Of a DNA stretch of 64,000 nucleotides, positions 1 to 64,000 are shown piece by piece. The translations under genes and the position numbers were made by a program. Below the pieces are notes generated by a model, which saw nothing but the letters and a program-made list of their open reading frames with translations, made no database searches and was not told where the DNA came from. Each line of letters starts with the position of its first letter. Positions within the stretch are counted from its first letter, which is position 1. Origin of the DNA: Acidobacteriaceae bacterium (GTDB taxonomy: Bacteria > Acidobacteriota > Terriglobia > Terriglobales > Acidobacteriaceae); the NCBI GenBank assembly GCA_003151155.1, contig PLWX01000256.1, positions 22,347-86,346 on the forward strand, read 5' to 3'.

Positions 1-207
1 AAGTGCAATGTGGAGATCCGAACGCGATGAAGGCGATGGAACGGAAACAACAGGTTGGGGCGGCGCGATCACCTGTTCCGGCTCTTCCGGATCGAGTGAA
101 TAGCGGCATTTACGGCAAAGATTGTTGTTGGTCCGGAATTGGACGAGGGTGCATTTGTCGCATCGAACCACTTCCCTAGAGTCAACGGGTGCGAGCGTCG
201 TGGCCAT
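1..207 (-). CDS. zinc-ribbon protein, possible HTH regulator (partial)
   Basis: This gene runs off the left edge; only its first 69 codons are present and it is not in the ORF track. I translated it by hand from the ATG at 207. The N-terminus has a compact zinc ribbon, VRCDKCTLVQF followed by LCRKCRYSLD, giving two CxxC knuckles 15 residues apart, then a Pro/Ser-rich linker (PEQVIAPPQPVVSVPSP). Similar N-termini precede a helix-turn-helix domain in some acidobacterial proteins as I recall them, but that part lies outside the window, so the regulator label is inference. No strong Shine-Dalgarno is visible. Confidence 0.6.
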   Translation of the reverse strand, partial: MATTLAPVDSREVVRCDKCTLVQFRTNNNLCRKCRYSLDPEEPEQVIAPPQPVVSVPSPSSRSDLHIAL

Positions 208-338
208 CAGGTTGTGGAAGATGCCAGAGCGGTAACATCTTCAGCCACTTACACGATTTTTGTGATGAGCAGCTTTGCGTAATTTGAAGGATAAGACCCT
301 TCTCTGTCAAGATATTTTCCAAAGAAAGACTAGAAGCA

Positions 339-353
339 CCGGACAAAGTCCGG
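339..353. promoter_or_regulatory. short perfect hairpin in the leader of the HD gene
   Basis: CCGGAC-AAA-GTCCGG forms a perfect 6-bp stem with a 3-nt loop, 31 bp before the ATG of the HD-domain gene. It may be a leader hairpin or a chance palindrome. There is no T-tract, so it is not a terminator. Confidence 0.25.
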
Positions 354-384
354 AGATACCCGGCGAAACGAGGAAAAAATCGGC

Positions 385-972
385 ATGACTCGCGAAGATG
401 CGTGGGGGTTACTAACTGAGTTCACCCAGTCAGAAAGTTTGCGCAAACATGCGCTGGCTGTGGAAGCGTGCGTTCGCGCTTATGCCAAGAAATTCGGCGA
501 GGACGAAAACACCTGGGCGCTCGTCGGACTCATCCACGACTTCGATTACGAGAAATATCCGAGTCTTGAGGACCATCCCTATCGCGGGAACGAGATCCTC
601 GCCCAGCGGGGCTGGCCGGAAGAAGTTCGTAGAGCGATCATGTCGCATGCCGAGTATACCGGCGTGAAGCGCGAGTCGAAGCTGGAGAAGACGCTGTTTG
701 CCTGCGACGAGCTCGCCGGCTTCCTCACCGCTACCGCTCTCGTCAAGCCAGGTAAGTCATTGGCCGAAGTGGAAGCGAAGGGCGTGCGCAAGAAAATGAA
801 GGACAAGGCCTTCGCGCGCAGTGTGAACCGTGATGACATTGTGAATGGCGCGGCAGAGCTAGGCGTGGATCTCGAGGAGCACATTGCCTTCTGTATCGAT
901 GCGATGAAAGGCGTGGCGAAAGAGTTAGGACTGGAAGGAACTCCGCCACCTTCACCTCAGCCGCTGGCTTAG
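385..972 (+). CDS. HD-domain phosphohydrolase
   Basis: A 195-residue soluble protein with the metal-binding layout of the HD superfamily: H22 in LRKHALAVE, the H51-D52 doublet in LIHDFDYE, H88 in MSHAEY and D108 in ACDEL. HD proteins hydrolyse phosphomonoesters or phosphodiesters of nucleotides and related compounds; the substrate cannot be read from sequence. The C-terminus is Pro-rich and probably disordered. The ATG at 385 is preceded by GAGG about 12 bases upstream. Its stop overlaps the stop of the convergent VWA gene in the sequence TTAG. Family assignment is firm, substrate unknown. Confidence 0.85.
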   Translation: MTREDAWGLLTEFTQSESLRKHALAVEACVRAYAKKFGEDENTWALVGLIHDFDYEKYPSLEDHPYRGNEILAQRGWPEEVRRAIMSHAEYTGVKRESKLEKTLFACDELAGFLTATALVKPGKSLAEVEAKGVRKKMKDKAFARSVNRDDIVNGAAELGVDLEEHIAFCIDAMKGVAKELGLEGTPPPSPQPLA

Positions 973-1865
973 TGTCCGGCTGCGCTGCAAGGCGCGAGCG
1001 CAGCGGGTGCCACGACTTTACCCCCTGCGATTTTTCTACGGTCTACTTCCACCCGCAGAGGCATCGGCTTGTCCTGTCCGTCTTGGTCGGTTTCCAACTG
1101 GTAGACGTTGCTGTATTGCGCATAGCTGTGGGTAAAGCTGGCGACCGCTGCATCGATTTGAGGAAGGCTGATCACAACCCCGCTCGCCGTAGCGTCCACG
1201 ACCAGGGGGACGAGGAAAGCTCCGCCGGAAGCATCGGCCAGTTCGACAAACGGCTGCATTCCTCCTGCATTGGTTGCAGGAAGAGCCACGACAAACAAAC
1301 GCACTCCTGAGTTAGCGAGACGTTGACGCACCTCAGCTGCAGCAGTCTTGCTGCCGTTGTCAGGAGAATCGGTAAATACCACCACAGCATCGCCACGATG
1401 CATGGCAACTCGCGTCATCCCCGCCACCACCGCGTCGTACACCGCATTCCTCTTTTCGTCGCTTACTGGAGGTCCAACCGCAAAAGGATCTCCGGAACGG
1501 CCGTCGATCACCGCCGAGAGATCCGCGGCGAACGATCCAGCCATTACCGTGCCCGGAGCCGTAGAACTGACCGCGGCAGCCAGACGCTTCGCCATCTCTA
1601 GCTTCAGCGACTCGCCCATCGAACCGGTGCGAGAAACCAGCAGCAGCGTGCTGTGAGGAAACACGCCATAACTCATCGCTGCGATATTCACATTCTGATT
1701 TTTGACGTGAACTTTGAAATCGCCGGGAGCGAGGCCGCTCACCGCATTTCCACCCTGGTCAAGGACGGTTAGCTGCACGATCGCCGGACCGCATCCCCGC
1801 GCTGCTGCCGCTGGAATGGAGGTAGCCGTCGCCAATATCAGGAGACCCGCACCTGCCCTTAACAT
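969..1865 (-). CDS. VWFA-related secreted protein, MIDAS degenerate
   Basis: 298 residues: N-terminal signal peptide (hydrophobic to about residue 22, AAAARG), a short beta domain (VLDQGGNAVSGLAPGDFKV) typical of the acidobacterial VWFA-related family, then a von Willebrand A fold with the later strands VVVFTDSPDNGS and RLFVVALP. The MIDAS motif DxSxS is replaced by VSRTGSMGES: the first Asp is Ser, so divalent-metal binding is probably lost. It lies directly downstream of a frameshifted paralogue on the same strand (1991-2929) whose MIDAS is intact (LDASGS), so the two look like a tandem duplication. Likely periplasmic or surface; ligand unknown. Confidence 0.75.
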   Translation of the reverse strand: MLRAGAGLLILATATSIPAAAARGCGPAIVQLTVLDQGGNAVSGLAPGDFKVHVKNQNVNIAAMSYGVFPHSTLLLVSRTGSMGESLKLEMAKRLAAAVSSTAPGTVMAGSFAADLSAVIDGRSGDPFAVGPPVSDEKRNAVYDAVVAGMTRVAMHRGDAVVVFTDSPDNGSKTAAAEVRQRLANSGVRLFVVALPATNAGGMQPFVELADASGGAFLVPLVVDATASGVVISLPQIDAAVASFTHSYAQYSNVYQLETDQDGQDKPMPLRVEVDRRKIAGGKVVAPAALAPCSAAGH

Positions 1866-1990
1866 TTCCCGAGCCCACCTTCGCCCACAGTTTCGACGAT
1901 AGTACTACCGCCCAAAAACCGTGGAGCGCAGATTTAATACCTAGGTTGCAATAAAAGGTACGTCACGAAGGTAACGGGGAAATTGTGATG

Positions 1991-2929
1991 CTAACGATTC
2001 AGAGTTCCGCAAGGAAGGAGTTCGTTCGGATACGCCAGCACAAGGTGCGCCAGCTTTGGCGCAAGTTTCACATTGACCATAGCACGTTTCGAGACTGACG
2101 GGAGTAGCAGGCGGAATCCGGTTTGCTGCTTCGCGTACCACACTGTCAAGGGTTCTGTGTAGTCGAGTATCTTAAGACGATCCAATGTCGCTCCGGCATG
2201 GAGCGTATTTTGAAACACAGGGTCCCCGGCGATAACGCTGAAGACTGCTCCGCCGGATTGGATCGCCATGTCGAAAACAAACTTCTTGTTGTCTGTTAAT
2301 TGCGCAGGCAAGGAGACGCAGGAACGTACACGACGAATAAACGGGTTCTCGTTTCGCGAAGTTTTCTCAGAACATCCGTAGCTGTTCGCTGGCTGTGATT
2401 GTCGCTTCCGTCGGTAATGACCACGATCGCGTCTTCGGGTGCGGTATGAGGCACTGCACCAAGCGTAAACAGGATCGCCTCGTACAACGAGGTCCGATGT
2501 CTCTTTGACTCATTGAGCCGCTTCTCGAAAGGAGCCAGCCCCGACGAAACTACATCCTTGCGGTCTGCAAATTCTGTGATCTTCTCATCGAAGGCCGCGA
2601 TCTTCACTTCGCCTTCAGAGGGGAAATTTGGCAATCGCCAATGCGAACTCGCCCGATAACCTCCAATACCTGGACGCGGTCATGCTGCCGCTGGCGTCGA
2701 GCAGAATGTAAGTGGTGTGCGGGAAAATGCCGTAACTCAATGACTCAACCGGAACATTCCTGCGATTCAGCATTACGTGAAAATTGCCGGACGAGATGGC
2801 TGCCGCCCGGTCCGTCGCAATCCCTGAAACTACAACAGGCAACACGTTTGTTCGGCACTCGGGAACTTGTGCATGCGCGAATACCGAAGTGAACACAATA
2901 AGCAGAATAAGAGCGTGTAGTCGTGACAT
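1991..2929 (-). pseudogene. VWFA-related protein broken by two frameshifts
   Basis: Three overlapping reading frames rebuild one VWA protein. Residues from 2929 give a signal peptide (ALILLIVFTSVFAHA), the family's beta domain and an intact MIDAS (LLDASGSM) and stop after AIAKFPL. The next frame (2634-2296) carries the middle, including VVITDGSDN and LFVVYVPAS. The last (2311-1991) carries the C-terminal strands. Frame changes fall near 2615-2634 (in CCAAATTTCCCC) and near 2296-2316 (in TCTCCTTGCC). Total span, about 313 codons, matches the intact neighbour of 298. Either a decaying duplicate or two sequencing indels. Confidence 0.75.
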
Positions 2930-3007
2930 GCTTTTGCGACGAACGATACTCCCGGTAGGTCAAGTCGCAAAAGTAATTTCTCTAAAACCGGTCGCCCGTC
3001 GCCCTTT

Positions 3008-4558
3008 TTAGGAACGCGCGGCCTTTGCGAGCTTGCCGCTCCGCACCAACTCTGCCGCAACGGCAAAATCCCTGGTCAACACACGATCCTCTTGGATCGC
3101 AGGCGAGACTGCGCGGATTTCGTCATGCACCTTTTGTAGCAGCTTCGTAGTTTTTAACGGAGCGACAAAGTCCAGAGCCTGCGCCGCCGCCAGGGCCTCG
3201 ATCGCCAGCACGTTCCGTGTGTTTTGGACGATCCGCTGCAGTTTGATCGCGGCGGTCATGCCCATCGAAACGAAGTCCTCTTTGTTGCCAGAAGTGGTGA
3301 TGGAATCGACCGACGCAGGATGTGCCCAGACCTTGTTCTCACTGACCAGGGCCGCGGCCGTGACCTGCGGCATCATGAAGCCTGAATTCAGCCCGGCACC
3401 GGGCGCGAGAAATGCGGGCAGTCCTTCACTCAGCGCAGGATTCACTAATCTCTCGATGCGACGCTCCGAAATTCCCGCCAGAGCGCTCAATGCGATAGCC
3501 AGGAAGTCCAACGCAAACGCAAGCGGCTCTCCGTGAAAATTTCCGCCCGAGATGATGTCGCCTTGCACCGGCGCATCGGATCGTTGCCCCACCTGCTTGG
3601 GTTCTGGAAAAACCAGCGGATTATCCACCGCGGAATTCATCTCGACTTCGAACACTGAGCGGCAGTAGCGAATGGTGTCGCGCACCGCGCCATGAACCTG
3701 TGGAATGCAGCGCAACGAGTAGGCATCTTGCACCCGCGCGCAATCGATGTGCGACGCGTGGATCTGGCTTCCCGCCAGCAGGCGTCGCAGATTGGCTGCG
3801 ACCTCCACCTGCCCAGCGTGCGGACGTGCGTTGTGAATACGCGCATCGAAAGCGGCATCGGTTCCCTTCAGCACATCGAGCGAGAGCGCGCCCAGGGCAT
3901 CGGCGGTTTCGGCGAGAATCTGCGACTCAAGAATCGCCAGCAGTCCAACCGCGAGCATCGCCTGGGTGCCATTGATCAGAGAAATTGTTTCTTTGGCTTC
4001 CAGCGTGATGGGTTTAATTTGCGCGGCCTGGAGCGCATCGGCGCCGCTCATGCGCTTGCCTTGGTAGGATGCCTCCCCTTCGCCGATGAGCACTAATCCC
4101 TGGTGCGCCAGTGGAGCCAGATCGCCGCTAGCACCTACACTTCCCTGAGATGGGATAACCGGATGCACGCCGCGGTTCAACATCTCGCACAACGTATCGA
4201 TAACAATTCCTCGGACTCCCGAGCAGCCTTTGGCCAGAGAGTTCGCCCGCAGCAGGATCATCGCCCGGCTGATCGCTTCGCTTAGCGGTTCGCCGACCCC
4301 GACGGCATGCGAACGCATCAGGTTCAATTGCAGAGTTCGGTTCTCGGCGGGCGGAATTCGGACATCGCTCAATTTGCCGACGCCGGTGGTCACCGCATAA
4401 GCGAGTCGATCTGTCGCGACAACATCTTCAATGACCGCACGCGCCCGGTCCACAGCCGCACGTGCATCCGGATCGAGCAGTACCGGCCGATTTTCGTATA
4501 CCACCTCACGCAGGTCATCCAGCGTCAGGGTATTTCCTGTGATATGCAGAGCTTTCAT
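3008..4558 (-). CDS. hutH: histidine ammonia-lyase
   Basis: Converts L-histidine to urocanate and ammonia, the first step of histidine degradation. The 516-residue length fits the family. The MIO prosthetic group forms from Ala-Ser-Gly in GSVGASGDLAPLAH (Ser about 144), and the HAL-type SH pair is present in LMRSHAVGVG (His about 84), which favours HAL over phenylalanine or tyrosine lyases. The ATG overlaps the upstream thioesterase stop (ATGA), so translation is coupled. hutU, hutI and a hut regulator are not in the window. An intergenic CRP-like palindrome lies upstream of the two-gene unit at 5140-5155. Confidence 0.95.
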   Translation of the reverse strand: MKALHITGNTLTLDDLREVVYENRPVLLDPDARAAVDRARAVIEDVVATDRLAYAVTTGVGKLSDVRIPPAENRTLQLNLMRSHAVGVGEPLSEAISRAMILLRANSLAKGCSGVRGIVIDTLCEMLNRGVHPVIPSQGSVGASGDLAPLAHQGLVLIGEGEASYQGKRMSGADALQAAQIKPITLEAKETISLINGTQAMLAVGLLAILESQILAETADALGALSLDVLKGTDAAFDARIHNARPHAGQVEVAANLRRLLAGSQIHASHIDCARVQDAYSLRCIPQVHGAVRDTIRYCRSVFEVEMNSAVDNPLVFPEPKQVGQRSDAPVQGDIISGGNFHGEPLAFALDFLAIALSALAGISERRIERLVNPALSEGLPAFLAPGAGLNSGFMMPQVTAAALVSENKVWAHPASVDSITTSGNKEDFVSMGMTAAIKLQRIVQNTRNVLAIEALAAAQALDFVAPLKTTKLLQKVHDEIRAVSPAIQEDRVLTRDFAVAAELVRSGKLAKAARS

Positions 4559-5013
4559 TCAGCCTCAGTTTGCGCTTCCGCGGCGCGCCCCGCAACCGTG
4601 CGGAAAACACTCATATATTTTTCGGGAAAAGGCGATTTTTCCATCTTCGCGTTGACCGCGACGTGCGTGCTCTCGCCCTCGGCTAGCAGCAGACCGTCCT
4701 CGGCACGAAGCACCTGGTATTGGAAGGTAATGAACGACGAACGCAGGCGCGCGATGCGCGTGCGGATCGTGATCTCGTCGTCATAGCGCGCGGGCGCCTT
4801 ATAGCGGCATCGCACTTCCACGACTGGCAGATGCAACTGATCCTCCTGCTCCATCTCACGGTACGTGATGCCCAGTTGCCGCATGAATTCTACCCGTCCC
4901 ACCTCGAACCAGATGATGTAGTTCGAGTGATACACCACGTTCATCTGGTCGGTTTCGGCGTAACGCGCGCGAAGGCGCGTTTCAAGAACTGTGGCAGTAG
5001 GATTCGTGGTCAC
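4555..5013 (-). CDS. acyl-CoA thioesterase, YbgC/4HBT hotdog family
   Basis: 152 residues with the hotdog signature LRARYAETDQMNVVYHSNYIIWFEVGRVEFMR near the N-terminus; the Asp in AETDQM is the usual catalytic residue of 4-hydroxybenzoyl-CoA thioesterase-like enzymes. Such enzymes hydrolyse acyl-CoA (YbgC-type) or acyl-ACP thioesters in the cytoplasm. The start is GTG at 5013; no ATG lies upstream of the conserved domain. It is first in a two-gene unit with hutH (4-bp overlap). A functional link to histidine catabolism is not obvious, so the pairing may be only positional. Confidence 0.85.
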   Translation of the reverse strand: MTTNPTATVLETRLRARYAETDQMNVVYHSNYIIWFEVGRVEFMRQLGITYREMEQEDQLHLPVVEVRCRYKAPARYDDEITIRTRIARLRSSFITFQYQVLRAEDGLLLAEGESTHVAVNAKMEKSPFPEKYMSVFRTVAGRAAEAQTEAE

Positions 5014-5139
5014 GCGGGAACGACACCCTTTCGACGCCAGATCTTCGCATCGAGGCTAGCACAAGCGACTCGATTTCATCTCCTACCACTCTCGTGGGAG
5101 GCGCCGCAAAGCCTCGTGGGTAACGATCGCGCCGTGATT

Positions 5140-5166
5140 TGTGACAACTCTCACAAGCACTTGTGA
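5140..5166. promoter_or_regulatory. CRP/FNR-type operator palindrome
   Basis: TGTGA-N6-TCACA (5140-5155) matches the CRP consensus half-sites and spacing exactly. A second palindrome, TCACAAG-CA-CTTGTGA (5151-5166), shares its right half. The site sits in the 228-bp divergent region between the thioesterase-hutH unit (start 5013) and a small gene (start 5242). CRP-family control of a catabolic lyase would be plausible; the binding factor is inference. Confidence 0.5.
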
Positions 5167-5174
5167 CCGCGGGC

Positions 5175-5201
5175 ATAGAGCGTGCCACGCCTACGCTCTA
5201 T
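5175..5201. promoter_or_regulatory. 9-bp inverted repeat upstream of a small gene
   Basis: ATAGAGCGT-N9-ACGCTCTAT is a perfect 9-bp inverted repeat ending 40 bp before the small gene at 5242. It is operator-like in size and spacing; there is no T-tract, so it is not a terminator. The factor is unknown. Confidence 0.35.
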
Positions 5202-5241
5202 CTTCGCATCAGTAACAAACAATTTCATTTGCCGGGAAGCA

Positions 5242-5517
5242 ATGATGAAAAACATAAATGCAGCGGGTAGCAAGAAGTGCTGGCGGGAAAGAGTCACGGC
5301 GGAGATCACGGTTGCGCACCTGATCGAATTCGCGCGCGAAGCCGGTAACGAGCTTTCGATCGCCAAAGCCGAGGCGTTCCTCAACGAAAACGGCCACGCC
5401 TACGAAATGTGGATGCACATGATGCGCGCCGGCGAAGAGTTTCTTAAAAGCCACATGAATGATCGCATGCCGATTCAACCTGTGCACGCAGCAGAAGCAG
5501 TACAGATGGTGAACTAG
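5242..5517 (+). CDS. small hypothetical protein
   Basis: The ORF track opens at 5182, but the ATG at 5242 follows GGGAAGC by a short spacer and clears the upstream inverted repeat, giving 91 residues (MMKNINAAGSKKCWRE...). The protein is probably soluble and helical, with no signal peptide or membrane segment. A middle segment, LIEFAREAGNELSIAKAEAFLNENGHAYEMWMHMM, looks like a two-helix unit with several Met and His residues. I do not recognise a family. Divergent from hutH and sharing its regulatory region. Confidence 0.55.
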   Translation: MMKNINAAGSKKCWRERVTAEITVAHLIEFAREAGNELSIAKAEAFLNENGHAYEMWMHMMRAGEEFLKSHMNDRMPIQPVHAAEAVQMVN

Positions 5518-5521
5518 AGGA

Positions 5522-5545
5522 TTTCGCCCTCCGATTAGGGCGAAA
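5522..5545. other. hairpin after the small gene, no T-tract
   Basis: TTTCGCCCT-N6-AGGGCGAAA is a perfect 9-bp stem four bases after the stop of the small gene. Neither strand has a following T-run, so it may be an RNA-stabilising 3' structure rather than a factor-independent terminator. Confidence 0.4.
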
Positions 5546-5637
5546 CGCACAATGAACTGGAAGAATTTGTGGGTGTAAGCGACCGGAACTCCCGATAACG
5601 AAGGAACCGGCACCCGCACTCACGATGGAACACCTGC

Positions 5638-5671
5638 AGGGATGCGAAATTTGCATCCCTCTTCTTCGTTT
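5638..5671 (+). terminator. probable terminator of the 5242 gene
   Basis: AGGGATGC-GAAATTT-GCATCCCT is a perfect 8-bp stem followed on the plus strand by the T-rich CTTCTTCGTTT. It ends at the stop of the convergent CAP-domain gene. The T-tract is interrupted, so efficiency is uncertain. Confidence 0.5.
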
Positions 5672-6471
5672 CAATAAATCGCCATCACCATCCAAAACAC
5701 TTTGTTCGGATAGGAAGCGCTCGAGGCGAAGCAGACGCCCAGCGAATAGCTCGTGGACGCGCGGTCGGCGGCCAGTTGCTTCACCTGTTCCGGAAGCTTC
5801 GCCGGATCGGTGGCCGTCCACGCCATCACCCCACGAACATTCTTCATTTTGCGTGGCGACTGCGTATCCAACTTGTCGCTATTGGCCATCTCGCAAGCCA
5901 CCTTGCCCAGCGCGGGCGAAGGCTTCTCGACCGCCAGCGGCGCTCCTTCTTTGTGGCGAAGTTCCAGGTACTTCGTCTTCACCAGATTCGCTGCTTCCGA
6001 CGCGGAAGTAGTTCCCAACTGCTTCGAGAAATCTTCCGTCACCCAGATCAGGTTTCCGCTGTGCTTCACGCCCAGCCCGATGGCGGTGAATTTGGGATTG
6101 AGAATATTCGCGCGATGTCCGGGTGAATGCATGAACTCATCATGCGCATGCTCCGGCGCCCAATCATAGGCCACATTTTCGCCCGCGATATCGAACACCG
6201 CGCCCGCATCCGCCAGTCGATCGCGCAGGACTGGTTCATCGGACAACTTATGGGTCAGCTCGTGGTGGTCGATCATCAGTTCGGTATGCCGCCGGGCAGC
6301 GACGGTGAGCGTGGTGTCGATGCGCACCGGTTCCAGCCCTCGTTCGGTGCGCTCCTTGTTGATCAGCGTGACGATCTGGCTTTCCGCTTGCGCGTCGAAA
6401 TCCTCTCCGCGCCGGACTGTGGCAAACAGCGGAACACTCAATAGCAGGAAAATGATGAGACGTTTAAACAA
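5671..6471 (-). CDS. secreted CAP-domain (SCP/PR-1) protein
   Basis: A CAP superfamily protein: after a signal peptide (LIIFLLLSVPLFATV) comes LINKERTERGLEPVRIDTTLTVAARRHTELM, then GENVAYDW and HDEFMHSPGHRANILNPKFTAIGLGV, the usual CAP signatures with the conserved His/Glu cavity residues. The C-terminal 80 residues have no recognised fold. Bacterial CAP proteins are exported; molecular activity is mostly unknown. Start: the track uses TTG at 6486; I prefer TTG at 6471, which follows AGGTG by about 5 bases and gives a cleaner signal peptide (KRLIIFLLL). Neither is certain. Confidence 0.8.
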   Translation of the reverse strand: MFKRLIIFLLLSVPLFATVRRGEDFDAQAESQIVTLINKERTERGLEPVRIDTTLTVAARRHTELMIDHHELTHKLSDEPVLRDRLADAGAVFDIAGENVAYDWAPEHAHDEFMHSPGHRANILNPKFTAIGLGVKHSGNLIWVTEDFSKQLGTTSASEAANLVKTKYLELRHKEGAPLAVEKPSPALGKVACEMANSDKLDTQSPRKMKNVRGVMAWTATDPAKLPEQVKQLAADRASTSYSLGVCFASSASYPNKVFWMVMAIY

Positions 6472-6654
6472 GATGCACCTGATCAAAATGAATATACCCG
6501 CGCCCCGGCTAGCCTCCGAGTCACGCAGGTACTAGTCCCTCGGGGGACACGCTTCTTCGGCCCCCCGCAGCTATGAACCCTGCTCGCGGTGGAAAAGTTC
6601 CGCGCAGAATCGCGAAAGAAACTCGTACAATCAGCTCAAACAAGGCGGAATTCT

Positions 6655-8034
6655 ATGGGCTCATTGCTTTTGGCAGGGATCGTCTGTGCCGTAATCGCGG
6701 CAGCCATCACCTATTTCGCGCTGCGGGCGCAGTCGGCTGGTCTCGACGCACGTCTCTCCGGCGCCGAACGGGACTTGGCCACGGCGCGCCAGGAACTGGC
6801 GGCCAAGAACAGCGCCAACGCGCAGCTTGATCGCGAACTCGCCGGCCTCCGAGTCAGCCTGGCCAACGAGCAGAAAAATTCCGCAGATAAAATCGCCCTG
6901 CTGCAAAATGCCAGCGCCGACTTGCAAAAGCAGTTCGAGAATCTGGCCGCTTCCGCGCTGAAGAGCAACAACGAATCCTTCCTGCAACTGGCTCGAACCC
7001 AGCTCGAAGTCTTTCAGAACCAGGCCAAAGGCGATTTGACCGAACGCCAGAAGGCGATCGAAACCCTTGTGAAACCGATCCATGAAAGCCTCAGCAAATT
7101 CGACAGCCAGATTCAGCAGATCGAGAAATCGCGCAACGAAGCGTATGGCTCTTTGCTCTCGCAAGTGAAGACGCTTACCCAGACCAACGACCAGCTTCGC
7201 CTCGAAACCGGCGCCCTGGTCACCGCCCTGCGCGCCCCACAAGGCCGCGGCCGCTGGGGCGAAATCCAACTCCGTCGCGTCGCGGAAATGGCCGGGATGA
7301 TCAATCGCTGCGACTTCGTTGAACAGGAACATCGAAACGGCGAAGACGGTGGCCTCCGTCCCGACATGATCGTGAAATTGCCCGGTGGCAAAACTGTTGT
7401 AGTCGACGCCAAAACGCCGCTCGCAGCGTACCTCAACGCGTTGGAAGCGAAGACCGATGCCGAGCGTTCGGAGTTTCTGCGGCAACATGCGGCGCAGGTA
7501 CGCGTGCACATCAAGAAGCTCGGCGCAAAGGCCTATTGGGAGCAGTTCCCCGCCGCGCCAGAGATGGTCGTGATGTTTCTTCCCAACGAAGCATTCTTCA
7601 GTGCGGCACTCTCAGAAGATCCGACACTGATTGAAGCCGGGGTTGCGGAAAAGGTGATTATCGCGTCGCCGACGACGTTGATCGCGTTGTTGCGCGCCGT
7701 GCACTACGGCTGGGCGCAACAGGACATCGCACGGAATGCCATTGAAGTAAGCCAGCTCGGCAAGGAACTTTACGAACGCCTGTGCACGATGGCGGCACAC
7801 TTCGACGACGTAGGGACGAAGCTGAACAGCGCTGTAGGTTCCTATAACAAGGCCGTCTCGTCGTTGGAATCCCGCGTCCTTGCGACTGCCCGCAAATTTC
7901 CCGATCTCGCCGTTCCGGTCAAGGAAGAGATTCCAGAACTTACCCAGGTGGAACAAGCGACGAAGAAGTTGCAGTCGGGAGACTGGACCGCCCAGGCCGA
8001 GCAACTACCGTTCGTCGATAAAGCCGAGGCGTAA
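6655..8034 (+). CDS. rmuC: RmuC-family DNA recombination protein
   Basis: RmuC limits recombination at short inverted repeats and has a PD-(D/E)XK-like nuclease fold. The true start is ATG 6655 (MGSLLLAGIVCAVIAAAIT, after AAGGCGG), not the track's GTG at 6589: it begins directly with an N-terminal membrane anchor. A long coiled coil rich in Ala, Gln and Glu follows (about residues 25-170), then the RmuC core with LRAPQGRGRWGEIQLRRVAE and VKLPGGKTVVVDAKTPLAAYL, where DAK is the nuclease-like motif. About 459 residues, normal for the family. Monocistronic, followed by a repeat element. Confidence 0.93.
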   Translation: MGSLLLAGIVCAVIAAAITYFALRAQSAGLDARLSGAERDLATARQELAAKNSANAQLDRELAGLRVSLANEQKNSADKIALLQNASADLQKQFENLAASALKSNNESFLQLARTQLEVFQNQAKGDLTERQKAIETLVKPIHESLSKFDSQIQQIEKSRNEAYGSLLSQVKTLTQTNDQLRLETGALVTALRAPQGRGRWGEIQLRRVAEMAGMINRCDFVEQEHRNGEDGGLRPDMIVKLPGGKTVVVDAKTPLAAYLNALEAKTDAERSEFLRQHAAQVRVHIKKLGAKAYWEQFPAAPEMVVMFLPNEAFFSAALSEDPTLIEAGVAEKVIIASPTTLIALLRAVHYGWAQQDIARNAIEVSQLGKELYERLCTMAAHFDDVGTKLNSAVGSYNKAVSSLESRVLATARKFPDLAVPVKEEIPELTQVEQATKKLQSGDWTAQAEQLPFVDKAEA

Positions 8035-8078
8035 CTGTCGCACGCTGTTGCTCGCGTGAACCGTCTGGTCTGACGACC

Positions 8079-8200
8079 TGTGGGTGCCCCACCGTTGTGA
8101 CTTCAGCCACAGGGTGGGCCGGCAAGGCGCGGATCATCAGGAAACCCCAGGAGAGTTTGAGATCGCCCACCCTCCCTTCGGGAAGGGTGGGGCACCCACA
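8079..8200. repeat. MITE-like inverted-repeat element, copy 1
   Basis: The ends TGTGGGTGCCCCACC and GGTGGGGCACCCACA form a perfect 15-bp inverted repeat around about 92 bp; inside, CCCACCCTcccttcggGAAGGGTGGG makes a further stem. A second element with the same ends lies at 43218-43347. No ORF is inside. It fills the gap between rmuC and the TPR gene. Confidence 0.7.
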
Positions 8201-8252
8201 GTCATGCCACTCCATCGCGAGAAAGCACGACTATGCGATAATCGGCGGCGCT

Positions 8253-9173
8253 ATGAAACGTTTTAATACTGCCTGCCTGCTGCTTTTGTCGTGCGCGCTC
8301 TTCGCCCAGAATCCACCTGCGCCGCCAGACAACGATCCGCCGTTCGTTAAACAGGCACACCAGCTCATGCATGACGGCAAACTGGCGGACGCCCTCGCCG
8401 TCTTTCAGAACGAACTCAAGACTTCGCCCGATTCCGAAGAAGCCAACATCGGTGCCGGAGTCGTCCTCGATCTCATGCTGCGTGGCCCCGAGGCCCGGAA
8501 GTATTTCGATAAAGCTATCTCCGCCGCGCCCGATGATGAGAAACGAGCCGCTGCCAACCGTGGCATGGCCATGTCGTGGGCCTTTGAAGGCAACTGTCAG
8601 ATGACGGTGCAGTATGAACAGAAAATTCTTGACTACGCCAAAGCGAAGGCCGACTACTTTCGCGCTGGAGAAATCGCCGACGAAGAGGCACGAGTCTGCC
8701 TCGACGGCAACGATGTCGAGACCGGGGTGATCTGGTACAAGGAAGGCCACGAACTCGGTCTTAGAGAACCCAATATCACGGATGCGCGCAAAGATCTCTG
8801 GAACTTCCGCTGGGAACATGCGCAGGCCCGTGCCGCTTCGAAATTGCACGAAGAAGATGATCCCAAGCAGCACATTGCTGCTGCCAAGGCGATTCTCGAT
8901 AAGGGCAGGAATCCGCAGCAGGTGCAGTTTCTGCCCGCCCTCATTGGCTACGTTGCTTTCTATCAGCAGGACTACAAGACTGCACTCGATAACCTGCTGA
9001 AGGCTAATCAGAACGATCCCTTCATCCAATGCCTGACCGCGGAGACCTACGAAGCCCTCGGCGAGAAAGATAAAGCCAGGGAGTTCTATACGAAAGCCGC
9101 GGCCGCTACCGGACACAACCCGGCGGCAGCTTACGCGGTCCCGCTGGCGAAGCGAAAATTAGGAATCAAGTAG
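8253..9173 (+). CDS. secreted TPR-repeat protein
   Basis: The track starts at 8097 inside the repeat element; the real start is ATG 8253, which gives a signal peptide (MKRFNTACLLLLSCALFAQ) and 306 residues. Tetratricopeptide-type helices follow: AHQLMHDGKLADALAVFQNELKTSPDSEEANIGAGVVLD, later ALIGYVAFYQQDYKTALDNLLKANQNDPFIQCLTAETYEALGEKDKAREFYTKAAA. Expected role is periplasmic protein-protein scaffolding; no partner is indicated by the neighbours. Confidence 0.85.
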   Translation: MKRFNTACLLLLSCALFAQNPPAPPDNDPPFVKQAHQLMHDGKLADALAVFQNELKTSPDSEEANIGAGVVLDLMLRGPEARKYFDKAISAAPDDEKRAAANRGMAMSWAFEGNCQMTVQYEQKILDYAKAKADYFRAGEIADEEARVCLDGNDVETGVIWYKEGHELGLREPNITDARKDLWNFRWEHAQARAASKLHEEDDPKQHIAAAKAILDKGRNPQQVQFLPALIGYVAFYQQDYKTALDNLLKANQNDPFIQCLTAETYEALGEKDKAREFYTKAAAATGHNPAAAYAVPLAKRKLGIK

Positions 9174-9174
9174 C

Positions 9175-9669
9175 TTAGCGGCAATGGGTGGAGAGATACT
9201 GCAGGAATCGCGCGGCGCCTTCGTGATGCTCTTCGTTTACCCAATCGGGGATGTACGCCACAGCTTGACCGCACACGCTGAAGGAATCGCCCATTGCCTT
9301 GCGCAAATCCGGCACATCCGGCAGCTCCGCCGCCGACTTCAGTAGATAGAGATCGACCTGCGCGCTCTTAGCCTTATCCAGGAGGTCCGAAGCCGCGTCA
9401 TTTGTCGTGTTTGCGGCAATCACGAAAGGCGTTCCGCCGTTAAGGCGTGGATCGGTAAACGAAAACTCGCGCTCCGACTGCCGCAGCTTTTCGGTGCTTG
9501 GATTTTGCGCAGAGTAAAGCACGCGCACGCGGAATTCGGGAATGTGCCTGCGGCAAGCCAGGCCACTAATCAGGATCGCGACGAAAAGGAGACCGTACTT
9601 CACGAGCGGAGCATAACGCAAAGCACAGCGCGGATGCCTGTCTCGCATCCGCACCGTCAATAGCCGCAC
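9175..9669 (-). CDS. small exported protein, possibly lipid-anchored
   Basis: Last gene of the XRE-NfeD-flotillin-PspA run. The GTG at 9669 overlaps the pspA stop (TAGTG), suggesting translational coupling; an alternative GTG at 9603 gives a cleaner signal, KYGLLFVAILISGLAC, with a Cys in a weak lipobox position. The rest (RVRVLYSAQNPSTEKL, FVIAANTTNDAASDLLDKAKSAQVDLYLLKSA, IPDWVNEEHHEGAARFLQYLS) faintly resembles the C-terminal part of an extracellular solute-binding protein. I cannot name a family. Its position suggests an envelope role with PspA and flotillin. Confidence 0.6.
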   Translation of the reverse strand: MRLLTVRMRDRHPRCALRYAPLVKYGLLFVAILISGLACRRHIPEFRVRVLYSAQNPSTEKLRQSEREFSFTDPRLNGGTPFVIAANTTNDAASDLLDKAKSAQVDLYLLKSAAELPDVPDLRKAMGDSFSVCGQAVAYIPDWVNEEHHEGAARFLQYLSTHCR

Positions 9670-10337
9670 TACGCCTTAAGCGCCTTGCGCCCTTTCATCT
9701 CGGTCAATAGCTTGTCGATCTGGTCGTCTTTTTCCAGAACCGCCAATCGATGCTCGATGTCGTCTCCCGCAACCACTTCCACCCGCGCCTGGCTCGAGGC
9801 TTCGGCCCGCTGAATGCGAGACTTCATCCTCTCCAGTGTCGCCACCTTGTTGCGATCGTCGACTGCCAATTGTGCGCTAGTCGCCTTATCCATCGAACGG
9901 GCGCGTCGCGATTGCGCAAGCAACACATCGACCTTGGCGTGGGCTTCGGCGAGCTTCGCGTCCAGTTTCTGCAGTGCGCCTTTTAGGATTTCCACCTGGG
10001 TGCGCTGATCGGAAAGTTGTTCATCGAAGCTCGCTGTGAATTGCTTGTAACTCAGCGCGCGATCGAGCGCGGCGCGCGCCAGGTCGTCCTGCTTCTTATC
10101 GACGGCAAGTTCGGCTTTGCGCATCCACTCGACCTCCTTGTCGGCGTTTTCCTTCTTCTTCTTTTCCAGCAGGTGTAGATCGGCGATGGCAATGGCCACC
10201 TGCGTCTTCACTTGCAGGAACTGATTCTGCATGTCGAGAATGATCTGCTTGAGCAGCTTCTCAGGATTTTCCGCCCGGTCGACCATGTCGTTCAAGTTCG
10301 CCCGGATGAGTGTGCCTACGCGTTCTAGCAATGCCAT
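9669..10337 (-). CDS. pspA: PspA/IM30 family membrane-repair protein
   Basis: 222 residues, nearly all helix and coiled coil, with the PspA/Vipp1 N-terminal pattern LLERVGTLIRANLNDMVDRAENPEKLLKQIILDMQNQF. PspA/IM30 proteins are ESCRT-III-like, bind stressed inner membrane and form rods or rings. There is no membrane segment, as expected. The gene lies 59 bp downstream of a flotillin and is coupled to a small exported protein. PspA near flotillin/NfeD genes is known in other bacteria; here no pspF or pspBC is present and regulation probably comes from the XRE gene at the operon head. Confidence 0.92.
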   Translation of the reverse strand: MALLERVGTLIRANLNDMVDRAENPEKLLKQIILDMQNQFLQVKTQVAIAIADLHLLEKKKKENADKEVEWMRKAELAVDKKQDDLARAALDRALSYKQFTASFDEQLSDQRTQVEILKGALQKLDAKLAEAHAKVDVLLAQSRRARSMDKATSAQLAVDDRNKVATLERMKSRIQRAEASSQARVEVVAGDDIEHRLAVLEKDDQIDKLLTEMKGRKALKA

Positions 10338-10396
10338 GACGATCTCCTTCTAATTCCGAAATGGGCGGAGATCCCTTAGATCTCCGCGCGAGTTCC

Positions 10397-11869
10397 TTAC
10401 GCCCCTGCCCCTTTAGCCTTCGAACTGCCGTCCGGCGGCAACACGTCGGGTTTCGGCGCTTTGTCTCCGATGGTGCGAACCTTTGCGAACAGATCTTCCA
10501 TCTTCATTCCACTCAACGCCTCGAAAAGTGCGGGTACCTGCGCCGCCATCTCCGTGATGTCGCCGGTAATCTTGTGCGCGCCTGCGGAGCTGCCGTTGCC
10601 GGTCGACACGATGGTGATCTTGTCGACCTGGCTCAGGGGCGTGGCCAGAGCGCGAACGATCTCCGGCATGCTGCTGAGCAGTTTGTCGATGACCGCTGCC
10701 TGGTTGTATTCCTGGAAGGCCTCGGCCTTCACGTTCATCGCCTTGGCCTCCGCTTCACCTTTCTTGAAGATGATCTCGGCCTCGGCTTCGCCCTGCGCTC
10801 GGATTGACGCAGAACGTCCCTCGGCTTCACTCATCAGGCGCTGCCGTTCGGCGCTGGCCAGCGTCTCGATGCGCGCGCGTTCGATTTCGGCGCCCTTAAG
10901 CACGGTCGCGATCAGCTCCTTCTCGTGACGCAGGATTTCCTGCTCTTGCACCTTCACCTGTTCCTGCTTCTCGATCTGCTGCACCTTCACGCTCTCAGCG
11001 ATCACCTGCTGCTGCATGATGTTGGTCTGAATCTCGTAGGCCTTATCCGCCTGCGCCTGTTGCTTCTTGACCATCTCGTTGTACGAGGCTCGCTTCACTT
11101 CGAGATCGCGCTGCGCCTCGGCTTGTTTCGCCTGCGAAGCCGTCTCTGCGAATACTCGCTCCTGGTCGGCTTGCGCACGGGCGACGGCTGCTTCGCGCGT
11201 CGCGGCTGCCTGCTTGATCGCCGTGTCGCGGTCCGCTTCCGCGGTGGCGATATCCGCATCGCGCTTAATCCGCGCAATGTCCGGACGCCCCATGTTGGTG
11301 ATGTATTGATTCTTGTCGCGCACTTCCTTAATCGTGAAGCTGATGACCTCGAGCCCCATCTTGCTCATATCGTCCGCGCAAGTCGCGCGCATGCGATCGC
11401 CCACCATCTCCGGCTGCTTCACAATCTCTTCCACCGTGAGCTGCCCAATGATGCCGCGCAGGTGACCTTCCATCACCAGGCGGATCAGCCCTTCGCGCTG
11501 TTGCGGGGTCTTGGTCAGGAATTGTTCGGAAGCGGTGGTGATCGAAACCGGGTCCGACTTCACCTTGATCTGCGCTACGGCTTCCACGGTCACCGCAACG
11601 CCCTGTTTGGTGTAGAGGTCCTGCTGCGGCGCCACGTCGAACGACATTAGTTCGAGCGAAAGCTGCAGGCAATTTTCAACCATCGGCCAGATTACTGTGC
11701 CTTTGCCCTTGATGATCCGCGTACCGCGAATGCCATACACGATCAGCGCTTCATGCGGTCCCGCTTTGCGGAACAACCGCGCTACCATCATCATCAAGAA
11801 GATGATGGCCACCACAGCCAGGCCGACGATCACCATGATATCGGTAGGAATTTTCGACAGAATGTTCAT
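10397..11869 (-). CDS. flotillin-like SPFH/band 7 protein
   Basis: The track begins at 11920; ATG 11869 follows AAGGGGG and opens on the membrane anchor (MVIVGLAVVAIIFLMMMVARLF), giving 490 residues. Then comes the SPFH domain (about 35-200; EALIVYGIRGTRIIKGKGTVIWP, DMSKMGLEVISFTIKEVRDK), a long Ala/Glu/Gln coiled coil (AEADRDTAIKQAAATREAAVARAQAD...) and the flotillin C-terminus (KAEAFQEYNQAAVIDKLLSSMPEIVRALATPL). Flotillins organise ordered membrane domains. Its neighbours NfeD-like and PspA-like proteins support that role. Spaced 88 bp from the upstream gene. Confidence 0.93.
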   Translation of the reverse strand: MNILSKIPTDIMVIVGLAVVAIIFLMMMVARLFRKAGPHEALIVYGIRGTRIIKGKGTVIWPMVENCLQLSLELMSFDVAPQQDLYTKQGVAVTVEAVAQIKVKSDPVSITTASEQFLTKTPQQREGLIRLVMEGHLRGIIGQLTVEEIVKQPEMVGDRMRATCADDMSKMGLEVISFTIKEVRDKNQYITNMGRPDIARIKRDADIATAEADRDTAIKQAAATREAAVARAQADQERVFAETASQAKQAEAQRDLEVKRASYNEMVKKQQAQADKAYEIQTNIMQQQVIAESVKVQQIEKQEQVKVQEQEILRHEKELIATVLKGAEIERARIETLASAERQRLMSEAEGRSASIRAQGEAEAEIIFKKGEAEAKAMNVKAEAFQEYNQAAVIDKLLSSMPEIVRALATPLSQVDKITIVSTGNGSSAGAHKITGDITEMAAQVPALFEALSGMKMEDLFAKVRTIGDKAPKPDVLPPDGSSKAKGAGA

Positions 11870-11957
11870 ACGCCCCCTTAGGCGAACATCAAGTACGATC
11901 TGACAACACGGGCCTTCCATCGCCCGCTGGAACTTTTTCTATTTCGCACATCGACAA

Positions 11958-12869
11958 CTAACGATGTGCGACCGGAGTCATCCGCTCCATCTCGGCCACC
12001 ATCCGGTCAGTCGCTGCCAGGCCGAGATAAATCTGGTCCCCTGAAAGTGTCTGCACGTGCACGCAGCGGTTGCCACCCCAGATATAAGCTCGCATCCTGC
12101 CGATTCCCCGAATGCCCCACCCGCCAAAATCGCGCAATGGATTGCAGCTCTCGGCGCGGTAGGTCACGATCTCCTGCGCCGGCACAAACCGTAGCGTCAG
12201 TCCCAGCGTGCGGATCTCCAGCCCCGCAGTGGTGATGCGATACCGAAATCCCGACGCAGCCCACATCGCGCAGCCCAGCATTACTACTCCAATAATTACC
12301 GGCACGGTTTGCGACGGACCGTGCAGGTCAAGTAGCAAGCTCGCGGCGAACAACCCGATCGCGATCACCAGGAAAATCATCCCCATAACCGGCGACGCAT
12401 GTGTCTCTTCGGCGATGAGCTCTCCATATTCGCGTGCCCGCTTGCGAGCGACTCTGATCCTGCCCACTTCGCCGATCAGCAGCGCCCCGCCCATGATCAA
12501 GCTCCAAATTCCGAGGGGAAAGTCCAGCGTCTTTGCTTCGCCCAGATTTACCCGCAGCGTCCCATGCGTGATCCCGAAAAGAATTCCGATTCCCCAGAAC
12601 TCCGCTACCATCACCAGCCAGCCCAACCCGCTGATCTGCGGAAATCGGCTGAGAATAAAAGTGAACAGGCAGAGCAAGCCGAACGCGACTCCAATAATCG
12701 TCGTAAACACCGGCTGTTTCGGTGCAAATCCGTTGGCGACGCCCGCTGCATTGAAGTGCGACGCGATCACCGCCGGCAGGCTGTCATAGGCGCGCCAGAT
12801 ATCCAGCAGCATGGCTACGAACGCCAGCCACGGCACCATCATCGCGATACGCCAGTTTCTGCTGCACAT
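11958..12869 (-). CDS. DUF1648-type integral membrane protein with PH-like tail
   Basis: 303 residues with at least five membrane segments. The N-terminus (LPAVIASHFNAAGVANGFAPKQ) matches the DUF1648 pattern: helix, then HFNxxGxxxG, then helix. After two more helices (FLVIAIGLFAASLLLDL and VPVIIGVVMLGCAMWAASG) the C-terminal 90 residues look like a bacterial PH-type domain (YRITTAGLEIRTLGLTLRFVPAQEIVTY ... VHVQTLSGDQIYLGLA). The gene lies 10 bp downstream of the NfeD-like gene, in the same operon. Role unknown; envelope function inferred from context. Confidence 0.75.
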   Translation of the reverse strand: MCSRNWRIAMMVPWLAFVAMLLDIWRAYDSLPAVIASHFNAAGVANGFAPKQPVFTTIIGVAFGLLCLFTFILSRFPQISGLGWLVMVAEFWGIGILFGITHGTLRVNLGEAKTLDFPLGIWSLIMGGALLIGEVGRIRVARKRAREYGELIAEETHASPVMGMIFLVIAIGLFAASLLLDLHGPSQTVPVIIGVVMLGCAMWAASGFRYRITTAGLEIRTLGLTLRFVPAQEIVTYRAESCNPLRDFGGWGIRGIGRMRAYIWGGNRCVHVQTLSGDQIYLGLAATDRMVAEMERMTPVAHR

Positions 12870-12879
12870 AACTTGCTCC

Positions 12880-13479
12880 TTACTTGCCGTCCTGCATTTG
12901 CGCGGTCTGCGAAGTCGAGCCCTCTAGCTCATCCCAGCGACGTACATACGCGATACCCTTCTCGTAACGCGTGACCACGACTTCAATTCCCTTTCCAATC
13001 GGATCTCCGGTATCGCTGCGTGCACCGCACACCTGGCGCACACCTTCCTGCACGAAGACCAGTTCCCCGGTGCCACCCTGCCGGATCGGATTGGTGATCT
13101 GTCCCAGCACACCGACTTTCTCGTAATCTGCCGGATCAAGTTCGCCAGTATCTTTCATCAGCACTTTGGCCAGGAACCAGAACACCGTGGCGCCTCCGAC
13201 GAAACCACACAACGTTGCCAATAGAACGATCCACGTCCCCAGCGCCGCTTCATGCACGCTGAGCAAGTAACCCGCACCTCCAAACCATGCGAGAAACGCC
13301 ATGATCGTCGCGAAGTTAAACGGCGAGACTCCGCCCTTCAGCGCCGGCCCGTGCCCATGTGCCCCGTGGCCAAAGTGAAAATGTCCATGTGGCAGGTGCA
13401 CGCTGCCGGAGACGAACGAGAAAATGCTCAGCAGCAACCCGACGAGAAAACAGACGAGATAAAAAGCTGTCCAGCTCAT
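12880..13479 (-). CDS. NfeD-like membrane protein
   Basis: 199 residues: N-terminal helix, a His/Gly-rich loop (SVHLPHGHFHFGHGAHGHG) that could bind metal, two further helices, then a soluble beta domain (KVGVLGQITNPIRQGGTGELVFVQEGVRQVCGARSDTGDPIGKGIEVVVTRYEKGIAYVRRWDE) with the OB-fold character of NfeD C-termini. NfeD proteins are established partners of SPFH proteins; the flotillin lies two genes downstream. The His-rich loop is not a usual family feature. The gene lies 27 bp after the XRE regulator. Confidence 0.8.
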   Translation of the reverse strand: MSWTAFYLVCFLVGLLLSIFSFVSGSVHLPHGHFHFGHGAHGHGPALKGGVSPFNFATIMAFLAWFGGAGYLLSVHEAALGTWIVLLATLCGFVGGATVFWFLAKVLMKDTGELDPADYEKVGVLGQITNPIRQGGTGELVFVQEGVRQVCGARSDTGDPIGKGIEVVVTRYEKGIAYVRRWDELEGSTSQTAQMQDGK

Positions 13480-13506
13480 AACCCTTCTCCGCCCGCTCGC
13501 GCGGCC

Positions 13507-14010
13507 TTACACCATCGACCCATAACCCGTTTCCGCTTTTCGCGGATTCGACTGCAAAACTTCCAGCAACCGCTCCACCAGATCCGGCGTCTCGAGAATG
13601 TGCCCGAGCAACACGAGGCAGCGACGCGAATCCGGATGCTTCGCCAATTGCAGCAGTGCATGCGCCACCTTGGGATCGCGACGGAATCGCTCGGCCCCGC
13701 TGATCAGCCACAGGTCCAACTGGTCTTCCATCACCCGCACATCCGAGGTCAGGTGCTCGTGATACCCATCCGGGTCATCGACGAGGTAGCCCGGATGCAC
13801 CTTGAAAAACCTTGCCAGCAACAAACGCGTCTGGTTGGTCAGGTGCGGCCGTGCCCCGCTCTCGATCTGCGAAAGGTACGACTGGCTGATGCTCTGCCCG
13901 GCTTCCTCGCGAATCGCTCGGGCGAGTTCCTGCTGTGTCATCTCGCGATCCAGGCCCCGAAGCGTGCCTTCGACCTCACGCAAGTAGCGAATTTTTTCTC
14001 CAAGTCTCAT
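13507..14010 (-). CDS. XRE-family transcriptional regulator
   Basis: The track begins at 14076, but the promoter at 14024-14052 rules that out; ATG 14010 (MRLGEKIRYLREVEG) gives 167 residues. The N-terminal HTH_3/XRE domain is clear (MTQQELARAIREEAGQSISQSYLSQIESGARPHLTNQTRLLLARFF), then a helical C-terminal region with acidic and Leu-rich segments. First gene of the NfeD-flotillin-PspA run. With a predicted transcription start about 7 bases before the ATG, the message would be nearly leaderless. An inverted repeat overlaps the promoter, so autoregulation is likely. Confidence 0.88.
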   Translation of the reverse strand: MRLGEKIRYLREVEGTLRGLDREMTQQELARAIREEAGQSISQSYLSQIESGARPHLTNQTRLLLARFFKVHPGYLVDDPDGYHEHLTSDVRVMEDQLDLWLISGAERFRRDPKVAHALLQLAKHPDSRRCLVLLGHILETPDLVERLLEVLQSNPRKAETGYGSMV

Positions 14011-14016
14011 ATAACG

Positions 14017-14040
14017 GATTGCAATTATCATATTGCAATC
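14017..14040. promoter_or_regulatory. probable operator of the XRE regulator
   Basis: GATTGCAA-N8-TTGCAATC is a perfect 8-bp inverted repeat covering the -10 element and part of the spacer of the XRE promoter. Bound repressor would occlude RNA polymerase. Binding by the encoded XRE protein is inference. Confidence 0.6.
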
Positions 14041-14052
14041 TGCGATTGTCAA
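14024..14052 (-). promoter_or_regulatory. sigma-70 promoter of the XRE-flotillin-PspA operon
   Basis: Read on the minus strand: TTGACA, 17-bp spacer, GATAAT. The -35 is a perfect consensus and the -10 matches 5 of 6 with optimal spacing. The -10 ends 13 bases before the ATG at 14010, giving an extremely short leader. Confidence 0.7.
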
Positions 14053-14225
14053 GAATTCTATCTCCCGGCGGCTCAATCAGCTATCCGCTCTCCCAGAACA
14101 GGCCCTCCGAAAATCTCTCGATAAAAGGAGATGTATTCGTTGCAGCTGAACGCTAGAATAACGATTAGCTACTCGCTACGACGCGTCTGTGCACCGCGCC
14201 GTCCAGATCGGAGTAATTCCCCTTC

Positions 14226-16418
14226 ATGAAATCTCCTGTGCGATTCGCAGTCCTTGTCGTGCTTGCGTTCCTTGCCATCAACCTTCCTGTAACTTGCCAA
14301 AATACAGATGCAGGTCTCCAAAACAAGCCCTGGATGAACCGCAACCTTGCGCCCGATGAACGCGCCAATCTCGTTCTCAAAGAGATGACGCTCGACGAGA
14401 AGATCAATCTCGTCCACGGTCAGGGTATGGAAGGTTTCGGTCGTCCCGTGCCGCACTCCGAGCTCGGCAATGGCGGGGCTGGATTTGTACTCGGAGTTGA
14501 GAGATTAGGAATTCCCATCATCCAGATGAGCGACGCCGCCTATGGCGTTCGGCAGAGCGCGGTCAACGGCCGCTACTCCACGGCACTCCCTTCGAATGTT
14601 GGATCCGCCGCGAGCTGGGATCCGCAAGCTGCGTGTGAATACGGTGCGTTGATTGGCAGGGAGCTTCGCGCCCAGGGCTACAACATGACTCTTGGCGGTG
14701 GCGTAAACCTGACCCGCGAACCACGCAACGGCCGCACCTTCGAATACATGGGAGAAGACCCGGTCCTCGCCGGAACGCTGGTTGGCAACCGAATTCGTTG
14801 CGAACAGGCACAGCATGTGCTCGGCGATATCAAACACTACGCGGTCAACGATCAGGAGAGTGGCCGCACCGAAGTGAATGTCGTCATCAGCCATCGTGCG
14901 ATGCGCGAATCCGATCTGCTGGCTTTCGAAATCGGCCTCGAGATCGGCCAGCCCGCCGGTGTCATGTGTTCTTACAACCTGGTGAATGGCGATTACGCCT
15001 GCGAGAACAAGTATCTGCTCAAGGATGTTCTGAAAGGCGACTGGAAGTTCAAGGGTTTTGTCCTCTCCGATTGGGGCGCGACCCACAGCACCGAGAAGGC
15101 TTCAGCAGCTGGTCTCGATAACGAGGAACCTTTCGGCGACCTCTTCGGCGACAAACTCAAGGCGGCAGTGCAATCTGGAAAGGTATCGCAGGCCGAGCTT
15201 GACGATCACGTTCGCCGCATTCTCCGCTCCGAGTTTGCGGCTGGAATTGTGGACAACCCGATGCGCCGCTCTGTAGTGGATGTCGACGCCGAGCAGGAAA
15301 TCGCGCGGAAGCTCGAAGAAAGCAGCATCGTGCTTCTGAAAAATCGCGACAACGTTTTACCGCTTGACCGGAACAAAGTGCATTCCATTGCTGTCATCGG
15401 AGAACACGCCGATTACGGCATGATCTCCGGGGGCGGCTCCGCCCAAGTCGACCCTCCGGGGCAGGCGCATGAATGGCAGGCGCAGGTCTGGTTCCCAACC
15501 TCACCTATGAAAGCCCTACAGGCAAAAGCCCCCGGCGCAAAGGTGCAATTCAACTCCGGAGCGGATACCTCGAGCGCCGCGGCCCTCGCTAAACAATCCG
15601 ACGTGGCGATCGTATTCGTGCGTCAGTGGATCAGTGAAGGCATGGATCTGCCCAACCTTTCACTACCAAACCATCAGGACGCGTTGATCGAGAAAGTGGC
15701 TGCTACCAATCCGCATACCATCGTTGTGCTCGAGTCGGGAACCGCCGTTACCATGCCGTGGCTCGATCACGTCAGCGGTATCGTAGAAGCCTGGTACGGG
15801 GGCAGCAAAGGCGCCGATGCCGTTGCCAACGTTCTCTTCGGAGACGTCAATCCGTCGGGCAAGCTCCCGATGACGTTCCCGCGAAGTATCGAAGACTTGC
15901 CGCATTCGAAACTTTCCGAGCCGCCCACCGGCTTGAAAGACCCTTCGACCGAAAAACATCCAGAACTTGCGAGGGCCACCTTCTCCGTCAATTACGACGA
16001 AGGCTTGAAAGTCGGCTACAAGTGGTACGACGCAGAAAAGAAGCCCGTGCTCTTCCCCTTCGGCTTTGGACTGTCATACACGCAATTCGCGTACAGCGAC
16101 TTGAAAGTGTCTTCCGGTCCTTCGACGCAAGTGAGCTTCCTGGTCAAAAACACAGGAACTCGCGCCGGCGAAGAGGTCGCCGAGGTTTACGCAGCGTTGC
16201 CCGCAAATGCCGGCGAGCCGCCCAAACGCCTTGTGGGATGGAGCAAGGTCTCTCTTCAACCCGGAGAATCCAGGCAAGTCACAGTCACTATTCCTGCAAA
16301 GTATTTGTCCATCTTCGATGAACACGAGAATGCCTGGAAGCTTCTTCCCGGCAGCTACAACTTCCTGGTCGGCGGATCATCGCAAGATCTTCCACTCAAG
16401 CAGGATGCGACTTTCTAG
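14226..16418 (+). CDS. secreted glycoside hydrolase family 3 (beta-glucosidase type)
   Basis: 730 residues. Signal peptide to about residue 24 (FAVLVVLAFLAINLPVTCQ). GH3 N-terminal barrel with GGGVNLTREPRNGRTFEYMGEDPVLAG and the nucleophile motif GFVLSDWGATHS (Asp near 282), then the alpha/beta sandwich (SIVLLKNRDNVLPLDRNKVHSIAVIGEHAD) and a C-terminal fibronectin III-like domain (ISGP..VSFLVKNTGTRAGEEVAEVYA). Such enzymes remove terminal beta-linked glucose or xylose from oligosaccharides; the substrate is not determined. Monocistronic with a strong terminator after it, consistent with plant-polymer use by soil acidobacteria. Confidence 0.93.
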   Translation: MKSPVRFAVLVVLAFLAINLPVTCQNTDAGLQNKPWMNRNLAPDERANLVLKEMTLDEKINLVHGQGMEGFGRPVPHSELGNGGAGFVLGVERLGIPIIQMSDAAYGVRQSAVNGRYSTALPSNVGSAASWDPQAACEYGALIGRELRAQGYNMTLGGGVNLTREPRNGRTFEYMGEDPVLAGTLVGNRIRCEQAQHVLGDIKHYAVNDQESGRTEVNVVISHRAMRESDLLAFEIGLEIGQPAGVMCSYNLVNGDYACENKYLLKDVLKGDWKFKGFVLSDWGATHSTEKASAAGLDNEEPFGDLFGDKLKAAVQSGKVSQAELDDHVRRILRSEFAAGIVDNPMRRSVVDVDAEQEIARKLEESSIVLLKNRDNVLPLDRNKVHSIAVIGEHADYGMISGGGSAQVDPPGQAHEWQAQVWFPTSPMKALQAKAPGAKVQFNSGADTSSAAALAKQSDVAIVFVRQWISEGMDLPNLSLPNHQDALIEKVAATNPHTIVVLESGTAVTMPWLDHVSGIVEAWYGGSKGADAVANVLFGDVNPSGKLPMTFPRSIEDLPHSKLSEPPTGLKDPSTEKHPELARATFSVNYDEGLKVGYKWYDAEKKPVLFPFGFGLSYTQFAYSDLKVSSGPSTQVSFLVKNTGTRAGEEVAEVYAALPANAGEPPKRLVGWSKVSLQPGESRQVTVTIPAKYLSIFDEHENAWKLLPGSYNFLVGGSSQDLPLKQDATF

Positions 16419-16439
16419 CTCGTTTTGTTCAGGCAATAG

Positions 16440-16471
16440 AAAACCCCGCCTGTCCCAAGGCGGGGTTTTTC
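16440..16471. terminator. bidirectional factor-independent terminator
   Basis: AACCCCGCC-tgtcccaa-GGCGGGGTT followed by TTT on the plus strand, and by TTTT on the minus strand. It serves the convergent GH3 gene (+) and the small secreted protein (-). Confidence 0.9.
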
Positions 16472-16492
16472 GCTAGCGGCCGCTTCTGTCGG

Positions 16493-16819
16493 CTAGCGGT
16501 CATCCCAATCGCGATGGTGCTCGCGCCACTCGTGACGCTCATGCTCCAACCGCTCGCGGCGTACATGCTCCTCATGCTGCCAATGTCGATCGCGGTCGTA
16601 GTTCCGGTAATATCGGTCGCCGTCGTAGTTGCGGTAGTAGCCGTTATACGGAGCCTGATAGTAGCCGCCGTTATACACGCGGGTCGTGTACGAATACCCA
16701 TTGCTCACGCAGGTCTGCCGGTCGCCGTCGCGGTCGAGATAGCAATACCCCTCTTGCGCCATCGCGGGCAGGGCCAACGCTGCAATCGTTGCAAGGCCAA
16801 GAATAATTTTCGTCTTCAT
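16493..16819 (-). CDS. small secreted Tyr/Arg/Asp-rich protein, paralogue A
   Basis: The start is ATG 16819 (MKTKIILGLATIAALALPAMAQEG), not the TTG at 16882; the precursor is 108 residues with a signal peptide cleaved after AMA. The mature part is low complexity: YNGYYRNYDGDRYYRNYDRDRHWQHEEHVRRERLEHERHEWREHHRDWDDR, with two Cys near the start. A shorter paralogue with an almost identical signal peptide lies just upstream (17036-17320). Charged, aromatic-rich tail suggests a disordered surface or periplasmic protein; function unknown. Confidence 0.7.
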   Translation of the reverse strand: MKTKIILGLATIAALALPAMAQEGYCYLDRDGDRQTCVSNGYSYTTRVYNGGYYQAPYNGYYRNYDGDRYYRNYDRDRHWQHEEHVRRERLEHERHEWREHHRDWDDR

Positions 16820-16985
16820 GATTTTCCTTGCTTGATGTTGAGCGGTCACGCTGCTCCGTTGGCCGTCTCTCGTGTTCAGCAAAAGAAACCCATCGCTGCG
16901 CGCATAGTTGCGAGAAACGTTGACCCTACTCTGAACATATCCTTTCAGCCAATCTTCAGAAAGCCAGCAGTGACAAGGGTTTCAA
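16820..16985 (-). promoter_or_regulatory. leader region of paralogue A, conserved with paralogue B
   Basis: On the minus strand this leader shares ordered blocks with 17321-17466: TTTCTGAAG, GCTGAAAG, TAGGGTCA, CGCAACTA, GAGAGACGGCCAACGG and CAGCGTGACCGC. Conservation of non-coding sequence alongside diverged coding sequence points to shared control (promoter plus 5' UTR structure). Confidence 0.55.
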
Positions 16986-16991
16986 GAGAAA

Positions 16992-17018
16992 CAAAAAGTC
17001 CCGCCGGTTAGCGGGACT
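16992..17018 (-). terminator. factor-independent terminator of paralogue B
   Basis: On the minus strand AGTCCCGC-taaccg-GCGGGACT is followed by TTTTTG. An 8-bp GC-rich stem, directly after the stop at 17036. Confidence 0.85.
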
Positions 17019-17035
17019 GTCTGCACGCGCTTTGA

Positions 17036-17320
17036 TTAGCGTCGGTAACCATCGTGCTCGCGGTACTCGCGATTCCTCTCCATCTGTTCCCGCCGCTCGC
17101 GTTGTTCTCGAGCTTGATTACGCCAGTAGTCATCGCGATCGTACGCGCGGAAATGATTGTCGCCATCGTAGCGGCGGTAGGCATCGGCGTCATAGCGATA
17201 GTTCTGCGTGTAAATCGCGCGCTGATCATCGCGATCGCGATACCGGTTTCCTTCTTCTGCCGTTGCCGGAAGAGCCAGAGCTGCCAGGGTTGCGAGACCA
17301 AGAACGATTTTCGTTTTCAT
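17036..17320 (-). CDS. small secreted Tyr/Arg/Asp-rich protein, paralogue B
   Basis: 94 residues beginning MKTKIVLGLATLAALALPATAEEGNRYRD, a clear signal peptide cleaved after ATA and nearly identical to that of paralogue A. The mature chain is 70 residues of RYDADAYRRYDGDNHFRAYDRDDYWRNQAREQRERREQMERNREYREHDGYRR: no Cys, highly charged, aromatic-rich. SD GGAGGAAG precedes the ATG. Tandem duplicate with paralogue A but each copy has its own leader and terminator, so they are separate transcripts. Function unknown. Confidence 0.7.
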   Translation of the reverse strand: MKTKIVLGLATLAALALPATAEEGNRYRDRDDQRAIYTQNYRYDADAYRRYDGDNHFRAYDRDDYWRNQAREQRERREQMERNREYREHDGYRR

Positions 17321-17466
17321 ACTTCCTCCTCTGGTATTGGGCGGTCACGCTGTCCCGTTGGCCGTCTCTCTTGTTCAGTAGAGGAAACACTCCGACATCT
17401 TCGTAGTTGCGCTTGAGAGTGACCCTAAGGTGGGAAATAAGCTTTCAGCTAACCTTCAGAAACCCT
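17321..17466 (-). promoter_or_regulatory. leader region of paralogue B, conserved with paralogue A
   Basis: Second copy of the conserved leader described at 16820-16985; the shared blocks occur in the same order with small spacing changes. The segment TTGGCCGTCTCTC (plus strand) is identical in the two copies. Confidence 0.55.
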
Positions 17467-17494
17467 TTATTAACGAGGGCTTTCGCAACTTCTG

Positions 17495-18361
17495 TTACAG
17501 CCCTGCGGCAATCCGCGAACGTGGATCCAGGTAGTCGCGCAGCGCATCGCCGATGAAGTTAAACGCCAGCACGGCGAACATCACCGCGAGCGCCGGGAAG
17601 ATCACGATGTGCGGCGCATCGAAGAGATGTGAGCGCGCGTCATTGAGCATCGTTCCCCAACTTGCCGTGGGTGGCGGTACTCCGAGGCCGAGGAAACTCA
17701 TGGTGGCTTCGGCGAGAATTGCGCCCGCCATTCCAATTGCCGCTTGCACGATCACTGGCTGCAAAATGTTGGGAAGAATATGCCGCACGATGACGCGGGC
17801 ATCGCTGGCGCCCAATGCACGGGCTGCTTCCACAAACTCTCGATCGCGCACCGCCAGCACCTGCGCGCGTACGAGACGCGCGTAGCCTACCCATCCGCCG
17901 ATCACGAGCGCGAGAATCAGGTTCCAGATGCCTGGTCCGAGGAACGCCACGAATGCAATCGCCAGCAGTATCCCGGGGAACGACAGAAACGCGTTCATTA
18001 CTACTATGTTGAAGAAGCGATCGAACTTTCCGCCATAGTAGCCCGCGATCGATCCGAAGAGAATACCGAGCGCCAGAGATCCAGCGACCACGCAGCTCCC
18101 GACCAGCATGGAAATCCGCGAACCATAGATGATGCGCGAGAGAATATCGCGTCCGAGTTCGTCGGTGCCAAACCAATGCGTATGCGAAGGCGGTTGCAGG
18201 CGGATTGTCAGATCGAGTTGTGCTGGATCGTAAGGCGACAGCCACGGCGCAAAGACAGCGCAGAGGACGAAGAGAATCACCAGCACCGTGCCCGCCGTGG
18301 CAAGCGGATTGTACTGCGCAGCGCGTCGCCACACCGGCAAGGGAGTGGAGGCTGTCGCCAT
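17495..18361 (-). CDS. dipeptide/oligopeptide ABC transporter permease, DppC type
   Basis: 288 residues. N-terminal OppC_N segment (NPLATAGTVLVILFVLCAVFAPWLSPYDP, HWFGTDELGRDILSRIIYGSRISM), then a BPD_transp_1 domain with the EAA-type loop EFVEAARALGASDARVIVRHILPNILQP. About six membrane helices. It imports peptides or similar solutes with a DppB partner, ATPases and a binding protein, none of which are adjacent. Its ATG directly follows the stop of the NtrX-like gene (TAGATG), so it is co-transcribed with ntrYX-like genes. The only DppB-type gene here is at 37269, on the other strand. Confidence 0.9.
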   Translation of the reverse strand: MATASTPLPVWRRAAQYNPLATAGTVLVILFVLCAVFAPWLSPYDPAQLDLTIRLQPPSHTHWFGTDELGRDILSRIIYGSRISMLVGSCVVAGSLALGILFGSIAGYYGGKFDRFFNIVVMNAFLSFPGILLAIAFVAFLGPGIWNLILALVIGGWVGYARLVRAQVLAVRDREFVEAARALGASDARVIVRHILPNILQPVIVQAAIGMAGAILAEATMSFLGLGVPPPTASWGTMLNDARSHLFDAPHIVIFPALAVMFAVLAFNFIGDALRDYLDPRSRIAAGL

Positions 18362-19717
18362 CTATTCTTTCACCGCAATGCCAAGGGCTTTCATCTTACG
18401 GTACATGTGGCTTCGCTCCAGGCCTAACACTTCGGCAGTGCGGCTGACGTTGCCGTGATTCTCATCCAGCTTCTTCAGGATGTAATCGCGCTCGTACGCT
18501 GCCCTCGCCTGGTGCAGGCTGGTGAATTCGCCAAATCCCCCGCGCCGCGCACCTTCGCGATACACCAACGGTGGTAAATGTTTTCGGTCCAGCTTGGAGA
18601 CTGTCGGGTTCATGATCACGACCCGTTCGATCACGTTGCGCAGCTCGCGGACATTCCCTGGCCATGCATACCGCATCAGCGTTTCGATAGCGTCGTCAGT
18701 AATTTCCTTCGGTCGCCGGTTGTACTGGGAAGAGATATCCCGGAGGAAATGCCGCACCAGCATCGGAATATCTTCTTTGCGGTCGCGCAGCGGAGGAACA
18801 TAAAACGGAATTACGTTCAGCCGGTAAAAAAGGTCTTCGCGGAAATTGCCTTTATCGATCTCGTCTTCGAGGTCTTTATTTGTCGCGGCAATCACCCGCG
18901 TATCTACGCGCACGGGTTCTTCGCTGCCCACCGGCTCAAAACGTCCTTCGTCCAGCGTGCGCAGCACCTTTGATTGCGTCTTCAGGCTCATATCGCCGAC
19001 TTCATCGAGGAACAACGTGCCACCATCTGACTTAAAGAACTTCCCTTCTTTATCGGTCGTCGCCCCGGCAAACGATCCCTTACGATGCCCGAAAAGTTCG
19101 CTTTCGATCAGGTCTTCCGGGATTGCGGCGCAATTCACTTCCACGAACATCGCGTCTTTGCGTAAGCTCTGCGCATGGATCGCCCGTGCCACCAGTTCTT
19201 TGCCCGACCCGCTCTCTCCGTATATCAGCACGCGCCCATTGGTCGGCGCCATCAGCCCGATCTGCTGCCGTACAGCTTTCATCGGGATACTGTCGCCCAC
19301 GATGACACTCTTCGTTTGCAGCTGACGCTTGAGTTCGAGATTCTCACTGCGCATGCGCTTGGCATCGAGCGCGTTCTTGATCACGATCAGAGTTCGGTCG
19401 ATCGAGAGGGGCTTCTCGAGGAAGTCAAACGCCCCAAGCTTCGTCGCACGCACCGCGGTCTCGATCGTGCCATGCCCGGAGATCATAATGACCTCGGGAT
19501 GGTCTTCGATCTCCTGGATCTTGCTGAGAGCGTCAAGCCCATCCATGCCCGGCAGCCAAATATCGAGCATCACCACGTCGAATGGCTTGCGGCGAAGGCC
19601 TTCCAGACCTTGCTCCGCACTCTCGGCAACGGCAATGTTGTAGCCTTCGTCCTCGAGCACGCCTTTCAGCGTCTCCCGGATAGCGGCTTCATCATCAACG
19701 ATCAGAATGTTGTGCAT
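18362..19717 (-). CDS. NtrX-like response regulator with AAA+ domain
   Basis: 451 residues: receiver domain (ILIVDDEAAIRETL; phospho-acceptor Asp in DVVMLDIWLPG), AAA+ ATPase (Walker A YGESGSGKELVARAIH, Walker B GGTLFLDEVGDM), and a Fis-type HTH (ENHGNVSRTAEVLGLERSHMYRKMKALGI). The sigma-54 contact loop, normally GAFTGA, reads GSFAGA (HRKGSFAGATTDKEG), so classic sigma-54 activation is doubtful. Overlaps the kinase gene upstream by 23 bp. The pair resembles NtrY/NtrX; signal unknown. Confidence 0.9.
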   Translation of the reverse strand: MHNILIVDDEAAIRETLKGVLEDEGYNIAVAESAEQGLEGLRRKPFDVVMLDIWLPGMDGLDALSKIQEIEDHPEVIMISGHGTIETAVRATKLGAFDFLEKPLSIDRTLIVIKNALDAKRMRSENLELKRQLQTKSVIVGDSIPMKAVRQQIGLMAPTNGRVLIYGESGSGKELVARAIHAQSLRKDAMFVEVNCAAIPEDLIESELFGHRKGSFAGATTDKEGKFFKSDGGTLFLDEVGDMSLKTQSKVLRTLDEGRFEPVGSEEPVRVDTRVIAATNKDLEDEIDKGNFREDLFYRLNVIPFYVPPLRDRKEDIPMLVRHFLRDISSQYNRRPKEITDDAIETLMRYAWPGNVRELRNVIERVVIMNPTVSKLDRKHLPPLVYREGARRGGFGEFTSLHQARAAYERDYILKKLDENHGNVSRTAEVLGLERSHMYRKMKALGIAVKE

Positions 19718-22016
19718 GGTCGGCGGCGGTCGCGGCGATAGTTTCCTGCGATACAGGTAACTCTACGATAAAGCGCGTTCCAATGGGAGAGTTCTCTTCC
19801 ACACGTATCGTTCCGCGATGATCTTCGATGATGCGGCTCACGATCGCCAGACCCAGGCCGGTACCCCGTGCCTTGGTTGAGAAATATGGCAGGAAGAGTT
19901 TTTCCTTCACATCCGCGGTGACCCCGTGCCCGGTATCGGCGACGATCAGTTCGACCATGTCGCGGCTCGGTCCAAGACTGGTGGCAATCTGGATCTCACG
20001 TAGCATCGAGCCATTCATTGCCTCGGCGGCGTTATCGACGAGGTTCGCCACCGCGCGCTTCACCGCTTCGGGATCGGCCATCACCTTCGGCAGATCAGGA
20101 GCGAGGAACGTCTGCAGGCGAATGCCTTCCAATCGACCCTCGAACAGCACCAGAGCACTTTCCACCACTTGGTTCAAGTCCGCCGGTTGCGGCTGCGATG
20201 CAGGGAAACGTGCAAGGGCTGAGAACTGATCGACAAGGTTGCGTAACGTCTCCACCGAACCGGAAATGGTATCGGAACAATTTTGGATGACCTGCAACGA
20301 ATTCGCATCCGGCTGCGAACCCCGGTCCAGGTGCCGATGAATGCGCTCCGCCGCCAACGCAATCGGCGTCAGCGGGTTCTTAATCTCATGGGCTACGCGA
20401 CGTGCCACCTCACGCCACGCTGCTTGTTTCTGCCCCTTCAGCAAGTCCGAAAGATCTTCGATCACCAGCACGTAGCCAAGTCGCTGGGCGGAATTGCGCG
20501 GCCGTGGGTCGAGCGACGACGCCGTCACTGCGACATTCAGGTGCGCGCGTTGGGTTGCGATTTCCATCTGGCTGGTCGTAGTTCCCATGCGATCTGCCCG
20601 GCGCAGCATGTGCTCCAGGTCTTTGACTACTTCTTCCGGGAAGATATCCGCCAACGTTGCCGTGGAACTCAGAATGTATCCTTCTGAAAGTCGCGCCAGG
20701 CGCCGGAAGGCGGTGTTGATGCGGGTCACCTGCCGTGATGAGTCGAGCGAAAGCACGCCGGTAGGAATCGTTTCGAGAATTGTTTCCAGGTACCTGCGCC
20801 GTTCTTCGATCTCCACGTTCGCAACCGCCAGTTCGCGGGTGGAAGCATCGATCTTGTCGCGGCTGCTTTCCATCTCCTCAGCCATGCTGTTGAACGACTT
20901 CACCAGTTCGCCCAACTCATCCTGCGCGGCAACGTCCACGCGAAAGTCCAAGCGTCCGAGCGCCATCTCGCGCGTCGCTTCGGCCAGAGCAACCAGTGGC
21001 TTGGTCACGAGTTTGGAAAGGAACAGCGCGAGCCAAGTTGACGCAAATAGCACGAGTGCCGTCAGCAGCAGAAGGAAGCCCATATAGGTGCGGCGTACGG
21101 CTTTGCGTTGCTGATGGAGTTCCCAGTAGTGCCGCTGGCTATCCTCGATCTCCTTCAGTTGTTGGGAATAGTTCGTCGGCAGGGGAACGGCGACAAGGAT
21201 CTTGCCTTTTGCGCCGATGTTGGCGGTGCCCACCATGTAATCGCTATTGCCGATTTGCACCGGACGCGCCAGGCCCGCCGGTTGCGGCGCAAGGATTGCT
21301 GGAATCCGTTCGTGCAGCAAACGCCAGGGCTCCGGCGCGTGGAACTCGGCTTCCGCCGCATTGTCTTGCAAGGCTACTGCGAAACCCCCTTGCAGTGTCG
21401 TCTCGTGGCGTCGCATCTCGTCCACGACTTTGGCAAAGTTTCCGCTGTGATACGCCTTCTCAACCTCCGGGCCTTGCGCAATGCTCGTAGCCTCTGCCGC
21501 CGCATTGGCAGCCGCGTAGTTGGCCAGCAGTGACGCAACGCCTTCCGCGCGGGCTCGTACCTCTTCGATCGGGTTCGAGAACCAGCGGTCGATAGAGCGA
21601 TTCATCAATCCGTAGGCGAAGATGAACATAATGATGACCGGCCCAAGCGACAGGGCCAGCGCACCCAGCACCATCTTGGTCCGCAGGCGCGAGCCGAACA
21701 CCCGGCTCTGGCTATCCACGTAGAGCTTCACCAAGTTGCGCAGCAACACGAACACGAGTGCCACGAACAGAGTGAAGATGAGCGCCGACAGAGCTACGAG
21801 AATCAGCGTCTGTTGCGATGTGTCAGGACGCAGGAAGGTAAGGTTAAAAGCCGCCTGCGAAAAGATGACAGTAAACAGGATGAATATGATGACGGCGAGA
21901 ACGATAGCAACGATCGTCCGTTTGCGGCGCGTATGCGGATCCGCGCTTCCGGCCGCGTTGGTTCGATGCGGTGGTTCAGGACGAGTTGGAGCGGGCGCAA
22001 CCACAGAGGGCTTCAC
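19695..22016 (-). CDS. NtrY-like membrane sensor histidine kinase
   Basis: 773 residues from a GTG start. Two N-terminal helices (TIVAIVLAVIIFILFTVIFSQ, TLILVALSALIFTLFVALVFVLL), a third near 115, a periplasmic sensor region, a fourth helix (FLLLLTALVLFASTWLALFL), HAMP (TKPLVALAEATREMALGRLDFRV), PAS-like segment, HisKA (REVARRVAHEIKNPLTPIALAAERIH; phospho-His) and HATPase (DNAAEAMNG, DTGHGV, GTGLGLAIV). This order is that of NtrY. It phosphorylates the overlapping NtrX-like regulator. Topology is directly visible; the stimulus is not. Confidence 0.92.
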   Translation of the reverse strand: MKPSVVAPAPTRPEPPHRTNAAGSADPHTRRKRTIVAIVLAVIIFILFTVIFSQAAFNLTFLRPDTSQQTLILVALSALIFTLFVALVFVLLRNLVKLYVDSQSRVFGSRLRTKMVLGALALSLGPVIIMFIFAYGLMNRSIDRWFSNPIEEVRARAEGVASLLANYAAANAAAEATSIAQGPEVEKAYHSGNFAKVVDEMRRHETTLQGGFAVALQDNAAEAEFHAPEPWRLLHERIPAILAPQPAGLARPVQIGNSDYMVGTANIGAKGKILVAVPLPTNYSQQLKEIEDSQRHYWELHQQRKAVRRTYMGFLLLLTALVLFASTWLALFLSKLVTKPLVALAEATREMALGRLDFRVDVAAQDELGELVKSFNSMAEEMESSRDKIDASTRELAVANVEIEERRRYLETILETIPTGVLSLDSSRQVTRINTAFRRLARLSEGYILSSTATLADIFPEEVVKDLEHMLRRADRMGTTTSQMEIATQRAHLNVAVTASSLDPRPRNSAQRLGYVLVIEDLSDLLKGQKQAAWREVARRVAHEIKNPLTPIALAAERIHRHLDRGSQPDANSLQVIQNCSDTISGSVETLRNLVDQFSALARFPASQPQPADLNQVVESALVLFEGRLEGIRLQTFLAPDLPKVMADPEAVKRAVANLVDNAAEAMNGSMLREIQIATSLGPSRDMVELIVADTGHGVTADVKEKLFLPYFSTKARGTGLGLAIVSRIIEDHRGTIRVEENSPIGTRFIVELPVSQETIAATAADHAQHSDR

Positions 22017-22093
22017 AGATTATAGAACGCGGCGGCAGCCGAAAAGATTCGGATTAAGTCGTCAATTCAGGGGGTTCTATTGGCAAGCAGGAG

Positions 22094-22894
22094 TCAGCCG
22101 AACGGCTCGCGATTCAGCGGACCGGCACCTTTCGCCGCTTTCGGCAAGTCGAACTTCAGCGGACACTCCTCGCACAGCGCTCTCCCCCGGTGGCAGTAGT
22201 GTTTTCCCACCTGAACCAGCAACGCATGCATTTCGTTCAAAGTCTGTGCCCGACCGCTTCGCGCCATCTCGCTCATAACTGAAGGTTCGTGCACCCGAGG
22301 TAACTTGACCGTCATAGCCGAGTTGCTCGATTGTGTACCTAGATCAGGGGTGTCGAGTAAGGCACTTTCGACCAGCAGTCGGATCTCGTCATAGGTTGCG
22401 CTGGGAGCGATCAGTTCGTGTCGCTCAAAGACGCGCCGGGTGTACGCGTCCACTACAAAGATTTCGTGTTGCGCTGCGTAAAGCAGGAGGGTATCGGCGG
22501 TTTCGCGGCCGACTCCTTTCAGTTCCAGCAGTTCTTCGCGAAGCCGGCCGGTCGGTTGCCGGAACATAAGTTCCAGCGATCCCTGATAGCGCTGATCGAG
22601 CCACTCGACGACGAGTTTTAGTCGGGCCGCCTTCTGGCGGAAGTAGCCGGAAGAACGGATCAATTGTTCGAGCTCGGGAAGCGGAGTGCGGCGGCTTCCT
22701 TCAAGGGAGAGTGTTCCGGCAGCACGCAGGTTGTGCAAGGCTTTAGCGGCGTTGGTCCAGGCGGTGTTCTGAACCAGAATTGCGCCGATAACTACTTCGA
22801 ACGGAGTTTCGGCAGGCCACCAGCATTGCACTCCCCAGGCTAGGGAAAGAGTGCGATAAATGGTGGCAATCCGGAACTCAGGTGTTTTTTTCAC
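22094..22894 (-). CDS. endonuclease III-like DNA glycosylase (HP0602/MagIII type)
   Basis: The start is probably GTG 22894 (MKKTPEFRIATIYRTL), as the track's TTG at 22996 lies in the pilB promoter; 266 residues. HhH-GPD fold: ETPFEVVIGAILVQNTAW, then LKGVGRETADTLLLYAAQHEIFVVDAYTRRVFERH. The aspartate of the GPD motif (VVDAYT) is kept, but the lysine used by endonuclease III in GRKTA is Glu here, as in monofunctional relatives such as H. pylori MagIII. The C-terminal FeS signature is CHRGRALCEECPL: three of the four cysteines are present and the last is missing. Expected to excise alkylated bases. Confidence 0.8.
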   Translation of the reverse strand: MKKTPEFRIATIYRTLSLAWGVQCWWPAETPFEVVIGAILVQNTAWTNAAKALHNLRAAGTLSLEGSRRTPLPELEQLIRSSGYFRQKAARLKLVVEWLDQRYQGSLELMFRQPTGRLREELLELKGVGRETADTLLLYAAQHEIFVVDAYTRRVFERHELIAPSATYDEIRLLVESALLDTPDLGTQSSNSAMTVKLPRVHEPSVMSEMARSGRAQTLNEMHALLVQVGKHYCHRGRALCEECPLKFDLPKAAKGAGPLNREPFG

Positions 22895-22989
22895 AGGTCT
22901 CAGCAGGTCGGCTAGTAGGCAGATGCGATGTTTGCATTTACGGTGACCAGAATCCAGACGAAGGTAACTAATCCAGCAACTATTCTGGA

Positions 22990-23018
22990 TTGACAATTAA
23001 TGTCACACCACATACGAT
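22990..23018 (+). promoter_or_regulatory. probable promoter of pilB
   Basis: TTGACA, 17-bp spacer, TACGAT. The -35 is perfect; the -10 matches 4 of 6. Predicted leader of about 90 nt to the pilB ATG. Confidence 0.5.
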
Positions 23019-23113
23019 TCGCCTCACTGGAACAGGTTTAAGTTTTCGCCGAAAGTTGTTGAAAAAACGAGTCGGCACGAGCCTTCGGGCAGAAAATTCA
23101 AGGGAGTTCGGGA

Positions 23114-24829
23114 ATGTCTCAGAGGTTGGGCGATCTTCTGGTCCGTGAGAAGGTCATCACCGCCGATCAGTTGGAACAGGCACTTAGGGAGCAAGGCACG
23201 AGTGGAACTCGACTCGGCGCTGCCCTGGTGAAGCTCGGCTTCCTATCTGATGACGATGTCACCAACTTCCTTTCCCGCCAGTATGGCGTTCCCGCCATCA
23301 ATCTCAATTACTTCGAAATCGATCCTTCGGTCGTAAAGCTCATCCCGTACGACACCGCGAAACGTTACCAGATCCTGCCGCTGAGCCGCGTTGGCGCCTC
23401 GCTGACTATCGCCATGGTGGATCCGACGAACGTTTTCGCCATGGACGATATCAAGTTCATGACCGGCTTTAATATCGAGCCGGTCGTAGCCAGCGAAACC
23501 GCGATTCTTGAGGGGATCGAGAAGGCCTACAACACCGCTCCCGAAGAAGATCTCGATTCCGTCATTGCCTCGATGGGCGACGGCGAAGGCACCGACATTG
23601 AACTTCAGGCCGACGCTGATGAAGCCGACCTGGCGGATCTCGAACGGGCGGCCGAAGAAGCACCGATCGTGAAGCTAGTGAACATGATCCTGACCGAAGC
23701 GGTCAAGAAGGGCGCCAGTGACATCCACATGGAGCCCTACGAGAAGGAATATCGCGTAAGGTTCCGCGTCGACGGCATTCTCCAGACGATTATGAACCCG
23801 CCGATGAAGCTTCGCGATGCGATCATCTCGCGCATCAAGATCATGGCCAAGCTCGACATCAGCGAAAAGCGCCTGCCGCAAGATGGCCGCATCATGCTCA
23901 AGATGAACCTGATGGGCAAACGCAAGGTGCTCGACTATCGCGTCAGCACCCTGCCTACTCTATGGGGCGAAAAAGTGGTCATGCGACTTCTCGATAAAGA
24001 GAGCCTCCGCCTCGACATGACGAAGCTTGGCATGGAGCAGGAGTCGCTGGACAAATTCACTCGCGCTATCTTCAAACCGTACGGCATGGTGCTGGTTACC
24101 GGCCCTACCGGTTCCGGTAAAACCAACACGCTCTATTCCTCGATTTCGCAGTTGAACAAACCCGATACGAACATCATGACCGCCGAAGATCCCGTCGAGT
24201 TCCAGCTCGCTGGCGTCAACCAGGTGCAGATGAAGGAACAGATCGGCTTGAACTTCGCCGCCGCGCTGCGATCTTTTCTCCGCCAGGACCCCAATATCAT
24301 CCTCGTCGGCGAAATCCGTGACTTCGAAACTGCTGAAATTGCCATCAAGGCCGCGCTTACCGGTCACCTCGTGCTTTCGACCCTGCACACCAACGGCGCG
24401 CCGGAGACCATCAGCCGCTTGATGAACATGGGCATTGAGCCTTTCCTGGTAGCAACGTCCGTGCACCTCATCGCCGCACAGCGCCTCATTCGCCGTATCT
24501 GCTCCAACTGCGCCGAGGAGATCGAGATTCCCCCGCAGGCCCTCATCGAGGCCGGCTACAGCGTAGCGGAATCCAAGACCGTAAAAATCAGCAAGGGCCG
24601 GGGTTGCACGAATTGCAACAACACCGGTTACAAGGGCCGCACCGGTCTCTATGAAGTCATGGAGATCGACGACGAGATCCGCGAATTGATCCTGGTCGGC
24701 GCATCGGCTTTGGAATTAAAGAAAAAAGCTATTGAAAAAGGAATGATCACGCTGCGTCGTAGCGGCCTGATCAAGGTGTCCCAGGGCATTACCACGTTGG
24801 AAGAAGTGGCACGAGAAACCGTGCACTAA
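23114..24829 (+). CDS. pilB: type IV pilus extension ATPase PilB
   Basis: 571 residues: N-terminal MshEN-type domain (MSQRLGDLLVREKVITADQLEQALREQ; YGVPAINLNYFEIDP), then the secretion ATPase with Walker A GPTGSGKTNTLY, Asp box TAEDPVEFQ, Walker B ILVGEIRDFETAEIA and His box LVLSTLHTNGA. A tetracysteine zinc site is present (CSNCAEE ... CTNCNNTGYKGRTG). It powers pilin addition at the inner membrane. First gene of pilB-pilT-pilC. No pilin, secretin or PilMNOP genes are in the window. Confidence 0.96.
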   Translation: MSQRLGDLLVREKVITADQLEQALREQGTSGTRLGAALVKLGFLSDDDVTNFLSRQYGVPAINLNYFEIDPSVVKLIPYDTAKRYQILPLSRVGASLTIAMVDPTNVFAMDDIKFMTGFNIEPVVASETAILEGIEKAYNTAPEEDLDSVIASMGDGEGTDIELQADADEADLADLERAAEEAPIVKLVNMILTEAVKKGASDIHMEPYEKEYRVRFRVDGILQTIMNPPMKLRDAIISRIKIMAKLDISEKRLPQDGRIMLKMNLMGKRKVLDYRVSTLPTLWGEKVVMRLLDKESLRLDMTKLGMEQESLDKFTRAIFKPYGMVLVTGPTGSGKTNTLYSSISQLNKPDTNIMTAEDPVEFQLAGVNQVQMKEQIGLNFAAALRSFLRQDPNIILVGEIRDFETAEIAIKAALTGHLVLSTLHTNGAPETISRLMNMGIEPFLVATSVHLIAAQRLIRRICSNCAEEIEIPPQALIEAGYSVAESKTVKISKGRGCTNCNNTGYKGRTGLYEVMEIDDEIRELILVGASALELKKKAIEKGMITLRRSGLIKVSQGITTLEEVARETVH

Positions 24830-24883
24830 AGAGTTCAGAAAAAAGATTGTGGATATTTACATCTGCAACTGTGAGGCGAGAGC

Positions 24884-26008
24884 ATGGCGGTTACGTTAAG
24901 CGATCTGTTGAAGAAGATGTTGGAGATGCAGGGCAGCGATCTGCACATCACCACGAACTCGCCGCCGCAGGTGCGGGTTCACGGCCACCTGGTCCCCCTG
25001 GACCTGGCGCCCCTAACTCCGGCCGAGACCAAGCAGCTCGCCTATAGCGTAATGACCGACGCGCAGAAGCATCGCTTCGAAGAAGATCTCGAGCTCGACT
25101 TCTCGTTCGGATTGAAAGGCCTGGCCCGCTTCCGCGCCAACTGCTTCAACCAGCGTGGCGCTTGCGGTTCCGTCTACCGCGTTATTCCTTTCGAAATCAA
25201 GAATTTTGACCAGCTCGCTCTGCCCAACGTCGTTTCCAGGCTCTGTGAAAAACCGCGCGGTCTGATCCTGGTTACCGGCCCTACGGGTTCCGGCAAGTCG
25301 ACGACCCTCGCGGCGATGATCGATAAGATCAATATCGACCGTCACGAGCACATCATTACGATTGAAGATCCGATCGAGTTCGTGCACCAGCACAAGAACT
25401 GCCTGATCAACCAGCGCGAAGTCCACTCCGACACCAAGGGGTTCTCGCAGGCTCTGCGCGCTGCTCTTCGTGAAGATCCCGACGTGGTCCTCATCGGCGA
25501 AATGCGCGACCTGGAGACCGTGGAGTCGGCGCTGCGTATCGCAGAAACCGGCCACTTGACCCTGGCCACGCTGCACACCAATTCGGCGGCGTCCACCATC
25601 AACCGTGTCATTGACGTATTCCCTTCCCACCAGCAGTCGCAGATTCGTGCGCAGCTTTCGCTGGTGCTGGAAGGCATCATGTGCCAAGCGTTGTTGCCGA
25701 AAGTCGGCGGCGCCGGACGTGCCATGGCGATGGAAATCCTCGTGCCCAACGCCGCGGTGCGCAACCTGATCCGCGAAGACAAGGTCCACCAGATTTATTC
25801 GGCGATGCAAACCGGCCAGGACAAGTTCGGCATGCAGACCTTCAACCAGTCGCTCGCGACTTTGGTTTTACAAAAACAAATTACCCCCGAACTCGCCCTG
25901 CAACGTTCATCGATGCCGGAAGAGTTACAGGACATGATCAATCGCGGACAGTCACTGACCGGACGCGGAGGCAACACCGCCGCCGCCGCAGTGACAACGC
26001 GCAGATAA
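24884..26008 (+). CDS. pilT: type IV pilus retraction ATPase PilT
   Basis: 374 residues. PAS-like N-terminus (LSDLLKKMLEMQGSDLHITTNSPPQVRVHG), Walker A GPTGSGKSTTLA, Asp box TIEDPIEFVH, Walker B VLIGEMRDLETVESAL, His box LTLATLHTNSAAST, and the PilT-specific C-terminal motif related to AIRNLIRE (AAVRNLIREDK). Drives pilus retraction and twitching. SD GGCGAGAGC precedes the ATG. The C-terminus ends in a Gly/Arg/Ala tail beyond the core. Confidence 0.96.
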   Translation: MAVTLSDLLKKMLEMQGSDLHITTNSPPQVRVHGHLVPLDLAPLTPAETKQLAYSVMTDAQKHRFEEDLELDFSFGLKGLARFRANCFNQRGACGSVYRVIPFEIKNFDQLALPNVVSRLCEKPRGLILVTGPTGSGKSTTLAAMIDKINIDRHEHIITIEDPIEFVHQHKNCLINQREVHSDTKGFSQALRAALREDPDVVLIGEMRDLETVESALRIAETGHLTLATLHTNSAASTINRVIDVFPSHQQSQIRAQLSLVLEGIMCQALLPKVGGAGRAMAMEILVPNAAVRNLIREDKVHQIYSAMQTGQDKFGMQTFNQSLATLVLQKQITPELALQRSSMPEELQDMINRGQSLTGRGGNTAAAAVTTRR

Positions 26009-26061
26009 GTTTCAGGGAAGGCCTCCGGTCCATAGGTTGACCGGATGACGAGGAGAAGCCG

Positions 26062-27273
26062 ATGCCAACATTTACTTTCACCGGCAAGAACGCCCAAGGA
26101 GAAAAAGTCCAGGGCGAGCGCAATGCCGAAAATAAGCAGACTCTCGCCAGCACGCTCCGGCGCGAACGCATTCAACCCGTTGCCATCAAGGAAAAAGGCA
26201 AGGAGTTCGCGCTGCCGACGCTGGGCGGTGGCGGCAAAGTCAAAACCAAGGACATCGCCATCTTCTTCCGGCAGTTCTCGGTCATGATCGATGCCGGTCT
26301 CCCGCTGGTGCAATGCCTTGAAATCCTGGCCGCAAACCAGGAATCGCAGGGCTTCCAGAAAGCACTCAACGGCGTGCGCAGCACGGTGGAGGGCGGTTCT
26401 ACACTCGGCAATGCGATGCGCGGCTATCCCAAGATCTTCGACGAACTGATGACTAACATGGTGGATGCCGGCGAAACCGGCGGTATTCTCGACACCATTC
26501 TTCAGCGCCTGGCGACCTACGTGGAAAAGGCCGTGAAGTTGAAGGCCGCGGTTCGATCGGCGTTGATCTACCCCGTGTCGGTCATCAGCATCGCCTTTGT
26601 CATCGTCGGCTTGCTGTTGTGGAAGGTCGTACCGATCTTCGCGAACCTGTTTATCGGTCTCGGCGCGGAGCTGCCGCTTCCCACGCGTATCGTTATCGGC
26701 ATCAGCAACTTCATCGGTAGCTTCTGGTTCATGTTCCCGATCGCGGTCTTCGGAATCTTCTTTGGCGTAAAAGCCATGCGTTCCGATCCTCGCGGACGGT
26801 ACATGACGGACAACTTCCTGCTGCACCTGCCGGTACTCGGCATGTTGCTGCGCAAGATCGCCGTTGCCCGCTTTACCCGCACCCTGGGCACGCTGATTAC
26901 TTCCGGCGTTCCGATTCTCGAAGGCTTAAACATCACCGCACGCACCTCCGGTAACCGGGTGGTGGAAGAAGCTCTCTACAAGGTTCGCAAATCGATCGAA
27001 GAAGGCCGAACCATCGTCGATCCTCTGCGCGAGTCCGGCGTCTTCCCCAACATGGTGACCCAGATGATCGGCGTTGGTGAAGCGACGGGCGCGATGGACG
27101 CCATGCTGCAAAAGATCGCCGACTTCTACGAAGACGACGTCGATGCAGCCACCAAAGATTTGCTCACCTTGCTGGAACCCATCATGATCGTGCTCCTCGG
27201 CGTCATGATCGGCGGCGTGGTCATTTCGCTCTACCTGCCCCTGTTCTCGATGGTTGCGAAACTGGCAGGTTAG
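26062..27273 (+). CDS. pilC: type IV pilus inner-membrane platform protein PilC
   Basis: 403 residues with two T2SSF repeats: FFRQFSVMIDAGLPLVQCLEILAANQ (first) and FTRTLGTLITSGVPILEGLNITA (second), each followed by a G-E-TGG/ATGAM segment (DAGETGGILDTIL; GVGEATGAMDAML). Membrane helices lie near 170 (ALIYPVSVISIAFVIVGLLLW), 220 and the C-terminus (IMIVLLGVMIGGVVISLYLPLFS). It couples PilB/PilT to the growing pilus. SD GAGGAGAAG. Followed by a terminator-like hairpin. Confidence 0.96.
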   Translation: MPTFTFTGKNAQGEKVQGERNAENKQTLASTLRRERIQPVAIKEKGKEFALPTLGGGGKVKTKDIAIFFRQFSVMIDAGLPLVQCLEILAANQESQGFQKALNGVRSTVEGGSTLGNAMRGYPKIFDELMTNMVDAGETGGILDTILQRLATYVEKAVKLKAAVRSALIYPVSVISIAFVIVGLLLWKVVPIFANLFIGLGAELPLPTRIVIGISNFIGSFWFMFPIAVFGIFFGVKAMRSDPRGRYMTDNFLLHLPVLGMLLRKIAVARFTRTLGTLITSGVPILEGLNITARTSGNRVVEEALYKVRKSIEEGRTIVDPLRESGVFPNMVTQMIGVGEATGAMDAMLQKIADFYEDDVDAATKDLLTLLEPIMIVLLGVMIGGVVISLYLPLFSMVAKLAG

Positions 27274-27280
27274 ACTACTG

Positions 27281-27309
27281 GGACCGGCGCCTCGCATCGC
27301 CGGTCCTTT
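27281..27309 (+). terminator. terminator or attenuator after pilC
   Basis: GGACCGGCG-N8-CGCCGGTCC is a perfect 9-bp stem followed by TTTCAAGTTCTT. The T-tract is short, so it may only partly separate pilBTC from the kinase-regulator pair. Confidence 0.6.
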
Positions 27310-27396
27310 CAAGTTCTTCCGGGGGCGCCGCTACGGCGTCCCCAAATTGCGACCAGCAACCTGTAGTAGGGTTCCGGCGCGAGCATCGGAAGTGGA

Positions 27397-29085
27397 ATGA
27401 GGGCTGAAATTCACGAGCGTACCTGGCTGCAGTGGCTGGTCAAGGTTCGCATCATCATTATCACCTTCCTGCTTGGCATTGAGTTGGCAATTACCGCTCT
27501 CACGCCGACCGCTGCTTCCAGAAAGCTCTTTGTCAGTGTCATCGTTCTCTGGTATGCCGTCGCCGCATTCCTGATCCTGCTCAACGCTCTCTGGCGCGAC
27601 ACCGGCCTCCAATCCAGGCTGCAGGTCCTCACCGACCTCTTCTTCGTCACCGCGGTCATTTACGCCACCGGCGGCGTCGATACCTCGTTCAATTTCCTTT
27701 ATCCCCTGGTCATCATCATGGCCAGCGTTCTGCTTACGCCCGCGTGGACGTACGCCACTGCCCTGCTCTCCGCGGCGGCCTTTACGCTGGTGCTGCAGCT
27801 CACCTACTGGGGAACCATTCCCACGTACGGGCAGCCGCACACCGACTCGCGCAGCCTGCACATTGTTATCGTGATCAACTGGTTCGCGTTTATCGCGGTG
27901 GCTTACCTTGCCGGACGCCTTAGCTCCCGGGTTCGCCAGATTGGCGTTGAACTGCGTGACAAGAGCGGCGAACTGGAAAACCTGCAGGCGCTGCATACCA
28001 ACATCATCCAGTCCATTAGCGCGGGTCTCATCACCACTGGTACGAACGGCATGGTTCATGTCGTCAACCGCGCGGCCACGCGATTTCTTGAGCGCACCGA
28101 GAATGAACTGATTGGCAGTTCGATCAGTTCCCTGTTCCTGGACCCGCTGCCGATCGTCGCGTCTGCGCCGGTGCATGCGGAGGTACGCATGAAAACACAG
28201 GTCGGGCGTCAGAAGACCTTCAGCGTCATCGGCTCCGCCCTGGTTGTTCCAGAAGGTGGCTCCGTCGGCTACATCTATGCCTTCGACGACCTCACCGAGA
28301 TTCGGCGACTCGAGCGCGAAGTCCGCACCCGCGATCGACTTTCCGCGGTAGGACGCATGGCGGCCGGTATTGCCCATGAGATTCGCAACCCCCTCACATC
28401 GATCGCAGGCTCAGTCAAGATGCTTTCCACGATGTCAGCGCTCACCGATGAGCAGCAGACGCTGGCCAGCATCGTCACCCGTGAATCCGAGCGGCTCAAT
28501 AACATCATCACCGATTTCCTCTTCTACGCGCGCGATAAGAAGTTCGAGATGCGCGAAGTCGACCTGATCCCGCTACTGAATGACACGCTTGTACTGCTGC
28601 AGCATCGCCCAGAAATGAACGTCAACATCGAGAGGCGCTTCGAAACTGAAAGTGCGGTCTGCATGGCGGACGGCGACAAACTCAAGCAGGTCTTCTGGAA
28701 CCTGAGCGACAATGCTTGCCGCGCGATGCGCGAAACCGGCGGCACCCTCACCGTGACCGTGCGCGCCGATCGTGATGTGTGGCGCGTCAATTTCGCAGAT
28801 AGCGGGCCCGGCATGAATGGCCCGCAAATTGAAAAAATCTTTGAGCCTTTCCAGACTGACTTTGCCGGGGGCACCGGCCTCGGCCTGGCGATCGTTTACC
28901 AGATCGTACAAGGCCACGAAGGTAAAATCAGCGTACGCTCCGCGCCGAATCGTGGTACGGAATTTATGTTGCAATTCAAACAGCCTGCGCATGTGGTGCC
29001 GGCTGTAAAGGAGGAGCACCCTTCGATCCCGTCAACCCGGGATGCCAAGGTTTCTGCTGCCTCAAGTTACCCAGGGAAGGACTAG
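27397..29085 (+). CDS. PilS-like sensor histidine kinase
   Basis: 562 residues. Six N-terminal membrane helices between about 12 and 180, as in PilS (VRIIIITFLLGIELAITAL ... HIVIVINWFAFIAVAYLAG), then a PAS domain (LHTNIIQSISAGLITTGTNGMVHVVNRAATRFLERTENELIG), HisKA (MAAGIAHEIRNPLTSIAGSVKML; phospho-His) and HATPase (FWNLSDNACRAM, DSGPGM, GTGLGLAIVYQIV). The polytopic sensor and location between pilC and a NtrC-type regulator make a PilS role likely, but PilS-type kinases also serve other pathways. Confidence 0.85.
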   Translation: MRAEIHERTWLQWLVKVRIIIITFLLGIELAITALTPTAASRKLFVSVIVLWYAVAAFLILLNALWRDTGLQSRLQVLTDLFFVTAVIYATGGVDTSFNFLYPLVIIMASVLLTPAWTYATALLSAAAFTLVLQLTYWGTIPTYGQPHTDSRSLHIVIVINWFAFIAVAYLAGRLSSRVRQIGVELRDKSGELENLQALHTNIIQSISAGLITTGTNGMVHVVNRAATRFLERTENELIGSSISSLFLDPLPIVASAPVHAEVRMKTQVGRQKTFSVIGSALVVPEGGSVGYIYAFDDLTEIRRLEREVRTRDRLSAVGRMAAGIAHEIRNPLTSIAGSVKMLSTMSALTDEQQTLASIVTRESERLNNIITDFLFYARDKKFEMREVDLIPLLNDTLVLLQHRPEMNVNIERRFETESAVCMADGDKLKQVFWNLSDNACRAMRETGGTLTVTVRADRDVWRVNFADSGPGMNGPQIEKIFEPFQTDFAGGTGLGLAIVYQIVQGHEGKISVRSAPNRGTEFMLQFKQPAHVVPAVKEEHPSIPSTRDAKVSAASSYPGKD

Positions 29086-29088
29086 GCC

Positions 29089-30480
29089 GTGAGCAACATT
29101 CTCGTCTGCGACGACGAACGCTCGATCTGCGAAATGCTGGAAATCGCCCTCCGCAAGGAAGGTCACAAGGTGGAGACCGTGACCTCTGGCGAGGCCGCGA
29201 AACGCAAGATGGATTCCGCGCTCTTCGATGTCGTGGTTACCGATATCCGCATGCCGCACACCAACGGTATTGAAGTCCTGCGTCACGCCCACTCGGTATC
29301 GCCGGACACTGCTGTCGTGCTGATCACCGCCGTCGATGACATTGAAGCCGCCGTCGCCGCCGTGAAGGCCGGAGGCGCGGCTGATTACATTCGCAAAAGC
29401 CCTGCTCTTATCGACGATATCCGCGTTGCGATCGGCAATGCTGTCGAACGCGGCACCCTCAAGCGCCAGAATATGGCGTTCAAGCGCGACGCGGCGGGAC
29501 GCAACTCGCTCGACAATATCGTCGGCACCAGCCAGCGCATGCAGCAACTCAAGAGCACTATCCGGATGGTGGCATCCACTGGAAGTACGGTGCTGGTCCA
29601 CGGCGAAAGCGGAACCGGTAAGGAACTGGTCGCGCGCGCGGTTCATACCTGTTCGCCGCGCGCCGGCGAACCGTTTACGTCGATCAACTGCGGCGCGTTT
29701 CCGGAAACGCTTCTCGAAAGCGAGCTCTTCGGCTACGTGAAAGGTGCGTTTACTGGCGCGGTGCAGAACAAGCGCGGGCTGTTCGAAGTCTCGACCGGCG
29801 GCACCATCTTCCTCGACGAAATCAGCGAGATGACGCTCACCATGCAGGTCAAACTTCTACGCGTGTTACAGGAGCGGCAGGTTCGCCCGGTCGGAGGGAC
29901 CTCGGAAATACCGGTCGATGTTCGCGTCATCGCCGCAACCAACCGGAATCTCGACGCCTCCGTGGCCGATGGTACCTTCCGCGAAGACCTTTACTATCGC
30001 CTTAGCGTTATCCCCGTACAGGTTCCACCGCTGCGCGAGCGGCCGGACGACATCGAGCTGCTGGCGAATCATTTCCTGAAGAAATATGCTCCCGCCGCAG
30101 GCAAAAGCATTCGGTCGATCCGACCCGAATCGATTGCCGATCTTCGCGACTACGATTGGCCGGGCAATGTGCGCCAACTGGAAAACACCATCGAGCGCGC
30201 CGTCGCCCTCGAGATGACGGAAGAACTGCATGTTGAAATCCCGACCGAACGCCAGAAAAACAAGGCCAACACCGCCGTTGCTGCAGCCGGCGCAGGTGGC
30301 AACGGGATGGTGACGATGAGCGCCACCGGGATCGACATGGAAGCTTACGTCGCCGACCTGGAGCGTTCGCTTTTGCAACAGGCGCTCAAGCAATCTGACG
30401 GCGTACAGACGAAAGCCGCCGAACTGCTCAAGCTCTCGTACCGTTCTTTCCGCCACCTGATGAAGAAGTACGACCTGTAA
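29089..30480 (+). CDS. PilR-like sigma-54-dependent response regulator
   Basis: 463 residues from a GTG whose SD (GGGAAGGA) lies in the end of the kinase gene. Receiver domain (NILVCDDERSICEML; Asp in VVVTDIRMPHTNG), AAA+ domain with Walker A HGESGTGKELVARAVH, intact sigma-54 loop YVKGAFTGAVQNK, Walker B GGTIFLDEISEM, and a C-terminal Fis HTH (KQSDGVQTKAAELLKLSYRSFRHLMKKYDL). Unlike the NtrX-like protein at 18362, this one keeps GAFTGA. An Ala/Gly linker precedes the HTH. The peptidase ATG overlaps its stop (TAATG). Confidence 0.9.
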   Translation: MSNILVCDDERSICEMLEIALRKEGHKVETVTSGEAAKRKMDSALFDVVVTDIRMPHTNGIEVLRHAHSVSPDTAVVLITAVDDIEAAVAAVKAGGAADYIRKSPALIDDIRVAIGNAVERGTLKRQNMAFKRDAAGRNSLDNIVGTSQRMQQLKSTIRMVASTGSTVLVHGESGTGKELVARAVHTCSPRAGEPFTSINCGAFPETLLESELFGYVKGAFTGAVQNKRGLFEVSTGGTIFLDEISEMTLTMQVKLLRVLQERQVRPVGGTSEIPVDVRVIAATNRNLDASVADGTFREDLYYRLSVIPVQVPPLRERPDDIELLANHFLKKYAPAAGKSIRSIRPESIADLRDYDWPGNVRQLENTIERAVALEMTEELHVEIPTERQKNKANTAVAAAGAGGNGMVTMSATGIDMEAYVADLERSLLQQALKQSDGVQTKAAELLKLSYRSFRHLMKKYDL

Positions 30481-31340
30481 TGCGCTTCGCACCGGGCCCG
30501 TTTCTCAAATCGGCGATCGCTGTCGCTTGCCTGCTGTTCGCTTGCGCGACCGGCGATGCCACCAGCATCCGGCGAACCGAGGTTCCGGCTGACGTTCTGC
30601 TGGAACGTCTGCGTCTCGCGCCCGATTCCAATCAAGCTCGTCACGATGCGCTGGTGAAGCTGTTTGCGGACAACGGCTGCACGACCACGGACCTCGACGT
30701 TCCACACGAACCGCCGAATGTTTTATGCGTCGTGCCGGGTGAATCGGATTCGATCATCTTTGTAGGCGCGCATTTCGACAAGGTCAAGGACGGCCACGGT
30801 GTCGTCGACAACGGGAGCGGCGTTTCGCTGTTACCCAGTTTGTTGCAGGCGCTCAAGATCACGAAACGGCGGCACACGTTTGTCTTCATGGGCTTTACTG
30901 CCGAAGAGAAAGGCCTGGTCGGCTCAAACTATTACGTCCATCACCTGGCGAAGGCGGATCGCGCGAAAATTCATGCCATGATCGCGATCGATACGTTGGG
31001 TTTGACCCCGACAAAAATCTGGACGAGTCGCGCCGATAAAGCACTGCTCATGGATCTCGTCCAAGTCAGCCGGTCGTTGAATCTGCCTTTGTCAGGCATG
31101 AACGTTGATTACGTCGGCGACACTGACTCCACGCCATTCCGTGATGCGAAAATCCCGACGATCACGTTCCATTCCATCACCAACGAGACATGGCGGATTC
31201 TCCATTCCGACAAGGACACCTATGCCGCCGTCGACCAGAAAGCTTATGTCGATAGCTGCCACCTGATCACCGATTACGTCGCCTATCTCGACGAAGTGCT
31301 GGACGCAGACAGTACCGCGACTACCCAATCGACGAAGTAG
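30480..31340 (+). CDS. secreted M28-family aminopeptidase
   Basis: 286 residues. Signal peptide with possible lipobox (SAIAVACLLFACATG). The M28 zinc ligands are in order: His in FVGAHFDKV, bridging Asp in GVVDNGSGVS, catalytic Glu and ligand Glu in TAEEKGLVGS, Asp in IAIDTLGLT and His in TITFHSIT. Expected to remove N-terminal residues from peptides in the periplasm or outside. Coupled to the PilR-like gene by TAATG, an unexpected partner; whether pilus and peptidase are co-regulated is untested. Confidence 0.88.
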   Translation: MRFAPGPFLKSAIAVACLLFACATGDATSIRRTEVPADVLLERLRLAPDSNQARHDALVKLFADNGCTTTDLDVPHEPPNVLCVVPGESDSIIFVGAHFDKVKDGHGVVDNGSGVSLLPSLLQALKITKRRHTFVFMGFTAEEKGLVGSNYYVHHLAKADRAKIHAMIAIDTLGLTPTKIWTSRADKALLMDLVQVSRSLNLPLSGMNVDYVGDTDSTPFRDAKIPTITFHSITNETWRILHSDKDTYAAVDQKAYVDSCHLITDYVAYLDEVLDADSTATTQSTK

Positions 31341-31384
31341 CCGGCGACGCACTGGCGGTCGACGCGCTGCTAAAATCGAAGGCG

Positions 31385-31732
31385 ATGTCCGAACCGCGAC
31401 AGACCGCTGAAGATCACTATTACGCTGCGCTCGATCTTTATGCTGACGGCAACGCCGAGGCGGCGGCGGGGGAGTATCAGAAGGCGCTTGCGGCGGACCC
31501 TTCGTTCGTGGATGCGCTGCACGGGCTGGCACGGGTGTACCAGGACCTTGCGCGGTTCGATGAGGCGATCGAGGTCGCGAAGAAAATTTCGGAACACGAT
31601 CCGGATGACGTGCTGGCGCATACCTCGCTTTCCATTCTCTATCAAAAGAAGGGGATGATTGCGGAGGCGGAGGAAGAGTCGAATAAGGCGCGCATCCTGG
31701 GATGGAAGCAGCAATTGAAGGATGGTGGGTAG
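31385..31732 (+). CDS. small TPR protein
   Basis: 115 residues forming about three tetratricopeptide units: EDHYYAALDLYADGNAEAAAGEYQKALAADPSFVDALHGLARVYQDLARFDEAIEVAKKISEHDPDDVLAHTSLSILYQKKGMIAEAEEESNKARILGWKQ. No signal peptide, so cytoplasmic. It lies 44 bp after the peptidase on the same strand and may share its transcript. Close relatives occur in acidobacteria as I recall. Partner unknown. Confidence 0.8.
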   Translation: MSEPRQTAEDHYYAALDLYADGNAEAAAGEYQKALAADPSFVDALHGLARVYQDLARFDEAIEVAKKISEHDPDDVLAHTSLSILYQKKGMIAEAEEESNKARILGWKQQLKDGG

Positions 31733-31857
31733 GGACCCCCTCCCCCTCCCCTCGATATCTTGTTTTCAGTGGTTTAGCGCGACGTTTCCGCCAAAATATT
31801 CGATCTAAACGAGTTATAGTCAAAATCCAGAAAACATTAGACTTAGAGGAAGGAAAG

Positions 31858-31893
31858 CAGATTGCCACGTCGCTTCGCTCCTCGCAATGACAA
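31858..31893. repeat. dispersed intergenic repeat of the CHCEERSDVAIC type
   Basis: CAGATTGCCACGTCGCTTCG onward to CTCGCAATGACA. Reverse translation gives the CHCEERSDVAIC signature, which recurs as spurious peptides in many bacterial genomes and marks a widespread intergenic repeat. One copy in the window. Confidence 0.65.
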
Positions 31894-31910
31894 GAGAGTG
31901 TGACGTGAGG

Positions 31911-32066
31911 CGAACATCTTCTTGGCTGGCGCGGCAGCACGTTTACCTCAGGACTAAAGAATGGGACGTGCTGCGAGCATCTTCTTGGTAAGCCGCCACG
32001 GTGTTTACTTCCTGTGTGACCTGGTGCCAATATCTTCCTGGCGAGCCGTTGCTTGTTCGCTTCTCC
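31911..32066. repeat. three imperfect ~55-bp tandem repeats
   Basis: Units start near 31911, 31974 and 32026 and share ATCTTCTTGG (third: ATCTTCCTGG), then a GCCG-like block, then GTTTAC and TC. Divergence is high, so the repeat is old. No ORF or hairpin explains it. Confidence 0.4.
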
Positions 32067-32242
32067 CTATTTTTAGAATAGCAAGTTGGAGGGGGTAAAC
32101 CGGACACTTTTCCGAACGATATATTTGGTTTGGATTCAAGGGATTACACGGAAATCAATGGATTCCTTCTCTTGACAAGATTTTCGGCCATGGAGACGAG
32201 GGCATGGATCAGAATCGGGCTTGGCTATACTGAGAGCAGCAC

Positions 32243-32476
32243 ATGTGGAACATCGTCCGATTCCTGTGGAATGCCACCAAGGGCCATCACTTCACTCCCT
32301 GGCGCAGCCCTTACCTGCGGTGGCGGATTGAGACCTATTGCGGGATCAAGATGACGCAGATCGGCTTCCTGGAGTTTGTGGGGTTCAGCTGGCGGGAGCG
32401 GAGACAGCTTCTGCAGTTTTTGAAGTGGACGGGCGAGATGAAGCAGTACGCGCGGGTCAAACCGAAGAATCCCTAG
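32243..32476 (+). CDS. small conserved acidobacterial protein
   Basis: 77 residues: MWNIVRFLWNATKGHHFTPWRSPYLRWRIETYCGIKMTQIGFLEFVGFSWRERRQLLQFLKWTGEMKQYARVKPKNP. Very rich in Trp, Arg and aromatic residues, basic, no signal peptide. I recall close homologues (RFLWNATRGH..PWRSPYLRWR) annotated as hypothetical in many Acidobacteria, usually as single genes. Its stop shares the palindrome CTAG with the stop of the convergent SAM-hydrolase gene. Function unknown; composition suggests nucleic-acid or membrane contact. Confidence 0.75.
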   Translation: MWNIVRFLWNATKGHHFTPWRSPYLRWRIETYCGIKMTQIGFLEFVGFSWRERRQLLQFLKWTGEMKQYARVKPKNP

Positions 32477-33264
32477 CTCATCGTTACGACAACTTCGCTG
32501 CCCTTGGTGGCCCCTGCTGCCTGGGCCGCGGACCCTTTGTTGACGGAAAGTTCTAAAAATCCACCGCTGCCCAGAATCGCGAACACTTCGCCCTTTTCTC
32601 CTTCGGCGTAGTTGCTGGCGAGTTTGGTGACCGTCGCGTTGCCGACGTTGATTTTGAAATCGCCGCCGAAAATTCCCGATACATCGCCGGGAGTGATGTT
32701 GGTGATCAGGCTGCCGAATTTATCCACCTTCAACACAATGCCCTTTACCTGGTTGGCGTCGCCAGGCTTGGCGCGTGGCGCGTTGAAGCGCACGTAATCT
32801 TCGATCGTCTCGCCGAACTTATTGCTCTCGACGCCTTTGCTCAGCCATCCGGCAACCGCGGCGAAAATGTCTCGGCCGTGGAAGGTCTGGCTTACGGGCT
32901 GTATGAAGTAATGCGACGAGGTGATGTGGCGGACGCTTACGCGCTCCTCGCGTTCATAGACCAGCGAGAGGACACCGTTATCCGGAGCGACGAAATAGTG
33001 GGTGCCGGCGGTGACGAGGATCGGACGGCGCGAGGTTCCCACGCCGGGATCGACGACGACGACGTGAACCGTATCTTTCGGATAGTAAGAGTAGGCCTGC
33101 GCAATGGTGAGCGCTCCGTCGAGCAGATCGAAGGACTGAACGGAGTTCGAGATATCGACGACGGTGGCCGCGGGATTGATGTTGTAGAGGACGCCTTTCA
33201 TGGCGCCGACGTAGTAATCCGCGGTCCCGAAATCAGTGGTCAGGGTAACAAAGCGTGACGCCAA
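32473..33264 (-). CDS. SAM hydrolase / SAM hydroxide adenosyltransferase (DUF62)
   Basis: 263 residues of the DUF62 family, which splits S-adenosylmethionine to adenosine and methionine using hydroxide; relatives make 5'-halo-5'-deoxyadenosines. Signatures: N-terminal TLTTDFGTADYYVGAMKGV (substrate Asp), VHVVVVDPGVGTSRRPI, VAPDNGVLS and TFHGRDIFAAVAGWL with the His and Arg/Asp of the hydrolase triad; halogenases lack this. C-terminal domain LKVDKFGSLITNI. The start is TTG 33264 with SD GGAGAC; no ATG fits. Confidence 0.88.
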   Translation of the reverse strand: MASRFVTLTTDFGTADYYVGAMKGVLYNINPAATVVDISNSVQSFDLLDGALTIAQAYSYYPKDTVHVVVVDPGVGTSRRPILVTAGTHYFVAPDNGVLSLVYEREERVSVRHITSSHYFIQPVSQTFHGRDIFAAVAGWLSKGVESNKFGETIEDYVRFNAPRAKPGDANQVKGIVLKVDKFGSLITNITPGDVSGIFGGDFKINVGNATVTKLASNYAEGEKGEVFAILGSGGFLELSVNKGSAAQAAGATKGSEVVVTMS

Positions 33265-33354
33265 CGAAGTCTCCGCGCAACAGGAATACTCGGAAGGTAG
33301 AGCATGCTGCGCGGAGCGTCAAGTTACTGACGGAGCCACGAACTGAAGCAAACG

Positions 33355-33410
33355 CAAGATCCTTCGCTGCGGACGCGGAAGGTCTCCGCGTCCTCCGTTC
33401 AGGATGACAA
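33355..33410. repeat. dispersed intergenic repeat of the CHPER/AAKDL type
   Basis: AAGATCCTTCGCTGCGGACG through CGTTCAGGATGACA, containing the stem GGACGCGG-N6-TCCGCGTCC. Related sequences (AAGATCCTTCG...CAGGATGACA) recur between genes in Acidobacteria. It lies between the SAM hydrolase promoter and the DUF4097 gene end. Confidence 0.6.
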
Positions 33411-33450
33411 GGGGGAAAGAGGATGCCGGACACGGCTGCACCTGGCGATC

Positions 33451-34362
33451 TCAGTTGATCTCGATATCGCCGGAGCCGGTATGCACTTCGACTTTCGGAC
33501 CGCCTGTGCCGACCTTGCCGTGGATCTCATGCTTCGACAGCTTGCCCTGCACGGTCACGGGCTTTCCGAGATGGAGATCGCCGGAGCCGGTTGAAGCTTC
33601 GACATCGAAGTTGGTGGCGTTGGCCAACTCAAGCGTGACTGCGCCGGAGCCGGTCTGCACGAACCAGTTGCTGGCTGGGGTGCCCTTGGCCTTCACGTCG
33701 CCACTGCCGGTGCGCGCGCGCAAAGAGCCGTTGGCACGATCGACACGAATGCCGCCGGAGCCGGTGTGGACATCCACGTCGCCCGCGGAATTGAGGGAGA
33801 CATCCATATCGCCGCTGCCGGTGGAGGCGACGAAGGGTGCGCCGACGTTTTGTGCCTGGATGCGTCCGCTGCCGGTGTGGGAGCGAACTTCACCGGTAAT
33901 GTCGCGCAGGCTCACGTCGCCAGAGCCGGTATCGGCACTGAGACGCCCTTGGAAGCCCTGGATGTCGATCGCACCGGAGCCGGTATTGGCTGCGATGCGG
34001 GTGGTCGTCGGAGCCGTGATGTCGTAGCTGATGGAGACGTGCCGGCGGAGTTCGGGGTCGTCGATCTTGCCGATCTTGATGAGCGAACCCATCTGCTGTA
34101 CGGGCGGGTTCTGCTCGATCTGCTTGAGCTTCCCTTCGTCGTTCGACGACCAGCTGGAGACATGAATATGGCCGACGATGTGGACCGTCGTGCTGGAGCC
34201 TGACCGCACGTGGATGTCGCCTGAGCCGGTGGACACTTCAAGATCGACGGTGCCACTCACGGTGAGATCTTTTTGGAATTCGCCGTCGACGCTGGCATTG
34301 GCGAACTGCGTAAGGAAGAAGAAAGAGAGGAGAACCGCGACGCACAGCAGGCTTCGTTTCAT
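33451..34362 (-). CDS. secreted DUF4097-type beta-solenoid protein with ten TGSG repeats
   Basis: 303 residues. Signal peptide (LLCVAVLLSFFFLTQFANA). The chain is built on a repeating TGSG turn followed by a short beta strand: VSTGSGDIHV, NTGSGAIDI, DTGSGDVSL, HTGSGRIQA, STGSGDMDV, HTGSGGIRV, RTGSGDVKA, QTGSGAVTL, STGSGDLHL, HTGSGDIEI, ten in all at roughly 16-24 residue spacing after a first insert. This is a DUF4097 putative-adhesin beta-solenoid. At DNA level the repeats read CCGGAGCCGGT on the plus strand. Next to a membrane fusion protein gene on the same strand, 60 bp downstream. Confidence 0.85.
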   Translation of the reverse strand: MKRSLLCVAVLLSFFFLTQFANASVDGEFQKDLTVSGTVDLEVSTGSGDIHVRSGSSTTVHIVGHIHVSSWSSNDEGKLKQIEQNPPVQQMGSLIKIGKIDDPELRRHVSISYDITAPTTTRIAANTGSGAIDIQGFQGRLSADTGSGDVSLRDITGEVRSHTGSGRIQAQNVGAPFVASTGSGDMDVSLNSAGDVDVHTGSGGIRVDRANGSLRARTGSGDVKAKGTPASNWFVQTGSGAVTLELANATNFDVEASTGSGDLHLGKPVTVQGKLSKHEIHGKVGTGGPKVEVHTGSGDIEIN

Positions 34363-34422
34363 TGTGTCCTCGTAAAAATGCGGAGGCGCCGCGGGGCACC
34401 TCCGCCATCGAGATGATGTTGG

Positions 34423-35625
34423 TTACTGCAGTACGACTTGATCTTTTTCCTTCAGGCCGGCGAGCACTTCGGTCTTGGCGCCGTTCGAAATTCCGATCTG
34501 CACCGGGACCTTCTTCTTGCCTTCTTTGACCTTGGCATCGGGAACTTCGACCGAGGCTTTCTTGTCGCGATCGTAAATGATCGCGCCTTCGGGGATCATC
34601 AGTACGTTCTTGTGCTCTTCGAGAATGATCTCGGCGTTGGCGGTCATTGCGGCCTTGAGTTCGCCGCCGGGGTTGTTGATCGAAACGCGGACTTCGAAGG
34701 TGGTGACGTTATCTTTCTCTACGCCCATCGGCGAAATCTTGGTGACTTTGCCGCTGAAGGTTTTGTCTTTAAAGCTCTCGACTTTGATTCGCGCTGCTTC
34801 GCCAAGGTAGACCTTCGCGATGTCGCTCTCGTCGACTTTACCTTTTACATAGACTTCGCTGGTATCGCCGAGGGTCATGACCAAGGTTGCCGAGGAACCG
34901 AGAACAAGGATGGAGCTGACCGCGTCGCCGACTTCGACGTCACGCGACAAGACAATGCCGGTGATCGGGGCGGTGATGGTGGTGTAGCTCAACTGTTCTT
35001 CCAGTTGTGCCAGGGTGGCTTGAGATTTCTGCACGTCGGCCTGAGCCTGCGCCATCTTGGCTTTGTAGACCGTAACCTGGGCACGCGCTACGCTCTGCTT
35101 ATTGACCGCCATTTCATAGGCACGCTGCGAATCATCGAGCGCTGACTGCGAGACCACGCCATCCTTCGCCATGCTCTTGGCGCGCTCGTAGGCGCGTTGC
35201 AAGGTGGGGATGTCGACGCCCATGGCATCAACTTTCGAGCGCTCGTAATCGGCTTCCGTGGCGTGCATATTCGACTCCGCGGACTCCAGTTGCGCTTTCT
35301 GCGAACGGACCTGGGCGACGATTTCATCCTTGTCGAGCTCGGCGAGCAACTGGCCGGCCTTCACATGGTCGCCGTATTCGACATACAGCTTCTTCACAAT
35401 GCCGCTGGCTTTGGACTTGATTTCGACCTTGGTGATCGGCTCGACCTTGCCGGTCGCGACCACGCTCTTCGCCAAGTCGCCCTTATCCACGGTCGCGATC
35501 TTGGTGGGGTCGATTTTTGCGCCGCCGCTCGTCGCCATGACTACGCCAACCACGCCCAGCACGAGGACCAGTACGATCACTCCGCCGATGATCCATTTCT
35601 TCTTCTTATTCTTGCCGTTTGCCAC
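34423..35625 (-). CDS. RND/ABC efflux membrane fusion protein (HlyD/MacA type)
   Basis: The track opens at 35886; GTG 35625, 6 bases after GGAGG, is the likely start (MANGKNKKKKWIIGGVIVLVLVLGVVGVVMA), giving 400 residues with one N-terminal anchor. Then the lipoyl half-motif (KVEIKSKASGIVKKLYVEYGDHVKAGQLLAELD), a long alpha-helical hairpin, the second lipoyl half (YTTITAPITGIVLSRDVEVGDAV) and beta-barrel domains. It links an inner-membrane pump with an outer-membrane channel, but no pump or TolC gene is adjacent; the next gene is the DUF4097 protein. Confidence 0.88.
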   Translation of the reverse strand: MANGKNKKKKWIIGGVIVLVLVLGVVGVVMATSGGAKIDPTKIATVDKGDLAKSVVATGKVEPITKVEIKSKASGIVKKLYVEYGDHVKAGQLLAELDKDEIVAQVRSQKAQLESAESNMHATEADYERSKVDAMGVDIPTLQRAYERAKSMAKDGVVSQSALDDSQRAYEMAVNKQSVARAQVTVYKAKMAQAQADVQKSQATLAQLEEQLSYTTITAPITGIVLSRDVEVGDAVSSILVLGSSATLVMTLGDTSEVYVKGKVDESDIAKVYLGEAARIKVESFKDKTFSGKVTKISPMGVEKDNVTTFEVRVSINNPGGELKAAMTANAEIILEEHKNVLMIPEGAIIYDRDKKASVEVPDAKVKEGKKKVPVQIGISNGAKTEVLAGLKEKDQVVLQ

Positions 35626-35901
35626 AGCGACCTCCAGGAAATAAGCGACTGCTGGAACTGGATACGCGAGGGGCTCGCGGTAAGTTCCAGAAATCGAAAA
35701 AGATTGCATGAACGGAACACAGAAGCGTTCCCGTTCCCGACCGAGACCTGCCGGTGCGGCGATCGGTGGCTTGCTAAAGTCTAAAGTTTCTGCAGGTTCT
35801 ATTAGCTTACATCGCTGGGCGATGGGATGCAGCACAGATGTTAAAATCGCTGGATTCCGGAACCAGAAGCGTTCACTTTTGGACACCGGCTATGGAGATC
35901 G

Positions 35902-37269
35902 ATGGTCACCTATACGCTGCTGCGTTTGATCGCAGTGGCCTTCCTGGTTGCGCTCAACGCTTTCTTCGTAGCGGCAGAGTTCGCGCTAGTGAGCGTGCGC
36001 GACACCAGGCTCCTGCAATTGATCGACGCCAACAAGATCGGTGCACGCACGGTGCAACGCCTGCACAGCCGTCTTGACGAGGTGCTGGCCGCGGTGCAGT
36101 TGGGCGTCACCATCGCCAGCCTGGCGCTCGGCTGGATCGGCGAGAGCGCCATTGCGGTCCTCTTGCAACCGTCGTTTGAGAAGCTGCCGCATGGCGTGTT
36201 CTTCGCCCATGGGCTGGCTGCGGGAATCTCCTTCACACTGATTACGTTCTTCCACGTAACTCTAGGAGAGGTCGTTCCGAAGACCATTGCCCTGCAGCGC
36301 GCCGAACAGGTCGCACTGGCAGTGGCTGCGCCGATGGAAGTGTTCATCACCTTAGCGAGGCCGGTGCTGGCGGTGATGCGTTCGGCGGCACGCTTTGTGC
36401 TGCGGCTTTTCGGCACGCGCGAGTTGCGGGAAGGGGCTGTCCATTCGCCGGATGAACTGAAATTGATGGTGACGGCCAGCCGCAAGCTGGGACTAGTGCC
36501 GGCTTTGCAGGAAGAGATGATCAATCGCGCCATCGACCTGGAGAACATTTCGGTGCGCGAGATCATGGTGCCGCGGCCCGATATCTTTTCGCTGCCAGGC
36601 ACGATGACGCTCGACGAAGCGGTGCAGCGAGTGGTCGATGAACAGCACTCGCGTATCCCGGTGTACGACGCGGCGTATGGTCCCGAGCACATTATCGGCG
36701 TGCTGTATTCGAAAGACCTGATGCGGTGGATGCGTTATCGACTGGCGCGGCTATCGGCGAATCGCCCGGCGGGGATCGCATCGAATTTGAAGGTGCAGCA
36801 CATCATGCGCGAGGTGCTGGTCGTTCCGGAGACCAAGCCTCTCACCGACCTGCTGGAAGAATTTAAGCGGCGCAAGCGGCACCTTGCGGTGGTGGTGGAT
36901 GAGTTCGGTTCGACCGCCGGGGTGGTGACGGTTGAGGACGTGCTGGAACAACTTGTCGGCGAGATCGAAGACGAGTACGACATTCCGGAGCAGTCGGCAC
37001 TGACGCCCGGCGGTACCAGCATGGTGCTCGACGGGGGCGTCAACATCCGCGACCTCGAATCGCAATACCAGATACGCCTGCCACGAGACGAAGGCTTTGA
37101 AACCCTCGGTGGCTTCGTGATGTCGAAGCTACAACGAATTCCCCACGAGGGCGACAGCTTTGAGTACCACGGCTATCGCTACACGGTGATCGAGATGGAT
37201 GGCCGGCGCATCGACACGATCAAGCTTGACCTGCTCGAACAGCCAGAGCCCAAGGAGCAGAACGCCTGA
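35902..37269 (+). CDS. CNNM/CorC-type transporter, HlyC/CorC family
   Basis: 455 residues: CNNM (DUF21) membrane domain with four helices (VAFLVALNAFFVAAEFALVSV, TIASLALGWIGESAIAVLL, AAGISFTLITFFHVTLGEVVPKTIALQ), then a CBS pair (VREIMVPRPDIFSLPGTMTLDEAVQRVVDEQHSRIPVYD ... VVVDEFGSTAGVVTVEDVLEQLVGEIEDEYD) and a C-terminal CorC_HlyC domain (DESFETLGGFVMSKL-like). Linked in other bacteria to Mg/Co efflux or ion homeostasis. Translationally coupled (TGATG) to a DppB-like permease, which is unrelated in function. A second CorC-type protein lies at 39978. Confidence 0.9.
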   Translation: MVTYTLLRLIAVAFLVALNAFFVAAEFALVSVRDTRLLQLIDANKIGARTVQRLHSRLDEVLAAVQLGVTIASLALGWIGESAIAVLLQPSFEKLPHGVFFAHGLAAGISFTLITFFHVTLGEVVPKTIALQRAEQVALAVAAPMEVFITLARPVLAVMRSAARFVLRLFGTRELREGAVHSPDELKLMVTASRKLGLVPALQEEMINRAIDLENISVREIMVPRPDIFSLPGTMTLDEAVQRVVDEQHSRIPVYDAAYGPEHIIGVLYSKDLMRWMRYRLARLSANRPAGIASNLKVQHIMREVLVVPETKPLTDLLEEFKRRKRHLAVVVDEFGSTAGVVTVEDVLEQLVGEIEDEYDIPEQSALTPGGTSMVLDGGVNIRDLESQYQIRLPRDEGFETLGGFVMSKLQRIPHEGDSFEYHGYRYTVIEMDGRRIDTIKLDLLEQPEPKEQNA

Positions 37270-38186
37270 TGTTTCGCTACCTTGCGCAACGCGTGGCATA
37301 CACGGTACCAGTAGTGTGGCTGGTGGTGTCGGTCGTGTTTCTGCTGATTCATCTCGTGCCGGGTGATCCGATCCAACAGATGCTTGGTGAAGGTGCGGCG
37401 GTCAGCGATCTGCAGGCCGCGCGTCACGCGTACGGGCTCGATGTGCCGATTGGGAAACAGTATGTCAATTACTGGAAGGGCGTGCTGCACGGCGACCTTG
37501 GCCTATCGGTGCGGATGAACCAGAAAGTTTCGAAGACGATTGTGCAGGCGTATCCGCCGACGATTGCGCTGACGTTTTCGGCGCTGGCAGTCGCGCTCCT
37601 GCTGTCCATCCCGGCAGGAGTGCATTCGGCGCTGCATCGAAACCAGTGGAGTGATCGGCTGTTGAGCTTCGTGACATTGCTCGGGCTCTCGTTTCCTAAC
37701 TTTGCGTTGGGGCCGATCCTGATTTTGTTTTTTGCCATCCGGCTGGGATGGTTGCCGGTCTCGGGCACTGGAACACTCGCGCACCTGGTGCTTCCGGCGA
37801 TCACCATGGGCGGAGCGTTGGCGGCGATCCTGGCTCGCATGGTTCGCACTTCAATGTTAGAGGAACTCAGCCAGGATTACATTCGCACCGCGCGCGCCAA
37901 AGGATTGCCAGAACGCACGGTGGTGTACCGCCACGCGTTGCGGAATGCGCTGATCCCCGTGCTTACGGTGGTGGGCTTGCAATTTGGAGCGTTGCTGGCG
38001 GGCGCCATCGTAACGGAGACGATCTTCTCTTGGCCGGGGATTGGACGATTGACGATCACCGCGATCAACAATCGCGATTACTTCCTGGTGGAAGGCTGCA
38101 TCCTCGCAATCGGCTTGACGTACGTTGCAGTGAACTTCTTTACCGACCTGCTGTACTCCGTAGCGAATCCACGGATCCGCGCTTAG
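37269..38186 (+). CDS. dipeptide/oligopeptide ABC transporter permease, DppB type
   Basis: 305 residues with six membrane helices: N-terminal MFRYLAQRVAYTVPVVWLVVSVVFLLIHLVPGDP (typical DppB start), and the EAA loop DYIRTARAKGLPERTVVYRHALRNALIPVLTVVGLQFGALLAG. It forms the permease dimer with a DppC-type subunit, here plausibly the product at 17495, about 19 kb away on the other strand. No ATPase or binding protein gene is near. Overlaps the CorC-type gene by one base (TGATG). Confidence 0.9.
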   Translation: MFRYLAQRVAYTVPVVWLVVSVVFLLIHLVPGDPIQQMLGEGAAVSDLQAARHAYGLDVPIGKQYVNYWKGVLHGDLGLSVRMNQKVSKTIVQAYPPTIALTFSALAVALLLSIPAGVHSALHRNQWSDRLLSFVTLLGLSFPNFALGPILILFFAIRLGWLPVSGTGTLAHLVLPAITMGGALAAILARMVRTSMLEELSQDYIRTARAKGLPERTVVYRHALRNALIPVLTVVGLQFGALLAGAIVTETIFSWPGIGRLTITAINNRDYFLVEGCILAIGLTYVAVNFFTDLLYSVANPRIRA

Positions 38187-38189
38187 CCT

Positions 38190-38906
38190 TTACTGACCAG
38201 CGATGACTTCGTAGGTCGTAGCAGACGTCGAAAAGACCGAAGGATCGACATTCACGCGTTCGAGTGAATCGACCGTCGCGCCGAGGCGGACGATGTGAAT
38301 GTTGCCTTCGTGATCGTGAATGCGGGCGATGCCGTCATAGGCCAGCGGTAGGCCGCGTCCGAGGGTGCTGACTTCACGGAAGAGGCTCTCAATGCCGCGG
38401 TCGGCGCGCAAACGATATTCGAACATCATCCAGTTCATGACTTCGAAGTCGGCCAGGTCGCTCGCCACCCATAGCTCGTGGACCATCGTTCCCTTGAGGG
38501 TGTCGCCGTTTTCGGTGTAGTCGAAATCCGATTTGAAAGTGTAGTGCGTGGTCGGATGTCCGAGAACGACTGGGCCTGCCTCTTGCAGCGTCTTGGTGGT
38601 GACGATGTTGTCGATCACGACGGGGCGCTTGGCTTCGCGTTTGCCGACCAGGATGCGAGTGGAGTGGCGGCTGTGGGGATCAATGCTGTACGCGACGGAT
38701 CCATAACGATCGGCATCGACCTCGGTCAGGGCATTCACACCCTCGTCAAAACAAATCTTGGCTTTGTCGTCCTGCAGCCATGAATTTTGGAAGATGTCAC
38801 TATGCCGGCCCGCATCTTCGGTTTCAAGATGCATGGTGTAGCGAACGCCGGCCAGAGCGGGGGAACAGAGCGCGAGACAGAGTACAAAGGACTGCAGGAC
38901 CTTCAT
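38190..38906 (-). CDS. exported hypothetical protein
   Basis: 238 residues, signal peptide MKVLQSFVLCLALCSPALAG. The mature part is mixed alpha/beta without Cys after the signal: VRYTMHLETEDAGRHSDIFQNSWLQDDKAKICFDEG..., then TTKTLQEAGPVVLGHPTTHYTFKSDFDYT and TMVHELWVASDLADFEVMNWMMFEYR. This pattern (target phrase HPTxHYxF, then HELWVA) resembles DUF4412-like exported proteins, but I am not sure of the family. Convergent with the DppB gene, 3 bp apart. Confidence 0.65.
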   Translation of the reverse strand: MKVLQSFVLCLALCSPALAGVRYTMHLETEDAGRHSDIFQNSWLQDDKAKICFDEGVNALTEVDADRYGSVAYSIDPHSRHSTRILVGKREAKRPVVIDNIVTTKTLQEAGPVVLGHPTTHYTFKSDFDYTENGDTLKGTMVHELWVASDLADFEVMNWMMFEYRLRADRGIESLFREVSTLGRGLPLAYDGIARIHDHEGNIHIVRLGATVDSLERVNVDPSVFSTSATTYEVIAGQ

Positions 38907-39000
38907 GGGACACCTTCCGACGAACCCAAGGGACTATGAGCGCGTCGCGCAACCAAGAAAGTAACCTGCCAGGTAACTCGAATCCAGAGTACCTTAGGGT

Positions 39001-39978
39001 CTAGTCCTTCGGGTTACTGCGTTTTGGTCGGAGGGGTTCCTGTTCGGCAATCAGGCTTTCGCTGAGTTCTTCCAGTTGGCGATGCCAATCGAGCTGTTCG
39101 ACGAAGTGGCGGGAGTCGCGCCAGCCGGCTTGGACTTTCACAAAGAGCTCTAGGAAAACCTTTGTATTCAATATCTTCTCAAGCTCCCGGCGGGAGTTGG
39201 AACCGATGCGCTTGAGCATTTCCCCACCCCGTCCGATGACAATCGCCTTCTGGCCGTCGCGCTCGACGAAGATGGCGGCAGCGATGCGGGTGAGCTTGAG
39301 TCGCTCCTCCCATTGCTCGACCATTACCGTCGTGGCGTAAGGGACCTCTTTGTGGGCGCAGATGAGAACTTGCTCGCGGATGATTTCGGAGGCGAGGAAG
39401 CGCTCCGGTTGATCGGTGATCTGGTCGTCGGGAAAGTAATGCGGGCCGACGGGAAGATTCTCGAGAACTTTTTCCTGAAGGATTTTGAGGCCGCTTCCCT
39501 TCGCAGCGGAGATGGGGATGATCTCTTTGAATTTATGGAGCTGGGAGAACTCCGCGATCACGCCGAGCAGTTGCGGCTTGGGGATCAGGTCGATTTTGTT
39601 GAGGAGAAGGATTACCGGCTTCCTGGAGTGCTTGACGAGCTCGAAGGTGAGGGCGTCGTCTTTGCCGAACTTCTGGGTGGCATCGTGCACGAAGAGGAGG
39701 AGGTCGCAGCCTTCGAGGGCATCGTGAACTTCCTGCATCATGCGCTTGTCGAGGGTACGCTCGGGTTTGTGGACGCCGGGAGTATCGATGAGGACGATCT
39801 GTCCGCCGGAATTTTTCCCTTTTTTGGGGACGGTGACAATGCCCTGGATGCGATTGCGGGTGGTCTGCGGCTTGTGGGTGACGATGGCGATTTTCTCGCC
39901 GACCAGGGCGTTGAGCAACGTGCTCTTGCCGGCGTTAGGACGACCAATGATGGAAACGAATCCTGAGCGGAAAGGCAT
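39001..39978 (-). CDS. era: GTPase Era
   Basis: 325 residues. GTPase motifs: G1 GRPNAGKSTLLN, G2 KPQTTRNRIQGI, G3 DTPGVHKPE, G4 LNKIDLI, G5 ISAAKGSG; then the KH domain (VFVERDGQKAIVIGRGGEMLKRIGSNSRRELEKIL). It binds the 16S 3' end and assists 30S assembly. The C-terminus extends 30 residues past the KH core. The ATG overlaps the upstream CorC stop (TGATG), completing phoH-ybeY-corC-era, a common bacterial order. Confidence 0.96.
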   Translation of the reverse strand: MPFRSGFVSIIGRPNAGKSTLLNALVGEKIAIVTHKPQTTRNRIQGIVTVPKKGKNSGGQIVLIDTPGVHKPERTLDKRMMQEVHDALEGCDLLLFVHDATQKFGKDDALTFELVKHSRKPVILLLNKIDLIPKPQLLGVIAEFSQLHKFKEIIPISAAKGSGLKILQEKVLENLPVGPHYFPDDQITDQPERFLASEIIREQVLICAHKEVPYATTVMVEQWEERLKLTRIAAAIFVERDGQKAIVIGRGGEMLKRIGSNSRRELEKILNTKVFLELFVKVQAGWRDSRHFVEQLDWHRQLEELSESLIAEQEPLRPKRSNPKD

Positions 39979-41246
39979 CAGGCGCGAACCTGGTCGCGGG
40001 TGGGGGTAGCCTCGCTGATGCGCAGACGCTCGATGCGCCTCGGGGTGGAAGCAAGAATTTCGAAACGTAAGCCGCTGTTTTGCACGATCTCTCCCGGTTG
40101 CGGGATGCGTCCCGCGATTTCACTCACCAGGCCCGCGACCGTCGCCGCCTCGTGTTCATCTTCCATGCGGATGCCGAATAATTCGTTGAGCCGATCGACG
40201 TCCATGCTGCCGGGCACAACATAAGTATGCTCGCCCTCGCGCACGATGTCGGTCTCATCTTCGTCACGCAATTCGCCGACAATTTCTTCGATGAGGTCCT
40301 CGATCGTCACCAGGCCGGCGACGCTGCCGTATTCGTCAATCACCACGGCCATGCGAACGTTGTCGCGCTGCATTTCGCGAAGGAGCTCGCTGCCACGCTT
40401 GGTTTCCGGGATGAAGATTAGTTCGTTGCGGACGACCTCGCCTACCTTTTGAGTGCGAGCATCAGTATCCGCAATCTGCAGTAGGTCATGGGAAAAGACC
40501 AAGCCGATGAGGTTGTCGATCGTGCCGCGGAATACGGGGATACGCGAATAGGAATGCTCGCGCAACGCTTCAAGAAGTTGTTCGATCGTCCATTCGGCGG
40601 GAATGGCGAAGATCTCTGGCCGTGGCGTCATGACCTCGCGCACGGTCTTGTCGCCGAATTCCACGACGGACTGAATCAGGTGGCGATCGCTTTCTTCGAG
40701 AATTCCTTCTTCGCGTCCGGCTTCGATCAGGGCATCCACGGCTTCGGAAGGGTGCTCGGGCTCTTCCTCGGAATGCTCCTTGGTGAGCGATGCTACCGAA
40801 ATCGTGAAACCGAGCATGATGGTGACGGGAAGCGCGAGATAAATCAGAATGCGTATGAGCCAGACAGAATGGCTGAGCCACTCGCCACGGGTACGGGCGA
40901 ACAAGAGGTAAGGCAGCAGGCGATTGCAGATAACAATGGTGAACACGAGCGTGATCGCGGCTTGCAATAACTCGAGTGCCGTCCATGGGTGCGAGAAGAC
41001 GGTGTACGCGAGCAGAAAGCCGATCGTTCCTAATAGCAACTGCGGCAGAACTGCCATCGCCAACATGGCGCGCTGCGGACTCACACCGAGTTGGGGCTCG
41101 ATCTCGTGCTCAAAGAAATCAATGTTCTCCTGGAACTCGCGCGAAAGGAATTTGCCTGCTTCTTTGAAAACTCGGTCGCAATAGGAAGTGAGCGTAAGGA
41201 GCGCCACCAATACCACGAAAAGCACGACGTGCGCGACGGTGAGCAT
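39978..41246 (-). CDS. CorC/HlyC-type membrane protein with CBS pair
   Basis: 422 residues: four N-terminal helices (VAHVVLFVVLVALLTLTSYCD, MAVLPQLLLGTIGFLLAYTVF, LLQAAITLVFTIVICNRLLPYLLF, LIRILIYLALPVTIMLGFTISVA) in place of a canonical CNNM domain, then CBS repeats (VREVMTPRPEIFAIPAEWTIEQLLEALREHSYSRIPVF; VVIDEYGSVAGLVTIEDLIEEIVGEL) and a CorC_HlyC C-terminus (DVDRLNELFGIRMED...ATVAGLVSEIAG). The membrane part is poorly matched to its paralogue at 35902. In the usual phoH-ybeY-corC-era context. TAATG and TGATG overlaps with its neighbours. Confidence 0.9.
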   Translation of the reverse strand: MLTVAHVVLFVVLVALLTLTSYCDRVFKEAGKFLSREFQENIDFFEHEIEPQLGVSPQRAMLAMAVLPQLLLGTIGFLLAYTVFSHPWTALELLQAAITLVFTIVICNRLLPYLLFARTRGEWLSHSVWLIRILIYLALPVTIMLGFTISVASLTKEHSEEEPEHPSEAVDALIEAGREEGILEESDRHLIQSVVEFGDKTVREVMTPRPEIFAIPAEWTIEQLLEALREHSYSRIPVFRGTIDNLIGLVFSHDLLQIADTDARTQKVGEVVRNELIFIPETKRGSELLREMQRDNVRMAVVIDEYGSVAGLVTIEDLIEEIVGELRDEDETDIVREGEHTYVVPGSMDVDRLNELFGIRMEDEHEAATVAGLVSEIAGRIPQPGEIVQNSGLRFEILASTPRRIERLRISEATPTRDQVRA

Positions 41247-41701
41247 TACTTCTTCCCCCTGGCGCGCTTTTTTCCGGTTGCGTGGGTACGCTCGATAAGG
41301 GACGACGGCAGCTTCAGGCGGTCGCGCAATTCAGACTCGAGGGCTTCCATCTCGCCGCGATCGTTCTCATGGTCGTGCCCGGCGAGGTGCAGGATGCCGT
41401 GCAGGATAAGGATACGCAGTTCCTCTTCGAGCGAATGGCCGAGACGATACGCATTTTCGCTGGCGATATCGGCGGAGATCGCGATGTCACCGGCCTCGCC
41501 GTCAATGATGGCGGGAAACGAGAGCACGTCGGTCGGCTTGTCTTTGCGACGGAAGCGACGGTTCAAGTCGCGCAGTTCCGCGTTGCAGGTGATGAGGACC
41601 TGGACCTGCCCCTTCACGCCCGCAGCTTTACGCGCGCGAACCGTGAAGCTTTGCAAGGCTCGCTCGCTGACGGTCGCGGATTTTTTCTTCAGAATGATCA
41701 A
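41246..41701 (-). CDS. ybeY: endoribonuclease YbeY (rRNA maturation)
   Basis: 151 residues with the zinc motif HGILHLAGHDHENDRGEME (three His) and the family core RFRRKDKPTDVLSFPAI. YbeY acts in 16S 3' maturation and 70S quality control. The start given is TTG 41701 (MIILKKKSATVSERALQ); no ATG or clear SD is near. Directly upstream, a strong terminator (41711-41741) separates it from phoH, so expression of ybeY needs read-through or a start within the hairpin tail. Stop overlaps the next ATG (TAATG). Confidence 0.93.
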   Translation of the reverse strand: MIILKKKSATVSERALQSFTVRARKAAGVKGQVQVLITCNAELRDLNRRFRRKDKPTDVLSFPAIIDGEAGDIAISADIASENAYRLGHSLEEELRILILHGILHLAGHDHENDRGEMEALESELRDRLKLPSSLIERTHATGKKRARGKK

Positions 41702-41710
41702 AGTCGTGAA

Positions 41711-41741
41711 ATATAAAACGGGAGGGCAAAAAGCCCTCCCG
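41711..41741 (-). terminator. strong terminator between phoH and ybeY
   Basis: On the minus strand CGGGAGGGC-ttttt-GCCCTCCCG is followed by TTTTATATTT. A 9-bp GC-rich stem and a long T-tract, with no counterpart on the plus strand. It lies 16 bp after the phoH stop and ends about 10 bases before the ybeY start. Confidence 0.88.
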
Positions 41742-41757
41742 CTCTATGTTACCAAGT

Positions 41758-42837
41758 TTACTCGTGTACGGTAGAGGTTCCTGCGCCGCCGGTGGGAGGC
41801 AACTCGGGCGCGATCTGGGCCTGAGCTGATTCCTTGGGACGGCCATTGCCATTGCTGGTCTTGGCATCGAGCGCCAGGTCCAGCTGTTCCGCGGTAGTTT
41901 TCTTCTTGTCTTCGTAGGCACGGATGATGCGCTGCACCAGGTGGTGACGGACGACGTCGCCTTCGTCGAAGTAGGTGAAGTGAATTCCCTCCACGTTCTT
42001 CAGGATGTCGGCGGCTTCCACCAGTCCACTGCGGGCAGCGTTGGGCAGGTCGATTTGCGTGACGTCGCCGGTGATCACTGCCTTGGAGTTGAAGCCGAGG
42101 CGAGTGAGGAACATCTTCATCTGCTCGCTGGTGGTGTTTTGCGCTTCGTCGAGAATCACGAAGGAATCGTTGAGCGTGCGGCCGCGCATGAAGGCGATGG
42201 GCGCAATCTCAATGACGTTTTTCTCGAGATAGCGATCCACCTTCTCCGGCTCGAGCATGTCGTAAAGCGCGTCATACAAAGGACGCAGGTAGGGATCGAC
42301 TTTTTCCTGAAGCGTGCCAGGCAAGAAGCCTAGGCGTTCGCCGGCTTCCACCGCCGGACGCGCGAGGATGATGCGGCTGACCCGCTTGCTCATCAGGGCG
42401 GAGATCGCCATTGCCACTGCGAGGTAGGTTTTACCGGTGCCGGCGGGACCTACGCCGAACACCATGTCATGTTTTTCAATCGCTTCGAGATAGCGCCGCT
42501 GGTTGATGCTCTTCGGCTGCACGGTGCGTTTGCCAAAGGAGCGTTGACGCCCTGCCTCGGCAAGTCCGCGCAGAGTGGCCGCCTGATCGCGCGTGAGCAC
42601 TCGCAGCATGTCGCCAAGATCGCCGTTCTGAAACACGTGTCCGCTGCGCTGCAGATGTTCAAAGTCGCTGAACACTTTTTCCGCGCGACCCACGTTCTCC
42701 AGTTCGCCTTCAATCTGAATGGCATCCGAGCGCATGTCGATGCGCACGTTCAGACCGGTTTCCAGCACCCGTAAGTTCTCGTCCCGTGTGCCGAACAACG
42801 TTTCGATATTCGGGCTGATCTCGATGTTCTTCTTCAT
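41758..42837 (-). CDS. phoH: PhoH-like ATPase
   Basis: 359 residues. N-terminal small domain (NIEISPNIETLFGTRDENLRVLETGLNVRI) and a P-loop ATPase: Walker A VGPAGTGKTYLAVAMAI, then LARPAVEAGERLGFLPGTLQEKVDPYLRPLYDAL and Walker B SFVILDEAQNTTSEQMKMFLTRLG. PhoH2/PhoH proteins act on RNA with ATP hydrolysis; the ybeY neighbour is usual. The final 35 residues are Pro/Gly/Gln-rich. A strong terminator follows. Confidence 0.94.
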   Translation of the reverse strand: MKKNIEISPNIETLFGTRDENLRVLETGLNVRIDMRSDAIQIEGELENVGRAEKVFSDFEHLQRSGHVFQNGDLGDMLRVLTRDQAATLRGLAEAGRQRSFGKRTVQPKSINQRRYLEAIEKHDMVFGVGPAGTGKTYLAVAMAISALMSKRVSRIILARPAVEAGERLGFLPGTLQEKVDPYLRPLYDALYDMLEPEKVDRYLEKNVIEIAPIAFMRGRTLNDSFVILDEAQNTTSEQMKMFLTRLGFNSKAVITGDVTQIDLPNAARSGLVEAADILKNVEGIHFTYFDEGDVVRHHLVQRIIRAYEDKKKTTAEQLDLALDAKTSNGNGRPKESAQAQIAPELPPTGGAGTSTVHE

Positions 42838-43217
42838 TGAGTCTGGGATTCACCCTCCATAAATCCTACCTTGAATGGGCACGTGCAAAAGCACGCTCGC
42901 AATGAGCGCGCACGATGTCTTCTTTGTTTTGTGGATGGTCGAGCGGAATTGAGGCCGAGCCAAATCGTGGACAACTGGTTGAGATTGCCTCCGATGTTGG
43001 GCAGAGTATCCCGGCTGAATCGCAGAGTCAACCGCTTCTTTTTGAATGTTCCACTGCGAATACCGGGAGTCCGGAGTACCCACTTGTAGCCTCATACCCA
43101 GTTGGTTAGATGGCGAATCCCGGGAAAGGGAGCTTGGGCCTAAGTAGTAGATCAAGAAAATGCTAGACAACTCAGGTTACGGGAAAGTGAATCGTGGGAC
43201 GAGGGAAGTGGAACGAA
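42838..43217. other. 380-bp intergenic region upstream of phoH, no gene seen
   Basis: Between the phoH ATG and the repeat element at 43218. It should hold the phoH promoter on the minus strand, but I found no convincing -35/-10 pair. The short ORFs here are not supported by start sites or composition. A small hairpin GCACGTGC-aaaa-GCACG occurs at about 42880. Confidence 0.4.
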
Positions 43218-43347
43218 GTGGGTGCCCCACCCTTGTCCGCAGGACAGGGTGGGAGAAGAGGTGTGCACGCTCGCGTTACTTCATAGATCTGGGTTCAAGC
43301 GTTCTCGAATCCCACCCTGTCGCTTTACGACAAGGGTGGGGCACCCA
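43218..43347. repeat. MITE-like inverted-repeat element, copy 2
   Basis: TGGGTGCCCCACCCTTGTC (43219-43237) and GACAAGGGTGGGGCACCCA (43329-43347) are perfect 19-bp inverted arms around 91 bp. Inner GGACAGGGTGGGA and TCCCACCCTGTC make a second pair. It ends 3 bp before the recQ stop. The same ends occur at 8079-8200. Confidence 0.75.
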
Positions 43348-43350
43348 GAT

Positions 43351-45222
43351 CTATGCTTTTGGCTGCTGATCGTGGCGCAGTTTGGCAATCACAAGATGGA
43401 CTTCGCCCATGGTGACGTCGGGGGGAACGGCATCTTTGATCGGACGCAGGCGGGCGGTTCCCAGCTTGGCGCAGGCAGCTTCGATGGCCACGCGGCGGTC
43501 CTCGGCAACCCATGCCGGATCGAACTCGATTTCGCCAGTCTCAACCAGGTTCGCGACGGCGGCGATGACGGTGGCGAGTTGGCGTCCGCGGATATTCGCG
43601 ATTTCGGCGAAGCTGTGGCCCTTCTTCAGCAGTTCGATGGTCTCCTGCGAAGGTTTGCTTGTGATTTCGGACTTCACAGGCTCCTGGGCGCGGCTACCGC
43701 GCTTGAATTCTTCGAGCGCTTCCAGAATGGCTGGGCCAAAGTCGGCGGTCTTCACGTCGCCAAAACCGGAGACGGTACGCATCTCGGCAAGATTTTTGGG
43801 GCGAACACGACATAAATCTTCGAGCGAGCTGTCGTGCATAACTACGTAGGCGGGAACACCGCGACGTTTGGCCTCATCCTTACGCCATAGGCGGAAGTAT
43901 GCCGCAAGCTCTTCGTCGAACGGCGCTGCGTTGGGAGCGCGCAACTTGGTACGTGGTTTGGTGTCGAGAGGAAGGGTGAGAGCCGCGTCTTCGGCACCTA
44001 ACCAGGACAGCTTGGTGCCGCATACATCGCAGGCACCGCAGTTCTCCCACTTTTTCGTTTCGCCAAAGTGTTCGCAGATCTGTCGATGGCGACACTCCCG
44101 CGACTTTGCAAAATCGGTGATGACCCGGTAGCGCTCCCAGGCGCGGGATTTCTCCGCGGCATCGGTGATCTGTTCGGTGAAGTAGGCCAGCAGTCCGGCG
44201 TCCTTCTTCTGCCAGAGCATGACGCAATCGGCGGGTTCGCCATCGCGGCCGGCGCGGCCGGCTTCCTGGTAGTAATGCTCGAGCGACTTCGGCAGAGCAA
44301 GGTGAATCACCGCACGGACGGCGGGCTTGTTGATGCCGAGTCCGAAGGCGATGGTGCCGACAAGAATGCGTACTTCATCGGTCATCCACAACTCCTGGTT
44401 GCGACTGCGGGTCGCACTGTCCATCTGTCCGTGGTAGGCGACGGCGGGAATTCCCTTCTCCTGGAGAAAATCAACCGTACCCTCGACGGTGTTGATAGTG
44501 GGGGCGTAAACGATGACGTTCTGATCCTTGTAGTGACGCAGAGCTTTGAGCAGCAGGCTGCGTTGCGAGTGGGCATCGCACTGGCGGACCAGGTAGCGCA
44601 AGTTGGGACGATGAAAACTGGCGATGTATTTGTCGGCGGCGCGAAACTTGAGCTGTTCGACGATGTCGTGGCGCACGCGCTGGGTGGCGCTCGCGGTGAA
44701 GGCGGCGATGGGAACGTCGGGGAAATTTTCACGCAGCAAGCGCAGTTGCCGGTACTCGGGACGAAACTCGTGGCCCCATTCGGAGATGCAGTGGGCTTCG
44801 TCGATGGCGAACATCCCCAGCGGCATTTGCCTAAGCCAGCCGACGGTGTCTTCGCGCACCAGGCGTTCTGGTGAAAGGTAGAGCAGACGATAATCGCCGG
44901 CGCGAGCTTTGCGCATGACCGACGACTGTTCCGAGCCGCTCAATGTGCTGTTCAGCAGGGCCGCCGGGATTCCCATCTGGCCGAGCTGGGTGACCTGGTC
45001 TTTCATCAGCGCGATCAGCGGGGAGATCACCACCACGGTCTTCTGTGAGATGGCGGCCGGGAGTTGGTAGCACAGCGATTTGCCGCCACCCGTCGGCATG
45101 ATGACGCAGACATCCCGTCCGGCGACCACGCTGCGAATGATCCGTTCCTGAAGAGGACGAAATTCGTCATAGCCAAAGTAGTGTTTGAGCGCGGAATTAA
45201 GTTGGGTGCTGAGGGGATCCAT
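43351..45222 (-). CDS. recQ: ATP-dependent DNA helicase RecQ
   Basis: 623 residues. Helicase motifs: FRPLQERIIRSVVAGRDVCVIMPTGGGKSLCYQLPA (motifs 0 and I), IDEAHCISEWGHEFRPEY (II, DEAH), FTASATQRVR (III), then motifs IV-VI (YYQEAGRAGRDGEPADC). RQC zinc site C-x17-C-x2-C type: CRHRQICEHF ... CGACDVCG. HRDC domain near 500 (YFRLWRKDEAKRRGVPAYVVMHDSSLEDLC) and a C-terminal HTH_40-like segment (SQETIELLKKGHSFAEIANIRGRQLATVIAAVANLVETGEIEFDP). Complete, full-length. Confidence 0.95.
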   Translation of the reverse strand: MDPLSTQLNSALKHYFGYDEFRPLQERIIRSVVAGRDVCVIMPTGGGKSLCYQLPAAISQKTVVVISPLIALMKDQVTQLGQMGIPAALLNSTLSGSEQSSVMRKARAGDYRLLYLSPERLVREDTVGWLRQMPLGMFAIDEAHCISEWGHEFRPEYRQLRLLRENFPDVPIAAFTASATQRVRHDIVEQLKFRAADKYIASFHRPNLRYLVRQCDAHSQRSLLLKALRHYKDQNVIVYAPTINTVEGTVDFLQEKGIPAVAYHGQMDSATRSRNQELWMTDEVRILVGTIAFGLGINKPAVRAVIHLALPKSLEHYYQEAGRAGRDGEPADCVMLWQKKDAGLLAYFTEQITDAAEKSRAWERYRVITDFAKSRECRHRQICEHFGETKKWENCGACDVCGTKLSWLGAEDAALTLPLDTKPRTKLRAPNAAPFDEELAAYFRLWRKDEAKRRGVPAYVVMHDSSLEDLCRVRPKNLAEMRTVSGFGDVKTADFGPAILEALEEFKRGSRAQEPVKSEITSKPSQETIELLKKGHSFAEIANIRGRQLATVIAAVANLVETGEIEFDPAWVAEDRRVAIEAACAKLGTARLRPIKDAVPPDVTMGEVHLVIAKLRHDQQPKA

Positions 45223-45334
45223 GAAATCGGGGGCCTGACTTACTTTATCTTAGGCGATAGCGGGAGAACGTGTCGCGGATCACAAGGCGGTATCCAGAGC
45301 CACAAAAGAGCCGATCGTAGCCTTCTCAACCTGC

Positions 45335-45362
45335 TTGAAAACGGTTTGTAATCCGATAGAAT
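45335..45362 (+). promoter_or_regulatory. promoter of the small membrane protein gene
   Basis: TTGAAA, 16-bp spacer, TAGAAT, 26 bases before the ATG at 45388. Both boxes match 5 of 6. Confidence 0.5.
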
Positions 45363-45387
45363 ATCCGATGAAAGTAAAAGGGCGAGC

Positions 45388-45657
45388 ATGCGCCGTCTCC
45401 TCAGTACGATTGGCAAGCGCTTAGCCACCTTGAACTCCCGCCTCTCTGCGAGAGCTGTCTGGCCGCTTCTCTTGATTGCCTTTGGCGGTTGGAAACTATT
45501 CGTTGGAGTTTTGGCGCTGCTCTGCGCGGGGATGGTCCTGCTCGCGGTCTTTGAAACCGTCGTCGATCTGTACATAGAGAGCGCGGATTCGATCTTTCGC
45601 GACCAGCGATCCAGGGTCGTACCTTTCCTAAAGAAGTCGCCGTACGAGATTCGCTGA
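45388..45657 (+). CDS. small membrane protein, hypothetical
   Basis: 89 residues with one long membrane segment (ARAVWPLLLIAFGGWKLFVGVLALLCAGMVLLAVFETVVDLYI; possibly two helices) and a basic N-terminus (MRRLLSTIGKRLATLNSRLS). SD AGGGCGAGC sits before ATG 45388, with a matched promoter further up. No family recognised. Divergent from recQ. Confidence 0.6.
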   Translation: MRRLLSTIGKRLATLNSRLSARAVWPLLLIAFGGWKLFVGVLALLCAGMVLLAVFETVVDLYIESADSIFRDQRSRVVPFLKKSPYEIR

Positions 45658-45927
45658 GCTCCCGCTTCACAAAAAAGACGGGCGGAACTGGCACACTCCC
45701 CCGACTATGCCTGTCGCGCCCGCCCTTTCAATGTGAGATGTACGTTGGCCGAAGGCTTCTGGATGAGCGACTGCAAAGTAAATTTCGATCTTTTACAACT
45801 ACAACTCGAAAGTGTAAAGCGGCATGGGGCGGTCGTTCTTCCCGGAAAAGAACGCTTAACTCCACATTCATACGCCAACGGAATCTTCTGAGCTCGGGTA
45901 ACCATCGAATGAGGCATTGGAGAAACA

Positions 45928-46920
45928 ATGCCGAAGATCGTTCGATTTCATGCGTTAGGTGGACCCGAGGTCCTGAAGATTGAAGAACAACCCACTCCAG
46001 AGCCGAAGCAAGGCGAAGTGCGGATCAAGGTGAAGGCCATCGGGTTGAACCGCGCGGAGTGGATGTTCATGCATGGGCAGTATCTTGAAAATCCCAAGCT
46101 GCCGTCTGGTCTGGGATATGAAGCCGCCGGAACCATTGAGGCGGTGGGTCCGGATGTGGATAAGAAGTGGCTGGGAAAAGCGGTGGCAACGATTCCGTCG
46201 TTTTCGATGAATCAATACGGAATGGTAGGGGAAGAGGTAATCGCGCCGGTGTATGCGCTGGGCGAGTATCCCGCGAGCTTATCGCCGGAACAAGCAGCCG
46301 CCATCTGGATGCAATACCTGACGGCATATGGCGCATTGATCGAAATCGCTCCCGTAAAGAAGGGCGATTTTGTTCTGATCACTGCGGCTTCGAGCAGCGT
46401 AGGGCTGGCGGCGATCCAAATCGCAAAAGCCGAAGGCGCGACGGCGATCGCCACGACGCGAAAGAGCGACAAGAAAAAAGAACTGCTTTCTCTCGGCGCC
46501 GATCACGTGATTGCGACCGAAGAAGAAGGCCTGGCGGCGCGAGTGCTGGAGATCAGCGGCGGAAAAGGGGCGAGAGTGATTTTCGATCCCGTGGGAGGAC
46601 CGACGCTCGAAAAACTTGCTGAGGCTGTCTCTGCTGGCGGCATCATCATCGAATATGGCGCCCTGGCGACGCAGCCAACCCCGTTCCCGCTGTTCGCGGC
46701 GCTAGCCAAAGGGTTGACGTTCCGCGGCTATGTGCTGGGGGAGGTCACGACCCACCCCGAGAAGCTCGGCAAGGCGAAAAAGTACATCTCTGAGCGGCTG
46801 GCGGATGGGCGATTCAGCCCGAAAATCGCGAAAACTTTTCCGTTCGCCCAGACAGTGCAGGCCTACCAGTATCTCGAGTCGAATGCGCAGGTGGGGAAAG
46901 TGGTGGTGACGGTGCCGTAG
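45928..46920 (+). CDS. zinc-free quinone oxidoreductase / MDR family
   Basis: 330 residues of the medium-chain dehydrogenase/reductase superfamily. N-terminal GroES-like domain (FHALGGPEVLKIEEQPTPEPKQGEVRIKVKAIGLNRAEWMFMHGQY), then a Rossmann fold with FVLITAASSSVGLAAIQIAKAEGATAIATTRKSDKKKELLSLGADHVI. The zinc-binding Cys/His set is absent, so it is a quinone oxidoreductase-like NADPH enzyme; the ATTRKSDK loop suits NADP. Monocistronic; substrate unknown. Confidence 0.88.
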   Translation: MPKIVRFHALGGPEVLKIEEQPTPEPKQGEVRIKVKAIGLNRAEWMFMHGQYLENPKLPSGLGYEAAGTIEAVGPDVDKKWLGKAVATIPSFSMNQYGMVGEEVIAPVYALGEYPASLSPEQAAAIWMQYLTAYGALIEIAPVKKGDFVLITAASSSVGLAAIQIAKAEGATAIATTRKSDKKKELLSLGADHVIATEEEGLAARVLEISGGKGARVIFDPVGGPTLEKLAEAVSAGGIIIEYGALATQPTPFPLFAALAKGLTFRGYVLGEVTTHPEKLGKAKKYISERLADGRFSPKIAKTFPFAQTVQAYQYLESNAQVGKVVVTVP

Positions 46921-46970
46921 GCCGAATGGCCGTTATCCGGTGGAAGAACGGGAGGGGCAGCAGCTTGTGT

Positions 46971-46999
46971 TTGACCCCTCCCGGCAAATCCCGTAAAAT
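46971..46999 (+). promoter_or_regulatory. promoter of rpsT
   Basis: TTGACC, 17-bp spacer, TAAAAT, about 45 bases before the transcript reaches the rpsT ATG. Both boxes match 5 of 6 and spacing is optimal. Confidence 0.65.
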
Positions 47000-47049
47000 A
47001 ACTCTTTCGGCATCAGTCGAGATTCTTCTCAGAGGACACCCGTAAGTTC

Positions 47050-47319
47050 ATGGCAAACCATTATTCGGCGCTCAAGCGCGCACGTCAGACTGAAACTCGC
47101 ACCACGCGCAACCGCGCCAATAAATCCCGCCTTCGCACCTCGCTACGCCAGTTGCGCGAGGCCATTGCCGGCGGAGACGCCAACGCGGTGAAGACCTCGT
47201 TCAGCGGCACGGTTTCGCTGCTTGATAAGGCTGTCCAGAAGGGCGTGCTGCACAAGAACACCGCCAGCCGCTACAAGGCACGCCTGAGCGCCCGTGTGAA
47301 AACGAAGACATCCAAGTAG
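47050..47319 (+). CDS. rpsT: 30S ribosomal protein S20
   Basis: 89 residues, lysine/arginine-rich helical protein: [39 protein letters not shown] and [20 protein letters not shown] are the S20 signatures. Binds 16S rRNA early in 30S assembly. It has its own promoter and terminator, as usual for rpsT. Confidence 0.96.
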
Positions 47320-47340
47320 TTTGGTACGCAGATTTTACTG

Positions 47341-47372
47341 ACGGCAGGCCTATGTGCCTGCCGTTTTTGTTT
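47341..47372 (+). terminator. rpsT terminator
   Basis: ACGGCAGGC-ctatgt-GCCTGCCGT then TTTTGTTT. A perfect 9-bp stem and T-tract, 21 bp after the stop. Confidence 0.93.
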
Positions 47373-47501
47373 GCCTCGGCGGGCGCGTTTACACAAAGAC
47401 ACAATCCTCAACCTCTGGGCAATTGAACTCTGCCAAGCATCCCCGGTATGATCGTGCTTTCCGGAAACTCTCATTTCTTACCGTCCGTTGAAAGGACAGT
47501 C

Positions 47502-49388
47502 ATGCCGTCGTATCGCGCGTCTGTGGTTGGGCCTGTCGCTCTCGATAAAGTCTTACGGTTCGTCACTCTTGCACTCCTGGTTCCGGCAATGTTGTTCGCA
47601 CTCGCATGCGGCGGTGGCAGCTCTTCTACCACCACCACCGTCGGACCGGCGCCAACCTTCACCAGCACCGCGCCGCAGATCGCATCGGAAGGCATTCAGT
47701 ACAGCTACGCCATCACCACGACAACCACCGATAACAGTACGGTTACCTACACGATGACAACCGGCCCAACCGGTGCTGCGATTACAGGAAGCACGCTCAC
47801 ATGGACTCCGACGCACGCGCAGGCGCGCATTTCGAACGGCTTCACGATCACTGCAACCACCAGCAATAACGGCGTATTCACGCAGACGTTCAACATCACG
47901 CCGACCGGTAACATCAATGGCACAGCGGTTGACAATGCGGTGGCCGGCGGAACGCTTGTTGATTATCCGCAGGATATGAGCTCCGTGACGGTGGAAGTCT
48001 TGCTGCCGAACAACAAAGGTAGCTTCAATCGCCAGGCGGGGACGGGCGACGCCAGCGGCAATTTCACGATCCCGAATGTGCCGGCCGGAAATTACTGGTT
48101 GCATCTGCAGCGTATGGATAACGGAGCCGTCACCGACAACTATCTCTACACGTCGGCGAGCGACATTGATGCCGGACAGCTGGTCATCGGTCGGCCCGAC
48201 GCAGTTCGCGCGACGTCCGGGGTGACGATTGCTGCGCAGAATATTGCGCTGTCTGTCCCGGTGACCTCCAGTGATTCGATCGCGTGGGTCAGTCCTGACG
48301 CGAAGTCTAGCGGCGCGCCGGCGGGTGCTCCGGCGTCTCAGACCTATAGCGCTACCTTCCCACAAACCGGTGGGCTGATTAATAGCTCCAAAGGCGACAG
48401 TGGCTACCTGCTGCACTATACGACGTCAGGGCCTATCACCCGCGAAGTGGAATCTGAAACTTTTCCGTCACTGACGGAAACCAATGGGGGCACCGTAAGC
48501 TTAACGGGTTCCATGACGGCGAACACCGGATCGACCACCGACCCGGTGGTGAAAGTTTCCGAGTTCGATGCGGTAAACACTGCGATCCCCGGTTTTACCG
48601 GTCCGACGGTGAAAAACTTCACGATGTTTGACTCGGCCTACGACGGCAGCGACGGCTTCCTGCCTGCGAACCTCTATGCCGCGTCGGGTTCAACCCCCAT
48701 CCAGTTGGTCAAGATTCCGCTGGCCACGATTACGACGGACACGGACTTCGGCTCCATTCCTTATGGGCTGGTTACCAGCAAAGGAGTTCCGTTTGTTCAG
48801 TTCGAAGATTTAGGCTCGCGCAGCTTCAGCATCGGCGGCTCGAACTATAGTTTCCAGAACAACGGGCAGGTGACCATCACCAACGTGATTCCGAGTTCGA
48901 GCAACTCCACGTTTCCGGCGGTTGGCGAGCCGCTGAATTCGACGGTCGACGGGAAAGATTTCTTCACCAATCAAGGCAGCATCTCGGGGGCGCCGCAGAT
49001 CGCATGGGCCACGCCGACTTTTGGAGCGCCATCGTCGTACGAACTCACGGTCGTGAACCCTGCCACGCTCGGGGGGGCGAATCCGGAGATCCACTACTTC
49101 TATACGTTCTCGACCGGGGTAGCGATTCCGCCGGGGATTCTGAAGGCCAACACGTCGTATGTATTCATACTCCAGGCGATGCTCTTCCAGGCGAACAACT
49201 TCCAGGCAGCACCGTTCCGGATGGGAACGAACGCCGCATGGACCAGCGAGGTCTCTGCCGTGATGACGACCAACTCGACCGGCGCGGCAACCGTGCGCAA
49301 TCGCGCAGCAGCGTCAACCTCGCGGCGACAGGTGCTGGTCACTCCGGGTGCGAACGGCAAGCTCTCGGTCACGGTGACTAAGAAGTAA
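47502..49388 (+). CDS. exported Ig/carboxypeptidase-regulatory-like protein, probable lipoprotein
   Basis: The start is ATG 47502 (after AAAGGACA), not 47448; 628 residues. Signal with a lipid-anchor-like end (LALLVPAMLFALACGGGSS), then a Ser/Thr linker, a putative Ig fold of the He_PIG/cadherin kind (FTSTAPQIASEGIQYSYAITTTTTDNSTVTYTMTTGP ... LTWTPTHAQA), a carboxypeptidase-regulatory-like segment (NINGTAVDNAVAGGTLVDYPQDMSSVTVEV; GDASGNFTIPNVPAGNYWLHLQ) and a beta-rich C-terminus. Lipobox is weak (ALAC). Surface role likely; ligand unknown. Confidence 0.75.
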   Translation: MPSYRASVVGPVALDKVLRFVTLALLVPAMLFALACGGGSSSTTTTVGPAPTFTSTAPQIASEGIQYSYAITTTTTDNSTVTYTMTTGPTGAAITGSTLTWTPTHAQARISNGFTITATTSNNGVFTQTFNITPTGNINGTAVDNAVAGGTLVDYPQDMSSVTVEVLLPNNKGSFNRQAGTGDASGNFTIPNVPAGNYWLHLQRMDNGAVTDNYLYTSASDIDAGQLVIGRPDAVRATSGVTIAAQNIALSVPVTSSDSIAWVSPDAKSSGAPAGAPASQTYSATFPQTGGLINSSKGDSGYLLHYTTSGPITREVESETFPSLTETNGGTVSLTGSMTANTGSTTDPVVKVSEFDAVNTAIPGFTGPTVKNFTMFDSAYDGSDGFLPANLYAASGSTPIQLVKIPLATITTDTDFGSIPYGLVTSKGVPFVQFEDLGSRSFSIGGSNYSFQNNGQVTITNVIPSSSNSTFPAVGEPLNSTVDGKDFFTNQGSISGAPQIAWATPTFGAPSSYELTVVNPATLGGANPEIHYFYTFSTGVAIPPGILKANTSYVFILQAMLFQANNFQAAPFRMGTNAAWTSEVSAVMTTNSTGAATVRNRAAASTSRRQVLVTPGANGKLSVTVTKK

Positions 49389-49415
49389 GGTCAGAGCAAA
49401 TGAGGAAGCAGAGGG

Positions 49416-49442
49416 GCAAGCTTCGGCTTGCCTTCTCTTTTG
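49416..49442 (+). terminator. terminator of the Ig-like exported protein gene
   Basis: GGCAAGC-TTCG-GCTTGCC followed by TTCTCTTTT. Stable UUCG-type loop, 27 bp after the stop. Confidence 0.85.
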
Positions 49443-49684
49443 CGTGGTCGCAGCATATTCCACGAATCCCACTCTTCGGGGACATCCCTCGCCTTACGAG
49501 GGATAGGAGAATAGCGAGATTCGCCGTACGTTTGTCTTCGTCGCACTGATCTCCAAATTGAACTCAGTGGGGAGGTCGGTCATCGCGACATCCATACTTG
49601 GTTTCACTTCATGGGTCCAAGTTTTTCAGTATCCAGGTCACAGCAAAGTCCAAGTTTGAACCGCCGTTAGTTGCGCGGATTCAG

Positions 49685-49716
49685 AAAAGCCTCGGGAAAG
49701 TTTCCGAGGCTTTTTC
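49685..49716. terminator. bidirectional terminator after the YXWGXW gene
   Basis: AGCCTCGG-gaaagttt-CCGAGGCT with TTTT on the plus strand and TTTT on the minus strand. On the minus strand it follows the YXWGXW gene stop by about 40 bp. Confidence 0.75.
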
Positions 49717-49756
49717 TGTTGTTCCTTGAGTTCAGCTTGCAGACGAGCTGCTACGG

Positions 49757-50904
49757 CTAGTGGGGTTTTCCGCCCTGCTCGTGACTTGGAGGCGGGGCTG
49801 ACCGGGTCTGCATGTGTTGTTGCTGCTGCTCATGCTTCTGCGACAATTGCTGGGTCTGCTGCTGGTGCCGCTGCTCGACTTGTTGTTTCCTGGCATCATT
49901 GGCGTTCTGCTTGGCCAGTTGTTGATGTTCTTTATCTTGTCGGGCCTGCAGCTTGTCGCGCTCCTGGTTCTGTTTGGCATACATCTTTTCCTGCTGCTGT
50001 TGATACTTCTGGTCTTGCTTCGCATTCCCGGTGTTCGGAGGAGCAGGTCGATTGATGGCCGGAAGATCGTGGGGATGAACGTAGGTGTTGTTTCCCCGCG
50101 ATGGAGCAGATTCAGCTGTACGGGCGGGACTGGATTCAGTTCCCGGCCCACGACCGCGATTTGCCGGAGGGTTGTAGGCTCCGCCTGCGGATTTTGCCGG
50201 AACCGCACCTTCGCGCAATCCGCCGGGACGGGCGGTAGCAGCGATCGGCGGACGGCCATGGTTCTCCGAGGCCCTGAGTTCCCGATTCCCGCGCGCTGCC
50301 TGTATGTGTTCGGTCTGCGCTCCAACCGGGCCGATGTGACGCTCATGCATCGCCGATTCTTCTTGCGGCGAAGGTCGTGCGTCTATGCCACCGTGGCCGT
50401 TGTAGCTCACGTGGTTTTCGTTATTGATGGTGACGCGTTCGTTGTACACATTGCGAATGTTGGTCACATTGATGTTGTTGACGTCGCGGTTGTAGTAGAA
50501 GTGGTCTCCCTGCCAGCGGCCGCCTTCATAGCCATGGCCGAAATAGCCGAAGCCGTAGGAGATGCCGCCGTAGAAGCCTACCTGCGATCCCCAATAGCCC
50601 TCATGGAAGAAGAAAGCATTGCCTTCCCAACCCCACCACGGCGGGGTCCACAGATAGCCCACCTCGGGAGCCGTGACCCAAGTTCCAGGCACCCAGTAAT
50701 AATCGTCGCCATCGTTATCCCAGGCCCAATAGCCGGGGGTCCAGATGTAACCATCGCCGGGGCAGAGAGGCTGGTCGTAAACCGGCAGCGCCGGCGGGCC
50801 GAAGTTCACGGAAATTCCAACGCCGATCTGCGCAAAAGCAGTGGCGGAAAAGTGAGCATCACAAGCACGAATAACAATGAAGCTATCGATCGAGCGAGAC
50901 GCAT
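49757..50904 (-). CDS. exported YXWGXW/WXXGYW-repeat protein, frameshift in signal peptide
   Basis: The mature part has repeated Trp/Gly/Tyr motifs (GYIWTPGYWAWDNDGDDYYWVPGTWV, GYLWTPPWWGWEGNAFFFHEGYWGSQVGFYGG), then Pro/Gly-rich and Gln/Lys-rich low-complexity tails. The track frame from 50920 has a poor start (MERKYYASRSIDSF). The ATG at 50904, 8 bases after GGAGAGGAA, reads MRLARSIASLLFVLVMLTFPPLL, a clear signal peptide, but in the -1 frame relative to the rest. One missing base near 50847-50855 would join MLTFP to ATAFAQ. So the gene is either frameshifted or carries an indel error. Confidence 0.7.
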
Positions 50905-51258
50905 AGTATTTCCTCTCCATTCATCTCGGGTGCATTCCGGCCGCAGGGAACAGCGGCTGTGCCACGGAGGGCCGCAACTTAGGATTCATTGGATATCAAG
51001 GCCCGAGTCCCGAGATGCTCTTGCCTCGTAAGTAGTAACCCGGAAGTCCCAAAAAAGTCGGCCTTCGGGGAGCGGCGACAGTCTACTCCAAAGAGTTCTG
51101 TTGCGCCTTCTTCGGTGAAGCAGTGGGGAATTCAGGAAACTTGCAGCGACTGAATGCAGGAATCGAGGGACGAGCGTTGCGGGTTCGGACGACGCGTGTT
51201 TTATGATTCGCGCGCGAAGCCGAACAGCTGCGCAACCATTCGCGAGAGGAATCCCTGG
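50905..51258. other. 354-bp divergent intergenic region, nothing recognised
   Basis: Upstream of the YXWGXW gene (minus) and the DinB-like gene (plus). I see no clear promoter pair, hairpin or ORF; the track ORF reaching 51154 is upstream read-through of the DinB-like gene. Confidence 0.4.
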
Positions 51259-51804
51259 ATGAAATTCATCGTCACCTTCTTGTTCTTGTCATTCGTACTG
51301 GCCGCTTACTCGCAGGAGCCCGCCGCAGCGCCGAAGACCCCGGCGACTCTAAAAAGCGTCTTATTGCAGGAACTGCGCGAGACACACAACCAGAAAGATT
51401 GGTTCGTTTCCTCCAAGGAAGCGGTGGCGGGCGTCACCGCCGAACAATCCGGGTGGAAGGACGGCCACGGCAATCATTCTGTCGGACAACTGGCGTATCA
51501 CATCGCGTTTTGGGACCTGGAAACATTGGCCGAGTTCAAGGGCGAGAAGCACCCGAAGTTTGAAGGCAAGAACGACGACACCTTTGACAAATACGACCCC
51601 AAAGAATGGGACAAGACGGTCATGAAATTGGATATGGAGATGACCGAATGGGAAAAGGCCATCGAAGCCGCGGACGATGCGACGCTCCAGAAATGGGCGC
51701 CGACCATCGCTAAAATTGCGGAGCATCGGGCCTACCACATTGGCGAGATCGTGATGGTGCGCAAAGAGCAGGGTTCGTGGAACCCGGAGCAAGGCGTGAA
51801 GTAG
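51259..51804 (+). CDS. exported DinB-like protein
   Basis: The start is ATG 51259 (after CGAGAGGA); 181 residues with a signal peptide (MKFIVTFLFLSFVLAAYSQ). DinB/DUF664 four-helix fold: LLQELRETHNQKDWFVSSKEAVAGVTAEQSGWK, SVGQLAYHIAFWDLE (His) and AEHRAYHIGEIVMVRKEQGSW (His, His). These three His usually bind a metal. Export of a DinB-fold protein is uncommon but occurs in Acidobacteria. It lies 124 bp before the corrinoid protein gene; no functional link is evident. Confidence 0.8.
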   Translation: MKFIVTFLFLSFVLAAYSQEPAAAPKTPATLKSVLLQELRETHNQKDWFVSSKEAVAGVTAEQSGWKDGHGNHSVGQLAYHIAFWDLETLAEFKGEKHPKFEGKNDDTFDKYDPKEWDKTVMKLDMEMTEWEKAIEAADDATLQKWAPTIAKIAEHRAYHIGEIVMVRKEQGSWNPEQGVK

Positions 51805-51927
51805 GAATTGGCTGGGGGAAAGCGTGCAAACTGCGCAAATGTTCATTTGTCACAGACTTCCCTCCCCTGCGCCGCAATACAATCCGGCCTCAAGAATGCC
51901 AATCCACGCATTCCAGCGAGGTTCCAA

Positions 51928-52587
51928 TTGCACGACGAACTTCTTCGCGCCATGCAGCAGAGCGTGATCGACGGCGCTCCGACCACGGCGGCCCAACTTG
52001 CGCACGAAGCCATAGCTAAACAGCTCGATCTTCTCCACGTCATCACCCACGGCTATGCTTCCGGCATCTCTTTCGCGGGTGAACAGTACGGTTGCGGTGC
52101 GATGTTCCTGCCTGACCTGCTGGCCTGCGCCGAAGCCATGAAAGCGGCGATGTCGGTGCTCGAACCGGAACTTCGCAAACAAGGCACGCATCGTGAAACT
52201 CTCGGGCGGGTGGTGCTGGGAACTGCCAAGGGCGACATTCACGACATCGGAAAAAACCTCGTTGCAACCATCCTCGCAGCGAATGGATTCGAGGTCTTTG
52301 ACATCGGAACCAGCGCGTCGCCGGAGGCTTTCATCCACAAGGTTCGCGAGGTAGACGCGCAAATCATCGGCGTTTCTGCCCTTTTGACGACGACCATGGC
52401 GGGACAGAAGAGCGTGATCGAGGCGCTCGATCGCGAAGGCCTGCGACCGAAAGTGAAAGCCATCGTTGGAGGCGCGGCCGTGACCCGCAAGTGGGCGGAA
52501 GAGATTCACGCGGATGGATATGCTCGCAACGCGATGGACGCCCTCGAACTGGTGCGCAGCCTGGTAGCGCGGGCGGCGACCGCATGA
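51928..52587 (+). CDS. corrinoid (B12-binding) protein of a methyltransferase system
   Basis: The likely start is TTG 51928, after GAGGTTCC; the track's ATG at 51808 includes a stretch with no family match. About 219 residues: four-helix cap domain (LHDELLRAMQQSVIDGAPTTAAQLAHEAIAKQLDLLHVITHGYASGISFAGEQYGCGAMFLPDLLACAEAM), then a B12 domain with the lower-ligand signature DIHDIGKN (GTAKGDIHDIGKNLVATIL), and SALLTTTM and VGGAAVT motifs. It shuttles methyl groups between a substrate methyltransferase (next gene) and an acceptor. Its stop overlaps the next ATG (ATGA). Confidence 0.9.
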   Translation: MHDELLRAMQQSVIDGAPTTAAQLAHEAIAKQLDLLHVITHGYASGISFAGEQYGCGAMFLPDLLACAEAMKAAMSVLEPELRKQGTHRETLGRVVLGTAKGDIHDIGKNLVATILAANGFEVFDIGTSASPEAFIHKVREVDAQIIGVSALLTTTMAGQKSVIEALDREGLRPKVKAIVGGAAVTRKWAEEIHADGYARNAMDALELVRSLVARAATA

Positions 52588-54026
52588 GGCCCCAAGTGCG
52601 ACTGCTCGAACCGGCGACTATCGAGCGAATCCTCGCCGAAGCGTTTGCGCTGCTAATGGAACCGGGCGTCCGGGTTGGATCGTCAGACGCCATCGCGCTC
52701 CTGCAAGCGCAGGGCGTTGAAGTGAAGGAAGGCATCGCACATATTCCGGAAGCCTTGGCGCGCGTGGCGTTGGCTTCGGTACCGCGAGAGTTCTGGCTAT
52801 TCAATCGCGCCGGTGATCCGATGGTGCCCTACGGCGGAGACGCGGTGCATTTCGATCCCGGCTCTTCTTGCGTGCAGATGCTCGATGCGCAGTCGCAGGA
52901 AGTTCGCCGCGCTGTAACCGCAGACCTGGTGCGCATTGTGCAGGTCGCGGAGATGCTGCCGCAATACGCGGCCCAATCTACAGCCGTGGTTTGCAGCGAC
53001 TTGCCGCCGGAGATGGGTGATATCTACCGGCTGTCCGTGGTTCTGCGACATTCCAACAAGCCGATCGTCACCGGCTCGTTCTCTGCCACTGGCCTGCAAG
53101 GCATGATCGATTTGCTCATCGCGGATGCCGGTAGCGCAGACGCGCTTCGCGAAAAGCCGCGAGCGGTGTTCGATGTTTGCCCTTCTCCACCGCTGAACTG
53201 GTCGGAGTTCGGCGCACAGAATCTTGTAGAGCTGGCGCGTGCCGGCGTGCCGGCAGAGATTGTATCCATGCCATTGGCGGGTGGTGCGGCGCCGGTAACG
53301 CTCGCGGGTTCAATCACGCAGCACGCGGCAGAAGCGATTGCCGGCATCACGATTCATCAACTGGCATGCGCGGGTGCGCCGATCGTTTGGGGCGGAGCGC
53401 CGGCGATTCTCGACATGCGTACTGGAGGCGCGCCGATGGGGGCCATGGAGACGGCGATGCTCAACATGGGCTGCGCGGAGGTTGGGAAGTCGTTGGGTCT
53501 GCCGACGCACGGATACCTGGTCGCAAGCGATTCGAAACTGGTGGACGAGCAATGCGGAGCAGAGTCGGCGCGTTCCGCAGTGCTCGGTGCATTGACGGGT
53601 ATCAATATGATCTCGGGCGCCGGCATGCTCGATTCGCTGGCCACATTCTCGGTGGAGAAACTCGTCCTCGACGCGGAATCCATCGCATCGGCACAGCGGT
53701 TGGTTAGCGGCGTAGAAAGTTCTTACTCGTCATTCGCTATCGATGCCTTTGCAAAGGCGGGCCTGAGCGGAGAGTTTCTCAAGCTGCCGGAGACCCGCAA
53801 ACTTTTCCGCCAGGAACAACACATCCCTTCGAGCGTGATCGACCGTGCGTCACGCCAGGATGGTGCTCAGAAAGATGCCCTCTCTCGAGCCGCCGATCGC
53901 GTAGAAGAACTGGTGGCGCAATATCGGATGCCCGAGATTGGTGGAAGTGTACTCGACAAATTCCAAGAGATCCTGGAACGTGAGAGCGGACGACGCTGCG
54001 CGAAATCCGCTGCCGGTTCAAGGTAG
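52584..54026 (+). CDS. MttB-family methyltransferase, non-pyrrolysine
   Basis: The start is ATG 52584, overlapping the corrinoid stop; 480 residues. MttB-superfamily TIM barrel with RLLEPATIERILAEAFALLMEPGVRVG near the start and GGAPAILDMRTGGAPMGAMETAMLNMGCAEVGKSLGLPTHGY in the middle. No in-frame TAG: the pyrrolysine-coded amber of archaeal MttB is absent, so it belongs to the non-Pyl branch that includes glycine betaine, carnitine and proline betaine demethylases. It transfers a methyl from a quaternary amine to the corrinoid protein. No activase (RamA) or THF methyltransferase is in view. Confidence 0.88.
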   Translation: MRPQVRLLEPATIERILAEAFALLMEPGVRVGSSDAIALLQAQGVEVKEGIAHIPEALARVALASVPREFWLFNRAGDPMVPYGGDAVHFDPGSSCVQMLDAQSQEVRRAVTADLVRIVQVAEMLPQYAAQSTAVVCSDLPPEMGDIYRLSVVLRHSNKPIVTGSFSATGLQGMIDLLIADAGSADALREKPRAVFDVCPSPPLNWSEFGAQNLVELARAGVPAEIVSMPLAGGAAPVTLAGSITQHAAEAIAGITIHQLACAGAPIVWGGAPAILDMRTGGAPMGAMETAMLNMGCAEVGKSLGLPTHGYLVASDSKLVDEQCGAESARSAVLGALTGINMISGAGMLDSLATFSVEKLVLDAESIASAQRLVSGVESSYSSFAIDAFAKAGLSGEFLKLPETRKLFRQEQHIPSSVIDRASRQDGAQKDALSRAADRVEELVAQYRMPEIGGSVLDKFQEILERESGRRCAKSAAGSR

Positions 54027-54617
54027 GATTTCGATAGTCAGAACGTCATTCGAGATCAGCGGATATCCCGTGTGGGTCGCCGGATCAAGACCATCGCCCT
54101 TGCGCATCAACAACCGGTGCGTCTCCACATAGAGCTGATATTTTCCGGGCTGTTCGGGAAGACGAACCGAACGAAACCAGCCATCGGGATCGCCATCGAA
54201 GCGATACGGTAAGCGTACCGGATCGGTATTCAGCGTGACGTAGCGCCATTTGCAGCACGACGCATTCTCCGCGGCATAGGATAATTTTCGCGTTGCGCTG
54301 CCGTCGGAAAGGTAGGCGAGGTTCGCGATGTCGGCGGCGTTGCTGGCCTCCAGAACCTCGAGTTGCCACATCCGGGCCGACTTTGCCGTGTAGAACTCCT
54401 GGAAGCGCAACGTGTCTCCGCGATGAAACTTACGCGTGTCGCCAGCCGTTTTGATTTGCAATTCGACGCCCCACGGATTGTCATTCACCGCGGCATCGTG
54501 TTCGCGTTCGAACTGGGTCTTCGAGCAGGCCAGCATCGCGGCTAAGAATCCCACCATGAACGAAACCAAAAAACAGCGGAGAAGCAAGCCCAGAGCGGCT
54601 TGGCGAGCAGCGGTCAC
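54018..54617 (-). CDS. exported hypothetical lipoprotein
   Basis: GTG 54617 lies 8 bases after GGAGG and fits better than the track's 54644 start; 199 residues. Signal peptide with lipobox-like end (CFLVSFMVGFLAAMLACSKTQ). The mature domain is beta-rich (GVELQIKTAGDTRKFHRGDTLRFQEFYTAK; YRFDGDPDGWFRSVRLPEQPGKYQLYVETHRLLMR) with Cys-Cys in ASCCKWRYVT. Family unknown. Its stop overlaps the end of the convergent methyltransferase gene by 9 bases. Confidence 0.65.
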   Translation of the reverse strand: MTAARQAALGLLLRCFLVSFMVGFLAAMLACSKTQFEREHDAAVNDNPWGVELQIKTAGDTRKFHRGDTLRFQEFYTAKSARMWQLEVLEASNAADIANLAYLSDGSATRKLSYAAENASCCKWRYVTLNTDPVRLPYRFDGDPDGWFRSVRLPEQPGKYQLYVETHRLLMRKGDGLDPATHTGYPLISNDVLTIEILP

Positions 54618-54703
54618 GTTGTGCACCTCCATTCGAATAGACACCGCTGCAACTTCACAAGTGCCGAGTTTCTGCCGCGGCCGAAGACGTGTACTCTAAT
54701 CCG

Positions 54704-55147
54704 ATGTCACGCGAATATCCGGAAAGGCCGCTGCTCGGCGTCGGCGGCGTAATCATTCACGAAGGACGCGCGCTTATCGTGCGTCGGGCCAGCGAACCAC
54801 TGAAAGGCGAGTGGTCGATCCCGGGTGGCTTAGTCGAACTTGGAGAGAAGCTAGTCGACGCGGTGCAGCGCGAGGTGCAGGAAGAAACCGGATTGATCGT
54901 GGAAGCGGGCGAGGTGCTGGAGTTGTTCGACAGCATCTGGCGCGACAAGGATGGACGATGCCAGTATCACTATGTCCTGGTCGATTATCTTTGCCGCGTG
55001 ACCGGGGGAGAACTGCAGGCAGCTACGGATGTGAGCGATGCGCGTTGGATCGCGGCCGACGAGATTGAAAACTTCGGTCTGCGCGCACCGACGATCGGTG
55101 TGATACGCAAAGGCTTCGAAAGAGAAAAGGCTCATCGCTCTGCGTAG
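54704..55147 (+). CDS. Nudix hydrolase
   Basis: The start is ATG 54704 (MSREYPERPLLGVGGVIIHEG), not GTG 54689; 147 residues. The Nudix box is complete: GLVELGEKLVDAVQREVQEETGLIVEAG, with the REVQEE metal-binding core. Preceding GEWSIPGG and following YHYVLVDYLC fit ADP-ribose or dihydroneopterin-type Nudix enzymes. Substrate not determined. A hairpin overlaps its 3' end on the opposite strand. Confidence 0.9.
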   Translation: MSREYPERPLLGVGGVIIHEGRALIVRRASEPLKGEWSIPGGLVELGEKLVDAVQREVQEETGLIVEAGEVLELFDSIWRDKDGRCQYHYVLVDYLCRVTGGELQAATDVSDARWIAADEIENFGLRAPTIGVIRKGFEREKAHRSA

Positions 55148-55160
55148 CAGCGACGAGCCT
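55117..55160 (-). terminator. terminator on the minus strand beneath the Nudix 3' end
   Basis: As minus-strand RNA, AGGCUCGUCGCU pairs with AGCGAUGAGCCU (12 pairs, one G-U) and is followed by UUUCUCUUUC. On the plus strand the same position is an A-C mismatch with no T-run, so it acts for minus transcripts. It lies about 95 bases after the small ORF at 55255. Confidence 0.75.
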
Positions 55161-55254
55161 ATTCCGGTGTACTGTTGAGTTTGGCTAGAGGCGTTACGCT
55201 TGCGCGGCCTCAGCAAAACCCTACGGGGTTTGCGAGCACTTCGGGCGCGACGCC
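55161..55254 (-). ncRNA. possible structured RNA / 3' UTR
   Basis: Between the 21-codon ORF and its terminator the minus strand reads as dense stems: GCAAACCC-CGTA-GGGTTTTGC, and GAGGC ... GCCTC. Sequence composition differs from a typical spacer. It could be a structured 3' UTR or a small RNA. Inference only; no family recognised. Confidence 0.3.
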
Positions 55255-55320
55255 CTAAGCCTCAGCCACCTCACCAATCTTCAGGTTCGAAGATCTACCA
55301 CAACTGTCAGACAAGGTCAT
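55255..55320 (-). CDS. 21-residue small ORF with consensus SD
   Basis: Too short for the ORF track. Reads MTLSDSCGRSSNLKIGEVAEA then TAG, from ATG 55320. The ribosome site is exceptionally strong: GGAAGGAGGTGG with 5 bases to the ATG. It lies 63 bp downstream of the exported His-rich protein gene and about 95 bp before a terminator, on the same strand. It might be a peptide (leader, toxin or RiPP precursor) or a translation artefact; no partner enzyme is nearby. A single Cys is present. Confidence 0.4.
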   Translation of the reverse strand: MTLSDSCGRSSNLKIGEVAEA

Positions 55321-55383
55321 CGGACCACCTCCTTCCCGGTGTAAACGCAGATTAGCAAAAGGCAGAGTAGCCCGCAACTTCCG

Positions 55384-55947
55384 CTACTCACCCATGTAGA
55401 GCACGTGTACGTACGTGCCCAGCCGGGTGTTGTAAGCAATGTAGTAGCCGGGATCGTCGGGATCGTCGTAAAGCACGATGTCGTCCGAATCCCACAGCCA
55501 GCCATCGGTATAGCCCACGTCATACGGTGCGACGCCGAAATAAAATCCGTTGAACCAGAAGCGACCCGGTCCACCGCCGCCTAATCGCCAAATGTGACTC
55601 GGGCCGAATTCGCCGGGGAAGTGTCCATGTTCCCAGGGCCGATCGAGATGGTGGTGGGCATCTCCGCCCGCGTGCCCGATCCACTCATCATTGCGGGCGT
55701 GCACATGAGGATAATCCGGATGCCCCGGCTGATCGGCGAAGCCACGTCCGCCACGTTGTTCGCCAGCCCGCGGTGCCGGCATCTGCGCACGACCGGGCGC
55801 GGGACCATGTTGCGGAATGTGGCCGCCACCGAATTCTGCATGGCCGCCTTGCGCTGGCCTTCCACCACCTTCATGTTGTCCGCGCTGCGCGTACGCGATT
55901 GCGAATAACAACAACACGGTTGAAACAAGTGCAAAAACCTTTCTCAC
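55384..55947 (-). CDS. exported His/Gly-rich protein
   Basis: The start is GTG 55947 (RKVFALVSTVLLLFAIAYAQ), 5 bases after GGAGG; the track's 55998 is upstream. 187 residues. Signal cleaved after AYA. Mature: Gly/His-rich region (HEGGGRPAQGGHAEFGGGHIPQHG), then HVHARNDEWIGHAGGDAHHHLDRPWEHGHFPGEFGPSHIWRLGGGGPGRFWFNGFYFGVAPYDVGYTDGWLWDSDDIVLYDDPDDPGYYIAYN, an acidobacterial surface-protein type. May bind metals. Divergent from the hemerythrin operon. Confidence 0.7.
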   Translation of the reverse strand: MRKVFALVSTVLLLFAIAYAQRGQHEGGGRPAQGGHAEFGGGHIPQHGPAPGRAQMPAPRAGEQRGGRGFADQPGHPDYPHVHARNDEWIGHAGGDAHHHLDRPWEHGHFPGEFGPSHIWRLGGGGPGRFWFNGFYFGVAPYDVGYTDGWLWDSDDIVLYDDPDDPGYYIAYNTRLGTYVHVLYMGE

Positions 55948-56149
55948 GATTTCCTCCACTCTCGATTCAGATCGAATGCAGAGGAAGTGGGATGCCAAAC
56001 CTCGGAGTGAACGGGCGCCATTTGCACTTCTTTACGCAGACCGGGCATCGAGCAATTTCTGGGCTCCATCCAAAATTGCGTGACTTGAAAGCCGCGCTGA
56101 CCGCATCTCGGCGGGTCTCTTCTGCGTATACTGTTGACGGAGGTTTTCA

Positions 56150-56854
56150 ATGAGTTCTCTCTCGCGCCGTGATCTGCTTCACAAGGCACCTCTCGCCCTT
56201 ACAGGACTCGCACTCACGACCTCGGTGTACGCGGAGGAGAAGAAGGATGAAACGGAAGTCACCGCCACCGAAGACCTGATGCGCGAACACGGCGTGATTC
56301 GCCGCGCGCTGCTGGTGTACGCGGAACTCGTGCCGAAATTGCGCTCCGATCCAGGTGCGATCGATCCGGCGGCGCTGAATAAAACGGCGAAGCTGTTTCG
56401 TAACTTCGGCGAGGACTATCATGAGCGCCAACTCGAGGAGCAGCACATCTTTCCGACGATCCGAAAAATGAATAAGCCTGCACTGACGCACTATGCAGAC
56501 GTGCTTACGGCGCAGCACCAGCGTGGCCGCGAGGTCACCGATTACGTGCTCGCAGTGACGGGCGGCAAGATCGGCAAGCAGCACGCCGACGAGTTGGCGA
56601 AGATCTTCGACAGCTTCACCCTGATGTACCAGAACCACGCGGCGCGGGAAGACACGATCATCTTCCCTGCCTGGAAAAAGAATTACACGAACAAGCAGCT
56701 CGATGAGCTCGGCGATCAGTTCGAAGAGATCGAGCACAAGACGTTCGGCAAAGATGGTTTCGACGACGCCGAGGAGACGATCAGCAAGATCGAAGAGACA
56801 CTGGGCTTTGCCGACATCGCGCAGTTCACGCCGCCCGCTCCGCCGAAGCCATGA
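56150..56854 (+). CDS. Tat-exported hemerythrin-domain protein
   Basis: 234 residues. Tat-like signal (MSSLSRRDLLHKAPLALTGLALTTSVYA; RRDLL twin Arg). Hemerythrin HHE-type ligands: EDLMREHGVIRR, NFGEDYHERQLEEQHIFPT, AQHQRGREVTDYV, and YQNHAAREDTIIFPAW. Hemerythrins bind a diiron site and sense or carry O2 or nitric oxide. SD GGAGG. First of three overlapping genes (ATGA with doxX). Export of a hemerythrin-like protein suggests a periplasmic redox role. Confidence 0.9.
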   Translation: MSSLSRRDLLHKAPLALTGLALTTSVYAEEKKDETEVTATEDLMREHGVIRRALLVYAELVPKLRSDPGAIDPAALNKTAKLFRNFGEDYHERQLEEQHIFPTIRKMNKPALTHYADVLTAQHQRGREVTDYVLAVTGGKIGKQHADELAKIFDSFTLMYQNHAAREDTIIFPAWKKNYTNKQLDELGDQFEEIEHKTFGKDGFDDAEETISKIEETLGFADIAQFTPPAPPKP

Positions 56855-57282
56855 GCGTGCTGCATCGCATCGTGCATTCCGACGCACCGCGCGCGACTCT
56901 GCTCGTACGCCTGCTGGTCGGCTGCGTCTTTCTTAGTGAAGGCATCCAGAAATTTCTCTTCCCGCAGGCACTCGGCGTCGGCAGGTTTATCAAGATCGGT
57001 ATTCCTGCACCGCAATTCTTCGCGCCTTTCGTGGGTGCGGTGGAAATCATCGGTGGCGCGATGCTGATCGTGGGGCTGCTTACGCGACTGGCATCGGTTG
57101 CGCTGATGATCAACATCAGCGTCGCGATTCTGACCACCAAGCTGCCGATGCTCGCGAAGTCTGGATTCTGGGCGACAGCCCATGAAGCGCGCGTGGATTA
57201 CTGCATGCTGCTGGGCACGATCTTTCTGCTCATGGTGGGCGCCGGCCCTCTCTCGATCGACGATAAAATCGAAGCCGGATGA
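56851..57282 (+). CDS. DoxX-family membrane protein
   Basis: 143 residues with four membrane helices: LLVRLLVGCVFLSEGIQKFLFPQALGVGRF, APFVGAVEIIGGAMLIVGLLTRLASVALMINISVAI, and MLLGTIFLLMVGAGPLSID. The pattern GEGIQKFLFP and G-VE-GG is DoxX-like. DoxX proteins act with redox partners in membranes; the partner here could be the upstream hemerythrin. Coupled by ATGA on both sides (56851-56854 and 57279-57282). Confidence 0.88.
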   Translation: MSVLHRIVHSDAPRATLLVRLLVGCVFLSEGIQKFLFPQALGVGRFIKIGIPAPQFFAPFVGAVEIIGGAMLIVGLLTRLASVALMINISVAILTTKLPMLAKSGFWATAHEARVDYCMLLGTIFLLMVGAGPLSIDDKIEAG

Positions 57283-58418
57283 ACGCCGCACCAACGCCGG
57301 CCGAAACGCGCAAACCTTCTCTCGGCGAGCTCGCACTGGTATTTCTTAAGCTCGGCACGACCGCCTTCGGCGGACCGGCAGCGCACATCGCGATGATGCA
57401 CGAGGAATTCGTGCGCCGGCGTAACTGGATCACGGAAAAAGATTTTCTCGACCGCCTCGGCGCCGCCAACTTAATTCCGGGACCGAGTTCGACCGAGATG
57501 GCCATCCACATCGGATTGCTGAAGCGTGGCTGGCGCGGACTGCTGGTCGCGGGAGTGTGCTTCATTCTTCCGGCAGCCATTCTCGTGGGATTCATCGCCG
57601 CGATTTATGTTCGCTTCGGAGAACTGCCACGTGTAGCGGGTGTGTTGTTTGCGGTAAAGCCGGTGGTGATCGCGATCATCGTGCAAGCCTTCTGGACATT
57701 GAGCAAGACGGCAGTGAAGAACTGGTGGCTCGGGATCATCGGCGTGCTCGGAGCAGTGGCATACGCGTTTCGCGTGCATGAGTTGTTAATCCTGCTTGGC
57801 GCAGCAGTACTGGCGTCGGTTCCGCTGTGGACCAAGCGTGCTGCCGTGCTATGGATGGCCACGATTCCAGTCGCCGCAGGCGTCACCGGACAAATGCCAG
57901 TCACGCTCCCCCGACTCTTTCTGACATTCCTGAAAACCGGATCGGTGCTGTTTGGCAGCGGCTACGTCCTGCTGGCATTTCTGCGCGCTGACTTCGTGGA
58001 TCGCCTGCACTGGCTTACGCAGAAACAATTACTCGATGCCGTCGCGGTCGGCCAGATCACGCCGGGACCGGTGTTTACGACTGCGACTTTCATCGGTTAC
58101 GTCGTGGCCGGATCGCGAGGGGCGGCCGTCGCAACCGCGGCAATTTTTCTTCCGGCATTCGTGCTGGTCGCGATTAGCGGGCCGCTGGTCTCACGCATTC
58201 GCGAATCCAAGGTCGCCTCGGCGGCGCTGGATGGAGTGATCGTGGCTTCGCTGGCGTTGATGGGGGTGGTCGCGTGGCAACTTGGTCGAAGTGCGATTGT
58301 GAACTGGCAGACGGGGTTGATCGCTATCGTGAGTGCGGTGTTGTTGTTGCGTTATCGGACGAATTCGGCGTGGCTGATTTTGGGAGCGGCGATGGTGGGC
58401 CTGGTTTGGCGACCGTAA
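57279..58418 (+). CDS. chrA: chromate transporter, long-chain CHR family
   Basis: 379 residues with two CHR repeats: GELALVFLKLGTTAFGGPAAHIAMMHEEFVRRRNWITEKDFLDRLGAANLIPGPSSTEMAI in the first half, and LFLTFLKTGSVLFGSGYVLLAFLRADFVDRLHWLTQKQLLDAVAVGQITPGPVFTTATFIG in the second. About ten membrane helices. ChrA exports chromate and may help oxyanion or proton balance. Third gene of the hemerythrin-DoxX-ChrA operon. Chromate specificity is by homology only. Confidence 0.9.
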   Translation: MNAAPTPAETRKPSLGELALVFLKLGTTAFGGPAAHIAMMHEEFVRRRNWITEKDFLDRLGAANLIPGPSSTEMAIHIGLLKRGWRGLLVAGVCFILPAAILVGFIAAIYVRFGELPRVAGVLFAVKPVVIAIIVQAFWTLSKTAVKNWWLGIIGVLGAVAYAFRVHELLILLGAAVLASVPLWTKRAAVLWMATIPVAAGVTGQMPVTLPRLFLTFLKTGSVLFGSGYVLLAFLRADFVDRLHWLTQKQLLDAVAVGQITPGPVFTTATFIGYVVAGSRGAAVATAAIFLPAFVLVAISGPLVSRIRESKVASAALDGVIVASLALMGVVAWQLGRSAIVNWQTGLIAIVSAVLLLRYRTNSAWLILGAAMVGLVWRP

Positions 58419-58427
58419 AACGCGAAA

Positions 58428-58613
58428 GCGCGATGGAGTGAAGTCCATCGCGCCTTTACCGCAGGGGCTAAAGCCCCACATTTTTTCAGCCTCTGAATCA
58501 CCCGGCTGAAGCCGGGTGCTACCTCAAAGCAAAGTCAAAGCAAAATCCTGATGACCGCTTGAGGATGCTGGGCTCAAGCCCGACTCCTCTTGTTGACGTT
58601 GGCCTTAAGGCCA
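58428..58613. repeat. cluster of GGGCTNNAGCCC palindromes
   Basis: Five perfect palindromes in 186 bp: GCGCGATGGA-N6-TCCATCGCGC (58428-58453), GGGGCTAAAGCCCC (58464-58477), CCCGGCTGAAGCCGGG (58501-58516), GGGCTCAAGCCC (58570-58581) and TGGCCTTAAGGCCA (58600-58613). Four share a GGCY-NN-RGCC core. This repeat type is common between acidobacterial genes as I recall. The first may also terminate chrA weakly. Confidence 0.75.
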
Positions 58614-58625
58614 GCGCTTCCACCG

Positions 58626-58889
58626 CTAAAACGGTTTTCGCGGAATGATCTGGTCATCGTTGATGAAGAACTGTGCCGAGCACATCTGCGAGCCGCAGAT
58701 GACGGGCAGCAGTCCCGCAACCTGTTTTCTGGTGATCAACCCCAAGGTGCCGCACGTCGGACACGAGAGCACTGCCCAATAAGGATCGATCGATTCCCCA
58801 ACTTCGCCCGCGTTTTCCAAAACAAAGATGGTGCCAGGCTCCATCTGTTCGGGGATCCATTCGTTCAGGATACTGATTTCCGCGATCAT
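58626..58889 (-). CDS. small zinc-ribbon-like protein
   Basis: 87 residues from ATG 58889, with SD AAGGGGGAAA. N-terminal acidic segment (MIAEISILNEWIPEQMEPGTIFVLENAGEV), then LSCPTCGTLGLITRKQVAGLLPVICGSQMCSAQFFINDDQ. The four Cys (CPTC ... CGSQMC) form a plausible zinc site. No signal peptide. It lies 45 bp downstream of the MerR regulator on the same strand and may be co-transcribed. Family not recognised beyond the zinc-ribbon pattern. Confidence 0.7.
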   Translation of the reverse strand: MIAEISILNEWIPEQMEPGTIFVLENAGEVGESIDPYWAVLSCPTCGTLGLITRKQVAGLLPVICGSQMCSAQFFINDDQIIPRKPF

Positions 58890-58934
58890 CGTGTTTCCCC
58901 CTTGTCGCCGCTTTCTGGGGCGGCGAGTGAATGG

Positions 58935-59405
58935 TTAAGAAGCTTTACGCCGCCCAGCTTTTTGTTTGGACGACACTGCCGATTGCGCGTGCTTCTTGCC
59001 AATACGTGCCCGCAGCCGCTGCACCGTGTCGGTCAGGCACACGGAAAGAATCGGCTGCTTCGAATTCTTGAGGATGTTGATGACTGCGTGCGCGGAATCT
59101 TCCAGGTACAGATTCCGGCCGTCGGTGAGCAGGTGGTACTCGGCGCCGTCGCTCACGGTTTCCACCAACCGTTTGCCGAGTTCACGCTGCAGGAAGCGCA
59201 TCACTTTGCGCACGCGCTGCAACGAGAATCCGCGCTGACGTAGCTCACAGAGAACGGCGACCTCGGCGAGGTCGTCCATGGAATAGAACCGCTTGTGCCC
59301 TTCGCGGGCGGGGACCACGATGCCGCGTTCATCCCACCACTGCAACTGACGGGCGGTGATGTCGGTCAGTGCCACGACGTCCCTGGATGAGAACCGACTG
59401 TTCAT
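58935..59405 (-). CDS. MerR-family transcriptional regulator
   Basis: 156 residues. N-terminal winged HTH (FSSRDVVALTDITARQLQWWDERGIVVPAREGHKRFYSMDDLAEVAVLCELRQRGFSLQRVRKVMRFLQREL) is MerR-like; a C-terminal domain follows (VETVSDGAEYHLLTDGRNLYLEDSAHAVINILKNSKQPILSVCLTDTVQRLRARI) with a Lys-rich tail. Two cysteines, so metal sensing is possible but not shown. The promoter and operators at 59414-59478 suggest autoregulation. The zinc-ribbon protein gene follows. Confidence 0.88.
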   Translation of the reverse strand: MNSRFSSRDVVALTDITARQLQWWDERGIVVPAREGHKRFYSMDDLAEVAVLCELRQRGFSLQRVRKVMRFLQRELGKRLVETVSDGAEYHLLTDGRNLYLEDSAHAVINILKNSKQPILSVCLTDTVQRLRARIGKKHAQSAVSSKQKAGRRKAS

Positions 59406-59413
59406 AACCCCGT

Positions 59414-59452
59414 CGATACAAAAACATTCTGTATCGAAAATGTTTGAAACAT
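59414..59452. promoter_or_regulatory. nested operator palindromes of the MerR gene
   Basis: Three overlapping inverted repeats: CGATACA-N9-TGTATCG (59414-59436), AAACATT-N10-AATGTTT (59422-59445) and ATGTTT-g-AAACAT (59440-59452). They span from the transcription start to the -10 of the MerR promoter. Confidence 0.65.
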
Positions 59453-59478
59453 AATATCGGTGGGTTGTGCGCTGTCAA
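59451..59478 (-). promoter_or_regulatory. sigma-70 promoter of the MerR gene
   Basis: Minus strand: TTGACA, 16-bp spacer, TATTAT. The -35 is perfect and the -10 matches 5 of 6. Leader of about 38 nt to the ATG at 59405. Confidence 0.75.
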
Positions 59479-59596
59479 GGCGCAATGCGGGTTCGCCTGT
59501 GGAAGACTACTCCCGCATTATTCGATTGGACGTATGAACGAAACGGAGGGAAGTGAATGGATGATGAAATTGGAGGGCTCCGAGAGAAACCCAGAA

Positions 59597-59797
59597 TTAT
59601 CCGTCGCCTACGAAGTGCACGATCTCGAGTTCGTCGCCATCTTTTAACGTCGTCGCTTCCCAATCGCACGAGGAACAATTTCGCGCTTCAGTTATACCGC
59701 AACCTGATCGGAGTTTCATAGCAAGCTGCTCGACGAAATCGATGAGGGTCGACACGTTGGCGACTTCTCTTCCGTCACCATTGCTCTCGAGGCGCAT
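59597..59797 (-). pseudogene. thiS: decayed thiS (sulfur carrier protein)
   Basis: The ORF from 59842 ends in TLKDGDELEIVHFVGDG, a ThiS C-terminus; ThiS should end in GG, here GDG. The start, MRLESNGDGREV, is ThiS-like from 59797. The middle is scrambled in this frame (LRSGCGITEARNCSSCDW), but the next frame reads SDQVAV*LKREIVPRA, matching the ThiS core (VAVELN-REIVPRxxW). Thus one inserted base (near 59707), a GAA-to-TAA nonsense change and one lost base (near 59671) restored the frame by compensation. No other thi gene is in the window. Confidence 0.78.
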
Positions 59798-59845
59798 ATA
59801 TCGATAGTAAATCGGCTTGGGCCGCGGATTTTCCACGCGCAATCG

Positions 59846-60241
59846 TCAGGACTTCGGGTTTGGGAATTCTTCTACGTGCATCTCTCCCTTGCGCCCGAAG
59901 TAGACCACCTTCCGTCCCATTAGAAATGCCCAGTAACTGATGACGCCTGCTGCGGTGGCTCGCTTCACGAATTCCGGATATCGAACTCGGTCGGCCTGCG
60001 CCCCGCGTATTGCAGCAACCAGGTCCGCCGCGGAGTAGTGCTCATTCACGAATTCGCGGGACAAAATCATCTTCTCCCGATGCGTGCTGCCGTCCTTCAT
60101 GTAGAACGTCTCATCCGCAGAAGCGAAATCGACAAAATACGACTCGACTCCTGCTTCGGAGAGACGACTAACGACCTCCGGAAAAGTTAGTTTGCCCGAC
60201 TGCGTCGCTGTCATTACGTCGTGAAGTTCTTTGCTATCCAT
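59846..60241 (-). CDS. DUF1398 (YbcV-like) protein
   Basis: The track's start at 60484 is antisense read-through; ATG 60241 follows TCAGGAGC and gives 131 residues: MDSKELHDVMTATQSGKLTFPEVVSRLSEAGVESYFVDFASADETFYMKDGSTHREKMILSREFVNEHYSAADLVAAIRGAQADRVRYPEFVKRATAAGVISYWAFLMGRKVVYFGRKGEMHVEEF. This is DUF1398/YbcV. Function unknown in all members I know; not membrane-bound. Not obviously linked to the neighbours. Confidence 0.85.
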   Translation of the reverse strand: MDSKELHDVMTATQSGKLTFPEVVSRLSEAGVESYFVDFASADETFYMKDGSTHREKMILSREFVNEHYSAADLVAAIRGAQADRVRYPEFVKRATAAGVISYWAFLMGRKVVYFGRKGEMHVEEFPNPKS

Positions 60242-60353
60242 CGGATTAGCTCCTGAAGCAATGATCTCGCAGGTCGCAATAGGAATGGTGCGGTAGGATG
60301 AAGACTGGTGGTAGCTATTCGGCGGCTGAGGGAAACTTAAGGTTGGGCGATGT

Positions 60354-60929
60354 TTATCCGACCTGCCGCAGCCGGTACTTCCGGACCGCGTGATGTTCGC
60401 CGTGCACGGCTTCGATGTAAACCGCGGCGCTCTCCAGGGATTCTTCCTTGGCTTCCACCCGGGTCTCAGCCGTTCCGGCTTCATCGGTCACGAGCTTAGT
60501 AAAGATCGGTTCTTCGTTCGGCAGGACGACCTTGCTTACGAGGGTCGCTCCACTCACCGGTGCTCCGGCGAGTGAGACCTGGAAGCGCAACACCACCGCG
60601 CCCTCCTGCACCACCGAATGCGCGTTGCTCCACGCTACGGAGAAACCGTTGCTCGGGATGCCATAGGTCTCGTGCAGCACGTCCGCCACCCGGCCTTCGC
60701 GCACGGCTTCGACTACGCCCTTGTGCTGGGCCTTGAGCATCTCGTGCATCTTGTCGTCGGAAAAATCAGGCTGGCTGGCGTGCTCGGCGTAAGGGGTCGC
60801 TTTCTTGCCGATGCAGCGGCCGCGGACGAAAACCTGGGTTTGCAGGTGCTGGTCGTGCTTACGGGCTTCGCTCTGGACGTGATACACCGTCCCCTTGAAC
60901 TTGACGTCCGTATTGAAGCCGAAAATCAT
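60354..60929 (-). CDS. conserved hypothetical protein with Ig-like C-terminus
   Basis: ATG 60929 (MIFGFNTDVKFKGTVYHVQSEARKHDQHLQTQVFVRGRCIGKKATPYAEHA) gives 191 residues, better than the track's 60980. N-terminal domain is a short beta unit; the linker HEMLKAQHKGVVEAVREGRV is helical; the C-terminus (VVLRFQVSLAGAPVSGATLVSKVVLPNEEPIFTKLVTDEAGTAETRVEAKEESLESAAVYIEAV) looks like an Ig/carboxypeptidase-regulatory fold. Cytoplasmic by lack of signal. Conserved in acidobacteria as I recall; function unknown. Confidence 0.7.
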   Translation of the reverse strand: MIFGFNTDVKFKGTVYHVQSEARKHDQHLQTQVFVRGRCIGKKATPYAEHASQPDFSDDKMHEMLKAQHKGVVEAVREGRVADVLHETYGIPSNGFSVAWSNAHSVVQEGAVVLRFQVSLAGAPVSGATLVSKVVLPNEEPIFTKLVTDEAGTAETRVEAKEESLESAAVYIEAVHGEHHAVRKYRLRQVG

Positions 60930-60986
60930 GGCAAACCTGCAATCACCGCGGGGGATGGGACTGAATTCCAAGCGGGTCACTTACGA

Positions 60987-61020
60987 GCATTTTGCTTAAT
61001 GCGCAACATTAACAAAATGC
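60987..61020. promoter_or_regulatory. long inverted repeat between 60929 and nuoA
   Basis: GCATTTTG-c-TTAATG-cgcaa-CATTAA-CAAAATGC: 14 paired bases with a single bulged C. It lies between the divergent gene (start 60929) and the nuoA promoter (61045). Operator- or hairpin-like; either use is plausible. Confidence 0.55.
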
Positions 61021-61044
61021 TTGTGCTTAGCGGCCCCACTTTGC

Positions 61045-61074
61045 TTGACAGTGCTGTGCACCGAAAAATACACT
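61045..61074 (+). promoter_or_regulatory. promoter of the nuo operon
   Basis: TTGACA, 18-bp spacer, TACACT, about 50 bases before the nuoA ATG. The -35 is perfect; the -10 matches 4 of 6. Confidence 0.55.
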
Positions 61075-61122
61075 GAAGTGTTTACTCAGCCCTCTTGGCC
61101 GGAATTATATACAAGCGAGATC

Positions 61123-61515
61123 ATGCCGGATAACTATTTCGTCCGCTACATACCGTTACTAATTCACCTCGCCGTGGTTACCGTCATTCCCCTCGGAATG
61201 GTGGTGCTGTCGTGGTTCGTCGGCCAGCACAAATACAACAAGGCCAAAATGTCGGCTTACGAGTGCGGCATGGAGCCCATTGGGGATGCCCAGAGCCGCT
61301 TCTCGGTGAAATTTTATCTCGTCGCTATCCTGTTCATTTTGTTCGACGTAGAAGCTGTTTTCATGTATCCGTGGGCGATTATCTTCCGCGAACTGAAGAT
61401 GTTCGGCTTCTTCGAGATGCTGGTGTACGTCGGCATTGTGCTGGCCGGCTTCTTCTATATATGGAAGAAGGGCGTGCTCGACTGGAACAAGAAATTGCCG
61501 GGGGAGAGGATCTAG
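61123..61515 (+). CDS. nuoA: NADH-quinone oxidoreductase subunit A
   Basis: The track starts at 61021; ATG 61123 (MPDNYFVRYIPLLIHLAVVTVIPLGMVVLSWFVG) is right, 130 residues. Three membrane helices; signature YECGMEPIGDAQSRFSVKFYLVAILFILFDVEAVFMYPWAI. Part of the complex I membrane arm. It is followed directly by nuoC with one base between, whereas nuoB normally sits between them. Confidence 0.95.
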   Translation: MPDNYFVRYIPLLIHLAVVTVIPLGMVVLSWFVGQHKYNKAKMSAYECGMEPIGDAQSRFSVKFYLVAILFILFDVEAVFMYPWAIIFRELKMFGFFEMLVYVGIVLAGFFYIWKKGVLDWNKKLPGERI

Positions 61516-61516
61516 C

Positions 61517-62014
61517 ATGGCCCTGGAACCCGCAATCACCGACGTCGCGCAGCTGAAAGACCGTCTCGTGCTCGCCAAACTGCTTGCCTCGGACTCGATC
61601 GCAGTCGAAGCCGTCAACTTCGATCGCAACGAGCTCAGCATCTGGGTGCCTCGCGAACATCTCGTCGACGCCGTCCGGACGTTAAAAGAAGATGCGGAGC
61701 TGAAGTTTGACTTCCTCTCCGACGTCACCTGCGTGGACTGGTATCCGAGCGAGCCGCGTTTCGAACTCAGCTATCACATGCTCTCGATGTCGCGCAAAGA
61801 GCGGGTTCGCTTGAAAGTGAAATTGGGTGGCGACGACGCCCAGATCGATTCGGTTTTCTCTGTCTTCCCCTCGTGTGATTATTTCGAGCGCGAGGTTTTT
61901 GATTTGTTCGGCGTCCGCTTCCACGGGCACCCGAACCTGCTCCGCATCCTCATGCCCGAGGATTGGAAGGGTCATCCTTTGCGCAAGGATTACCCCGTCG
62001 AAGGTTATCGATAA
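61517..62014 (+). CDS. nuoC: NADH-quinone oxidoreductase subunit C
   Basis: ATG 61517 (MALEPAITDVAQL), 165 residues; the track start at 61436 overlaps nuoA. 30-kDa subunit signatures: DFLSDVTCVDWYPSEPRFELSYHMLS and SVFSVFPSCDYFEREVFDLFGVRFHGHPNLLRILMPEDWKGHPLRKDYPVEG. Peripheral arm of complex I. Only one base separates it from the nuoA stop. Confidence 0.95.
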   Translation: MALEPAITDVAQLKDRLVLAKLLASDSIAVEAVNFDRNELSIWVPREHLVDAVRTLKEDAELKFDFLSDVTCVDWYPSEPRFELSYHMLSMSRKERVRLKVKLGGDDAQIDSVFSVFPSCDYFEREVFDLFGVRFHGHPNLLRILMPEDWKGHPLRKDYPVEGYR

Positions 62015-62017
62015 ATC

Positions 62018-63223
62018 ATGGCTCACATGAATCCCACGCCGGTTTTAGAGGTCGGTCAGGACAAGACCATGGTCCTGAACATGGGCCCGCAGCACCCGTC
62101 CACGCACGGGGTGTTGCGACTCCTGCTCGAGATCGATGGCGAAACCATCGTCCGCATCATGCCCGACATCGGCTACCTGCATACCGGTATCGAGAAGACT
62201 TGCGAAGCCAAGTTCTACCAGCAGGTCGTGCCTATGACCGACCGCATCGACTATCTCTGCCCCATGACCAACAACCTGGCTTATTGCCTGGCAGTGGAAA
62301 AACTGTTGGGGCTGGAGATTCCCGAGAAGGCGCAGTGGCTGCGGGTGTTGTGCAATGAGCTGACGCGCATCAATTCGCACCTGGTTTGGCTGGGCACCGG
62401 CGCCATGGACTTGGGCGCAATGACCGTCTTCCTCTACTGCTTCCGCGAACGCGAAGAGCTGTTGAAGCTATTTGAGGCCGTTTCCGGGCAGCGGATGATG
62501 ACGTCATACTTCCGCATCGGCGGCGTCTCGCTGGAACCGCCGATAGGATGGCTGCAGCAAGTCAAGAAGTTTGCTGACAGCTTCCCGTCGAAGATGGATG
62601 AGTACGAAGGGCTGCTCACGACGAACCCGATCTTCATGATGCGCACCAAGGGCGTGGCCCTGCTGACCCGTGAAGATGCGATGGCGCTGGGAGCCTCCGG
62701 GCCAACTCTGCGTGGCAGCGGCGTGGACTTCGATCTGCGCCGCGACATGCCATACTCCAGCTACGACAAATTTCAATTCAAGGTCCCGACACGCACCGAA
62801 GGCGACGTGTATGCCCGGTATCTGTGCCGAGTAGCAGAACTCCGTGAAAGCTGCAAGATCGTTCAACAGGCGCTGGCCGGCATGCCGGAAGGCCCGATTA
62901 AAGCGGACGCCCCGAAGGTTGTGCTGCCGGATCGCGAGAAGATGAAGACGCAGATGGAAGCGCTCATCTATCACTTTAAAATTGTGACCGAGGGCTTCAC
63001 GGTTCCACCGGGCGAGGTGTACTCGGCCATTGAATCGCCAAGAGGCGAGATGGGCTACTACATCGTGAGCGACGGCACGGCAAAACCGTACCGCGTGCAC
63101 ATGCGCTCGCCATCGTTCGCAAACTTACAGGTGTTACGCACCATGTGCGAAGGACAGTTGATCGCCGACGTTGTCGCTGCAATCGGCTCCATCGACATCG
63201 TGCTCGGCGACGTAGATCGATAA
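62018..63223 (+). CDS. nuoD: NADH-quinone oxidoreductase subunit D
   Basis: 401 residues, 49-kDa subunit. Signatures: MGPQHPSTHGVLRLLLEIDGE, PDIGYLHTGIEKTCEAKFYQQVVPMTDRIDYLCPMTNNLAY, RINSHLVWLGTGAMDLGA and the C-terminal YYIVSDGTAKPYRVHMRSPSFANLQVL, DIVLGDVDR. Forms the quinone site near NuoB. Starts three bases after the nuoC stop. Confidence 0.97.
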   Translation: MAHMNPTPVLEVGQDKTMVLNMGPQHPSTHGVLRLLLEIDGETIVRIMPDIGYLHTGIEKTCEAKFYQQVVPMTDRIDYLCPMTNNLAYCLAVEKLLGLEIPEKAQWLRVLCNELTRINSHLVWLGTGAMDLGAMTVFLYCFREREELLKLFEAVSGQRMMTSYFRIGGVSLEPPIGWLQQVKKFADSFPSKMDEYEGLLTTNPIFMMRTKGVALLTREDAMALGASGPTLRGSGVDFDLRRDMPYSSYDKFQFKVPTRTEGDVYARYLCRVAELRESCKIVQQALAGMPEGPIKADAPKVVLPDREKMKTQMEALIYHFKIVTEGFTVPPGEVYSAIESPRGEMGYYIVSDGTAKPYRVHMRSPSFANLQVLRTMCEGQLIADVVAAIGSIDIVLGDVDR

Positions 63224-63235
63224 AGATTCGAAACA

Positions 63236-63249
63236 GGGGCTTCAGCCCC
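63236..63249. repeat. GGGGCTTCAGCCCC palindrome inside the nuo operon
   Basis: GGGGCT-TC-AGCCCC, the same family as 58464-58613, inserted in the 42-bp gap between nuoD and nuoE. No T-tract follows, so it should not terminate the operon. Confidence 0.6.
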
Positions 63250-63265
63250 GGGGTCATCCAGAACG

Positions 63266-63748
63266 ATGAAGTTCTCCGAAAATTTGGAAAAATGGTTTAC
63301 CGAAGCGCAGGGCCACTACCCGACGAAGCGCTCTCCACTGGTTCCCTTCCTCCTCTTCGTACAAGACGAGGTCGGCTACCTGAGCGATGAGGCCATCACG
63401 GAAGTTGCCGCGCGCCTTGATCTGACGGAGCTCGAGGTTCGCAACGTCATCAGCTATTACTCGATGCTGCGCACCAAGCCAGTCGGCAAGTACAACGTGC
63501 AGGTATGCACCAACATTAGCTGCCTGCAGCGCGGCGGCGAAGAGCTCTTCGAGCACTGCAAGAAATCACTCGGCATCGGCCACAAGCAGACCACACCCGA
63601 TGGCACCTTCTCCCTGGAAGAGGTTGAGTGCATCGGCGCCTGCAGCTGGGCCCCTGCCATCCAGGTCAACTACGACTTCCATGAGAACCTGTCGCCTGAA
63701 AAAGTGGACGCCGTCCTCGAATCGTACCGCAAGCGCGAAAAACAGTAG
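63266..63748 (+). CDS. nuoE: NADH-quinone oxidoreductase subunit E
   Basis: 160 residues, 24-kDa subunit with a [2Fe-2S] thioredoxin-like fold: [20 protein letters not shown] (two Cys) and [16 protein letters not shown] (two Cys). N-terminal helical part [43 protein letters not shown]. Electron input module of complex I. Confidence 0.95.
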
Positions 63749-63761
63749 GACTGAGATACGA

Positions 63762-64000
63762 ATGGCAGACTTGGTTTCACATCCCGATGAGGTAAAGGTC
63801 ATCTCGAGCCGCTGGGGCAAGGGCGCGACGAACATCGACCGGTATCTCGAACTTGATGGCTACAAGGCAGTGCAGAAGGCGCTCGCCATGACCCCCGACG
63901 CCATCATCAACGAGGTGAAGACCTCGAACCTGCGCGGACGCGGCGGCGCTGGATTTCCCACGGGCATGAAGTGGTCGTTCGTTCCCAAGGAAGCCCCCAG
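63762..64000 (+). CDS. nuoF: NADH-quinone oxidoreductase subunit F (partial)
   Basis: The first 79 codons reach the right edge; not in the ORF track. ATG 63762 gives [20 protein letters not shown] and later [24 protein letters not shown], the FMN/NADH-binding signature of the 51-kDa subunit ([14 protein letters not shown]). SD-like GGACTGAGA precedes it. Confidence 0.93.

What the first reader, a model, noticed from the sequence alone, without database searches (positions are those of the whole stretch)
9175..14052. Regulated membrane-integrity operon: XRE, NfeD-like, DUF1648 protein, flotillin, PspA, exported protein
Six same-strand genes combine three protein families linked to membrane domain organisation and repair (NfeD, SPFH/flotillin, PspA/IM30) with a dedicated XRE regulator and an unplaced DUF1648/PH-like membrane protein. 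NfeD-SPFH pairing and PspA near flotillin are known elsewhere; the full set with its own repressor-like control and a coupled exported partner (TAGTG) is not one I know. The His-rich loop in the NfeD-like protein suggests a metal input.
Basis: partly seen in the sequence, partly recalled or inferred. Interest (0 to 1): 0.6.

Follow-up and report, generated by a model that had tools for sequence, protein, structure and literature searches.

The report
Acidobacterial membrane-repair operon with conserved operator
These genes are a soil-bacterium version of a known membrane-protection operon (PspA, flotillin and a flotillin partner); the new part is a strongly conserved double DNA site at its start, through which the operon's own regulator probably switches it on and off.

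Summary
All six genes are real, on the minus strand and in the stated order. The core, XRE–NfeD/YuaF-like–flotillin–PspA, is not unique. It recurs in the family (86/86 PspA loci have the flotillin, 83 the NfeD-like gene; 84 XRE homologues across the survey) and in 80 named acidobacterial loci, including subdivision 3. It was already predicted in silico as the Acidobacteriota Psp network (PMC9239133), so the novelty claim fails for the core. The DUF1648 gene is an optional insert (about 30% of loci). The exported gene is linked only in this genus, and its 'TAGTG' coupling is probably a mis-assigned start. The His-rich NfeD loop is real and conserved in 26/26 homologues (20% His against 0.9% elsewhere).

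The new result is a conserved operator-promoter at the operon start: -35 TTGACA, two 15-bp dyads (ATTGCAA-W-TTGCAAT) 21 bp apart, a -10 between them, and often the ATG directly after the second dyad. It was found at 76/84 XRE genes and 75/78 further loci, once per genome, with almost none in controls. The XRE resembles EspR, which is autoregulated and binds TTTGC-core sites. Best reading: an autorepressed, single-target envelope-stress operon. Many relatives also encode a small glycine-zipper membrane protein between flotillin and PspA, absent here.

The parts
14011..14046 (-). Tandem-dyad operator: dyad 1 at 14032-14046 (ATCGCAGATTGCAAT), dyad 2 at 14011-14025 (ATTGCAATCCGTTAT), centres 21 bp apart
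   Evidence: Conserved at 76/84 XRE promoters and 75/78 further loci; only tandem site in this genome
14024..14052 (-). Sigma-70-type promoter TTGACA-N17-GATAAT, overlapping both dyads; predicted leader of about 7 nt
   Evidence: Only promoter-like site found in 9000-14300, 11 of 12 consensus bases; the region as a whole is not enriched for such sites (1 found, 1.6 expected); position conserved in relatives
13507..14010 (-). XRE regulator, EspR-like HTH plus helical C-terminal domain
   Evidence: Pfam HTH_3; EspR profile hits E=5.7e-7; top fold matches EspR
12880..13479 (-). NfeD/YuaF-like 3-TM protein with His-rich TM1-TM2 loop and OB-fold C-terminus
   Evidence: Profile match to YuaF 2k14; His loop in 26/26 homologues
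11958..12869 (-). DUF1648 membrane protein with possible C-terminal PH-like domain; optional member
   Evidence: Pfam DUF1648; present in 26/86 operons; PH-like part weak
10397..11869 (-). Flotillin (FloT-like SPFH protein)
   Evidence: Band_7 and Flot, NCBIfam FloT E=2.9e-99, below its curated cut-off
9669..10337 (-). PspA/IM30 protein, single copy in the genome
   Evidence: Pfam PspA_IM30; genome search
9175..9603 (-). Small predicted lipoprotein, genus-specific neighbour; probable start GTG at 9603 rather than 9669
   Evidence: Linked only in G226 (= L059) and the window; start and conserved Cys from comparison

Best explanation
This is the acidobacterial type of phage-shock (Psp) operon, controlled by its own XRE repressor. 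Proposed cycle: the EspR-like XRE protein binds two 15-bp dyads on one face of the DNA, covering the promoter up to the start codon, and so represses its own operon. Membrane stress relieves repression. The products then assemble a membrane platform, with the YuaF/NfeD-like protein and flotillin organising the membrane site and PspA coating and stabilising it; DUF1648 is an optional extra membrane part. Shown here: gene identities, conserved order, the conserved operator-promoter and its uniqueness per genome, EspR-like homology of the regulator, and the His-rich loop. Inferred: that XRE binds this site, that binding represses, the stress signal, and the physical assembly (by analogy with YdjI-PspA in B. 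subtilis, PMC8581546).
For: Conserved co-oriented order XRE-NfeD-[DUF1648]-Flot-PspA in 86 family loci and 80 named loci. The XRE and NfeD genes overlap by one base in 37 of 73 adjacent pairs. Operator-promoter at 76/84 XRE genes and 75/78 loci of a second collection (some genomes are shared between the two sets). In 1.4 Mb scanned there was one operon-start site per locus, a single weak hit elsewhere, and one hit in the reversed control. Across 120 genomes, 52 had a site, each at a single place, with zero control hits. Where a DUF1648-type gene precedes XRE (L072, L075), the site moves to the front of that gene. Own genome: no second tandem site. Regulator resembles EspR by profile and fold; EspR is autoregulated and recognises TTTGC cores (PMC3315491). 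Flotillin partner is YuaF-like.
Against: No expression or binding data exist. A few XRE promoters lack a clear site or score poorly. The site overlaps the promoter, so repression is likely, but activation or dual control is not excluded. In the window, dyad 2 is the weaker copy. The XRE model is only moderately confident (pLDDT 75) and no fold match reaches E<0.001. The stress signal is unknown.
Confidence: 0.72

Rival explanations
1. The operon is a metal- (or pH-) responsive membrane system: the His-rich loop of the NfeD-like protein binds metal or protons and gates the flotillin platform, and PspA is only an effector of that input.
For: 7-11 histidines in the TM1-TM2 loop of 26/26 homologues, 20% against 0.9% in the rest of the protein. 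B. subtilis PspA-YdjI responds to alkali shock (PMC8581546).
Against: No metal transporter or metal regulator among the conserved operon members; loop length and spacing vary; no binding data.
Confidence: 0.25
2. XRE acts mainly as an architectural, nucleoid-type protein like EspR with many weak sites, and the operon promoter is just its best site.
For: Nearest structural relatives are EspR; single dyad-like sites with up to 2 mismatches occur at 57 places in the genome against 9 for the reversed pattern, though that control does not keep composition.
Against: Tandem sites occur once per genome, and the C-terminal domain differs in length from EspR.
Confidence: 0.15
3. The gene run is a loose neighbourhood with independent transcripts.
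For: Gaps of 250-400 bp between flotillin and pspA in some relatives.
Against: Those gaps often hold an extra small gene; order and orientation are conserved across many genera; the only good promoter in the region is the one before XRE.
Confidence: 0.08

Closest known systems
Acidobacteriota Psp network, predicted in silico (Phyletic Distribution and Diversification of the Psp system, PMC9239133)
   Same: PspA with band 7/FloT protein, NfeD partner and an HTH regulator in one operon; 11 of 19 acidobacterial PspA genes had band 7/Flot neighbours
   Different: The main text does not mention DUF1648; the passages read name no operator, small glycine-zipper protein or His-rich loop; data sets and figures were not readable here
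yuaF-floT (NfeD-flotillin) pair of Bacillus subtilis
   Same: YuaF-type OB-fold partner encoded just before a FloT-like flotillin
   Different: Here joined to PspA and an XRE regulator, with a His-rich loop
pspA-ydjGHI operon of Bacillus subtilis (PMC8581546)
   Same: PspA with an SPFH protein and membrane partners under stress control
   Different: There sigma-W controlled with YdjG/YdjH zinc-ribbon and TPM proteins; here an XRE regulator, true flotillin and NfeD
EspR of Mycobacterium tuberculosis (PMC3315491)
   Same: HTH and helical C-terminal fold, autoregulation, TTTGC-type core in the binding site
   Different: EspR has hundreds of sites genome-wide; here one tandem site per genome
CesT/Tir-PspA operons with TM-band 7-flotillin and YqiJ/YuaF proteins (PMC11237479)
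   Same: PspA with flotillin and YuaF-type 3-TM protein
   Different: Those have CesT/Tir chaperone and AAA+ ATPase genes, not found here

Membership tests
Acidobacteriota-type Psp operon | PspA gene | tested here: met
   PspA_IM30 E=2.3e-33
Acidobacteriota-type Psp operon | Band 7/Flot gene in the same operon | tested here: met
Acidobacteriota-type Psp operon | NfeD partner gene | tested here: met
   YuaF profile match E=2.8e-5
Acidobacteriota-type Psp operon | HTH regulator in the operon | tested here: met
   HTH_3; 84 loci
Acidobacteriota-type Psp operon | Induction by envelope stress | not testable with these tools
   No expression data
Proteobacterial pspABC-F system | PspB, PspC and the PspF sigma-54 activator in the operon | tested here: not met
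   None among the six genes by Pfam or NCBIfam; promoter is sigma-70 type; genome-wide PspB/C not searched
B. subtilis pspA-ydjGHI | YdjG/YdjH (zinc ribbon, TPM) membrane partners | tested here: not met
   Partners are NfeD-like and DUF1648
EspR family | EspR-like HTH and C-terminal dimerisation domain | tested here: inconclusive
   HTH part matches; whole-chain fold match weak, best E=4.7e-3
EspR family | Genome-wide nucleoid-type binding | not testable with these tools
   Sequence search gives one tandem site
DUF1648-PH membrane proteins | C-terminal PH fold | tested here: inconclusive
   bPH_5 E=0.14 in a homologue only; strand order fits but no block has a pLDDT above 60

The most novel reading that the evidence does not exclude
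A self-contained membrane-damage switch in which an EspR-like repressor on a tandem operator directly senses the state of its own products (for example, released when PspA, or the NfeD-flotillin platform, is recruited to damaged membrane), a further way of controlling PspA besides PspF/sigma-54 and sigma-W or LiaRS, with a small glycine-zipper membrane protein as an unrecognised PspA partner in many relatives.
Probability: 0.3. Interest if true: 0.65.

Novelty: new member of a known kind. Interest (0 to 1): 0.42.

Why it matters
Acidobacteriota are abundant in soils and their envelope-stress control is untested. The operon itself is a published in silico prediction, but a conserved operator gives that prediction a concrete, quickly testable handle: a defined 36-bp site, a defined regulator and one predicted target per genome. 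The conserved His-rich loop and the unannotated glycine-zipper protein point to possible inputs and partners for PspA-flotillin systems generally.

Tried and rejected
Exported protein as a conserved coupled partner: rejected (two linked genomes, unlinked relatives elsewhere, non-conserved start). A missed gene in the window between flotillin and pspA: looked for the glycine-zipper protein; the gap is 62 bp and the genome-wide search found none. Pfam for the exported protein: no hit even at E=10. A wider regulon of tandem operators: none found in this genome.

Full report
WHAT IS THERE. Six minus-strand genes run from 14010 down to 9175: XRE, NfeD-like, DUF1648, flotillin, PspA and a small exported protein. 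Pfam and NCBIfam confirm XRE, DUF1648, flotillin and PspA. The NfeD-like protein hits nothing alone, but a profile of 26 homologues finds the YuaF structure 2k14 at E=2.8e-5, and 14 of the 26 hit Pfam NfeD weakly. PspA is the only one in the genome.

IS IT CONSERVED. Neighbourhoods of 105 PspA genes, and three DUF1648 loci without PspA, from Acidobacteriota were fetched and annotated with profiles grown from the window proteins. In 86 loci of the same family (the window included), all have the flotillin, 83 the NfeD-like gene, and most the XRE gene directly before it; the commonest order is XRE-NfeD-Flot-PspA (52), then the same with DUF1648 inserted (14). In 20 loci from other families of the phylum only two have the flotillin-NfeD-PspA set (L152, L163). 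A separate search with the XRE profile returned 80 named acidobacterial loci, some labelled subdivision 3 or Bryobacterales; nearly all carry XRE-NfeD-Flot and, where the contig reaches, PspA. Some genomes occur in both sets. So the order is old and selected, not a local accident.

WHAT IS ALREADY PUBLISHED. PMC9239133 reports band 7/Flot next to pspA in 11 of 19 acidobacterial cases, names NfeD as the gene-neighbourhood partner and HTH regulators in the operon, and draws this as the Acidobacteriota Psp network. PMC11237479 describes related PspA-flotillin-YuaF operons.

THE OPERATOR. The start of the operon carries a composite site not named in the passages of these papers that were read. Aligning the DNA before 84 XRE genes gave, in 76, the pattern TTGAC-n-ATYGCAAWTTGCRAT-ATnAnT-ATYGCRATTTGCAAT, with the ATG start directly after it in 41. 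It is two 15-bp dyads whose centres lie 21 bp apart, about two helical turns, flanking the -10. In the window this is 14011-14046 with TTGACA-N17-GATAAT (14052-14024), the only promoter-like site in 5.3 kb (sites of this kind are not enriched over shuffles, so the weight rests on conservation). Scanning 1.4 Mb of fetched DNA returned the operon-start site and, beyond it, one weak hit; reversed sequences gave one hit. In L072 and L075, where another gene precedes XRE, the site sits before that gene. A second set gave 75 of 78. Across 120 family genomes the pattern occurs in 52, in each at one place, with no control hits; the 3-mismatch limit makes 52 a lower bound, and in a few fragmented genomes the site lies on a contig other than the one with pspA, which was not followed up. 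In this genome no second tandem site exists.

THE REGULATOR. The XRE profile finds EspR of M. tuberculosis (E=5.7e-7, HTH part only), and the best fold matches of its predicted structure are EspR, though none passes E<0.001. EspR is autoregulated and its consensus is TTTGC[TC][GA] (PMC3315491); the dyad contains the same TTTGC core. This supports, but does not prove, that XRE binds these dyads. Because the dyads run from the -35/-10 region to the start codon, repression is the likelier outcome.

OTHER PARTS. His-rich loop: 7-11 histidines between TM1 and TM2 in 26/26 homologues, 20% against 0.9% elsewhere; a metal or pH role is possible and untested. DUF1648: optional, 26 of 86 loci, some copies carrying only one half of the protein; the PH-like half is only hinted at. 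Exported gene: in the same-genus relative the region between pspA and this gene does not align with the window's first 22 codons; the shared start is a later GTG, and a hairpin lies between. The conserved Cys-Arg-Arg/Lys-His after a hydrophobic stretch suggests a lipoprotein (inference). Relatives in five other genomes are not next to psp.

A SMALL GENE IN RELATIVES. In 40 family loci a 50-70 residue, two-helix glycine-zipper protein lies between flotillin and pspA; all 44 matches in the fetched loci fall in that interval. It matches no Pfam family. In a 60-genome search most strong matches are at psp loci, with a few weak or other-contig matches elsewhere. It is absent from the window genome.

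VERDICT. An ordinary kind of operon with a well-supported and newly described control site. The mechanism beyond the operator is inference.

Noticed in passing
L061:5566-5778 (-), L070:7880-8098 (+) and 38 further loci: Unannotated 50-70 aa glycine-zipper two-helix membrane protein between flotillin and pspA in relatives; no Pfam family; absent in the window
   Followed up: partly
L062, L063, L065: DUF1648 homologues in three family genomes where no PspA was found at the locus, showing the DUF1648 protein also exists outside psp operons
   Followed up: no
L059 (G226), gap between flotillin and pspA: 273-bp gap filled with short repeats (translation CRSSRFVEAADLQKPQ...) instead of a gene; the G226 contig is 5,650,368 bp, the size I recall for Koribacter versatilis Ellin345
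   Followed up: no
window 16493-16882 and 17036-17320 (-): Two neighbouring, similar small exported proteins rich in Y, R, D and H with near-identical signal peptides (MKTKIILGLATIAALALPA...)
   Followed up: no
window 9625-9657 (-): 13-bp terminator-like hairpin just after the pspA stop, inside the first-reader reading frame of the exported gene; a different hairpin sits at the same place in L059
   Followed up: partly
L163: Three tandem pspA genes followed by NfeD-like and flotillin genes in another acidobacterial family
   Followed up: no

Follow-up and report, generated by a model that had tools for sequence, protein, structure and literature searches.

Among the described systems closest to the locus analysed here are some that combine an MttB-superfamily methyltransferase with a corrinoid protein, and the nearest solved structures are those of MttB (PDB 7xcl/7xcn) and MtgB (9yce/2qne). 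For MtgB of D. hafniense, a docking study predicted residues Y94, N199, R309 and H345 as betaine contacts (PMC6855144). In Ruegeria, a dual role of MtgC and MtgD in betaine demethylation and methionine synthesis has been demonstrated experimentally (PMC12478193), and reactivation of TM0268 of Thermotoga requires TM0269, according to a title cited in PMC7857596.

MttB-family genes are widely annotated in acidobacteria of peat and sediment and are read as trimethylamine or quaternary-amine use (PMC11264602). In Slate River sediments, mttB is common in MAGs of Acidobacteriae and Anaerolineae (PMC11264602), and expression of mtaB and of genes for methoxy demethylation has been described for Acidobacteriota of Stordalen Mire (PMC10805028). 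In the openly licensed literature we found no description of the substrate pocket of the clade reported here or of the RamA-poor state of its acidobacterial members.

Architecture and family assignment

The locus lies in a stretch of 64,000 nucleotides (the window) from a soil bacterium of the Acidobacteriaceae (G000; assembly GCA_003151155.1), whose genome is 93% complete with a contamination of 5.33%. An initial annotation, made from the sequence alone, had proposed a corrinoid protein with a DIHDIGKN motif, overlapping by ATGA an MttB-type enzyme without pyrrolysine; all of this was confirmed (Table 1). The ATG of mttB sits within the mttC stop (GCATGAGG), neither reading frame has an internal stop, and no in-frame TAG precedes the stop of mttB itself, which is TAG (54024-54026). 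The corrinoid frame is open from 51808 to 52587, and the TTG at 51928, with a GAGG purine run directly 5' to it, is the likely start.

Table 1. Positions in the window of the two genes and of the codons discussed in the text
Feature	Position	Strand	Remarks
mttC-like gene, corrinoid (B12-carrying) protein	51928..52587	+	219 aa; likely TTG start
mttB-like gene, non-pyrrolysine MttB-superfamily methyltransferase	52584..54026	+	480 aa; overlaps mttC by ATGA
His105 codon, within the cobalt-ligand motif DIHDIGKN (mttC)	52240..52242	+	direct sequence; His105 is the lower ligand
Ser94 codon (mttB)	52863..52865	+	aligns with MtgB Tyr94 and MttB Gly110; Ser in 89/90 clade rows, 1 alignment gap
Cys199 codon (mttB)	53178..53180	+	aligns with MtgB Asn199; Cys in 90/90 clade rows
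His309 codon (mttB)	53508..53510	+	aligns with MtgB Arg309; His in 90/90 clade rows
Ala314 codon (mttB)	53523..53525	+	pyrrolysine-334 position of M. barkeri MttB; Ala in 76/90, Gly in 12/90
Ser344 codon (mttB)	53613..53615	+	aligns with MtgB His345 and MttB Tyr364; Ser in 90/90 clade rows

The mttC product matches PF02607 (B12-binding_2, 56.7 bits) and PF02310 (B12-binding, 96.3 bits) above their cut-offs and, in the PDB, MttC (7xcn chain M, E 7e-49). Its best NCBIfam model is that of MtgC (NF047995), at 205.6 bits and under the cut-off of 310. The mttB product matches PF06253 (MTTB; COG5598) over residues 3-466 at 249.9 bits (cut-off 25), the only match to this profile in the genome; this significant full-length match and the cognate adjacent corrinoid protein with its DxHxxG...SxL motif place it in the MttB superfamily. 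Against the PDB it matches 7xcl (MttB, E 2.7e-53) and 9yce (MtgB, E 5e-44). It scores 321.8 bits against the pyrrolysine MttB model (TIGR02369), under the cut-off of 525, and the in-frame TAG at position 334 that marks the pyrrolysine trimethylamine methyltransferase is replaced by an alanine codon. The family is an ordinary one, while the clade is uncharacterised and has a notable deficit of partners. As predicted from these matches, the methyl-transfer chemistry of the pair is well supported; its acceptor, reactivation route and substrate class are what we infer below.

The pair is preceded by a gene for a DinB_2-domain protein (Pfam) and followed, on the opposite strand, by an ORF with no Pfam match and then by a NUDIX protein gene. 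In acidobacterial relatives the only conserved neighbour is mttC, save at a few loci with an activation protein, RamA or a homocysteine methyltransferase. No Rfam match and no riboswitch was found within 48000-60000, and a scan for promoters and terminators around the pair gave no more than chance.

Relatives and distribution

An alignment of five sequences was used to scan GTDB genomes, and 80 loci were kept (53-70% identity). They come from acidobacteria, many of peat bog, fen and palsa, and from Chloroflexota; one or two records carry the label of some other group. At 30 of the 33 acidobacterial loci, the window included, mttC adjoins mttB, and the DxHxxG and SxLLT motifs are intact in all 30. 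The pair is well beyond chance, given 80 related loci in two phyla and this adjacency. The three exceptions (L055, L056 and L065) form a subclade of mttB with no adjacent mttC within the sequence examined, L056 being close to a contig end. Among other relatives, the mttB of L016 (genome G059, contig C530) contains an in-frame TAG and is probably a broken gene or a sequence error; pyrrolysine use in this acidobacterium was considered and rejected, the TAG lying away from the pyrrolysine position.

In a maximum-likelihood tree whose references were MtgB, the S. meliloti protein 4yyc and pyrrolysine MttB, the acidobacterial and Chloroflexi sequences form one group of 54 rows (support 100/98) far from all three references. 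The tree program marked the connections between the long branches of the references as unsafe, and we drew nothing from them. The Chloroflexi sequences form a single group (100/98), as do 25 acidobacterial rows including that of the window (99/98); L077, G026, G005/L060 and L046/G055/L050 fall outside the latter. Seven of 61 nearby genomes match the MttB protein: that of the window and six others. Close matches, at 61-100% identity, occur in five of them (the window's genome, G005, G026, G029 and G055) and distant ones in the other two. The complete genome of the same genus, G001, has no match to the protein.

In Chloroflexi, an extra MttB paralogue lies upstream at 42 loci, and subsets of loci have MtgA-like, RamA and homocysteine-methyltransferase genes in their flanks. 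Five (L095, L098, L100, L107 and L109) carry two tandem copies of the clade's mttB, accompanied by a more distant paralogue of mttB or by two; this arrangement possibly reflects related substrates or a stepwise demethylation.

Reactivation of the corrinoid protein

As the initial annotation had observed, neither a methyl acceptor nor an activase is encoded in the window. Its suggestion that RamA be sought elsewhere in the genome was fruitful in part: a single RamA gene is present, but in a different corrinoid cluster on contig C284 rather than beside the pair. This cluster (locus L019, 6890-12290, minus strand) comprises, in this order, mtaB, mtaC, ramA, DUF1638 and a gene for an MtaA-like URO-D protein, and it suggests that this acidobacterium uses methanol by a corrinoid-dependent route. 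In Phaeobacter, DUF1638 and RamA-like proteins have been linked to B12 reactivation (PMC5764234).

The distribution of RamA was surveyed with PF14574 (RACo/RamA) in 50 genomes holding the clade, 28 acidobacterial and 22 of Chloroflexi, most of them MAGs without stated completeness. RamA was found in 5 of the 28 acidobacterial holders against 22 of 22 Chloroflexi, with a Fisher p of ~1e-9 that is indicative only, since the census genomes are related. It adjoins the pair in two of the five acidobacterial carriers, G074 (L046) and G088 (L077). None was found in four holders of 98-100% completeness (G005, G026, G029 and G055); G005 is seemingly the genome of L060, to judge by an identical protein, and is thus shared by the census and the four-genome set.

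RamA-type activases are able to serve several corrinoid proteins. In the window's genome, the pair could depend on the C284 cluster for its RamA and perhaps also for the MtaA-like URO-D protein, an explanation that we regard as rather unlikely. It draws on the make-up of this cluster, in which MtaB (520 bits), a corrinoid protein, RamA, DUF1638 and a URO-D protein are all encoded, and on a related RamA beside DUF1638 in three other holders, G064, G070 and G087 (with another corrinoid gene also adjoining in G070). However, C284 is a separate contig of an assembly with 5.3% contamination, and a RamA of this type is no general answer because 23 of the 28 acidobacterial holders are without RamA.

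Methyl acceptor and a proposed link to methionine synthesis

A search for a THF methyltransferase, likewise suggested by the initial annotation, gave no MtgA-type enzyme. PF00809 finds FolP and MetH only, both in the window's genome (93% complete) and in the four near-complete holders (98-100%; FolP of G029 in two pieces), so that no dedicated methyl-corrinoid:THF methyltransferase is found in these five genomes. In the window's genome, MetH is encoded on C51 with homocysteine, folate and B12 domains, interrupted by the contig end; a PF02965 domain lies on C153, and C278 encodes a fusion of homocysteine methyltransferase with MTHFR (754 bits, cut-off 453). Near-duplicate MetH 5' ends at L020 (C51) and L022 (C3), both at contig ends, suggest a strain mixture in the assembly, for which 5.33% contamination is reported. 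A particular type of MetH tied to the pair was also considered and rejected: the divergent MetH of the holders (PF02965 at ~160 bits, not ~400) occurs in 42 of 51 matching nearby genomes and, as the norm of the family, provides no link to the pair.

In a few basal relatives, genes for MetH-like parts are linked to the pair. At L046, mttC and mttB are followed by the gene of an activation protein, by ramA and lastly by a homocysteine methyltransferase gene in convergent orientation; L024 and L050 show the same order minus ramA, and at L077 the activation protein follows mttB and ramA is also present. The homocysteine methyltransferase of L024, L050 and L046 belongs to PF02574 and is on the opposite strand. 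In a profile comparison the activation protein could be aligned to the activation domains of MetH (hhalign probability 89.5%), and it matches PDB 1j6r (E 1.6e-9), which was deposited as Thermotoga methionine synthase and is TM0269. By gene content, these loci thus encode homocysteine, corrinoid and activation parts resembling those of MetH, and MttB takes the place of the folate part. The stand-alone MetH-activation-like proteins, such as those at L024:11530-12282 and L046:11480-12181, have no significant match in Pfam or NCBIfam and escape the models of both.

The explanation that we favour, tentatively and at somewhat less than even confidence, is that the pair is a reduced two-component corrinoid methyl-transfer module of an uncharacterised non-pyrrolysine MttB clade, which may feed methionine/folate chemistry through MetH. 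MttB would bind a methylated substrate, and Co(I) on MttC would accept the methyl group, a half of the scheme that homology strongly supports. Since most acidobacterial holders, including the four near-complete ones, have neither RamA nor a dedicated MtgA, the methyl would most likely be handed to housekeeping methionine/folate enzymes, that is, to MetH domains or to homocysteine via a PF02574 methyltransferase. For MttC oxidised to Co(II), the most likely rescue would be through a route of the MetH type or through an unrecognised activase; in the window's genome, the RamA of the Mta-type cluster on C284 might act on it as well. In favour of the proposal are the families and intact motifs of the pair, the separate clade with its shared pocket, the purifying selection on mttB, the RamA census, the four near-complete holders with MetH, the MetH-like modules of basal relatives and the dual role of MtgC and MtgD in Ruegeria. 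Several observations weigh against it. A direct tie between the pair and MetH is absent, the holders' type of MetH being that of the family at large; the homocysteine-methyltransferase neighbour is limited to two lineages and to the opposite strand; and the census consists mostly of MAGs without stated completeness. Moreover, the stand-alone activation protein was not found in the window's genome, G005, G026 or G029, and it is without this protein that we infer transfer to MetH in the window's organism.

In a bolder form of the proposal, which we consider unlikely, the MttB module would work independently of RamA, pass its methyl group to homocysteine (or THF) by way of MetH-type parts and have a pocket unlike that of any characterised MttB-superfamily enzyme. 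Such a module would in effect be a methionine synthase whose methyl donor is a methylated compound of the soil and not methyl-folate.

Predicted substrate pocket

From the missing TAG, the initial annotation had assigned the enzyme to the betaine/carnitine demethylases. This assignment is not supported: MtgB lies outside the clade, and each of the four residues predicted to contact betaine in MtgB is replaced, by S94, C199, H309 and S344. These four residues are virtually invariant across 90 members from two phyla, so that the clade has a fixed pocket of its own. The pocket, whose reading depends in part on the published docking model, argues against glycine betaine and names no substrate.

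It is accordingly improbable that the enzyme is a conventional demethylase of the MtgB/MtcB type acting on glycine betaine or carnitine, with its MtgA and RamA overlooked. Membership of the same superfamily, the missing TAG, the MtgC model as best NCBIfam match of the corrinoid protein, and the MtgA-like and RamA genes of Chloroflexi relatives would all fit such an enzyme. Yet the distant 4yyc retains all four MtgB residues, despite a weaker profile match, where the window's enzyme retains none; the tree shows a long separation from MtgB, and four near-complete holders are without MtgA or RamA. It is very improbable that the acidobacterial pair is a relic without partners, decaying or left from past methyl transfer: patchy distribution, absence from G001, a stepwise loss of linked genes and the three loci without adjacent mttC (L055, L056 and L065) would agree with this, but strong purifying selection on mttB (dN/dS 0.06-0.14 in eight acidobacterial pairs, and ~0.12 between the window and two relatives, with synonymous sites near saturation), intact corrinoid motifs at 30 of 33 loci and the invariant pocket make decay unlikely.

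The absence of RamA and MtgA from near-complete genomes raises a testable question about the route of corrinoid reactivation and the destination of the methyl group, and the answer bears on predictions of methylotrophy from metagenomes. The pocket of the clade likewise argues against a plain transfer of trimethylamine or quaternary-amine substrates to these genes.

Comparison with described systems

The pair resembles the MtgB-MtgC-MtgA system of Desulfitobacterium and Methanolobus in combining an MttB-superfamily enzyme with a corrinoid protein and in doing without pyrrolysine. It differs in its replaced betaine contacts, in the lack of a detectable MtgA in the genome and in a deep split in the tree. 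With the MttB-MttC trimethylamine system of Methanosarcina it shares the fold family and the cysteine of a CPxxPL segment, and the profile score is slightly higher for MttB than for MtgB (262 vs 231 bits); unlike Methanosarcina MttB, the window's enzyme has alanine at the pyrrolysine position, and the residues corresponding to Gly110 and Tyr364 are replaced.

Ruegeria MtgBCD(E), which joins betaine demethylation to a split methionine synthase (PMC12478193), is similar in having a corrinoid core tied to methionine synthesis, and some relatives of the pair have a PF02574 neighbour. In contrast, no separate pterin protein MtgD was found in the window's genome or in the near-complete holders, acidobacterial holders are usually without RamA, and a full-length MetH coexists with the pair. 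As for the split methionine synthase TM0268/TM0269 of Thermotoga (1j6r), a TM0269-like protein is not found in the window's genome, whereas at L024, L050, L046 and L077 such a protein follows mttB.
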